From: Sphingomonas bacterium
GTDB taxonomy: Bacteria > Pseudomonadota > Alphaproteobacteria > Sphingomonadales > Sphingomonadaceae
Reading direction: 5' to 3'
Length of the DNA stretch: 34,332 bases
Assembly: GCF_028292925.1 (NCBI RefSeq)
Contig: NZ_JAQGLK010000011.1
Location: 1-34,332 of the forward strand
Made by a program: the position numbers and the translations under genes. The notes beneath the pieces were generated by a model. That model had not been told where the DNA came from. It did no database searches and saw only the letters and a program-made list of their open reading frames with translations. Positions 1 to 34,332 of the stretch are shown one piece after another (the stretch's first letter is position 1; each line of letters begins with the position of its first letter).

Positions 1-39
1 CCCCGGACGAGGGTGGGCATGACTTGGGGGGAATGTCGA

Positions 40-2529
40 ATGAAGGGGAACAGTGCACGCTGCTGTGTTCGCGGCATAGAACTTTCAGGGACCGAGCTTG
101 CCGAGCTCGCTTCTTCGGCCTCGCTGGCGCAAATATCCGATCAACCGGCGCAGGAAACCGCGGCCAGCGGCGCAAAGAATACCGACGCGTCCGGCATTGC
201 CGACATCGTCGTGACGGCCGAGCGGCGCGCCACCAATCTTCAGGATACGCCGATCTCGATCGTCGCCGTGACGCAGGAGGCGATCGCCGCCAAGGGCATC
301 GAGGATCTCCAGGATCTCTCTGCCTTCACGCCGAATCTCACCATTTCCGCATCGCGGGGCAACGGCAACAACCAGCCCAACTTCGGCATCCGCGGCATCG
401 GCGGCGGCAACGGGGCGACGGGGGAGCGTGGCGTCGGCCTCTATATCGATGGCGTGTACGTACCGCGCACCAGCGGCGCGATACTGCGCGTGCTCGATAT
501 CGATCGGATCGAGGTGCTGCGCGGTCCGCAGGGCACCCTGTTCGGCCGCAACTCGACCGGGGGCGCCATCCGCATCTTCAGCAAACAGCCGACGAACGAG
601 GCCGAAGGCTATCTGCGCGGCACCTATGGCAGCTTCGACCGGACGGATCTGACCGGGATGGTCAATCTGCCGCTGGGCGATACGTTCGCGGTCCGCGCGC
701 AGGGTGCCTACCTCGATCAGGGCGGGTATGTCAGCCGCGGCACGGAGAAGCTGGGCGCACAGCGCGATATCGTCGGCCGCGTCCTCGCCCGCTGGGAACC
801 GTCCAGCGCCTTCCACGCCACGCTTGGCCTGCTCTACAGCGACTCCAAGGCCAACGGCACGCCGCTCGTCTTCCGCGAGTTCGACATGCGGCCCGGCATC
901 GAAGGCGTCATCCAGGGCAACTTTGCCGACTGGATCAACGACTCGTTCAAGCGAGCCGGTCAACCGCCGCTCGCCGCCTATAACGATCCCCGGATCGTTC
1001 GAGACAGCAGGTTCAAGGCGCCGGACCTCTGCTTCATCGACGATTTCGATCCGGACTACGATGCCGTCTGCAACCAGTATAACAACAATAAGTACCAGCA
1101 GGCCGATCTGACCGTCGCCTATGACCTGAGCGACGCCGTCACGCTGAACTCGGTTACCGGCTATGCCAAGCTGAAGCATCGCGGGTTCAGCGATTATCAG
1201 GTGCTGGGTACGGAGATCCGCAACGACGACGTGGATTCAACCGTCTTCTATCAGGAGGCGCAGATCAACTCGAAGCTGTTCGGCGACGCCGTAGACCTGA
1301 TCGTGGGCGGCAACTATTTCTACGAGAAAGCGGTGGCGCCCAATTACATCATCAACCGCCGCGGCACGAGCGTCTTCCCCAGCAACCCGGGCAACCCGGC
1401 CAACGCCGATGCCGGCCTGTTCCGGCTGACCGACGTCGTCACCAAGCAGCTGTCCGACAGCTACGGGCTGTTCGCCAGCGCGACGTGGCACATCGTGGAC
1501 GGGCTGAACCTTACCGGCGGGCTGCGCCAGGCATGGGACAAGAAGGACTATCGCCAGACCCGCTTCCGCGCGACGGATTTCGTGCCCGCACCGGGCACCA
1601 CATCGACTTCGGTGGCGAGCGCAAAGACATTCAAGGCGCTCGATTACCGGGCGACCGTGGACTATCATTTCACCGACGACATCATGGCCTACGCTACGCT
1701 GTCCAAGGCGTATAAAGCGGGTCAGTTCAGCTACACGATCGTGGGCTACACGGCCGCCAACAACGCCACCGGCGCCAATCAGAGCGCGGCGATCCGGCCG
1801 ATCCCGAACGAGAAGGTGGTGAATTACGAGATCGGCGCGCGCATGACGCTGTTCGACCGGCGCCTCAGGATCAATCCGACGCTGTTCCGCATGGATTATA
1901 CCAACCGGCAGGCAGCGGTGCAGGTGACCTGCGGCACCGGCCCGCTGGCCGGCATCCAGCCGGGGCCGCCGCAATGCCCTGTCGGCTTCCTGATCCAGGT
2001 GCAAAACCAGGGCGACGTCGTGCTCGAGGGGTTCGAGGTCGACGTCCAGATAGCCGCCACCGACAACCTCGTGTTCGATGCCAGCGGTGGCGTCACCCGG
2101 CCCAAGCTCAAGAACGCACCGGCCGGCACGGTCAATCTGTACCCGGACGTGCCGTCCCCGTCGTTCAACCTCGGTACGACCTACACGCTGGAGGCGGGGT
2201 TCGGCAAAACGACCTTCAACCTCAACTACGCCTATGTCGGCAAGCAGGCGACGCATCCCACCGACGGCACCGATTCCGCCTACGATCTTCCCGCTTATGG
2301 GCTGATGAACGCCCGGATCCAGATCGTGCCGGAGGGGCTGCCCGTCACGGTCGCCTTGTTCGCCAACAACCTGCTCGACAACACCTATTCCACCTACGCG
2401 CAGCGGTTCGGCGGGGGCTATTGGGATGCCGCCTCGGGTGCCGGGCTTGCCGCGCCGCCACGCAGCGGGCTGGCCGAGGTGCGCGGCCGGCCACGTGAAG
2501 TGGGGCTGACGCTGCAATATAACTTCTGA
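40..2529 (+). CDS. TonB-dependent outer-membrane receptor
   Basis: This is an 829-residue TonB-dependent receptor that would take up an unidentified substrate across the outer membrane using TonB/ExbBD energy. A TonB-box-like stretch (IVVTAE, about residues 56-61) is followed by a plug domain with the usual landmarks (DTPISI, LRGPQGTLFGRNSTGG, about residues 65-190). A long beta-barrel ends in the typical terminal Phe (LQYNF). ATG 40 is preferred over upstream options because a GGGGGGAA purine run lies just before it. The N-terminus is odd: it ends like a signal peptide (ASSASLAQ), but three glutamates at residues 14, 19 and 22 interrupt what should be the hydrophobic core. Either export is unusual or this copy is damaged. 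The gene converges on a MarR-type regulator that may control it; that link is inferred from position only. The substrate cannot be read from the sequence. Confidence 0.93.
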   Translation: MKGNSARCCVRGIELSGTELAELASSASLAQISDQPAQETAASGAKNTDASGIADIVVTAERRATNLQDTPISIVAVTQEAIAAKGIEDLQDLSAFTPNLTISASRGNGNNQPNFGIRGIGGGNGATGERGVGLYIDGVYVPRTSGAILRVLDIDRIEVLRGPQGTLFGRNSTGGAIRIFSKQPTNEAEGYLRGTYGSFDRTDLTGMVNLPLGDTFAVRAQGAYLDQGGYVSRGTEKLGAQRDIVGRVLARWEPSSAFHATLGLLYSDSKANGTPLVFREFDMRPGIEGVIQGNFADWINDSFKRAGQPPLAAYNDPRIVRDSRFKAPDLCFIDDFDPDYDAVCNQYNNNKYQQADLTVAYDLSDAVTLNSVTGYAKLKHRGFSDYQVLGTEIRNDDVDSTVFYQEAQINSKLFGDAVDLIVGGNYFYEKAVAPNYIINRRGTSVFPSNPGNPANADAGLFRLTDVVTKQLSDSYGLFASATWHIVDGLNLTGGLRQAWDKKDYRQTRFRATDFVPAPGTTSTSVASAKTFKALDYRATVDYHFTDDIMAYATLSKAYKAGQFSYTIVGYTAANNATGANQSAAIRPIPNEKVVNYEIGARMTLFDRRLRINPTLFRMDYTNRQAAVQVTCGTGPLAGIQPGPPQCPVGFLIQVQNQGDVVLEGFEVDVQIAATDNLVFDASGGVTRPKLKNAPAGTVNLYPDVPSPSFNLGTTYTLEAGFGKTTFNLNYAYVGKQATHPTDGTDSAYDLPAYGLMNARIQIVPEGLPVTVALFANNLLDNTYSTYAQRFGGGYWDAASGAGLAAPPRSGLAEVRGRPREVGLTLQYNF

Positions 2530-2554
2530 GGCGGGGCGTCGCCGCCGCGGCGCA

Positions 2555-2593
2555 CCAGACCAGCGGATCGATCAACCGGGTCCGCTGGTCTGG
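2555..2593. terminator. Shared bidirectional terminator hairpin
   Basis: A perfect 13-bp inverted repeat (CCAGACCAGCGGA and its complement) encloses a 13-nt loop. It sits between the convergent receptor gene and the marR-like gene, whose stop codon lies in the loop. Position and strength suggest it ends transcription from both sides. There is no clear T-run, as is common in GC-rich genomes. Confidence 0.7.
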
Positions 2594-3147
2594 CGCTCGC
2601 TGGGCTGGCGCTCGCTGGTGGCGCGCACGCGCTCGAGAAGCAGCTGTGCCTTGCGGGTCACCTCGTCGAGAACGGTGCCGAACTGCTCGAGCGTCTCGTC
2701 GGAGAGGTCGCCGACGACGAAGCGGTTGCGGTCGATCGCGAGCGCCACCATCCGATCATGTACCACCTGCCCCTCGTCGCTGAGGGTGATCATGATCGCC
2801 GGCCCGCCCGGCCGGCGGCGGCTGATCAGCAATCCCTGCTGCGCCATCGCCTTGACCGCGCGGCTGAGCTGCCCCCGATCGAGGCCGCAAAGCTCCGCCA
2901 GATCGTTCAGCGACAGCGGTGCGTAGCCACCCACCTGCGCCATGATGCGCCATTCGATGCGGGAGAGGCCGAGTTCGCGCTGGTTGGCGATCGTGCCGCT
3001 GCGACGAAGCAGTTCCAGGAGCCCGACGATGCGGATCGTGAGCAGTTCGCGCATCGTGCCGCTGCGCGCGGCAAGCGCGTTGTGCTGGGCAAGCGAGATA
3101 TCCTTCGGCGGGCGCAAACGGCCGTCTCCATCGATAATGAAGAGCAA
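2572..3147 (-). CDS. MarR-family transcriptional regulator
   Basis: This 191-residue protein has a winged helix-turn-helix DNA-binding domain of the MarR family. The visible core is LGLSRIEWRIMAQV, then LSLNDLAELCGLDRGQLSRAVKAM as the recognition helices, then a wing region (ISRRRPGG) and the ITLSDEG strand, roughly residues 55-130. Flanking helices should make the dimer. The start used is TTG at 3147; it keeps an N-terminal stretch (DISLAQHN) that I judge likely to be coding, but the first ATG is at residue 32, so the start is uncertain. The C-terminus holds a short duplication (SERQ twice) from a 15-bp tandem repeat at 2590-2618. Two palindromes sit immediately upstream of the start, suggesting autoregulation. 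The convergent TonB receptor is a possible target. Confidence 0.85.
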   Translation of the reverse strand: MLFIIDGDGRLRPPKDISLAQHNALAARSGTMRELLTIRIVGLLELLRRSGTIANQRELGLSRIEWRIMAQVGGYAPLSLNDLAELCGLDRGQLSRAVKAMAQQGLLISRRRPGGPAIMITLSDEGQVVHDRMVALAIDRNRFVVGDLSDETLEQFGTVLDEVTRKAQLLLERVRATSERQPSERQTSGPG

Positions 3148-3149
3148 TC

Positions 3150-3182
3150 TGATACAGGAACGTATCAGTTGATCGCGATCAA
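3150..3182. promoter_or_regulatory. Two adjacent palindromes at the marR start (putative operators)
   Basis: TGATAC-N6-GTATCA at 3150-3167 is a perfect 18-bp dyad of the size MarR dimers bind. It is followed at once by the 14-bp palindrome TTGATCGCGATCAA at 3169-3182. Both lie just upstream of the TTG start of the marR-like gene, where a bound repressor would block its transcription. Autoregulation is inferred. Confidence 0.5.
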
Positions 3183-3633
3183 CCGGGCAAGGTTTCGAAG
3201 CGCGCTGCCGTAACCGCCCGCGCCACGCTTTTCCACTGTCTCCGCCGGGCCGCAGGGAGCGGGCGTACGTTCCTGGCGGGTAGGGGAAGGAGGCAAGCCT
3301 GATCGATCACCGGCCAGCATCGTGGCCGCTGCCGCACCGGGAATCCGCCGTGAAATTGGGGCTTCGAACTCGCTTGCGAACTGTTCGTCGACGATGCCGT
3401 GGTACGGCGGCCTCTGGCCACCCCGCCATCCCGCCGTCGGCACGTTGAGGCACTCGGCCTCCCTCCGCGGGGGATGGCGACGGCTCGCCGAGACCGGCAG
3501 CGTCCCGTCTGCATCGGGGTGGCTGGCGTGCCGGCAGGGCGGCCCCTGCAGGCGCAACGGGTTCCTGCCGGTCGATCCAGGCAGGTTTGCCGACCTTCAG
3601 TCTATTCCGGTTGGCCGGCCCGCCTCGGCGATC
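3183..3633. other. Intergenic stretch without recognisable gene
   Basis: About 450 bases. Open frames exist on both strands, but their translations are Arg/Pro/Ala-rich, match no family I know and lack ribosome-binding sites. I see no repeat, RNA gene or mobile element here. A 12-bp sequence, CGATCAACCGGG at 3176-3187, also occurs at 2569-2580, so direct repeats bracket the marR gene. Confidence 0.4.
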
Positions 3634-3831
3634 TCAGAGCGGCCTTCCCATCGGGCGTGGAACGGCATCCCGCTCCGCCTTCAGGCCGGCTGGCCCGCCC
3701 GCACGCCCGCGAACGTTCGTGGACATCAGCCCAAACCATGCCTCCTCGCGGCGCGCGTGGGCCAAGGCGGCGTTGGCGCGACGCCACATGTCGTCCGTGT
3801 ACGATGCGCCGCTCCGGATGTCTTTCGGCAT
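3634..3831 (-). CDS. Small protein of unknown function (65 aa)
   Basis: I do not recognise this protein. It starts MPKDIRSGASYTDDMWRRAN, has a probable amphipathic helix around residues 14-31 (WRRANAALAHARREE), no signal peptide and no membrane segment, and is basic at the C-terminus. Three things favour a real gene. A GGGGGAG ribosome-binding site lies about 10 nt before the ATG. A sigma70-like promoter lies about 75 nt upstream on the same strand. Third codon positions are strongly GC-biased, like the neighbouring genes. It is the only plausible gene between marR and the repeat-protein gene. It could be an independent small cytoplasmic protein or a remnant of a longer gene. Confidence 0.42.
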   Translation of the reverse strand: MPKDIRSGASYTDDMWRRANAALAHARREEAWFGLMSTNVRGRAGGPAGLKAERDAVPRPMGRPL

Positions 3832-3906
3832 CGATCAACACTCCCCCAAGAGGTCCCGGCCGTCTTCCGCCCGAAGGCGACGCAGCCGTCATCCTGTATG
3901 GCCCGG

Positions 3907-3934
3907 AGTATAATCCTGTTGACCGTCGAGTAAA
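3907..3934 (-). promoter_or_regulatory. Sigma70-like promoter for the small minus-strand gene
   Basis: On the minus strand TTTACT (3934-3929) and TATACT (3912-3907) are separated by 16 bp, a reasonable -35/-10 pair in an unusually AT-rich patch. Transcription would begin about 70 nt before the ATG at 3831. The plus strand here also contains TATAAT (3909-3914), but no good -35 precedes it. Confidence 0.4.
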
Positions 3935-4194
3935 CCGAAATTGATTCGCCGGGTTCACCCGAATAGGAGCAAATCCCGGATGCTTCCCCTTGGTAACGCG
4001 GGGACTCCTGTTCCGGATCGAGACAATATCCTATTACTCAGATCAACCGCGCGGAGCGAATGGACGTCTGGCGCGGTCGTCCACTGCCGCGTCGGCCGCC
4101 GAAATCGAGGGTTAAAGCGGCGCCCCAATTCGTTTCGGGCGCAAACCCCCATATGGCGATACGTTTCAGTCCAGATGGAACGCGTTTCCTCCCA

Positions 4195-4216
4195 ATCATG
4201 GTTAGTAAGCCATTAT
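4195..4216. promoter_or_regulatory. Inverted repeat upstream of the repeat-protein gene
   Basis: ATCATGG-N8-CCATTAT is a 22-bp dyad with one mismatch per arm pair. It lies about 110 nt before the ATG of the secreted repeat protein in an AT-rich patch that probably contains its promoter. The size suits a dimeric regulator such as the PAS/LuxR-type protein encoded at 9543-10598. I could not pick out a convincing -35/-10 pair. Confidence 0.3.
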
Positions 4217-4328
4217 CGTTAGGCGGATGACACCGTTCAGGCATCGGCGACCCGGTGCTGACGAGGCCATGCGAGTTCGACGTTGGGTCGCAAGTCGTTG
4301 GCCTTCAACCGAAAACAGGACGACCTCG

Positions 4329-5912
4329 ATGAAAGCGACTTTCCTGGTATCATCGTCCCTCGCGGCGCTGCTGATGGCGGCTCCGGCCCATGCCCAGCTC
4401 GCCGATCCGGCCGGCGGGGCGGCGGCTGACAACGGCTCGTCGGCGACGGACAACTCCGCGTCGAACTCCGACAATTCCATGACCGACAACACGAACAACT
4501 CGACGACGGACAACACCGCGGCGAACTCCGACAACTCGATGACCGACAACACGGCCGCCAACTCCGACAATTCGGCAACCGACAACACGAACAACTCGGT
4601 GACCGACAACTCGGATGGCAGCTCGGCATCGGGTGCCCAGATCTCCGCGAACAACGGCGCCGGGGTGACGTCCGACAATTCGGACGACTCCGACAACAGC
4701 AGCGCATCCGGCGCGCAGATCTCGGCGAACAACGGCGCCGGGGTGACCTCCGACAACTCCACCAATGACGATTCGGACAATAGCAGCGCATCCGGCGCAC
4801 AGATTTCGGCGAACAACGGCGCCGGAGTGACCTCGGACAATTCGGACGACTCCGACAACAGCAGCGCGTCCGGTGCGCAGATTTCGGCCAACAACGGTGC
4901 CGGCGTGACGTCCGACAATTCCGACGACTCGGACAACAGCAGCGCCTCGGGTGCCCAGATCGCGTCGAACAACGGCGCTACGGTCAACTCGGACAACTCC
5001 GACAACTCGGATAACTCGACCACCGACCATGCTGACCGCAGCAGCGCATCCGGTGCGCAGATTGCGGCGAACAACGGCGGTTCGGTTACGTCGGACAATA
5101 GCAGCGCTTCCGGTGCGCAGATCTCTGCGAACAACGGCAGCACGGTGAATTCCGACAATTCGGACAATTCCGACAACTCGGACAACAGCGCCTCGGGTGC
5201 CCAGATTGCGGCGAACAACGGATCCACCGTTAACTCCGACAATTCGGACAGCAGCGCGTCCGGTGCCCAGATCGCCGCGAACAACGGCGCGACGGTGAAT
5301 TCGGACAACTCCGACAACTCCGACAACAGCAGTGTCTCGGGTGCGCAGATTGCCGCGAACAACGGCGGCACTGTGAACTCGGATAACTCCGACAACTCGG
5401 ATAACTCGGACGACTCCGACAACAGCAGCGCCTCGGGTGCTCAGATCGCGGCGAACAACGGCGCCACGGTCAACTCCGACAACTCGGATAACTCCGACAA
5501 TTCGGATAACAGCGACAATTCGGATAACAGCAATCGCAGCTCGACGGCCACCAACAACGGCACGGGTGCTGTGGCCAATGGCGGCGACGCCAGCTTCACC
5601 GACTCGTCGATGTCCTACTCGGGCTCGGCATCGGCAAGCGATGGGGCCGCGGCCACGAACAACCAGTTCGGCGCGGGATCGGTCGTCTCGTCTTCGACGC
5701 TGGCAAGCTACGTCACGGGCATCACCGTCCGCTACAACACGCCGGACGGCACCGCCGGCGGCGCGCCGAACAACATGCTGACCACGGGTGACGGGGCGTT
5801 CTCGAACTTCGCCGGCATCCAGGCGCTGAACATGAACACGGGGGTTGCGGCATCGCAGAACGCCTCCGTCAGCATCAGTGCCTCGGTCGGTACGCTCTCG
5901 CTCGGCCAATAA
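4329..5912 (+). CDS. Secreted Ser/Asn/Asp repeat protein, putative amyloid-type fibre subunit
   Basis: A 527-residue exported protein and the probable main structural product of this cluster. Residues 1-22 are a clear Sec signal peptide ending AHA. Residues 24-97 are low complexity, made of (S/T)DN units. Residues 98-402 hold eleven repeats with a core SASGAQIxANNGxxVxSDN and an acidic SDN-rich linker of variable length. Residues 403-527 are a Gly/Ser/Asn-rich C-terminal domain ending in a motif shared with the next gene. There is no cysteine. A strand-NNG turn-strand unit repeated in tandem suggests a beta-solenoid or functional amyloid. The many aspartates might bind calcium. ATG 4329 is chosen because it begins the signal peptide; the frame is open further upstream. 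The Fap-like neighbours (C39 peptidase, coiled-coil barrel) support secretion to the cell surface. The repeats are not the Fap or curlin consensus. An adhesin or S-layer role is also possible. Confidence 0.8.
   Translation: MKATFLVSSSLAALLMAAPAHAQLADPAGGAAADNGSSATDNSASNSDNSMTDNTNNSTTDNTAANSDNSMTDNTAANSDNSATDNTNNSVTDNSDGSSASGAQISANNGAGVTSDNSDDSDNSSASGAQISANNGAGVTSDNSTNDDSDNSSASGAQISANNGAGVTSDNSDDSDNSSASGAQISANNGAGVTSDNSDDSDNSSASGAQIASNNGATVNSDNSDNSDNSTTDHADRSSASGAQIAANNGGSVTSDNSSASGAQISANNGSTVNSDNSDNSDNSDNSASGAQIAANNGSTVNSDNSDSSASGAQIAANNGATVNSDNSDNSDNSSVSGAQIAANNGGTVNSDNSDNSDNSDDSDNSSASGAQIAANNGATVNSDNSDNSDNSDNSDNSDNSNRSSTATNNGTGAVANGGDASFTDSSMSYSGSASASDGAAATNNQFGAGSVVSSSTLASYVTGITVRYNTPDGTAGGAPNNMLTTGDGAFSNFAGIQALNMNTGVAASQNASVSISASVGTLSLGQ
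4620..5534 (+). repeat. Eleven in-frame coding repeats (20-37 codons each)
   Basis: Each unit contains the core SGAQI(A/S)xNNGxxVxSDN, followed by zero to several SDN/SDD tripeptides. Unit lengths as I count them are 26, 28, 26, 26, 34, 20, 29, 22, 25, 32 and 37 residues. The core is nearly invariant and the linkers vary. Units 1-4 have GAGV, whereas later units have (A/S/G)(T/S)V, so the array has at least two subfamilies. Synonymous codons differ from unit to unit. Confidence 0.92.
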
Positions 5913-5922
5913 GTCTGAACTG

Positions 5923-5953
5923 GGTGCGGGCCGGCGACATGCCGGCCCGCACC
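5923..5953 (+). other. Very stable intercistronic stem-loop
   Basis: GGTGCGGGCCGGC pairs perfectly with GCCGGCCCGCACC across the 5-nt loop GACAT, 10 nt after the repeat-protein stop and 28 nt before the next ATG. No T-run follows. It could be a partial terminator or a 3' stabiliser that keeps repeat-protein mRNA more abundant than the downstream secretion genes. Confidence 0.75.
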
Positions 5954-5981
5954 TCGGTAACATCGGCGAAGGTATCCGGTT

Positions 5982-6341
5982 ATGAAACTTTGGAAAGGAT
6001 CCGCCGCGGTCCTGCTGGCCCTTGCAGCCCCGGCTTGGGCGGATGCGGGGCAGGGGGAGCCGGCTGCGGCCCCCGCGCTGGTTTTCGGGGACGCCGCATC
6101 GATCGCAAGCGACGAGCTCGCTGCGATTACCGGCCAGGCCGATATCAACATGCAAGTCCGGGCGCAGAATACCAGCACGGTCTCGAACAACTCGGTCAGC
6201 GGAAATTCAGTGACGGGGACGATCGGTTTTGATAGTTCGGCGTTTCAGAACTTGAGTGGCCTGTCGGTCGTCAGCGCGAACACCGGCAACAACGTCTCGA
6301 TCAATTCGTCTCTGAACGTCAACGTCGCCTTGAATCCGTAG
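5982..6341 (+). CDS. Small secreted protein sharing the repeat protein's C-terminal motif
   Basis: A 119-residue exported protein with a signal peptide at residues 1-22 (cleavage near AWADA) and no cysteine. The mature part is Asn/Ser/Val-rich with alternating polar and hydrophobic residues (VSNNSVSGNSVTG, NVSINSSLNVNV), suggesting beta structure. Its last 30 or so residues align without gaps to the end of the repeat protein: FxN(F/L)(A/S)G(I/L), then NTG, then SxN(A/S)S. By analogy with FapB and CsgB it could be a minor subunit or nucleator. It could also be a chaperone or a periplasmic partner that competes for the same binding site. The gene follows the stem-loop and has a GAAGG-type ribosome-binding site about 10 nt from the ATG. 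It probably shares the transcript with its neighbours. Confidence 0.72.
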   Translation: MKLWKGSAAVLLALAAPAWADAGQGEPAAAPALVFGDAASIASDELAAITGQADINMQVRAQNTSTVSNNSVSGNSVTGTIGFDSSAFQNLSGLSVVSANTGNNVSINSSLNVNVALNP

Positions 6342-6403
6342 TCCGAGGGGCATGTCTCATTCACGCCGTTGCATCCAGGAAGCTGATCTTTAGCGGAGTC
6401 GCG

Positions 6404-7069
6404 ATGTTGCTTTCCGGCTGCACGGCCATGTCGCCCCAGGAAGCCGGCAACCGCGTGGATTTTGGCGGCGCTCTCGAATTCGGGCTGCCGGTGACGAGCA
6501 TGATCGGCCGCCGCTTCGAAACGGTGATCCGGCAGCAATATGACTTCAGCTGCGGATCGGCAGCGCTCGCCACTCTGCTACGGTATCATTACGGTGAGCC
6601 GCAGACCGAGCAGACCGCTTTCGTCGGCATGTTCCGCGAAGGCGATCAGGAGCAGATTCGCCGGCTCGGTTTCTCGCTGCTGGATATGAAGCGATATCTG
6701 GCCGGTCGCAGTGTCGCAGCGGACGGGTATCGGGTGACGATCGATCAGATCGCCGCCGCCCGCATTCCCGGAATCGCCCTGGTCGACTTCAACGGATACA
6801 AGCATTTCGTCGTCGTGAAGGGTGTCGAGGGGGGCAGCGTCCTCCTGGGCGACCCTTCGCTGGGCCTTCGGCGGCAACCGATCCGTGCGTTCCTGAAGCA
6901 ATGGAACGGTATCTTCTTCGTGTTGAACGAGAGGAACGCCATCGGCCAGATGCACTTCAATCAGGTTGCCGATCTCGACCGCGCACCGGCGGGGCGGATG
7001 TTCGCGCCGTCCGATCCCCTTTCCACGGCCGAGCTCGCGCTGACGCGGCCGCTGTTCAACGAGTTTTGA
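6404..7069 (+). CDS. C39-family cysteine peptidase (FapD-like)
   Basis: A papain-like C39 peptidase domain. Counting from ATG 6404, the catalytic Cys is residue 50 (QQYDFSCGSAALATLL, with the oxyanion Gln just before), His 134 (GYKHFVVV) and Asp 150 (LLGDPSLG), so the triad is intact. Related domains process peptides exported by ABC transporters; FapD is the stand-alone periplasmic relative in Pseudomonas Fap operons. The start is ambiguous. ATG 6404 has GGAG 5 nt upstream but begins MLLSGC, half of a lipoprotein signal. The same frame reads RKLIFSGVA directly before it, giving a full lipobox peptide if translation began at ATT 6359, which has GAGGGG 8 nt upstream. It is probably a periplasmic lipoprotein. 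The next gene starts 2 nt after its stop, implying coupling. Likely targets are the repeat protein or the small secreted protein. Confidence 0.85.
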   Translation: MLLSGCTAMSPQEAGNRVDFGGALEFGLPVTSMIGRRFETVIRQQYDFSCGSAALATLLRYHYGEPQTEQTAFVGMFREGDQEQIRRLGFSLLDMKRYLAGRSVAADGYRVTIDQIAAARIPGIALVDFNGYKHFVVVKGVEGGSVLLGDPSLGLRRQPIRAFLKQWNGIFFVLNERNAIGQMHFNQVADLDRAPAGRMFAPSDPLSTAELALTRPLFNEF

Positions 7070-7071
7070 GC

Positions 7072-7908
7072 ATGATGACGAAGCCAGTCGACCACCGGGC
7101 GGGATTGCAAGTGCGGATCAGGCCCCGCCGGATCGGCACCGTGGCTATGGTCGCGATGATGATGGGCGTTTCGGTGGGGGCCTGCCCCCCCGCAGCGGCC
7201 GCGTCGCTGCCGCCGGGCGAGGCAATTCTGGTGATCGCGCGCAGGCCCCATGTCTTTGGCGCGCAGGTGCCGAACGAAGTCCTGGAAACACTGCGGGGCG
7301 GCGTCCAACTGCCCAACGGCATGAACATATCGATAGGGATCGATATCCAGACGCGCGTCGATGGCCTGCTCGTCCTGCACACGCTCTATGCGACGGACGG
7401 GCCCGACGCCGGGATCCGTGTGTTCACCGATGGAGCCGCTCCGTCGCCTGCGCCGACGGGCGCGATCGTCGTCCGGACGGAAGGCAGCGAGGGTGCCGCC
7501 GAAGTGACGGTCAGCCGCGCGCCCACCGGCACCACGATCGACATCTCGACCCCCAGCGCGCCAGCGAAGGTCAACATCGTCAGTGGACTGCCCTCGACAT
7601 GGGAGATGGCGGCCGGCCAGACCCAGGTGCCTGTCACCGAAAACGGCCCCGCCGTGGTCACGCCGGCCGGCGCTATCCGCCTTGCGACCGATGAGCGCGG
7701 CGGCGTCGTGACGCTCGACGCGCCGGCGCTCCAACTGCGGCACATCGTGGGCGAAGCGGCGGGGATCATCGTGGCGAACGCCGGGAACGACCGAACCATC
7801 GATACGATCAGTTCGGTCAATCTGGATCTGCAGGGATTTTCCCCCGCACTGATGGCGGGTTTGTCGATGGGCGATCAACTTGCCCTTGCCGTGGCGAGCG
7901 CGCGCTGA
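7072..7908 (+). CDS. Exported protein of unknown family in the amyloid-like cluster
   Basis: A 278-residue protein starting 2 nt after the peptidase gene. A basic N-terminus (about residues 1-21) precedes a hydrophobic segment (TVAMVAMMMGVSVGA) and then ACPPAAAA, consistent with a Sec signal, or possibly a lipoprotein with Cys in VGAC. Two stretches look conserved: near residues 70-100 ETLRGG, LPNGM and SIGIDIQTRVDG, and at the C-terminus NDRTIDTISSVNLDLQGF. Between them lies a Thr/Pro/Ala-rich region. I do not recognise a catalytic motif. Its position between the C39 peptidase and the barrel is where Fap operons place FapE, so it could be a minor fibre component, a periplasmic chaperone or a guide to the pore. 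That assignment is by context only. Confidence 0.7.
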   Translation: MMTKPVDHRAGLQVRIRPRRIGTVAMVAMMMGVSVGACPPAAAASLPPGEAILVIARRPHVFGAQVPNEVLETLRGGVQLPNGMNISIGIDIQTRVDGLLVLHTLYATDGPDAGIRVFTDGAAPSPAPTGAIVVRTEGSEGAAEVTVSRAPTGTTIDISTPSAPAKVNIVSGLPSTWEMAAGQTQVPVTENGPAVVTPAGAIRLATDERGGVVTLDAPALQLRHIVGEAAGIIVANAGNDRTIDTISSVNLDLQGFSPALMAGLSMGDQLALAVASAR

Positions 7909-7944
7909 ACCCTGCGGACAGCGCCTTTAATTCAGGAAACGAAC

Positions 7945-9255
7945 ATGCGGCATGTGAGCACTTTGGCGGCGTGCGGTCTCCTCGCGATAGGATCGTCCTT
8001 GCCGGCGCGTGCGGCCACCGGCGATGATCTCGAAACGCTGCGGGCCGAGTTGATCGCCCAGAAAAGCGCGCTGGACGAGCAGCAGAAGCAGCTCAACGCG
8101 CAGCGCGTCCGGCTCCAGGCGATCGAGGACAGCCTGCTGTCCCGCATGCGGGGGACGGGCGCCGCACAGGTGGCGGGATCGGATACCGTTCCCCTGCCGC
8201 CTTCGCCGCCGCCCGCGCCTCCGGCCTCCGCACAGGCGGCCGCCAACGCCCCGGCCGGCAGCGTCCAGACAGTCGGCGAAGCCCCGACCGAGCAACGCCA
8301 GGTCCAGGTTGCCGTGCTGGCCGAACAAGGCGGCGTGATCACCCGCGCCGGCAGGCTGACGCTGGAGCCGGTGCTGGAATATGCCCGCGCGGACCGCAAC
8401 CGCTTCGTGTTCCGCGGCGTCCAGGTGATCAACGCGCTCGCGATCGGGGTGTTCGACATCAACGAGGCCCGGCAGGACGTTCTCACCGCCGCCGGTGTGG
8501 CGCGCCTGGGTGTGACCAACCGGTTCGAGATCAACGCCCGCGTTCCATACGTCTATCGCTCGGACAAGGCGGTCGTGACGCCGATCGCCAACCCGACGCC
8601 GAGCAACACGCAGGATGCATCGGTGCGGGATAGCGGAATCGGCGATATCGATTTCGGTGCCCGATACCAGTTTACCGACGGCCGAAACGGCGCACCTTAT
8701 CTGATCGGCGGTATCCAGGCGATCGCCCCGACGGGGACCAGCCCGTTCGCGGTCGAGCGCAACACGCTGGGCATCGCGAGGGAGGCATCGACCGGCGCCG
8801 GATTCTGGGGCATCACCCCGAACCTGACCGCTATCCTGCCGACCGACCCCGCGGTCCTGTTCGCTACGGTGGGGTACACGGTCAACATCGCGCGCAACAT
8901 CGATCGTATGATCGGCACGACCCTGATCGAGCGGGTAAAGCCGGGCGATACGCCGTCGGCAAGCGTGGGCATTGCCCTGTCGCTCAATCCGCGGACGTCG
9001 CTCAGCCTGGGCTACGGGCATAGCTGGTCGATGGGGACGAAGATGCGGTTCCGTACCACGGACGCGAACGGAGTGCTGGGCGACGAGGCGACTTCGAAAA
9101 CGCGCGATCTGCAACTCGGCCGGCTCCTGTTCGGCGTGAGCTATCGTACGAGCCCGCGTACGACGATAAACTGGAACCTCGAGATGGGGGCGACGGAGGA
9201 TGCGACCGATCTGCGCACCACCTTGCGGATACCGCTGACATTCGAGGTGTTCTGA
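7945..9255 (+). CDS. Outer-membrane beta-barrel with N-terminal coiled coil (FapF-like)
   Basis: A 436-residue exported protein. A signal peptide (about residues 1-24) precedes a heptad-rich helix of about 40 residues (LETLRAELIAQKSALDEQQK onwards) and a Pro/Ala linker (about 75-110). The rest is a beta-barrel of amphipathic strands ending in an aromatic residue (TFEVF), like the family annotated as transporter or phenol MetA degradation. FapF of Pseudomonas has this same plan: a periplasmic trimeric coiled coil, a helical gate and a barrel that secretes fibre subunits. The length is also close. The ATG has AGGAAA 6 nt upstream, and the gene is last in the run that starts at 4329. I infer that it is the secretion pore for the repeat protein. 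A general porin is the main alternative. Confidence 0.82.
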   Translation: MRHVSTLAACGLLAIGSSLPARAATGDDLETLRAELIAQKSALDEQQKQLNAQRVRLQAIEDSLLSRMRGTGAAQVAGSDTVPLPPSPPPAPPASAQAAANAPAGSVQTVGEAPTEQRQVQVAVLAEQGGVITRAGRLTLEPVLEYARADRNRFVFRGVQVINALAIGVFDINEARQDVLTAAGVARLGVTNRFEINARVPYVYRSDKAVVTPIANPTPSNTQDASVRDSGIGDIDFGARYQFTDGRNGAPYLIGGIQAIAPTGTSPFAVERNTLGIAREASTGAGFWGITPNLTAILPTDPAVLFATVGYTVNIARNIDRMIGTTLIERVKPGDTPSASVGIALSLNPRTSLSLGYGHSWSMGTKMRFRTTDANGVLGDEATSKTRDLQLGRLLFGVSYRTSPRTTINWNLEMGATEDATDLRTTLRIPLTFEVF

Positions 9256-9274
9256 GGCCCGCCACTCCTACTGG

Positions 9275-9364
9275 GTCGCCAGGGGACGGGGGCGTAAGCC
9301 CGAACGCACGGATGGGCCAAGTCCATCGACGAGAAACGCGGTGCGGCCAAGCGCCCCTGGCGAC
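9275..9364. repeat. Long-range inverted repeat after the barrel gene
   Basis: An 11-bp perfect pair (GTCGCCAGGGG at 9275-9285 and its complement at 9354-9364) is separated by 68 nt. It lies just downstream of the barrel gene stop and could form the base of a structured 3' end. A second imperfect dyad (CGGCAT at 9429-9434, ATGCCG at 9447-9452) lies nearer the regulator gene. Nothing else was seen in 9256-9542. Confidence 0.35.
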
Positions 9365-9542
9365 AGGGGAGGGTGCCCCGTCGACCGCGGAACCGACCTG
9401 AAATCCCTGACTATGCACTGACCATGCACGGCATGCGTGTTGCGCGATGCCGTCCTGCCTCCTAGTCTGCTTAAGGCACGGACAAAGATGAAGAATGTTC
9501 GACTCGCCCTTGTGATTATTGGGCCGCCGGGGGGGATGGACG

Positions 9543-10598
9543 ATGCTTTCGGCCGAGAAGGACGAGCTTCCGCTAGTCATGCGCGAAATCGCCGATGCGA
9601 TGCGCGCGCATGCGGCCATCCTGACCGTACATCCTGACGATGGCGAAGCGGAAGTTCTGCATGCAGAGGAAATTGCCGGCGTGGACACGGAGCGTGTTCG
9701 GGCGCTGTTTACCAATGGTACGTTCGGCGATAACCGCCGGCGCGAAGTGCATGCATGGATCGAGTGCGATCTGGGCCCGGACATCCGCAATGTACTGCTG
9801 ATACCCGTCGACAAGATTCCCGGCCAAAGCAGGCTTATAATTGCAACCTTCTTCGGTTTACTCGATGCCGAGGAAAGGCGGGGGGCGGAACAAGTATATC
9901 TCAACCGCCGGCCATTCGCGACCGGCTATTTCCGGCTGTGGCAGCTGGATCGCGTTCGCTCGCGCCGTGTCGATGCGCTGGAAACCGCGCTCGACCTGAA
10001 CGACATGGGCGTGTTCCTGCTCGATCGATCAGGCGATCTGCTGTTCGCCAACGAGACAGGCCGGGCGATCCTGGACAAGGGCGAGGGTTTGCGGCGTCAC
10101 CGCAATTCCTTCCGCGCGACCGATCTGTCGGACAGCCTGCGCCTTCAGGTCGTGCTCGATCACGTGATGAATTTCACGGCCACCCAGCCTGTCCGGCGGG
10201 ATCGCGCGCCGTCCACGCCGCTGGTTGCCCTGCAACGCGGCGACGGTGCCCCGCTGATGCTTTCCGTGATGCCGACCAACAGGCCGCCGACGGAGCCCAG
10301 CGATGCCGCCGCGATCGTGTTCGTGCTGGATCCCGCGATCGACATCGATCGGCTGATCCTGCCCCTATGTACCTTGTATCGGCTGACAGCGGTCGAGTCC
10401 GAACTGTTGAAGTTGATGGTCAAGGGTACGACGATCACGGTCGCCTCGGAGGTGCTGCGCCTGAAGGAGCAGACGGCGCGGGGCTATCTCAAGCAGATCT
10501 TCGTCAAGACCGGCACCAACCGGCAGAGCGAACTGATGCGATTGATGCTGTCGAGCATGATCCGCACCTCGAGCAGGGTCTTCACCGAGGCTTTCTAG
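9543..10598 (+). CDS. PAS/LuxR-type helix-turn-helix regulator
   Basis: A 351-residue transcription factor. The N-terminal half has no motif I can name. A PAS-like segment around residues 155-230 (LNDMGVFLLDRSGDLLFANETG) probably senses a signal. The C-terminus (about 275-345) is a LuxR/GerE-type DNA-binding domain: LTAVESELLKLMVKG, then TVASEVLRLKEQTARGYLKQ, then IFVKTGTNRQSEL. There is no receiver domain, so it is not a classical response regulator. ATG 9543 is chosen because a G-rich ribosome-binding site lies just before it. The gene sits directly after the Fap-like cluster on the same strand with 287 nt between, and is a good candidate for its regulator. That is inferred from position only. 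Confidence 0.83.
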   Translation: MLSAEKDELPLVMREIADAMRAHAAILTVHPDDGEAEVLHAEEIAGVDTERVRALFTNGTFGDNRRREVHAWIECDLGPDIRNVLLIPVDKIPGQSRLIIATFFGLLDAEERRGAEQVYLNRRPFATGYFRLWQLDRVRSRRVDALETALDLNDMGVFLLDRSGDLLFANETGRAILDKGEGLRRHRNSFRATDLSDSLRLQVVLDHVMNFTATQPVRRDRAPSTPLVALQRGDGAPLMLSVMPTNRPPTEPSDAAAIVFVLDPAIDIDRLILPLCTLYRLTAVESELLKLMVKGTTITVASEVLRLKEQTARGYLKQIFVKTGTNRQSELMRLMLSSMIRTSSRVFTEAF

Positions 10599-10639
10599 GC
10601 GGGACAGCCTTTCGTGGCGTGCATGCGAGTGGCAGTCGA

Positions 10640-11860
10640 TCAGGCGTTGGCGGCAGGGGCGCCGCGCATCCGGATGGCAAGGCCGAGCTGCCGGGTATCG
10701 GCGGTGCCATAAAGTTCCCGCGGCGTCGGCGGCGGTGGCGTGACCAGCCGGATCTCGACGGGGGCGTCGCTCTCCAGTGTCGCCGTCGCCCGCAGGCTGT
10801 TGCCGCTGACCTTGATCGCAACGGCCTGGCCGCCGATCAGCAACCGGGACCGGGACAGGAAGTCCGGCGCGATCTCCATGATCGAGGTCAGGCGCAACTG
10901 GACATCGCAGTTGCCCATGGGTGGGGTCCACTGCCAGACGATCTCGCTTCTCGCCGTCCAGCGGAAGCTCGAATCCTCGATCTCGTGCCAATCGGCCAGG
11001 TCGCATGTCAGCGTGGCGGCTGATGACGCTTCATCGGGGGCCGACAGGAGCAGGTCCAGGGATGGACGCCCGATCCGGCCCAGCAAGGCGGCGGAGGCGG
11101 CCGAAGGCGCGCTGGCAAAGCCGTGAAGATAGCCCGAAGGGTAGGGCACGAGGCCGGCCGCCTTGCCGAGCGGCACCAGGGAAGCCACCGACTGCAGCGA
11201 GACATGTCCGTTGCGGGGCGCCACGTACCACCAGTTGGTGCGCACGGTTTCGATATCATCCGGCTGCACCCCGGTTCCGACCAGAATGCAGCCGCCCGGT
11301 TGCAGAAAGCTTGCCATGTCGCGCAGGGTGCCGACCGGATCCGGCGAATGCTCGATCACCTCCATGCAGGTGATGACATCGAACAGGCGTTCGGGACGAC
11401 GGGGGCTCGAAAAGGGATCGTAGCATTCCGCCTCGAAACCGGCATTGCGAAGCACTCCGGCCAGTACCCCCGCGCCGCCGCCGTAATCGAGTACCGACAG
11501 GCCGGGATACGGCGCCAGCAGCTCGCCGAAAAACGCACCGTCACGGCGTGGCCGTGCGTCGGCATAGTCGCCGTCTACCTTGATATAATCTTCATTGTAT
11601 ATGAACCGGCTAAAATCCGCCGCCGTCCAGTCATCGACGAAGTCGGTGAACAGAAACTCACAATCCATGCATCTGTAATAATATACAGGAATGCCTGCCT
11701 GGCCGAACATATAGGGCTGATCGGTCGAGCAGATCTTCTGGAAGTCGACCACGTCGAAAGCCGGGGCGATGCCGCTGCAAACCTTGCACTTGCGGTGAAC
11801 CTTCTCCTGGGATCCCAGGGGAGACAGCGCAGCCAGCTTCGTGAGCAGTGTCTCGTCCAT
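10640..11860 (-). CDS. Class I SAM-dependent methyltransferase with zinc ribbon
   Basis: A 406-residue protein. The N-terminus has a zinc-ribbon pair (CKVCSG near residue 26 and CMDCEF near 65). A Rossmann-type methyltransferase fold follows: VLDYGGGAGVLAGVL is SAM motif I, DVITCMEVIEHSPDP the post-motif acidic segment, and LQPGGCILVGTG a later strand. The C-terminal third (from about 250) is a beta-rich region with no name I know. This architecture is common in enzymes that methylate sugars or surface glycans, but the acceptor cannot be read. ATG 11860 is preferred over GTG 11863 because GGAG lies 5 nt before it. The gene is convergent with the LuxR-type regulator and lies 168 nt downstream of the DUF72 gene on the same strand. 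Confidence 0.85.
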   Translation of the reverse strand: MDETLLTKLAALSPLGSQEKVHRKCKVCSGIAPAFDVVDFQKICSTDQPYMFGQAGIPVYYYRCMDCEFLFTDFVDDWTAADFSRFIYNEDYIKVDGDYADARPRRDGAFFGELLAPYPGLSVLDYGGGAGVLAGVLRNAGFEAECYDPFSSPRRPERLFDVITCMEVIEHSPDPVGTLRDMASFLQPGGCILVGTGVQPDDIETVRTNWWYVAPRNGHVSLQSVASLVPLGKAAGLVPYPSGYLHGFASAPSAASAALLGRIGRPSLDLLLSAPDEASSAATLTCDLADWHEIEDSSFRWTARSEIVWQWTPPMGNCDVQLRLTSIMEIAPDFLSRSRLLIGGQAVAIKVSGNSLRATATLESDAPVEIRLVTPPPPTPRELYGTADTRQLGLAIRMRGAPAANA

Positions 11861-12028
11861 CACAACTCCGTGCGCAGGCTGCGTGTCCCCTGTCGGGGTA
11901 GGGGAGGGCCTGGAACGGGAGTATGGCCGGGCTTATCGGCGTTAGCAAACCGTTCGACAGCATCCGGCCGGTAGCCGCCGTGGTTGCCGGCGCCTGCATT
12001 CGGTATCCCGCGGTGCCGCCCCGCTCGC

Positions 12029-12769
12029 TCAAGTTCGGGGGCTCTGCCCCTCCAGCAGGTCGCGCAGCCGCAGAGCGTCTCCCGTGGCGGCGCCGGAAGC
12101 CGTGTTGTCGAACATGCACCAGGCCGGTGCGTCATCGCCCCCCTGGGCCAGGAGTTCCCGGCCGAGCGGCTCGATGCGGCCGTCGTCGTAGCTCGATCTA
12201 TACATGTGCGGGGAACCATGCAGGCGGCGATAGGTCAATCCGCGCCAGCCGCCGGGGATCGCGGCCGCGGGCGCCGGCGCCGGGTCCGCCGCCACCCGCG
12301 CGACTTCCATGCGGCGCATCATCTCGTCCGGCTGCTCCTCGAACCAGCTCGGGTGGCGTGGCTCGCAGACGAGGGTGGCATCCGATGCCCGCGCGATCGC
12401 CGCGAAGAACGCCTCGGCCGCCGCGGGCTCGAACGCGAACTTGGGGGGGAGCTGAAGCAGCAGCACCGCGAGCTTGTCCCCAAGGCCATCGACCTCGCCC
12501 AGAAAACGCGCGAGCGGCTCCGCGCAGTCGATCAGCCGGCGATCGTGACTGATGATCCTGGGTATCTTGACCGAGAAGCGGAAGGCTTCCGGCACGCTGT
12601 GGCGCCATCGCTCCCACGTGGTGCGGCGATGCGGGCGGTGGAAGGACGAATTGACCTCGACCGCGCCGAAGCGGCTGGCATAACGCTGCAACGCCGATCC
12701 TTCGGCCTCGAAAGCGTGGGCGACGTCCCTCGGGATCGCCCAGCCGGCAGTACCGATAAGGTGCATCAT
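12029..12769 (-). CDS. DUF72 (YecE-like) family protein
   Basis: A 246-residue DUF72 protein with a TIM-barrel-like fold and no established reaction. Typical landmarks are IGTAGW at the N-terminus, FGAVEVNSSFHRPH, FRFSVKIPRIISHD, LLLQLPPKFAF, CEPRHPSWF, the segment LTYRRLHGSP, and CMFDNTASGAATGDALRL near the end. The length matches the family. Two ATG codons stand side by side at the start, with only a weak ribosome-binding site. The gene is divergent from the PQQ dehydrogenase gene, and the 294-nt gap between them probably holds both promoters. Confidence 0.9.
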   Translation of the reverse strand: MMHLIGTAGWAIPRDVAHAFEAEGSALQRYASRFGAVEVNSSFHRPHRRTTWERWRHSVPEAFRFSVKIPRIISHDRRLIDCAEPLARFLGEVDGLGDKLAVLLLQLPPKFAFEPAAAEAFFAAIARASDATLVCEPRHPSWFEEQPDEMMRRMEVARVAADPAPAPAAAIPGGWRGLTYRRLHGSPHMYRSSYDDGRIEPLGRELLAQGGDDAPAWCMFDNTASGAATGDALRLRDLLEGQSPRT

Positions 12770-13063
12770 GATGGCCGCGGCCCGGGCAATCCGTCTTTCA
12801 ATCTACCTGCCCCGCCTGCAATCCTCCGCGGAATTGTTCGCAGGCGGGAAGTGCTGTCAAGCGATCCTGCGCCGCACCAGCTTGCCGCCGCCCGATGGCT
12901 GTCCACGGCGCTCATCGGTGCCGCGGGCCGCCGGGGCGCCGGGGCGCCGGCGATTGTGCCGGATGGCAGGCCATCGTAGGCTCGGCGGGGTCTGTCCGGG
13001 CGAAGTCGCGGAGCAGGCGGGGAGAGAGGGCGCGTTCGATGCCCTTTCGGGGAGAGGTCGGGT

Positions 13064-14368
13064 ATGAAGCGTGTTCTGGCGTCGGTAATGATGATGGCGT
13101 TCGCTACCTGCGGCGCCGCGGTGGCGCAGGATGCTGCGCCGGCGCCCGCAGCAGCGCCACCAGCGCCTCCAGCACCCCTGGCACAAGATGGTGCCCCGCC
13201 GCCGGCGGTGGGTGCGCCCGCCCGGCCACCCAGCCGCCCGCCGGTCATGCTCCTCGGCGACGGGCCCTGGGACGAGGCCACCGAACGGCAGAAGATCCAT
13301 GTCTCGGTGGTGACGAAGGGGCTGGATCACCCGTGGGCGATCGCATTCGTCCCCGGCGGCGACATGCTGGTCACCGAGCGGGACGGCCGGTTGCGGGTGA
13401 TCCGCGGCGGCGTGCTGGACCCGACGCCGATCGCCGGGCTGCCCGATATCCTGCGGGGCGGCCTTGGCGGGCTGATGGATATCGCACTGCATCCGAACTT
13501 CGCGCGCAACCGGCTCGTCTACATGACCTATTCCAAACCCGGCGCGACGGTGCGTGACGAGTCGACGCTCGCGGTGGTGCGCGCCCGCTGGGATGGCGGC
13601 GCGACGCTCACCGACGTTCGGGACATCTTCGTGGCGGATGCCTGGTACGGGGCGGCGCCGCTGCCGAAGCGATGCTGCGGGCAGGGGCCGGCCAGCGGCA
13701 GTTACGGATCGCGCATCGCCTTCGATCGCAAGGGATACCTCTACATCACCAGCGGCGACCGCAATTACGGCGAGCGGGTGCAGGATCCGTCCAATCACTT
13801 CGGCAAGATCCTGCGGCTGAAGGACGATGGCAGCGTGCCGAAGGACAATCCCTTCGTCGGCAAGCCGGGCTACAAGCCGGAAATCTGGACGATCGGGCAC
13901 CGCAACCCGCTCGGCCTCTTCTTTCACCCGAAGACGGGCGAGCTTTGGGAAACCGAGTTCGGCCCGCGCGGCGGTGATGAGCTCAACCGCATAGAGCGCG
14001 GCAGGAACTACGGCTGGATCGACGTGACGCAGGGCGCCCACTATAATGGCGAGCCGGCGAAGAGCGTGAAGGGCGTCGCCGGCATGGCAGATCCGGTGCT
14101 CACCTGGGCGCCGTCGATCAATCCGGGCAATCTGATCTTCTACACGGGCAATCGCTTTCCGGGATGGAAGGGCGACATGCTGATGCCGACGATGACCCGT
14201 TCGCTGCTGCGCGTCACGTTCAACGGCAAGAGCCCGGCCGGGCAGGAGCGGATGCTGACCGGCCTGAAGCAGCGGCTGCGGGATATCCGCGTGGGCCCCG
14301 ATGGCAATCTGTACGTGCTGACCGACGAAGCCGCCGGCGCGGTGCTGCGCATCCAGCCGGGCAAGTAA
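13064..14368 (+). CDS. PQQ-dependent sugar dehydrogenase (soluble aldose dehydrogenase type)
   Basis: A 434-residue exported enzyme that would oxidise aldoses in the periplasm with PQQ. A signal peptide (1-21, ending AVAQ) precedes an unusually long Ala/Pro-rich linker to about residue 65, and then a six-bladed beta-propeller of the GSDH/YliI type. Landmarks are GLDHPWAIAFVPGGDMLVTER, GGLMDIALHPNF, GSYGSRIAFDRKGYLYITSG, IGHRNPLGLFFHP, EFGPRGGDELNRIERGRNYGW and the final DGNLYVLTDEAAGAVLRI. ATG 13064 has GGAGAGG 6 nt upstream. No PQQ biosynthesis gene is in the window. Two adjacent cysteines (KRCCGQG) sit in a propeller loop, a feature seen in related proteins. The substrate is not deducible. 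Confidence 0.92.
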   Translation: MKRVLASVMMMAFATCGAAVAQDAAPAPAAAPPAPPAPLAQDGAPPPAVGAPARPPSRPPVMLLGDGPWDEATERQKIHVSVVTKGLDHPWAIAFVPGGDMLVTERDGRLRVIRGGVLDPTPIAGLPDILRGGLGGLMDIALHPNFARNRLVYMTYSKPGATVRDESTLAVVRARWDGGATLTDVRDIFVADAWYGAAPLPKRCCGQGPASGSYGSRIAFDRKGYLYITSGDRNYGERVQDPSNHFGKILRLKDDGSVPKDNPFVGKPGYKPEIWTIGHRNPLGLFFHPKTGELWETEFGPRGGDELNRIERGRNYGWIDVTQGAHYNGEPAKSVKGVAGMADPVLTWAPSINPGNLIFYTGNRFPGWKGDMLMPTMTRSLLRVTFNGKSPAGQERMLTGLKQRLRDIRVGPDGNLYVLTDEAAGAVLRIQPGK

Positions 14369-14474
14369 GGCCGCCGGCGGCGCGCGGCGCGCTTCCCCCA
14401 CGCCTCGTCTCCATACGGGAAACAGGCGGTAGCGGCCGCCGTTGGTGCGACGCAGCACGAGGGAAGGCACGCCT

Positions 14475-15557
14475 ATGATGAAGCTTCTCGACGGTTCGCC
14501 CGGCTGGATTCCGGACGCGCTGACGATCGCGGGTGCGGCCGGGGTGGCGTTGCTGCTGCACCAGACCGCTCTGACCATCGCCCGGCATGCGGCGCGGCGC
14601 ACCACGACGATCACGGACGACGTGCTGGTCGCGCGGCTCGCGGCGCCGACACGGTGGCTGGTGGTCGCATTGGCGATCATCGCAACGCAGCCGGCGCTGA
14701 CCCTCGGCGCAGGGGCCATGCTGATCTGGCGGCAATGCGCCGGGCTGGCGATGCCGGCGCTGCTCGGCTGGCTGGCGGTAAGCCTGCTCGGCGCCGCGAA
14801 CATCGTAATCCAGGCGCGCGCCGACATCAGCGTGGAGGACAATCTGCGCGCACGGCGGCGGCGGACCCGGGCGGGCATCCTCTATCGTATCGCGCTGTGC
14901 ATCGTCGTCCTGGTGACGTTCTGCCTGATGCTGATGAGCATCCCGAGCATCCGCAGCATCGGCGTGACGCTGATCGCATCGGCCGGCCTGGCGGCGCTGG
15001 CCGTCGGCGCGGCGGCTCAGCCTGCGCTGAAGAACCTGATCGGCGGGCTGCAAATGGCCTTCACCGAACCCATCCGCATTGACGACGTGGTGGTCATCGA
15101 TGGCGAGTGGGGGCGGATTGAGGAAATCCGGCTGACCTTCGTGATCGTCAGGATCTGGGACGAGCGGCGGCTGGTGGTGCCGGTTTCCAAGTTCCTCGAC
15201 GAGACCTTTCAGAACTGGACCCGCGAGACCAGCCAGCTGCTGGGCAGCGTGATCTGGCACCTGGATCCCGCCGCCGACATCCCCCGCCTGCGCGCGCGGA
15301 TGGAGGAGGTGGTGCGCGCCAACCCGCGATGGGACGGACGCTTCTTCAACCTGCAGGTGACGGATACGAAGCCGGATTCGATCGAGGTGCGCGGGCTGAT
15401 GACCGCCAAGGATGCATCGACGACGTTCGACCTGCGCTGCGACGTGCGGGAGGCGATGCTGGCCTTTATCCGCGACGAGATGCCCGAGGCGATCGTTCGC
15501 CGCCGCGAAGACGTGCGCCTTCAGGCCGCGGCCGTGGAGCCTGCGTCCTCCGGCTGA
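14475..15557 (+). CDS. MscS-family mechanosensitive ion channel
   Basis: A 360-residue inner-membrane protein. Several hydrophobic helices fill residues 1-180. The last is the MscS pore helix, Gly/Ala-rich with its kink region (AGLAALAVGAAAQPALKNLIGG). The beta domain follows (PIRIDDVVVIDGEWGRIEEIRLTF, then WDERRLVVPVSKFLDETFQNWT), and then an alpha/beta cytoplasmic part. It would release solutes on osmotic downshift. Two ATGs stand side by side at 14475; GGGAAGG a few nt upstream supports this start. Its 3' end overlaps the end of otsA, on the other strand, by 37 nt. A channel and a compatible-solute synthase tail to tail fit an osmotic theme, though convergence gives no co-regulation. Confidence 0.9.
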   Translation: MMKLLDGSPGWIPDALTIAGAAGVALLLHQTALTIARHAARRTTTITDDVLVARLAAPTRWLVVALAIIATQPALTLGAGAMLIWRQCAGLAMPALLGWLAVSLLGAANIVIQARADISVEDNLRARRRRTRAGILYRIALCIVVLVTFCLMLMSIPSIRSIGVTLIASAGLAALAVGAAAQPALKNLIGGLQMAFTEPIRIDDVVVIDGEWGRIEEIRLTFVIVRIWDERRLVVPVSKFLDETFQNWTRETSQLLGSVIWHLDPAADIPRLRARMEEVVRANPRWDGRFFNLQVTDTKPDSIEVRGLMTAKDASTTFDLRCDVREAMLAFIRDEMPEAIVRRREDVRLQAAAVEPASSG

Positions 15558-16927
15558 TCGATCTCCATCAGCGTATCGGTGAACCGTCGCCGCCACCAGA
15601 CGACGTCTTCGCGTTGCACGTTGTCCATCATCGATCGCCAGCGATCGATCCGCTCTGCACGCGGCATGCGCAGCGCGGTCACGATCGCGTCGGCAATCTC
15701 TTCCGGGCTGTACGGGTTGACGAGCAGCGCTTCCGGAAGCTGCGCGGAGGCCCCGGCGAAACGCGACAGGATCAGCACACCGGGATCTTCCGGATCCTGC
15801 GCGGCCACATATTCCTTGGCGACGAGGTTCATTCCGTCACGCAAGGGGGTGACGAGCCCGATGCGGGCGGCGCGGTACACCCCCGCCAGCTCGTCCCTCG
15901 CATAGCCCTGGTTGACGTAGCGGATCGGCACCCAATCGAGATCGGCGAAGGCGCCATTGATGCGGCCCGCAAGCCCCTCCAGCGTGGTGCGGATCTTCTT
16001 GTAGGTATCCACCGACCCGCGGGACGGCGGCGCGATCTGGAGCAGGAACACCTCCTTGCGCTCTTCCGGGTGCTCGTTGAGGAAGCGTTCGTAGCCGAGG
16101 AACCGTTCCTCCAGGCCCTTGGAATAATCGAGCCGATCGACCCCGACGATCAGGTCGCGCCCGACCGAGCTGTCGCGCATCCGCCGGTACGTCAGTCGCG
16201 CGCGGGGGGTGCAGGCGAGCGCGGCGAACTCCTCTGCGTCGATGCCGATCGGGCAGGCGATGGCGCGGATCGTCCGATCGCCGAAGCGGATATGATCGCC
16301 ATCGCAGACCGCGCCCATTTCGTGGACCACGAAGTCGCGAAAGGATTCCAGCCACTCCTCCGTATGGAAGCCCACCACATCGTAGGCGAACATCGTGGTC
16401 ACCAGATCCACCGCCTCGGGCAGGGTGGATAGCAGGCGCCGCGGCGGCCAGGGGATGTGGAGAAAGAACCCGATGCGGTTGATGCAGCGGCGCTTGCGCA
16501 GCTCGTCCCCCAGCGGCAGCAGGTGGTAATCCTGGATCCACACGATATCGTCCGGTTCCAGCAGGGGCCGCACCGTATCGGCGAAACGTTCGTTCACCCG
16601 CTGGTAGCCGCCGGCGAACCCGCGCTCATATTCCGCCAGATCGATCCGGTAATGGAAAAGCGGCCACAAGGTCCGGTTGGCGTAGCCGTTATAATATTCG
16701 TCGACGTCCTGTTCCTCGAGGTCCATCGTCGCCGTCGTCACGCCGTGCGCGCGCTGAAAGTTGATGTGGCCGCTGAACTGATCGGTGACCTCTCCCGACC
16801 AGCCGAACCACAGCCCGCGATGTTCCCGCAACGCCGCGGACAATGCGACGGCCAGGCCACCCTGCGCCCCGGACTGCGACCCCTGCGGTGCCGACACGCG
16901 ATTGGAGATGACGATCAGGCGGCTCAA
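15521..16927 (-). CDS. otsA: Trehalose-6-phosphate synthase
   Basis: A 468-residue GT20 glycosyltransferase that joins UDP-glucose and glucose-6-phosphate to make trehalose-6-phosphate in the cytoplasm. Landmarks in order: SRLIVISNRVSAP, GGLAVAL, WFGWSG, YYNGYANRTLWPLFHYR (acceptor site), WIQDYHLLPL, FFLHIPWPP, VGVDRLDYSKGLEERF (the Arg and Lys that hold the donor phosphates), and PLRDGMNLVAKEYVAAQ. All look intact and the length is normal. TTG 16927 is preferred over the in-frame TTG at 16939 because GGAG lies 6 nt before it and the product then begins (M)SRLIVIS like its relatives. No otsB phosphatase is in the window, so trehalose formation needs a gene elsewhere. Confidence 0.95.
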   Translation of the reverse strand: MSRLIVISNRVSAPQGSQSGAQGGLAVALSAALREHRGLWFGWSGEVTDQFSGHINFQRAHGVTTATMDLEEQDVDEYYNGYANRTLWPLFHYRIDLAEYERGFAGGYQRVNERFADTVRPLLEPDDIVWIQDYHLLPLGDELRKRRCINRIGFFLHIPWPPRRLLSTLPEAVDLVTTMFAYDVVGFHTEEWLESFRDFVVHEMGAVCDGDHIRFGDRTIRAIACPIGIDAEEFAALACTPRARLTYRRMRDSSVGRDLIVGVDRLDYSKGLEERFLGYERFLNEHPEERKEVFLLQIAPPSRGSVDTYKKIRTTLEGLAGRINGAFADLDWVPIRYVNQGYARDELAGVYRAARIGLVTPLRDGMNLVAKEYVAAQDPEDPGVLILSRFAGASAQLPEALLVNPYSPEEIADAIVTALRMPRAERIDRWRSMMDNVQREDVVWWRRRFTDTLMEIDQPEDAGSTAAA

Positions 16928-17122
16928 CGATGGCTCCAAGGCAATTCATCCGGAAACGAACAGAACGCGCGGACGATGCCCAGCGCAGCAAGGCAGATCA
17001 ACATCATCCCCGGTTGCGGCGATATTGCCGCTGGGGTTTGCCGCGGCAACCCCGACGCTGTGCACGGTTAATCCCTGAGCTGCAGCAGCGTGCCTGCGCT
17101 GGCGGGCCGGGGTGCGCCGGCA

Positions 17123-17156
17123 TTTGCGGTGCCGCAAATATTGTGCGCTGCGGCAC
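17123..17156. promoter_or_regulatory. Overlapping palindromes between otsA and the transglutaminase-like gene
   Basis: TTTGCGG-TG-CCGCAAA at 17123-17138 is a perfect 16-bp dyad. Its right part is also the left arm of a hairpin, GTGCCGCA-N12-TGCGGCAC at 17129-17156. The 364-nt gap between the divergent genes (16928-17291) shows no other clear element. The dyad is a candidate operator; the overlapping hairpin could be an alternative RNA fold. Confidence 0.35.
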
Positions 17157-17291
17157 TGGCGCCAGCGACGGATTGACCCGTATCGATGCAGCTTGCCTCT
17201 CGATGATTCGAGGTCGCATCGGCGGAACTCTCCGATCCGCCGATCCGGCCGAGATCCTCCTGGCGGCCCGTTCAACAGCAGGAGGTGCCCG

Positions 17292-18104
17292 ATGCGCATT
17301 CGTGCCGGCTACGAGATCAGTTTCGCTGCTGATATCGACACGCCGATGATCGCGATGATGAGCGTGCACCCCAGCCGCAAGCGCGATCTGCTGACGCCGC
17401 ACCGGATCGTGGCGAGCAACGGCCTGGCGATCTACGATTATGTCGACGCGTACGGCAATATCTGCACCCGGCTGATGGTGCCGCAGGGCGGGGTCACGCT
17501 ATCGTGCGACTTCATCATCGAAGACAGCGGCGAGCCCGACCGGCAATCGCCCGATGCGGTGCAGCACATGGTGAGCGACCTGCCGAGCGACGTGCTCGTC
17601 TATCTGCTGGGCAGCCGCTATTGCGACACGGATCGGCTGTCGAGCACCGCGTGGAACCTGTTCGGATCGATCCCCCCAGGGTGGGGCCGGGTGCAGGCGA
17701 TCGTCGACTATGCGCACAAGCACATGACCTATGGCTACGAACATGCCCGCAACACCCGCACCGCGTGGGAAGGGCATCAGGAGCAGGTCGGCGTATGCCG
17801 CGATTTTGCCCATCTCGCCGTAACCTTGTGCCGGTGCATGAACATTCCCGCCCGGTATTGCAGCGGCTATCTGGGCGATATCGGCGTGCCGCCGAGCCGG
17901 GTGGCGATGGATTTTCACGCCTGGTTCGAGGTGTATCTGGGCGACGGCTGGCATACCTTCGATGCCCGGCACAACCAGCCGCGGATCGGCCGTATCCTGA
18001 TGGCCTGCGGGCGCGATGCCACCGATACCGCGCTCACCACGGCGTTCGGCCCGGCATGGCTGACAGGGTTCAAGGTGCACACCGAGGAGACTGCCGACGC
18101 GTGA
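17292..18104 (+). CDS. Transglutaminase-like family protein
   Basis: A 270-residue cytoplasmic protein (no signal peptide) with a transglutaminase/cysteine-protease core. The visible triad is Cys in QVGVCRDFAHLAVTLCR, His in MDFHAWFEVYLG and Asp in HTFDARHNQP. The N-terminal 100 or so residues form a beta-rich domain (IRAGYEISFAADIDTPMIAM) found in bacterial relatives. Substrates are unknown for most of these, and peptide hydrolysis or amide exchange are the usual guesses. ATG 17292 follows an excellent AGGAGGT site at 6 nt. A DUF4142 lipoprotein gene follows after 67 nt on the same strand. Confidence 0.9.
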   Translation: MRIRAGYEISFAADIDTPMIAMMSVHPSRKRDLLTPHRIVASNGLAIYDYVDAYGNICTRLMVPQGGVTLSCDFIIEDSGEPDRQSPDAVQHMVSDLPSDVLVYLLGSRYCDTDRLSSTAWNLFGSIPPGWGRVQAIVDYAHKHMTYGYEHARNTRTAWEGHQEQVGVCRDFAHLAVTLCRCMNIPARYCSGYLGDIGVPPSRVAMDFHAWFEVYLGDGWHTFDARHNQPRIGRILMACGRDATDTALTTAFGPAWLTGFKVHTEETADA

Positions 18105-18171
18105 CGGCGGCGGCAGGGAACCGGGACGGGGGCGCGCGGTTGATCCCGGCAACTAGCCTGGGAGACTGTTC

Positions 18172-18804
18172 ATGAAGCGCGTTTTATTCGCCACGTCGAT
18201 CATGGCGCTTGCCCTTTCCGCCTGCGGCCAGAGCGCCACCGACACGCCTGCCGGCAACAGCGCGGCCACCGACGCGGGGACGATCGAGACGACCGGATCA
18301 CCGGCAACCATCGGCGCGAATGGCCCCGGGCTGGTGCCGACGCCGAAGTTCGTCGAGAACGCAGCGATCAGCGACATGTTCGAGATCGCATCGTCCAAGC
18401 TGGCGCTGACCCGTGCCACCGCGCCGGAGATCAAGAGCTTCGCGCAGGCGATGATCGCCGCGCATGAGGGCACCACAGCCGCGCTCAAGAAGACGCTGGC
18501 GACAGCCGGCGTCGCCGTGACCCCGCCGACCGCAATGGACGAGCGCCATGCCGGGATGCTGGACGAGCTGCAGAAGGCCGCGCCGGACAAGTTCGACGCA
18601 AAGTATCTGGACGAACAGACGCAGGCGCATCGCGAAGCATTGGGCCTGATGGACTCCTATGCCACCAACGGCGAGAATGCGGCGCTGAAGGCATTTGCGG
18701 CAGAGACCAAGCCGAAGATCCAGATGCACCTCGACATGGTCTCCAAGCTGGATCACGGCGGCGCAGACGAGACGGCGAAGGACGGCGCGCAGAACGGGAT
18801 GTGA
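18172..18804 (+). CDS. DUF4142 lipoprotein
   Basis: A 210-residue lipoprotein. The signal peptide ends in the lipobox LSAC (Cys 18). A Thr/Ala/Gly-rich tether of about 40 residues precedes a helical DUF4142 domain (about 60-190) with the family pattern: FVENAAISDMFEIASSKLAL, IKSFAQAMIAAHEGTTAALK, KYLDEQTQAHREALGLMDSY and TKPKIQMHLDMVSKL. This ferritin-like helical bundle is common in stress-related envelope proteins, but no activity is established. GGGAG 7 nt before the ATG supports the start. Confidence 0.9.
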   Translation: MKRVLFATSIMALALSACGQSATDTPAGNSAATDAGTIETTGSPATIGANGPGLVPTPKFVENAAISDMFEIASSKLALTRATAPEIKSFAQAMIAAHEGTTAALKKTLATAGVAVTPPTAMDERHAGMLDELQKAAPDKFDAKYLDEQTQAHREALGLMDSYATNGENAALKAFAAETKPKIQMHLDMVSKLDHGGADETAKDGAQNGM

Positions 18805-18840
18805 CGGACGGGCGCGGGCGCCCGCAATCGGGCACCCGAC

Positions 18841-18861
18841 GCGGCCCACTGCGTGGCCCGC
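18841..18861 (+). terminator. Hairpin after the DUF4142 gene
   Basis: GCGGCCCAC and GTGGCCCGC pair with one mismatch around a TGC loop, 36 nt after the stop codon. A second GC-rich palindrome (GCGGGCGCCCGC) lies closer to the stop. Together they are a likely transcription end; no T-run follows. Confidence 0.4.
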
Positions 18862-19061
18862 GCCATCCCCCCTCGCTTGCCTGGGGCGAACCCCGGTTGG
18901 CTCCAGTTCGGAGCAGGCACGGTGATCCGGCCCCGCGGATAGTATCGTAATCGATGATTATCCGCCTGTCCTACAGGGGGGTATCCCGATCATTAAGAAC
19001 TCCCGACGGGCCGACGACAATTCCTGAGTTGCCCGTCCAAGTCGGCACGGGAGTCCGCTCA

Positions 19062-19796
19062 ATGATATCCACCCGGCAGATACAGCAGGCACTGAAGGCT
19101 GCGGGATATGATCCCGGCCCTGTCGACGGTGTCCGCGGGCGCAGGACTATCCTGGCGATCATTGCGTTTCAGACAGCCTGCAAGCTTGCGCCCGACGGTC
19201 TGGTGGGGCCCAGGACTGCGGCTATTCTGTTGGCGGGCGATCCGGCCCTCGTCGGGACGAGCGAAGCCGATCCGGCCTCGGCGAAAGAGTTGCGGGCGGC
19301 GACGACGCCGTGGTTCATCGAGGCGCAGCGGCTGATCGGGGTGACCGAGGACGTTTCGGACCGAAGCAATCCGCTGCTGATCGGCTGGGGAAAGGATCTC
19401 CACTGCCACTATGCCGATGACGAGACGCCGTGGTGCGGGTTGTTCGTCGGCCACTGCATCGCATCGCAGCTGCCTGGCGAACCGTTGCCCACCAATCCAC
19501 TCGGCGCGCGGCAATGGCAAAAGTTCGGGCAGCGCTGCGATCCCCAGCCGGGTGCGGTGATGGTCTTCTGGCGGGTGTCGAAGACGGATGGGCGCGGCCA
19601 TGTCGGCTTCTACGTCGCGCAAGACGATGCGGGTTCCTATCACGTTCTCGGCGGCAACCAATCCGATGCGGTAAACGTGCGCCGTGTGCCGGGCGATCGC
19701 TTCATCGAGGCGCGTTGGCCGGTCACCGCGATGCCGCCGGCCGGGCGGATGGTGATGGCCGATGCGACGGGCAAGGTCTCCGACCGCGAGGCCTGA
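19062..19796 (+). CDS. Peptidoglycan-binding plus TIGR02594-type cell-wall hydrolase
   Basis: A 244-residue protein. An N-terminal peptidoglycan-binding module (about 5-60: IQQALKAAGYDPGPVDGVRG, AIIAFQTACKLAPDGLVGPRT) is followed by an NlpC/P60-CHAP-like hydrolase of the TIGR02594 type. Its Cys lies in TPWCGLFVG, His in GRGHVGFYVAQ and the polar third residue probably in LGGNQSD. It would cut peptide stems or amide bonds in murein. There is no signal peptide, as in phage endolysins, so release must depend on lysis, a holin or another route. ATG 19062 follows GGGAG at 8 nt. The next gene, 64 nt on, is a muramidase, making a two-enzyme lytic pair. Confidence 0.85.
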   Translation: MISTRQIQQALKAAGYDPGPVDGVRGRRTILAIIAFQTACKLAPDGLVGPRTAAILLAGDPALVGTSEADPASAKELRAATTPWFIEAQRLIGVTEDVSDRSNPLLIGWGKDLHCHYADDETPWCGLFVGHCIASQLPGEPLPTNPLGARQWQKFGQRCDPQPGAVMVFWRVSKTDGRGHVGFYVAQDDAGSYHVLGGNQSDAVNVRRVPGDRFIEARWPVTAMPPAGRMVMADATGKVSDREA

Positions 19797-19860
19797 GCGC
19801 CGTCCGGCCGTGGCGCGAACACTTCGCCGCGCCGATCGCGAGGGTGGCGGGGAGGCAGCC

Positions 19861-20670
19861 ATGGCGACGATACCGTTCACCGGAACGGCCCGCCCGTTCA
19901 CCGCCGATGCGATCGCCCGCGCCGCCTCTGCCATCGGCTGCGACATCGCGGCGGTGGAAGCGGTGATCGAGGTGGAGAGCAAGGGCGGGTTCCTGCCGGA
20001 CAAGCGCCCGAAGATCTTGTTCGAGCGGCACGTCTTCAGCCGACTGACCAAGGGAGCCCACGACGCCGCGCACCCCGATATTTCCTCCAGACAGCGCGGC
20101 GGATATCGGGGCGGCGCCAAGGAATATGACCGGCTCGCCCGCGCCTGCGCACTGAACCGGGCGGCGGCCATCCAGTCGGCGAGCTGGGGCGCGTTTCAGA
20201 TCATGGGAGGCAACTTCGCGGCGGCGGGCTTTGCCGATCCGGAAAAATTCTGTTCGGCGATGTGCCAGGCGGAGGACGATCAGCTCGCCGCGTTCGTGTC
20301 CTTCGTGAAGGCGAGCCGGCTGGACGACGAACTCTGCCGGCGCGACTGGGTGGGCTTCGCACGCGGATATAACGGACCGGATTATCGTGCGAACCGCTAT
20401 GACGAGAAACTGGCAGCGCAGTATCTGGTCCGTTCGCTCCCCAGGCCGCGGACGGATCCCACGCGGGAGGGCCCGATCGCCCGGACGCTGAAGATGGGCG
20501 ACGTTGGCGAAGACGTGGCGCGGCTGCAGGCGGCGCTTGGCCTTCGGCCGGATGGCGATTTCGGGCTGGCGACCAAGGCGGCGCTGATCGGCTTTCAGAC
20601 CAAGCAGAAGCTTGCCGCCGACGGGATCGCCGGCAGCCGGACGGTGGCTGCTTTGCAAGCCCGGCGATAA
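19861..20670 (+). CDS. N-acetylmuramidase with C-terminal peptidoglycan-binding domain
   Basis: A 269-residue hydrolase of the DUF3380/N-acetylmuramidase type, expected to cut MurNAc-GlcNAc bonds. The catalytic domain covers about residues 15-190: AVIEVESKGGF (probable catalytic Glu), ILFERHVFSRLTKG, SASWGAFQIMGGNF and FARGYNGPDY. A peptidoglycan-binding module follows (about 205-268: LKMGDVGEDVARLQAALGL, FQTKQKLAADGIAGSRT). No signal peptide is visible. GGGGAGG 5 nt before the ATG makes the start clear. Domain order is the mirror of the preceding hydrolase, which binds murein with its N-terminus. Such proteins are common as prophage endolysins, but no structural phage gene is near. Confidence 0.88.
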   Translation: MATIPFTGTARPFTADAIARAASAIGCDIAAVEAVIEVESKGGFLPDKRPKILFERHVFSRLTKGAHDAAHPDISSRQRGGYRGGAKEYDRLARACALNRAAAIQSASWGAFQIMGGNFAAAGFADPEKFCSAMCQAEDDQLAAFVSFVKASRLDDELCRRDWVGFARGYNGPDYRANRYDEKLAAQYLVRSLPRPRTDPTREGPIARTLKMGDVGEDVARLQAALGLRPDGDFGLATKAALIGFQTKQKLAADGIAGSRTVAALQARR

Positions 20671-20910
20671 GCAACCGGCAACGGTTCGCCCGCGCGGCGA
20701 TTGCCGCCGCCGGGGGGTGGGATCCACCACGCTCGCGGCATGGCTGAGGAAGGCGGGCGCTGTCGTCGCCACTCGGATCCACACCGGATTGGCAGGACGG
20801 GCCGGCCCGCTTGTGAAGGCGCTTGGCTGGACGGGTGCTTCGTGGTCAACAGGCGGCGGCGCCAGAGAAGTCGATCGTATCGATGCCGCGCCGGACAAGG
20901 GAGATACCGA

Positions 20911-21420
20911 ATGATGGGCCTGATCCCGATCCTCGCCGCCGCTTTGCTCCTGCCGGGCACTGCCGCCGGCGCGCAGGCGCTGAACGCGCCGGTGATCGCC
21001 AACCCCGATCCGGAGGCGCTGTTCACAAGCCGCGATCCCAAGCTGCACGCCAACAAGCAGGTCGCGCTGAAGATCGTCAAGGAACTGCTGGAGGCCGGCC
21101 ACTGGGATCGCGCGCCGCAATATCTGACGAAAGCCTATATCCAGCATAATCCGCTGGCGGCATCCGGGCTGGATGCGGTGATGACCTACTTCGTCGATGT
21201 CGCCAAGGTGAAGCCCAAGCCGATCCCGGCGAAAATGCAAACGAAGGTCGTCGCCGTGCAGGCGGAAGGCGATTACGTCACCGTGAGCTTCGTGCGCGAG
21301 ATGAAGGATCCGCAGGATCCGGCGCGCAGCTATACGACCACCTGGTTCGACATGTGGCGCTTCAAGGACGGCAAGGCCGACGAACATTGGGACCCCGCCA
21401 CTCTGCCGCCGGCGATGTGA
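20911..21420 (+). CDS. Secreted NTF2/SnoaL-like protein
   Basis: A 169-residue exported protein. A signal peptide (1-21, ending AGAQA) precedes an NTF2-like cone fold: a helical start (ANKQVALKIVKELLEAGHWDRAPQYL), the characteristic YIQHNPLAASGLDAVMTYF segment, and strands (VVAVQAEGDYVTVSFVREM, TTTWFDMWRFKDGKADEHWDP). Relatives include SnoaL-like cyclases, isomerases and many non-enzymatic proteins, so no reaction is assigned. AAGGGAG about 8 nt before the double ATG supports the start. The 240-nt gap upstream has no gene I can support. Confidence 0.85.
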   Translation: MMGLIPILAAALLLPGTAAGAQALNAPVIANPDPEALFTSRDPKLHANKQVALKIVKELLEAGHWDRAPQYLTKAYIQHNPLAASGLDAVMTYFVDVAKVKPKPIPAKMQTKVVAVQAEGDYVTVSFVREMKDPQDPARSYTTTWFDMWRFKDGKADEHWDPATLPPAM

Positions 21421-21605
21421 GACGTAGAGCGATGGCGCACCTCGCCACGACGGCCCCCGTCGCTCCGGTCGCAGGATTGAGCGTCGATGGCGGTTCGGGC
21501 CTGGCGTTCGGGTGGCGCCTGCCGCGGGTGCAGCCGGATTGCCGCATCCCGGCGCAGGCGGCATAACCCGGCCAGATAGTTTTACGGCATGAAGGAGGAT
21601 CCGCG

Positions 21606-23204
21606 ATGAGCGTAACTGTGGGCCAGCCGATCGACGTGACGGAAGCCGACCGCAAGGCGGCGGAGAGCGGCCAATCCGGGCCTGCCTTCGATGCCAAGCT
21701 GCACGAGGGCGGCCAGGGCGACGTCGTGGCGCCGCTGGTTATCGGCGGCGAGGAGATCTATTCGGGCGAAAGCTTTGCCGTGCAGGACCCCGGTCGCCCG
21801 GCCGACACGGTTGGCCGCGCGGTATCCGCCACGCGCGAACAGGCCGTGGCCGCGGTGGACGCTGCCGACAAAGCGTGGCGCGAATGGGCGAAGATCGTGC
21901 CGGAACGCCGCGCCGAGATGCTGCTCGCCGCGCTCGACGGCCTGGAGGCGGACGCCGAGGCGCGCGCGCGGCTGCTGACCCGCGAAAACGGCAAGCTGCT
22001 GTTCGAATCGACCATCGAGATGCACGTCTTCGCCGGCCGCTGCCGCCTTGCCGCGGAGTTCGCGCCGCATCTCTCCAGGGTTCGTGAGCTGGCGCCGGAG
22101 ACGACGGCATCCGCGTTGCGGCGGCCGATCGCGCTGCGGTCCGAAGTCGCGCATCTGCCGATGGGGGTGATCACGATCATCGTGCCGTTCAACTGGCCGA
22201 TCGCGATCCTGGCGGCGAGCCTGCCTTACGCGCTGATCGCGGGCAACACCGTGATCGTGAAGGTGCCGCCGACCACGCCTCTGGCGATCACCCAGATGCT
22301 GCAGCATGTCGCGCGCGGGCTGCCCGCCGGGGTGCTGAACGTCGTCAGCGGCAGCAACGATGCGGTTGCCCCGCTGATCGTCGATCCCCGCATCCGCCGC
22401 CTTGTCTTCACCGGCAGCACCGCCGCCGGCAAGAAGATGATGGAGATGTGTGCAGGCAATCTCGCCCGCGTGACGCTGGAGCTCGGCGGCAACGATCCGG
22501 CGATCATCCTGGACGATGCGGTGCTGGACGATGCCGCGATCCAGCGGCTGGTGACCAGTTCGTTCCTGACGTCCGGCCAGGTGTGCATGGGGATCAAGCG
22601 GATCCATGTCCACCGCTCCCGCTATGACGAAGTGGTCGAGGGCATGTCCGCACTGCTCGCCAAGTTCAACGTCGCGCACGGGCTCGATCCGAAGTCGAAC
22701 ATGGGGCCGCTCAACATGGAGCGCCAGCGCGAGATCGTCCGCACGATGGTGGCCGAGGCGCGCGCGGCCGGGCACGAGATCCGCGAACTGGGCGAGATCG
22801 CCGAGGATGCGGTGTCGAGCGGCGGGTGGTTCCTGAAGCCGACCCTGGTGCTGGATCCGTCTCCCGAACTGGCCATCGTCGATCAGGAACAGTTCGGGCC
22901 GGCGCTGCCGATCCTGGCGTTCGACGAACTCGATCCGCTGGTCGACGCCGTCAACGATCATTGGTCCGGGCTGACATCATCGGTGTGGAGCGGCGACATG
23001 GACCGGGCAGCGGACGTGGCGCGGCGGCTGCGCACCGGCACGACGTGGATCAACAACGCGAACGCCGTGGCGCAGGACGATCGGGCGCCGTTCGGCGGCT
23101 TCCGGATGAGCGGCGTCGGCCGCGAGCTCGGGCTGGAGGGCGTATTCGAGTTTACCGAGGCGCACACCGTGACGTGGCCTGCGGAGGGCGGCGACCACCA
23201 TTGA
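21606..23204 (+). CDS. NAD(P)-dependent aldehyde dehydrogenase
   Basis: A 532-residue member of the aldehyde dehydrogenase superfamily, oxidising an aldehyde to the acid. Landmarks are the N-terminal Rossmann domain (PMGVITIIVPFNWPIAIL, AGNTVIVKVPPTTPLA), FTGSTAAGKKMM, the catalytic Glu in LELGGNDP, the nucleophile Cys in TSGQVCMGIKR and the C-terminal EQFGPALPILAF. The N-terminus has about 40 extra residues before the usual beginning. AGGAGG 7 nt before the ATG supports the start. The physiological aldehyde cannot be deduced; the gene stands alone between two strand changes. Confidence 0.92.
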   Translation: MSVTVGQPIDVTEADRKAAESGQSGPAFDAKLHEGGQGDVVAPLVIGGEEIYSGESFAVQDPGRPADTVGRAVSATREQAVAAVDAADKAWREWAKIVPERRAEMLLAALDGLEADAEARARLLTRENGKLLFESTIEMHVFAGRCRLAAEFAPHLSRVRELAPETTASALRRPIALRSEVAHLPMGVITIIVPFNWPIAILAASLPYALIAGNTVIVKVPPTTPLAITQMLQHVARGLPAGVLNVVSGSNDAVAPLIVDPRIRRLVFTGSTAAGKKMMEMCAGNLARVTLELGGNDPAIILDDAVLDDAAIQRLVTSSFLTSGQVCMGIKRIHVHRSRYDEVVEGMSALLAKFNVAHGLDPKSNMGPLNMERQREIVRTMVAEARAAGHEIRELGEIAEDAVSSGGWFLKPTLVLDPSPELAIVDQEQFGPALPILAFDELDPLVDAVNDHWSGLTSSVWSGDMDRAADVARRLRTGTTWINNANAVAQDDRAPFGGFRMSGVGRELGLEGVFEFTEAHTVTWPAEGGDHH

Positions 23205-23213
23205 GGCAAGGAT

Positions 23214-23249
23214 GGCAGGCCGGCGGATCGACGATCCTGCCGGCCTGCC
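23214..23249. terminator. Bidirectional terminator hairpin
   Basis: GGCAGGCCGGC and its complement enclose a further GGATC/GATCC pair with the loop GAC and one bulged T, giving a stem of about 16 bp. It starts 10 nt after the aldehyde dehydrogenase stop and lies 22 nt from the convergent CYTH-CHAD gene, so it likely serves both. Confidence 0.75.
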
Positions 23250-23270
23250 GTGCCAGCGCCGGGAAAGCGG

Positions 23271-24743
23271 TCAGCGCCAGAAGGGTTTCGCGTCGGCGAA
23301 CGCCTCATGCGCTTCCGCGGCTGCGGCGATGAGCTTCTTGCGGCGTCCGGCAGGCTGCGGCGGTACGATGTTATCCAGCCCCAGCCGGGCAAGGACGACA
23401 TCGCCGTGCGAAATATCGTTCAACTCGCCAAGCTGTTCCTGCAGATCGGCCAGCGCGGCAAGGAAGCGGCGGGCGCGGCGCTCCCGCTTCTCACCGGGGA
23501 ACAGCCCGGCGAAGAAATCCGCGGCGTAGCGCGTCTTCTTGGCGAGGATGCGGATCTCGTGCCGTTCCTCGTCGCTCAGCTTGGCAAGCCGGCGGCCGCG
23601 CCGCCGCAGCCGCCGCCGCAACCGATCGAGCGTCTCGGTGGCGAACAGAGCGGCGGGCTGGGCGGGCAGGGCGGGATCCGCCGGATCCTTCCGCCAGGTG
23701 CCGATCGCTATCCACTCCGACAGATCGATCATCAGTTCGCGCACACGGCCTGAGGCGAGTGCGGCATGCACCGCGGCATAGGCATCGCTGCGCGCCGCCC
23801 GCAACCTGTGGATGTCGTAGTCGCCACCGCGGCCGAGCAGCACATCGATATCGCGCGCGTCGCCCAACGTCGCTGCCAGCCAGCGGAGCTCTCCCCGGAC
23901 GTGATCGAAGTGCATGTCTCCAACGACCGGCCGGAAGATCGACAATGCGGAGCGCAGCCGGCGAAGCCCGACCCGCGCCTGGTGCAGCGCCTCGGCCCCC
24001 GCATCGTTCCGGGCGAGGATCGCTTCGTTGAGCCGGAACTGCCGCAAACAGGCGCCGGCTATGCGCTGGAACGCCTCGGCGGTCGTGAGATCCCCGGAGA
24101 GCGACGTATCGCGCGCTTTGGCCGCGTTCTTCGTGCGGCCATCCGCCAGACGGTAGCCGCGTTCCGACTTGGCGAGGACGCCGAGACGCAGGGGCACGAC
24201 CGCGTTCATTGCCCGGGCCAGCGAGAACAAAGCCTCGGCCGGCCCACTTTTCAACTCGAGTTCGAGTTCGGCGACAGGATCGGTGCGGCCGCCGGCCGAG
24301 ACTTCGCCAACGTCTAACACCAATTCGATCGATGCACCGTGGTACTGCAACAGCCCGGTGCGGCGCGTGACGGTGACGACGAACGCCGGGGCCAGCGCCT
24401 GGAGCGTCGTTGCGGGGAGCAAAGTCGTCAGCGGGCCAGCGGCTTCGTCCACCACCGGCTGCTCCCCGCCGATCTCGCATTCCCACTCCGGCCGGGCGAA
24501 CAGGCCCGCGGTGGCGGCGCCCTCCGCCTTGACCGTCTGGACGAAACTTCCCCCGGCCTGCCGTACCCGAAGCGACAGCCCGGCGGCGCGAAGCGGCAGG
24601 CCGGGCGCGTCGAAGTAGGTCGACACCTGTTGCTTCCTGCTCAGCGTGACGCCGGCCAGCAACGGCGAGGCGGCGAGCTGATCGAGATCGGCCGGCGACG
24701 CTTCCAGCTTGAACTCGACTTCCATATCGAGGGGGGCAGGCAT
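23271..24743 (-). CDS. CYTH-CHAD domain protein (inorganic triphosphatase type)
   Basis: A 490-residue cytoplasmic protein. The N-terminal CYTH domain (about 7-200) carries the signature ExExK in MEVEFKLE and forms the triphosphate tunnel with later charged strands (LSLRVRQAGG, ELELELKSG). A CHAD domain follows (about 225-490), helical and rich in conserved His/Arg/Lys (LHQARVGLRRLRSALSIF, DARDIDVLL, HEIRILAKKTRYAADFF), as expected for polyphosphate binding. E. coli YgiF has the same order and hydrolyses inorganic triphosphate. The start used is ATG 24743, with GGAGGAGG 7 nt upstream; a longer frame exists but has no ribosome-binding site. It lies 31 nt after a DEDD exonuclease gene on the same strand, probably one transcript. 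Confidence 0.92.
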   Translation of the reverse strand: MPAPLDMEVEFKLEASPADLDQLAASPLLAGVTLSRKQQVSTYFDAPGLPLRAAGLSLRVRQAGGSFVQTVKAEGAATAGLFARPEWECEIGGEQPVVDEAAGPLTTLLPATTLQALAPAFVVTVTRRTGLLQYHGASIELVLDVGEVSAGGRTDPVAELELELKSGPAEALFSLARAMNAVVPLRLGVLAKSERGYRLADGRTKNAAKARDTSLSGDLTTAEAFQRIAGACLRQFRLNEAILARNDAGAEALHQARVGLRRLRSALSIFRPVVGDMHFDHVRGELRWLAATLGDARDIDVLLGRGGDYDIHRLRAARSDAYAAVHAALASGRVRELMIDLSEWIAIGTWRKDPADPALPAQPAALFATETLDRLRRRLRRRGRRLAKLSDEERHEIRILAKKTRYAADFFAGLFPGEKRERRARRFLAALADLQEQLGELNDISHGDVVLARLGLDNIVPPQPAGRRKKLIAAAAEAHEAFADAKPFWR

Positions 24744-24774
24744 GGCAGTGGCCTCCTCCGCGGGGTTCTTCCGA

Positions 24775-25359
24775 TCAACCATCGGCGGGCGCTCCGGCCG
24801 CGACGTGGGGGAGAGGCGCATCCCAGGCGAAGAGCGGCCGGTTCGTGGTTGCCGTTGCGCGGGATGCCGCCGCTGCCGACAGCAACGTCAACAGCCCGTG
24901 GAGCCAGCGCGCGTCTTCGGCGGCGCGGTGACGACGGAATGGCCGGGCCGCGAGGGCAGAACAGGCGGCTTCGATCTCCGCGTCCGTCGTTCCGAGGCCG
25001 GCCATCACATCGCCAACATGCGCGATCGGCGGCAAACCGGTTCCCGCAGGCGGCGCCATGAGAAGGGCGAACCAGGGTTCGTCGAGTGCGCTGTCCGCCA
25101 CCAGCCGCCGGCCGCGGACGGCCTCGGCCAGTTCCACGGCCACCTGGGTTGCGGGCAAGCCGCTCCGTTCCAGCGCGGCGCGGTCGATTCCGTGAAGCCG
25201 CTCGGCCTGCGTGGTCCATCCCCAGCCGTGCCATTCGGGCCGCGGCCGGATCAGCCATGCGCGCGCACCCCGCTCGTCCGCTATGCCGACCTCGATGGGG
25301 AAGGAGCGGCCGTGCCCGGGAAGGCAGGAAGCTTCGAAATCGATCGCAGTCAGGTTCAT
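24775..25359 (-). CDS. DEDD-family 3'-5' exonuclease-like protein
   Basis: A 194-residue protein of the RNase T/DNA polymerase epsilon-like exonuclease family. ExoI motif: LTAIDFEASCLP with the metal-binding Asp 7 and Glu 9. ExoII is likely around VADSALDEPWF, and ExoIII around FRRHRAAEDARWL (His-x4-Asp, so DEDDh type). FPIEVGIAD and ERLHGID are also typical of the fold. No signal peptide. DNA or RNA substrate is unknown. The ribosome-binding site is weak. The CYTH-CHAD gene follows 31 nt downstream. Confidence 0.82.
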   Translation of the reverse strand: MNLTAIDFEASCLPGHGRSFPIEVGIADERGARAWLIRPRPEWHGWGWTTQAERLHGIDRAALERSGLPATQVAVELAEAVRGRRLVADSALDEPWFALLMAPPAGTGLPPIAHVGDVMAGLGTTDAEIEAACSALAARPFRRHRAAEDARWLHGLLTLLSAAAASRATATTNRPLFAWDAPLPHVAAGAPADG

Positions 25360-25535
25360 CGGATCACGTTCTGGTTTCTGGACGCATCGAACGCGTCAGC
25401 CGGGCGATCGGGTGCGTCGCGCCGTCACGGTGAAGCCCGATCGCGCCGGGCTGGACGGGGGCGCGCGAAACCGCCAGCACGTCGGGGCGATTACAGACGA
25501 ACCAGGTGCCGAGGTGACGGCGCAGGAGATCGGCG

Positions 25536-26078
25536 ATGCAATGGCTTTTCAGGCTGCTTGCCCAGGTCGGTTGTGGCCTCGACGACCGGAACGCCGGACC
25601 CGGCGGCGCCGCCTTGCAGGTCGGCGCGCTGCCCTATGCGATCGACACGGACGGCGCGGTGCGGGTGCTGCTTATCACATCGCGGCGATCGGCGCGGTGG
25701 ATCGCCCCGAAGGGCTGGCCGGTGCGCGGGCTGACGCTGGCGGAGGGGGCGGCGAAGGAGGCGTTCGAGGAGGCGGGGGTGCGCGGGAAGGCGGGGGAGC
25801 CGATCGGCCTGATCCCGCCGGCGCGGGATGGGCGCGGGGCGATGTCCCCCGCGATCCTGATCCATCCGCTGCGCGTGGAGACGGAGCTGGCGACGTGGCC
25901 GGAGCGCGGCCAGCGGCAACGGCGCTGGCTGCCGCCGGAGGAAGCGGCAGAGCTGGCGGCGTCGCCCCTGCTCGCGGCGATGATCCGCAGCCTGATCCAG
26001 TTGCTCCAGCCCCCGGCGGGGGCAGCCGGATACAATGACGGCCACGATCCCGCCGGGGGACCATGGCCGCAATCGTGA
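25536..26078 (+). CDS. Nudix hydrolase (diadenosine/diphosphoinositol type)
   Basis: A 180-residue Nudix hydrolase. The Nudix box is readable as GWPVRGLTLAEGAAKEAFEE then AGV; the core EAFEEAG holds the metal-binding glutamates. The first box Glu is replaced by Leu and the usual Arg by Lys, a variation that occurs in proteins with the WIAPKGWP lead-in found here. That lead-in is typical of enzymes cutting diphosphates of dinucleoside polyphosphates. AGGAGA 6-7 nt before the ATG supports the start. The C-terminal 20 residues (Gly/Pro/Ala-rich) are not part of the fold. The gene is divergent from the exonuclease and convergent with dhaK. Confidence 0.87.
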   Translation: MQWLFRLLAQVGCGLDDRNAGPGGAALQVGALPYAIDTDGAVRVLLITSRRSARWIAPKGWPVRGLTLAEGAAKEAFEEAGVRGKAGEPIGLIPPARDGRGAMSPAILIHPLRVETELATWPERGQRQRRWLPPEEAAELAASPLLAAMIRSLIQLLQPPAGAAGYNDGHDPAGGPWPQS

Positions 26079-26092
26079 CGTAGCCGGTAGTC

Positions 26093-26107
26093 CCCGGCCG
26101 CGCCGGG
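26093..26107. terminator. Short hairpin between convergent nudix and dhaK genes
   Basis: CCCGGC-CGC-GCCGGG is a 6-bp all-GC stem with a 3-nt loop, 15 nt after the nudix stop and directly beyond the dhaK stop. Position suggests a bidirectional terminator; it is short and without a T-run. Confidence 0.4.
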
Positions 26108-26108
26108 A

Positions 26109-27104
26109 TCAGAAAACGCGGATCGGCACCTCGGCAGGGGCAGCGAGCAGCGTCTCGATCTCGTCATCGAGCTTGATGAGGGTCAGCGATGCGCCCGCCA
26201 TCTCGAGCGAGGTGCAATATTCGCCGATATAGTTGCGGCCAACGGTGATGCCGCGCTTCTCCAGCTCGTCATGGGCCAGGCCGTAGAGCAGGTACAGCTC
26301 GCTGACCGGCGTGCCGCCCAGCCCGTTGATCATCACACCGACACGATCGCCGCTGGCGAAAGGCAGGTCGGAAGCAACCGCCTCGACGAGCATGGACACG
26401 ATCTCGCTCGCGGTGCGGACCGCCTCGCGGCTGCGGCCGGGTTCACCGTGGATGCCGATGCCGACTTCCATCTCGCCATCGGCCATGTCGAACAACGGCA
26501 CGCCCTTGGACGGCGGAGTGCACGAGCTGAGCGCGATGCCCATCGTGCGGGTGACGCTGTTCACCCGCTGGCCCAGTGCGACCAGAGAATCGAGATCGTC
26601 GCCACGCTCGGCAGCGGCGCCCAGCGCCTTGATGACGAAGAAGTTGCCGGCCACGCCGCGGCGCCCGATCGTGTAGAGCGAGTCCTTCACCGCAACGTCA
26701 TCGTCGACCATCACCGTCGCGACGCGGATGCCTTCGGCCTCGGCCAGTTCCTTGGCCATGTCGAACGCCAGGCGATCGCCGGTATAGTTGTTGACGATGT
26801 AGAGCACGCCCTTGTCGGTGGCGAGCAGCTTGGTCGCTTCGTAGATGTAATCGACCGGCGGCGCGGCGAACACGTCGCCCGGGCACGAGCCGTCGAGCAT
26901 GCCGCGGCCGACCGCCATGACGTGCGCAGGCTCATGGCCCGAACCCGAGCCCTGGATGATCGAAACCTTGTTCTGGCTCGGCGCATCCTTGCGCATGATC
27001 AGGTTGTACGCGGGCACGTAGGCCAGCGTGTCCGGGTTGGCGAGTGCCAGGCCGCGGAGCATTTCCGGCACGAAATTCTTCGGATCGTTGACGAATTTCT
27101 TCAT
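26109..27104 (-). CDS. dhaK: Dihydroxyacetone kinase subunit DhaK
   Basis: A 331-residue DhaK domain, which binds dihydroxyacetone or a similar ketone covalently. The substrate site is present: GSGSGHEPAH (His 57), NYTGDRLAFDMA (Asp 110) and the hemiaminal-forming His 219 in GIGIHGEPG. ATG 27104 is preferred to the in-frame start 18 nt upstream because GAGAGG precedes it and the product then begins MKKFVNDP like its relatives. It is the last gene of an operon with aldolase, HAD phosphatase and dhaL, 36 nt after dhaL. As DhaK and DhaL are separate, the PEP-phosphotransferase partner DhaM would be expected, but none is in the window. ATP use, or a substrate other than dihydroxyacetone, is possible. 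Confidence 0.94.
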   Translation of the reverse strand: MKKFVNDPKNFVPEMLRGLALANPDTLAYVPAYNLIMRKDAPSQNKVSIIQGSGSGHEPAHVMAVGRGMLDGSCPGDVFAAPPVDYIYEATKLLATDKGVLYIVNNYTGDRLAFDMAKELAEAEGIRVATVMVDDDVAVKDSLYTIGRRGVAGNFFVIKALGAAAERGDDLDSLVALGQRVNSVTRTMGIALSSCTPPSKGVPLFDMADGEMEVGIGIHGEPGRSREAVRTASEIVSMLVEAVASDLPFASGDRVGVMINGLGGTPVSELYLLYGLAHDELEKRGITVGRNYIGEYCTSLEMAGASLTLIKLDDEIETLLAAPAEVPIRVF

Positions 27105-27140
27105 GGGCACCGTTCCTCTCAAAGACTTGTTATGACGGCT

Positions 27141-27764
27141 TCAGGCCGCGTGCGCCTGGCGGACGGCATCCGCGATCACCGCGACGGCAAGCGCGCCGGC
27201 ATCGGCGGAGCCGACGCTGCGCTCACCCGAATAGCTTGCGCGGCCGCGCTTCGCCTGCAGGTTGACAGTCGCCTCGGCGGCGGTGCGTGCGGTTTCCGCG
27301 GCGCGGGCAAACGCGACCCCGGGCGTCTCGGTCTTGAGTTCCTCCTCGAGACGATCGGCCATCGGCCCCAGCGCATCGAGCAGGGTCTTGTCGCCGAGGC
27401 CTGCGCCCCCGCGCTGCGCGATGCCATCGAATGCAGCGCGCAGAACCTTGACCGCATCCTCCGGCTCGACCGCATCCTTGCCGGCGAGAACACCGGCGGC
27501 ACGGATGAACGCCGTGCCCCAGAGCGGGCCGGAGGTGCCGCCGCAGCGGCTCATCACGATCATGCCGGTCTTGCGCAGGAAGGTGGCGGAGTCGGTACGG
27601 TCGATCGTATCGAATTCCTCGATAACCTTCTCGAACCCGCGGGCGAGCGAATAGCCGAAATCGCCGTCGCCGACGACCGAGTCGAGCTCTCCGAAATAGT
27701 CTTCGTTCTTGACGATGGTTTCCGAGATCGTGCGGACGATCGATGCAACAGTCTCAACGGACAT
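27141..27764 (-). CDS. dhaL: Dihydroxyacetone kinase subunit DhaL
   Basis: A 207-residue all-helical DhaL subunit, which carries the nucleotide and passes phosphate to the ketone on DhaK. Landmarks: LDSVVGDGDFGYSLARGFE, where the Asp residues bind Mg-nucleotide, GGTSGPLWGTAF (nucleotide cap), GDKTLLDAL and the Ala-rich end with GSADAGALAVAVI. The usual His after GDxD is Phe here. The gene overlaps the upstream HAD gene by 11 nt, so translation is probably coupled. ATG 27764 is preceded by GGAGAGA. Confidence 0.93.
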   Translation of the reverse strand: MSVETVASIVRTISETIVKNEDYFGELDSVVGDGDFGYSLARGFEKVIEEFDTIDRTDSATFLRKTGMIVMSRCGGTSGPLWGTAFIRAAGVLAGKDAVEPEDAVKVLRAAFDGIAQRGGAGLGDKTLLDALGPMADRLEEELKTETPGVAFARAAETARTAAEATVNLQAKRGRASYSGERSVGSADAGALAVAVIADAVRQAHAA

Positions 27765-28572
27765 GGCTGGTGGTCTCTCCGTTTGCTTCGGAGCCGAGGT
27801 TCCGATTGGGAAGGCAGGCGAGCAGATCGTCCAGGGTGATCATGTCACCCGGCGTCGCGTTCGAACGGTTGGCGAGGACCTGCGTCTTCTCGCCGGGATC
27901 GCCCAGGCTGGAAACGACGAGGCGGGCCTCCGAAAAGTCCTCCTCCTCGGTGTAGCCGTTGACGGTGACGACGGTGTTCAGCCCGGCGGCGGTGGCGGCG
28001 CGCAGGCCGTTGCGCGAATCCTCGATCACGATGGTGTCGGCCGGATCGGCGCCGAGCGTCTCCATCGCCAGCAGGTAGATGTCCGGCGCCGGCTTTTTCT
28101 TGGGGACGATGTCGCCCGCGAAGATCTCGGCGAAGCGATCCGCATCGTCCTTGCCGATCGCGGCATGGAGAACGGCGAGCACGGCCGGGTGCGCGGAGGT
28201 CGATGCGACGGCCAGCTGCCACCCGCCATCGAGCGCGGCGCGCATGATCCGGGCGATGCCGGTGCGCGGCGGCAGCAGCCCTTCGTTCACCATCTTCGCG
28301 TAGATCTCGGTCTTGCGCTTGTGCCAGCGGGCAACCTCGGCCTTTTGCTCTTCCGGATCGGAAGGCAGGCCGGTCTGCGCAACGAACTCGGGGGTGAACA
28401 GCTTGAGCATCCGCTCCTTGCCGCCCGCAATCTGCAGCATGATCGCATAATCGTCTTCCGACCATTCGACCGGAACGCCGAATTCCTTGAAGGTGGCGTT
28501 ATAGGCAGGAAGGTGGCCGTAGCGTTCGGTATCCGAGATTACACCGTCGCAATCGAAGATGAGTGTCGTCAC
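27754..28572 (-). CDS. HAD-superfamily phosphatase (CbbY/beta-phosphoglucomutase-like)
   Basis: A 272-residue HAD hydrolase. Motif I is FDCDGVISDTE (nucleophile Asp 7, acid Asp 9); motif II is VASTSAHP; motif III is the Lys in KKKPAPDIY; motif IV is VIEDSRNG. A helical cap (about 20-110) suits a small sugar phosphate. It starts with GTG 28572, overlapping the aldolase stop by 4 nt, and overlaps dhaL at its other end, so the order aldolase-HAD-DhaL-DhaK is fixed by translational coupling. It may remove phosphate from a pathway intermediate, before or after the aldolase step. The last 30 or so residues are longer than in typical CbbY proteins. Confidence 0.9.
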   Translation of the reverse strand: MTTLIFDCDGVISDTERYGHLPAYNATFKEFGVPVEWSEDDYAIMLQIAGGKERMLKLFTPEFVAQTGLPSDPEEQKAEVARWHKRKTEIYAKMVNEGLLPPRTGIARIMRAALDGGWQLAVASTSAHPAVLAVLHAAIGKDDADRFAEIFAGDIVPKKKPAPDIYLLAMETLGADPADTIVIEDSRNGLRAATAAGLNTVVTVNGYTEEEDFSEARLVVSSLGDPGEKTQVLANRSNATPGDMITLDDLLACLPNRNLGSEANGETTSHVR

Positions 28573-29426
28573 GCGGCCTTCCCCTCGCCGTGGAACATGC
28601 GGATGTGATCCGTTGCCATATCCTTCACCTTGCCGCGGACGAATGCCAGCAGCTTCGGCGGATCCTGCGTCTTGGTGTTGGCGGCGAAGAACTCGCGGTG
28701 CCCGTCCATGTACGCGATCTTCAGCGCGGTGGAGATGTTCACCTTGGCGCAGCCACGGGCGATCAGATCGTCGAAGGTCTCCTTCGACAGCCCGGTGCCG
28801 CCGTGCAGACAGATCGGCACCGGCACCTGGGCGACGATGTCCGACACGCGCTGCGCATCGATCACGGGAGCGGCGGTGTAGACGCCGTGGGCGTTGCCGA
28901 TCGCCGGAGCGAAGATGTCGATCCCGGTCGAGCGCACGAAATCGACCGCGGTCTCCAGCGAGAAGATGTCGGCGACATCGTCAGACCCGATGCCGTCCTC
29001 GACGCCGGTGATCCCCTCGATCTCGCCTTCGACCTGCGCGCCGTATTTCTTGGCTTCGGCGACGACCTCGATCGTCTGGCGCTGGTTCTCGGCGACGCTC
29101 GGCAGGTGCGATCCGTCGAACAGGACGGAGTTCCAGCCGTTTTCCAGGCAGGTCGAAAGCACGGCGCGATCGGGGCAATGATCGAGGTGCAGCGCGACCG
29201 GGACGGGCGCCCGATCGGCATAGGCACGGAACATGGCCGCAAAGGTGCCGGCGCCGATCTGCTTGACCGTCTTGACCGAGGTCTGGACGATGAGCGGGGC
29301 CTGCAGTTCGGACGCAGCAGCGATCACCGCCTCGAGCGTCAGATCATTGACGACGTTGAACGCGGCCACGCCGTAGCGCCGCGAGAAGGCGTCCTGGATG
29401 ATCTCTCCGGTGGATACGATGGTCAC
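28569..29426 (-). CDS. Class II ketose-bisphosphate aldolase
   Basis: A 285-residue zinc-dependent aldolase of the fructose/tagatose-bisphosphate family. The catalytic Asp 82 and zinc His 83 are in HLDHCPD, further zinc ligands His 180 (GNAHGVY) and His 208 (CLHGGTG), with VEGEIEGI and KVNISTALK (phosphate binding) also clear. Length fits the family. GTG 29426 has GAGGA about 8 nt before it. It heads the operon with HAD phosphatase, DhaL and DhaK. This suggests it splits a ketose phosphate into DHAP (or a related triose) and an aldehyde, not housekeeping glycolysis. No transporter or dehydrogenase for a specific sugar is adjacent, so the substrate is open. Confidence 0.92.
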   Translation of the reverse strand: MTIVSTGEIIQDAFSRRYGVAAFNVVNDLTLEAVIAAASELQAPLIVQTSVKTVKQIGAGTFAAMFRAYADRAPVPVALHLDHCPDRAVLSTCLENGWNSVLFDGSHLPSVAENQRQTIEVVAEAKKYGAQVEGEIEGITGVEDGIGSDDVADIFSLETAVDFVRSTGIDIFAPAIGNAHGVYTAAPVIDAQRVSDIVAQVPVPICLHGGTGLSKETFDDLIARGCAKVNISTALKIAYMDGHREFFAANTKTQDPPKLLAFVRGKVKDMATDHIRMFHGEGKAA

Positions 29427-29606
29427 TTCGCTGTTCCTCGCAGGGAGTTTGCTTCGGAACGCGTCGGGCGACCCGAAGGCTGAATGTTGGCGGGGCGCTG
29501 TTGCGCGATTATCCCGCCCGCGGCAAGTAGGATCGCGCTGGGTTCCCTCGGCAGAACGACTATGTGCGCGACGTGAACGGAGCAGCCGCGCCGGAGCACG
29601 ATCCGG

Positions 29607-31163
29607 TCAGTGGCCGCCCATGGTAGCGCCGCCACCCGGCTTTGCCTTGGGGATGATCCAGGCCAGCTGCGCGACGACGATGCACAGCACCCCGATCACC
29701 ATGAACAGGTGACTTGCCGATATCGCGGCGCTTTGCCGCTCCACCATCTGCTCGATCATCGCGCGGCCCTGTTGCGCGGTGAAGCCGCCGCGGGTCAGGC
29801 TGTCGAGGAAGGCCGGGCCACCGTTCAGCACGCCCGACAATTGCGCGCGGGCGACCTGCGTGCCGTCCGCCCACATCGACGTGGCGACGGAGGTGGCAAG
29901 CGCGGTGCCCAATGTCCGCATGAACGCCATCAGCCCGGCGGCGGAGGCCACCTCCCGCTGCGGGACCGCGCCCAGCGCCAGCGTCATCAACCCGATCATG
30001 AAGAAAGGCGTGCCAAGTCCTTGAAGCAGCTGGGGCATGGCATAGGACCAGAAATCCAGATCGATCGACCAGCGCGAGCGCAGGAAGGAGACGATGCCCA
30101 GCCACGTCAATCCCAGGCAGACCGGCCAGCGCATGTCGACCCACTGGCCCATGCGGCCCGCGATCGGCGCGAGCAGGATGGCGAACAGCCCCATCGTCGA
30201 CATCGCATAGCCCGACCATGTCGAGGTGTAGCCGACGATCGACTGGAGAAAGAGCGGCACCAGAACCACCGACGAGTAGATCGTCCCGAACCCGACCGAC
30301 AGCGCGACCGCACCGGCCGTGAAGCCGCGGTGGCGCAGCACGCGCAGATCGACGATCGGGTTCTCGTCCGTCATCTCCCAGATCACGAAGGCGATGAACC
30401 CGACCAGGCTCGCCCCGGCCAGCCCGACGATCAGGGTGGACCCGAACCAATCCCGCTCCCGCCCGAGATCGAGCATCAGCTGAAAGGCGCCGACCCAGAA
30501 GATCAGCAGCAGGAGCCCGGTGATATCGATGGGGCGCGTCGTCCGTCCCGTCTCGTAGGGGCGGAGCAGGCGCACCACGCCGAACATGCAGAGCGCGGCC
30601 GGCGGCAGATTGATGAAGAAGATCCACGGCCACGACCATTCATCGCTGATCGTGCCGCCGAGGATGGGGCCGAGGATCGGCGCGACGATCGTCGTCATCG
30701 CCGCGACGGACATCGCGACGCCAGCCTTGGCGCGCGGGAAGATCCGCAGCAGCAACGTCTGGGACAGCGGCATCAGCGGCCCGCCGCAGATACCCTGCGC
30801 GACCCGGCACGCGATCAGCGTGGCGAGCGTGGGGGAGACGCCGCAGAGCGTTGAGAACAAGGTGAAGCCGCCAAGCGCCCAGGTGAAGGTGCGCACGGTG
30901 CCGAACCGCGCCGCAAGCCAGCCGGTCAGCGGCACGCAGATCGCCTCCGCCACCGCATAGGAGGTGATGATCCACGTTCCCTGGGTGGTCGATACGCCGA
31001 GGCTGCCGGAGATGTGCGCGAGGCTGACGTTGGCGATCGTTGAATCGAGCAGGACGAGGAAGTTGGCGAGCCCGAGGACGAGCGCCGCCATCGCCAGCTT
31101 CGCGCCGGCGAGCGGGGGCGGGCCTGCATCCCCGGCTGATCGCGCGCGCGCCGTGTCGCTCAA
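29607..31163 (-). CDS. emrB: DHA2-family MFS drug efflux permease (EmrB-like)
   Basis: A 518-residue inner-membrane proton-drug antiporter with about 14 transmembrane helices. Family motifs are visible: LLDSTIANVSLAHI (helix 1, motif D1), WIITSYAVAEAICVPLTGWLAARFG (motif A region), CRVAQGICGGPLMPLSQT (motif B) and GPILGGTISDEWSWPWIFFINLP (motif C). The start is TTG 31163, overlapping the EmrA stop by 4 nt (TTGA), so the two are translationally coupled. It works with the EmrA-like adaptor and the NodT-type outer-membrane channel encoded upstream. The drug range cannot be predicted. It is the last gene of the operon. Confidence 0.94.
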   Translation of the reverse strand: MSDTARARSAGDAGPPPLAGAKLAMAALVLGLANFLVLLDSTIANVSLAHISGSLGVSTTQGTWIITSYAVAEAICVPLTGWLAARFGTVRTFTWALGGFTLFSTLCGVSPTLATLIACRVAQGICGGPLMPLSQTLLLRIFPRAKAGVAMSVAAMTTIVAPILGPILGGTISDEWSWPWIFFINLPPAALCMFGVVRLLRPYETGRTTRPIDITGLLLLIFWVGAFQLMLDLGRERDWFGSTLIVGLAGASLVGFIAFVIWEMTDENPIVDLRVLRHRGFTAGAVALSVGFGTIYSSVVLVPLFLQSIVGYTSTWSGYAMSTMGLFAILLAPIAGRMGQWVDMRWPVCLGLTWLGIVSFLRSRWSIDLDFWSYAMPQLLQGLGTPFFMIGLMTLALGAVPQREVASAAGLMAFMRTLGTALATSVATSMWADGTQVARAQLSGVLNGGPAFLDSLTRGGFTAQQGRAMIEQMVERQSAAISASHLFMVIGVLCIVVAQLAWIIPKAKPGGGATMGGH

Positions 31164-32341
31164 GGGCGGGACACGTCGATGGTGGCATCCATCGACAGCC
31201 CGACGCGCAGCGGATGCGCGGCCAGCTCGCGCGGGTCGATAGCAACGCGGACCGGCAGGCGCTGCACCACCTTGATCCAGTTGCCGGTGGCGTTTTGCGC
31301 GGGGATCAGCGCGAAGGCCGCGCCGGTGCCGCCGGAGAGACCGATCACCCGGCCGTGGAAGACGACGTCGCTGCCATAGAGATCGGATGTCAGCTCGACC
31401 GGCTGCCCGGGGCGGACGCGCTTCAGCTGGCCCTCCTTGAAATTGGCATCGACATAGAGCCGATCGACGGGAACGATCGTCATCAGCGGCGCCCCCGCGG
31501 CGATACGCTGCCCGACCTGAACCTGCCTGCGGGTGACGACACCTGCGATCGGCGAGCGGATCACCGTCCGGTCAAGTTCCAGCTGCGCCTGATCGCGTGC
31601 GGCGCGCGCGGACAGCACCTCGGGGCTGTGGGCTTCGTCGGTTCCGGCAGTAAGGGCCTGGTTGGCGGCGGCCTCGCGCAGCGCGGCCTGGCGGGTCGAC
31701 TGTGCCTGGACGACCTCCGCGCGGGCGAGCTGAAGGTTCGCGCGCGCGCTCTCGAAGGCGTTGGTTGCGGCGGTGAGTTCGTCGCCCGAGACAGCGCCGG
31801 TGGCGGCGAGCTTGCGGCGGCGATCATAGTCCACCGTCGCGCGCGCGGCATTGGCCTGTGCGACCTGCAGCCGCGCCTGCGCGCCGGCAATATCCGACTG
31901 GCGCGCCATCGCCTGCGCCGTCAGCGACTGGCCTGTGGCGGATACCTGGCGGAAGCGCCGCTCGGCCTGCGCCAGTTCGGCCCCGGCGCGGGCCAGCGCC
32001 ATCCGCGCATCGGCATCGTCGATCCGCACGAGAATGTCGCCGGCACGGACCTGCGCGGTATCGGCCACCGTCACCCGCGTGACCTGCCCGGAGACGAGCG
32101 GGGTGACGATCGCCACGTCCGCGCCGACATAGGCGTTGTCCGTCGACACCGAACGCCACGCGAAGGCGAACTGCCACACCGCGATCGCAATGCCGGCGAT
32201 GACCAGCGCGACGGCAAAGATCGCGAACAGCCGCTTGCGCTTGCCACGCCTGACTGCGGGTGCCGGGTCCGGCAGTGGGGGGGCGACCGGCGGCCGATCC
32301 GCCGCTGCCTGGGTGGAGAGTTGCGGATCCTGATCAGCCAT
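31160..32341 (-). CDS. emrA: HlyD/EmrA-type periplasmic adaptor
   Basis: A 393-residue membrane fusion protein. A Pro-rich cytoplasmic tail (1-30) precedes one transmembrane helix (about 36-57, LFAIFAVALVIAGIAIAVW), a lipoyl half (STDNAYVGADVAIVTPLVSG), a long alpha-hairpin (about 115-235), the second lipoyl half (VIRSPIAGVVTRRQVQVGQ) and beta-barrel (YVDANFKEGQLKRVRPGQPV). It bridges EmrB and the outer-membrane channel. ATG 32341 is chosen over a longer frame because the product then begins MADQDP with a normal tail. It overlaps the end of the channel gene by 8 nt (ATGGCTGA) and emrB by 4 nt. Confidence 0.94.
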   Translation of the reverse strand: MADQDPQLSTQAAADRPPVAPPLPDPAPAVRRGKRKRLFAIFAVALVIAGIAIAVWQFAFAWRSVSTDNAYVGADVAIVTPLVSGQVTRVTVADTAQVRAGDILVRIDDADARMALARAGAELAQAERRFRQVSATGQSLTAQAMARQSDIAGAQARLQVAQANAARATVDYDRRRKLAATGAVSGDELTAATNAFESARANLQLARAEVVQAQSTRQAALREAAANQALTAGTDEAHSPEVLSARAARDQAQLELDRTVIRSPIAGVVTRRQVQVGQRIAAGAPLMTIVPVDRLYVDANFKEGQLKRVRPGQPVELTSDLYGSDVVFHGRVIGLSGGTGAAFALIPAQNATGNWIKVVQRLPVRVAIDPRELAAHPLRVGLSMDATIDVSRP

Positions 32342-33776
32342 GGGTCGTTCCTCGCGCCGCGGCGCTGGTGGATGTCTCTGTCGGGCCAAAGCCGCCGCCC
32401 AGCGCGCGGGCCAGCGCCACGTCCAGGCTGAAGGCGCGTGCGGCCAGATCGGCGGAGGCGCGCCGCCGATCCAGCAGGGCATCCTCGGCGGTCAGCACGT
32501 CGAGGAAGGTGGAAAGCCCGCCCTCGTACCGCTGGCGCGCGATCGAGTAGGCGCCCTCCGCGGCGGCGAGCGCCGCCGCTGCCTCGTGCTGGCGAACCTC
32601 GAGCGCGCGGATCGATGCCGCGGCGTCGGCCACTTCGCGCACCGCGCCGAGCAGGGCGCTGTCGTAGCTGGCGACGGCTTCGTCATAGCGTGCCTCGGCA
32701 CCGCGTAACTCGCCCCGCAGCCGGCCGCGGCCGAAGATCGGCAGGCTGATCGCAGGCCCGACCGACCCGATAGTCGATCCCCCGTCGACCAGCCGGTCCA
32801 GCCCGAGCGATTGTACCCCGATCAGGGCATTCAGGTTGATGTTCGGGTAGAAAGTGGCGCGGGCGCTGCGGATCCGGCTGGAGGCTGCTTCGCTGCGCAG
32901 GCGCGCCGCGACGATGTCCGGCCGGCGCCCGACGAGATCGAGGGAAAGCCGTTCCGGCAGCCCCTGTGGGTGCAGAGCAGCGATGCGCGGCTCCGTCACC
33001 GCCAGGCCGCGATCGGGGCCCGCGCCGACAAGCGCGGCGATGCGGTTGCGGGTCAGCTGGATCGCTTCCTCGGCGGCGGCAAGATCGGCGCGGGCGGCGG
33101 CGGCGCGCGTCGCCGACAATTGCTGCGTGCCGAGATTATCCAGCCCTGCGGCATAGCGCCCGCGATTGAGCGTCAGGCTCTCTTCCCGGATGGCGACGGC
33201 GCGGGCCAGCACGGCACGCTCCGCGAACAACCGCGCCAGATCGGCATAGGACGACGCGATCGATGTCGCGAGGAGGAGGGTTGCGTGCGCGGCATCGACC
33301 TGTGCCGCTTGCGCATCCGACGTCGCCGCGGCGAGGGCGGCGCGGTTACGGCCCCAGAGATCGAGATCGAAGTTGCCACCCAGGGTGAAGCGGCCCGCAT
33401 CGTTCCACCCCTTGGGGATGAACTGGGCGGGAATGCCGTTATTGTAGCTCTGCTTGTCGAGCGTGGCCTGGCCGTTCAGCTCCAGGTACGGGCTCCGCGC
33501 CGCGCCGGCCTGTTCCACAATTGCCGCCGCCGCGCGCACCCGCGCCGCTGCGGATGCAACATCGGGCGAGTTTGCCAGCGCCTCTGCAACCAGTGCGTCG
33601 AGCTGCGGGTCGCGATAAGCACGCCACCACTGCGTCTCCGGCCATGGCGTGACCGGAGCGGCGAAGCTGCGCGACGTATCCAGCGCGCTGGCCGATCGCG
33701 GGGATGCGACGATCGCCGCCCGCGGCGCACAGCCGGCAAGCAGCAGCAGGGGAAGGAAAAGTAAGCCGCGCCGCAT
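32334..33776 (-). CDS. NodT-family outer-membrane efflux lipoprotein
   Basis: A 480-residue TolC-like channel anchored by a lipid on Cys 16 (lipobox LLAGC). Two homologous outer-membrane efflux repeats are visible (about 60-240 and 280-465), each with long helices rich in Ala/Arg/Glu and a strand pair (SPYLELNGQATLD; FYPNINLNALIGVQSLGL). LVGRRPDIVAARLR is a typical NodT landmark. It is first in the efflux operon and its stop overlaps the emrA start. The ATG at 33776 is preceded by AGGGAG, which lies inside a palindrome that is probably the repressor site. Confidence 0.94.
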   Translation of the reverse strand: MRRGLLFLPLLLLAGCAPRAAIVASPRSASALDTSRSFAAPVTPWPETQWWRAYRDPQLDALVAEALANSPDVASAAARVRAAAAIVEQAGAARSPYLELNGQATLDKQSYNNGIPAQFIPKGWNDAGRFTLGGNFDLDLWGRNRAALAAATSDAQAAQVDAAHATLLLATSIASSYADLARLFAERAVLARAVAIREESLTLNRGRYAAGLDNLGTQQLSATRAAAARADLAAAEEAIQLTRNRIAALVGAGPDRGLAVTEPRIAALHPQGLPERLSLDLVGRRPDIVAARLRSEAASSRIRSARATFYPNINLNALIGVQSLGLDRLVDGGSTIGSVGPAISLPIFGRGRLRGELRGAEARYDEAVASYDSALLGAVREVADAAASIRALEVRQHEAAAALAAAEGAYSIARQRYEGGLSTFLDVLTAEDALLDRRRASADLAARAFSLDVALARALGGGFGPTETSTSAAARGTTHG

Positions 33777-33782
33777 GCCGAA

Positions 33783-33855
33783 CCGTACTCCCTAGTACGG
33801 TTGCCGCTTGCTCTCCTGCCGCCAGCGAGTCAAGAGAAGCATACTGGAGAGTATG
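33783..33855. promoter_or_regulatory. Twin palindromic operators between efflux operon and tetR
   Basis: CCGTACT-CCCT-AGTACGG (33783-33800) and CATACT-GGAG-AGTATG (33840-33855) are perfect dyads sharing the core TACT-N4-AGTA, with centres 56 bp apart. One lies 6 bp before the NodT-type ATG, the other ends 2 bp before the tetR GTG. Each covers its gene's ribosome-binding site (AGGGAG on the minus strand, GGAG on the plus). Likely TetR-type binding sites for divergent control. Confidence 0.7.
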
Positions 33856-33857
33856 AC

Positions 33858-34332
33858 GTGACCGAGCCTACAACCAACACGGCCGCGACCAAGCGGTCGG
33901 TGCAGCGCGAAGAGCGCCGTGCCGCGATCCTGGCGATCGCCCGCCGCCATTTCCACGATCATGGCTATGGCGGCACGAGCATGTCCTCGATCGCCACCGA
34001 ACTCGGCGGATCGAAGGGGACGCTCTGGGCCTACTTTCCCTCGAAGGAAGAGTTGTTCGCCGCGACGATCGAAGGGCTGATCGCGGAATATGCCCCTTTC
34101 CTCGACCTCGATCCCGACGTGGCGATCGAGCCCGCCCTGCACCGCTATGCCGTGCACTTCCTGACGTTCACGCTTTCACCCAAGGTGATCGCGCTGAACC
34201 GTATCATCATCGCCGAAGCGCCGCGGGTTCCGGAAGTCGGGCGGATCTTCTTCGATCGCGGCCCGCGCCGGCGACACCGCGCGCTGGCCGAGTTCCTCGT
34301 CGAGAAGATGCGCCGGGGCGAGATGCGGACCG
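33858..34332 (+). CDS. TetR-family transcriptional regulator (truncated by window end)
   Basis: The first 158 codons of a TetR-family repressor; the rest is beyond the window. After a basic start (MTEPTTNTAATKRSVQREER) comes the helix-turn-helix: AAILAIARRHFHDHGYGGTS, then MSSIATELGGSKGTLWAYFPSKEELFAATI, about residues 20-70. The following helices (ligand-binding region) contain FLTFTLSPKVIALNRIIIAEAPRVPEVG, common in efflux regulators of the AcrR/TetR_C type. GTG 33858 is the start, with GGAG 8 nt before; the ATG at 33853 is immediately closed by a stop. It is divergent from the NodT-EmrAB operon and probably represses it and itself through the twin palindromes. Confidence 0.9.
   Translation, partial: MTEPTTNTAATKRSVQREERRAAILAIARRHFHDHGYGGTSMSSIATELGGSKGTLWAYFPSKEELFAATIEGLIAEYAPFLDLDPDVAIEPALHRYAVHFLTFTLSPKVIALNRIIIAEAPRVPEVGRIFFDRGPRRRHRALAEFLVEKMRRGEMRT

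Follow-up and report, generated by a model that had tools for sequence, protein, structure and literature searches.

The comparison of a gene cluster from a Sphingomonas bacterium with its relatives points to the probable cut site of an exported C39 peptidase in its partner proteins, and we regard it as fairly likely that this cluster is a Fap-like export system for extracellular fibers, forming a clade separate from canonical Fap and involving a putative leader cleavage. The window, that is, the whole stretch of 34,332 nucleotides that was analyzed, holds six same-strand ORFs encoding, in order, a repeat protein, a small secreted protein, a C39 peptidase, an exported protein, a coiled-coil barrel, and a LuxR-like regulator, separated by 69, 62, 2, 36, and 284 bases, in agreement with the original prediction of five genes and a regulator on one strand (+, from 4329 to 10598):

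4329..5912, + strand: secreted Asn/Asp/Ser-rich repeat protein of 527 aa, presumed fiber subunit, lacking the leader motif
4629..5483, + strand: array of 11 SGAQIxxNNGxxV units with SDN linkers, each unit strand-turn-strand in the top low-confidence model only
5778..5909, + strand: C-terminal motif common to the repeat and small proteins (G496, N501, N503, G505, Q510, and N511 invariant, n=22 sequences)
5982..6341, + strand: small secreted protein of 119 aa in a FapB-like position
6102..6137, + strand: putative small-protein leader IASDELAAITGQ, residues 41-52, from the leader pattern and family alignment
6404..7069 (start provisional), + strand: C39 peptidase, FapD homolog, with Cys50 (6551-6553), His134 (6803-6805), and Asp150 (6851-6853)
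7072..7908, + strand: FapE-like exported protein of 278 aa, with a beta-rich domain in its model
7267..7302, + strand: FapE-like leader VPNEVLETLRGG, residues 66-77, with a predicted cut after Gly77, from pattern counts and alignment
7945..9255, + strand: FapF-like outer-membrane protein with an N-terminal coiled-coil-like stretch, a linker, and a barrel (residues 128-433)
9540..10598 (or from 9519), + strand: PAS/LuxR-like regulator, from weak family matches and BLAST relatives

The proposed kinship with the Fap secretion machine is borne out by FapF and FapD homology together with gene order. As had been anticipated, the peptidase is related to FapD (E 8.9e-45) and the coiled-coil barrel to FapF (structures 5o65/5o67 over residues 128-433, E ~2e-33), and the Cys-His-Asp triad is complete, with Gln44, Cys50, His134, and Asp150 invariant in 100/100 aligned peptidase homologs. 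In Pseudomonas, the catalytic Cys is required for secretion according to PMC5557850. At the ATG at 6404, only MLLSGC precedes the peptidase body; the in-frame codons upstream read ...SRKLIFSGVAMLLSGC, which is lipoprotein-signal-like but devoid of ATG, GTG, or TTG, and the start is therefore provisional. The genes centered on the peptidase follow the fapB/C-D-E-F order, and the original expectation that this order would be kept in relatives holds: a small ORF lies 5' of the peptidase in 88/89 loci, a FapE-like ORF 3' of it in 85/89, and an Asn-rich secreted ORF upstream in 79/89. These counts cover 89 of 91 loci, leaving out L015, which is truncated and lacks the peptidase, and L074, which duplicates the record of L018; they include near copies (L059/L060, L075/L084, and L082/L086) and accept the MAG labels of L071 and L087 as given. 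We do not trust the Anaerolineae label of L086, in view of a peptidase almost the same as that of the alphaproteobacterial MAG L082. One of the environmental strains carrying the cluster is S. phyllosphaerae FA2 (L029). The assignment of the last gene to PAS/LuxR-type regulators stands in part: BLAST relatives occur in 32/91 ORF sets (window included), all Sphingomonadales going by record title or kinship, but GerE (E 0.011) and PAS_8 (E 0.019) both fall under the Pfam cut-offs. Promoter- and terminator-like sites at the cluster were not above shuffled sequence, and Rfam gave no match over positions 3000-11000.

The fourth gene had been described as an exported unknown, which was right as to export but missed a relation to FapE: in a profile comparison, its family matches FapE at 95.6% (E 1.1e-8) over a leader and the following strand, although the window protein alone gives no FapE model match. 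A Pfam AraC_binding_2 hit (17 bits vs a 27 cut-off) was taken as chance, and a Foldseek search with the model turned up nothing convincing as to its fold (best E 0.012, probability 0.28). What had been overlooked is that, as judged from sequence, the FapE-like protein carries a C39-type leader and the small protein a putative, looser one. In the FapE-like protein, this double-glycine leader sits behind the export signal. The pattern [LIVMA]x4[LM]x3RG[GRK], chosen, like the others, after the family was inspected, is found in 76/85 FapE-like ORFs vs 40/4319 other ORFs (17/1258 of those with a signal-like start), 0/85 repeat ORFs, and a mean of 0.55 and maximum of 4/85 shuffled FapE-like ORFs, counts that are non-independent because family members are related and that retain L061, L079, and L102, which resemble other proteins. 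A version stricter in GG matches 73 of the same 85, against a shuffle mean of 10.5 and maximum of 22. Across 65 FapE-like proteins, hand-picked from 81 usable ones (85 less L058, L061, L079, and L102), mean column identity is 16%, and the leader Gly(-2) is the sole invariant column, with Leu(-7), Arg(-3), and Gly(-1) each at 90% or more; this alignment and a second one (44/81, also hand-picked and further omitting GK types and L024) mostly omit long, low-complexity, and near-duplicate sequences.

C39 peptidases are known to cut at GG, GA, or GS, and the leader VPNEVLETLRGG has a hydrophobic residue at -12, Leu at -7, Gly at -2, and Gly at -1, where Gly, Ala, or Ser is expected. In the FapE-like model, a helix of moderate confidence (pLDDT 67-68) spans residues 68-75, that is, -10 to -3. 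Substrates of PCATs are described as L(-12)xxxE(-8)L(-7)xxxxGG with a helix from -10 to -4 (PMC6959990), a pattern that the FapE-like leader appears to fit, predicted helix position included. The window shares the anchor residues and the modeled preceding helix with substrates of C39 ABC transporters (bacteriocins, RiPPs), but its leader comes after a Sec-type signal, and its peptidase is exported on its own and comes with no ABC transporter. Canonical FapE has a homologous leader (13/13 aligned), and the FilA protein of the putative Fil pilus (FilA, the C39 peptidase FilB, FilC, and FilD; NCBIfam) bears one of the same shape, MTDTAMSNATGQ; leader-bearing ORFs were found in 5/6 Fil-type stretches, where, as in canonical FapE (GR or GK), GR, GK, or GQ replaces the GG of the window. 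Co-variation of the -1 residue with peptidase columns was set aside, as it reflects only the canonical/other split. The small protein is looser in this respect: IASDELAAITGQ has Gln at -1, and across 69 of 88 hand-picked small proteins (long, low-complexity, and near-duplicate ones mostly omitted) this position is G in 25/69, then R, K, Q, and M. The sharper pattern matches 21/88 small subunits and a loose one 78/88, the latter also occurring in 653/4319 other ORFs and 15/85 repeat ORFs.

The conserved unit is the module around the peptidase, not the repeat. The window protein holds 11 SGAQIxxNNG copies, spaced 20-34 residues and also visible as DNA tandem repeats, but SGAQ[IVF] occurs in 6/85 repeat ORFs, all nearest kin of the window, so that its role as the class marker it had been taken for is not supported. 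That the substrate would be unlike Fap or curlin repeats was correct: Fap (FapB/FapC) and curlin family models do not match the repeat protein, which has no Cys and hence lacks the C-terminal CxxC of FapC. Its composition (33 SDN, 60 Asp, 0 Glu, 1 Lys, 3 Arg; pI ~4) is markedly acidic, and Foldseek on its poor, low-confidence model gave no convincing fold (best E 2.9). Across the family, the N/S/D/T-rich arm varies and the C-terminal motif recurs (alignment of 22 of the 85 repeat ORFs, hand-picked, with long, low-complexity, and near-duplicate sequences mostly omitted). The small protein had been called a relative of the repeat protein, which is true of its C-terminal part only (hhalign probability 86, E 5.7e-7). 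Against the Fap repeat, the motif of the repeat protein scores 15.0 vs a maximum of 13.3 in 100 column shuffles, a weak likeness (probability 2.5%), and that of the small protein 7.5, with shuffles reaching 11.4; we therefore do not claim that it is a Fap repeat.

On the reading that we favor, the proteins would leave the cytoplasm via Sec, after which the periplasmic C39 peptidase would bind the FapE-like protein by its short helical leader, probably the small subunit likewise, and cut in the periplasm behind G-G (or G-Q/R/K/M), like bacteriocin C39 domains. The freed beta-rich parts would then engage the FapF-like barrel, which would in turn release the disordered acidic repeat protein; outside, the repeat protein and the small subunit may co-assemble through their related C-terminal motif into a fiber, possibly amyloid, that the small one would nucleate. 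Against such a cut speaks the -1 residue: canonical FapE and most small subunits have something other than Gly there. The published gap in FapE peptides (first ~70 residues) is compatible with cleavage around residue 40 without pinpointing the site. These same non-Gly residues could mean that the leader serves for docking only: the peptidase would hold the FapE-like and small proteins in the role of a chaperone or targeting factor, and its essential cut would fall elsewhere, for example in the barrel linker. Inactive C39-like domains do exist, cleavage of FapF has been put forward, and FapF has been noted to contain a double-glycine motif (PMC5557850, PMC5135000). We nevertheless consider this unlikely, given the strict conservation of the catalytic Gln, Cys, His, and Asp, and the linker was rejected as the main peptidase target, its two Gly positions holding Gly in only 49 and 57 of 85 barrels and a leader-like GG occurring anywhere in the barrel in only 11/85.

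The abundance of Asp without Glu, the SDN runs, the DDNSDDDG-rich arm of some relatives, and the low-confidence repeat model would also suit, rather than an amyloid fiber, a surface or matrix protein that is acidic, disordered, and perhaps calcium-binding and that uses a Fap-type exporter. This alternative seems to us rather doubtful, though the least so of those weighed here, because the repeat protein and the small subunit have a C-terminal motif in common, because this motif in the repeat protein resembles the Fap repeat weakly but above shuffles, and because export is predicted to go through a FapF-type pore. As for the cluster being a fast-diverged canonical fap operon without separate identity, the identical gene order, the homology of FapD, FapE, and FapF, and an unrooted peptidase tree would allow it; we hold it to be very improbable, because a branch with SH-aLRT 100 sets the 12 canonical FapD rows apart from the window, two genomes (G089 and G144) each hold both canonical and window-type systems, and the repeat protein has neither Cys nor the Fap repeat (GNxGxNxAAGxxNQQ).

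The window shares with Pseudomonas fapABCDEF a C39 peptidase, a FapE-type protein, and a FapF-type barrel in the same order, and no FapA-like gene was found among the window proteins scanned. On sequence grounds, its barrel is a FapF homolog and its peptidase a FapD homolog, yet the cluster is not Fap in the strict sense, because of the separate side of the FapD tree, the missing Fap repeat, and scores far under the NCBI equivalog cut-offs (FapD 152.7 vs 330 bits; FapF 160.5 vs 700). In Fil, an exported C39 peptidase likewise stands next to a barrel related to FapF, but window scores are weak (FilB 109 vs 475 bits; FilC 77.4 vs 630), and no cluster protein matches the FadL-type FilD. Curli, too, pair a major with a minor secreted subunit and have an outer-membrane pore of their own, but the window has a FapF-type pore instead of CsgG and no curlin-repeat match. 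More tentatively, and at close to even odds, we put forward that Fap, Fil, and the window clade share one pathway in which, after Sec export, an exported C39 peptidase strips FapE, FilA, or the small subunit of a leader of the bacteriocin type and thereby licenses a FapF-type barrel to release fiber subunits, the Asn/Asp-rich protein being a non-Fap fiber built on it.

The target of FapD is described as unclear in a 2017 paper and as still to be determined in a 2018 one, with FapE suspected (PMC5557850, PMC6173800), and a 2025 review gives FapD a presumed role in processing FapF and the N-terminus of FapE (PMC12822426). FapE was thus already under suspicion; what is new here is the leader and the predicted site. 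The comparison gives a candidate site at residue level in FapE and related subunits, in canonical FapE the RG(R/K)-(Y/F) junction, so that the question of the FapD target reduces to one direct experiment. The comparison also shows a peptidase-leader-barrel module that extends beyond Fap and would export very different, fast-changing repeat proteins, and it offers an interpretation of the N-terminus conserved among FilA/DUF6160 proteins.

All six genes of the original prediction are present, closely spaced on the + strand: a repeat protein, a small protein, a C39 peptidase, a FapE-like protein, a barrel, and a LuxR-like regulator. The relationship to FapF and FapD that it proposed also stands, with a barrel homologous to FapF (structures 5o65/5o67, phmmer E about 2e-33, residues 128-433; NCBIfam FapF model, E 5.6e-47) and a peptidase matching the NCBIfam FapD model (E 8.9e-45) as well as C39 structures such as 6mpz (E 4.7e-7); both proteins score far below the NCBI equivalog cut-offs. 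The window's own genome holds a single C39 match and a single barrel match, and the Gln, Cys, His, and Asp of the peptidase are invariant in 100/100 aligned homologues. Upstream (5') of the peptidase ATG, at 6359-6404 of the window, in-frame codons resemble a lipoprotein signal, albeit without a standard start codon, and a lipobox-like motif lies ahead of the catalytic core in 17 of 89 relatives. The cluster is flanked by:

Window 13-2529, + strand: large ORF, a TonB-dependent receptor by eye
Window 10640-11863, - strand: SAM-dependent methyltransferase (Pfam)

Among 59 relatives' genomes, counting that of the window, 13 gave a barrel match (2 of them weak), as did, at E 1e-30, 42 of 297 Sphingomonadales genomes (canonical, Pseudomonas-type Fap and the window's own included). 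When named genomes were scanned with the peptidase alignment and the best 80 of at least 577 confirmed relatives kept, titles assigned 32 of these 80 to Sphingomonadales and the rest to other alpha-, beta-, gamma-, and deltaproteobacteria, plus a few differently labeled MAG contigs; the closest named peptidases among the matches listed are from Sphingomonas, locus L025 reaching 68% identity. Gene order is kept in these relatives, as the original prediction required: according to neighbor-family profiles trained on ten loci and then iterated, a small-family ORF lies directly upstream of the peptidase in 88/89 loci and a FapE-like ORF directly downstream in 85/89. An upstream Asn-rich secreted ORF accompanies 79/89 loci, barrels occur in 85/91 ORF sets, often on the opposite strand, and regulator relatives in 32/91. 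At locus L143, the small-peptidase-FapE-like trio is doubled in tandem (2924-4506 and 5788-7370), the ORFs of both copies agreeing in length and in their start sequences. Elsewhere in Sphingomonadales, the cluster's barrel gene adjoins a sigma-54-activator-like regulator (by eye), not a LuxR-type one:

L017 5900-7414
L019 6239-7783
L020 6340-7815
L021 8452-10044

Across the phylum, the FapF model at E 1e-20 matches 20 of 299 genomes, five above cut-off, and a wider barrel profile likewise 20/299. By score, complemented by a reading of the stretches for all but the window-type genome G231, the barrel genomes divide into 13 canonical ones and 8 that, not counting the window's own, share its type; G089 and G144 have both. 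Fap repeats were found by pattern in 11/13 canonical stretches; those of G343 and G294 showed none by pattern and were classed as canonical from their FapF score. No peptidase was seen at L147, the second barrel of G351. In a quick, unrooted peptidase tree (n = 100, LG+G4, without bootstrap), a branch with SH-aLRT 100 separates the 12 canonical rows from the remaining ones, a split from which we would place the window's system beside, not inside, canonical Fap. Within the family to which the window belongs, two genomes also carry canonical fap-type operons with Fap repeats; the part of the 2013 Fap survey available names only Beta-, Gamma-, and Deltaproteobacteria:

L024 7793-12638 (genome G015)
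L136 3669-8500 (genome G145)

A signal-like start is found in 70/85 FapE-like ORFs (crude rule), and the motif behind it in the FapE-like protein agrees with the consensus described for C39 substrates, L(-12)xxxE(-8)L(-7)xxxxGG (PMC6959990; mutational data: PMC6363468). The pattern [LIVMF]x4[LIVM]x4GG occurs in 73/85 FapE-like ORFs (500 shuffles: mean 10.5, maximum 22), against a background of 4.9% of 3768 other ORFs. A sharper pattern, picked only once the family had been seen, occurs in 76/85 versus 40/4319 other ORFs, 17/1258 other ORFs with signal-like starts, and 0/85 repeat ORFs (1000 shuffle rounds over FapE-like ORFs: mean 0.55, maximum 4); the nine FapE-like ORFs without it comprise five with TGK, one with HGK (the canonical L024), and three that are probably other ORFs. 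Across 65 aligned FapE-like proteins, whose mean column identity is 16%, Gly(-2) is the sole invariant column, and Leu(-7), Arg(-3), Gly(-1), another Gly, and an Asn are at least 90% conserved. An AlphaFold2 model (mean pLDDT 73) places a helix at 68-75, of moderate confidence (block means 67-68), then Gly76-Gly77 and a beta-rich domain.

The small proteins carry a looser leader (Gly(-2) in 67/69, Leu/Met(-7) in 68/69; residue -1 G25, R24, K7, Q6, M5), with the sharper pattern in 21/88 and the loose one in 78/88. In canonical FapE the leader ends in GR or GK, and all 13/13 rows from 12 stretches (L128, with no FapE match, excluded) keep Asp(-10), Glu(-8), and Gly(-2). The NCBIfam FapE model, which recognizes 5/5 canonical FapE proteins tested (one above cut-off), matches 10 of the 65 aligned FapE-like proteins but not the window's. 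Profile comparison of 44 non-canonical FapE-like with 13 canonical FapE proteins gave 95.6% (E 1.1e-8) over 37 columns, namely the leader and the following strand. In the putative pilus system Fil, whose C39 peptidase is FilB, locus L157 encodes two proteins matching FilA and DUF6160, the first with leader MTDTAMSNATGQ and the second with MDDQSLANSVAQ, which lacks the Gly, next to FilB, FilC, and FilD matches. In an uncontrolled count with a pattern built after L157 was inspected, 5/6 Fil-type stretches encode a protein whose signal peptide is directly followed by a leader of the LDDSALADVTGQ kind. TGQ-ending leaders behind a signal peptide start FilA/DUF6160-type and neighboring ORFs (L157 11512-13691; L158-L161, where the ORFs are known by leader pattern, not family match). 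This shared leader shape suggests that FilB may cut there.

According to the available parts of the Pseudomonas studies (PMC5557850; PMC6173800), FapC secretion requires the catalytic Cys of FapD, and FapE, missing N-terminal peptides, was named the likely FapD target for its GG and GA motifs, although those authors saw no canonical C39 sequence and left the target open. A 2025 review (PMC12822426) again presumes FapE, along with FapF, to be targeted. In the passages of open-access papers searched, none was recognized that names this leader; the suspicion of FapE is already published, and our addition is the leader itself, where it sits, and how widely it occurs. The glycines of the barrel linker are poorly kept (49/85 and 57/85). 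Because these are not conserved and the catalytic residues are invariant, we favor the leaders as the predicted main cut of the peptidase, although residue -1 is often not Gly.

The non-Fap repeat, originally regarded as the novelty, is real, with 11 SGAQIxxNNG units in a protein that is rich in Asp, devoid of Glu and Cys, and without family match in Pfam or NCBIfam, but SGAQ[IVF] units are confined to 6/85 repeat ORFs (the window and L025-L029). A C-terminal motif with six invariant residues (22 sequences; pattern in 54/85) recurs more widely, and hhalign relates it to the C-terminus of the small protein (86%, E 5.7e-7), which the FapE-like C-terminus also matches (53%, E 2.1e-5). The repeat protein resembles canonical Fap repeats weakly (15.0; shuffled maximum 13.3; probability 2.5%), the small protein not at all (7.5; shuffled maximum 11.4). 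By analogy with FapB, repeat and small proteins could co-assemble, with nucleation. The repeat protein is modeled poorly (mean pLDDT 53; other four models at most 43), the top model having a strand-turn-strand in each unit (about 70-80).

The earlier observation is borne out and its interpretation in part, the novelty lying less in the repeat than in the clade with its leaders. Homology and leader are well supported; cutting of the leader, its gating role, and an amyloid fiber are predicted. On this basis, the explicit double-glycine leaders of a widespread Fap-like clade suggest where the FapD site may lie.
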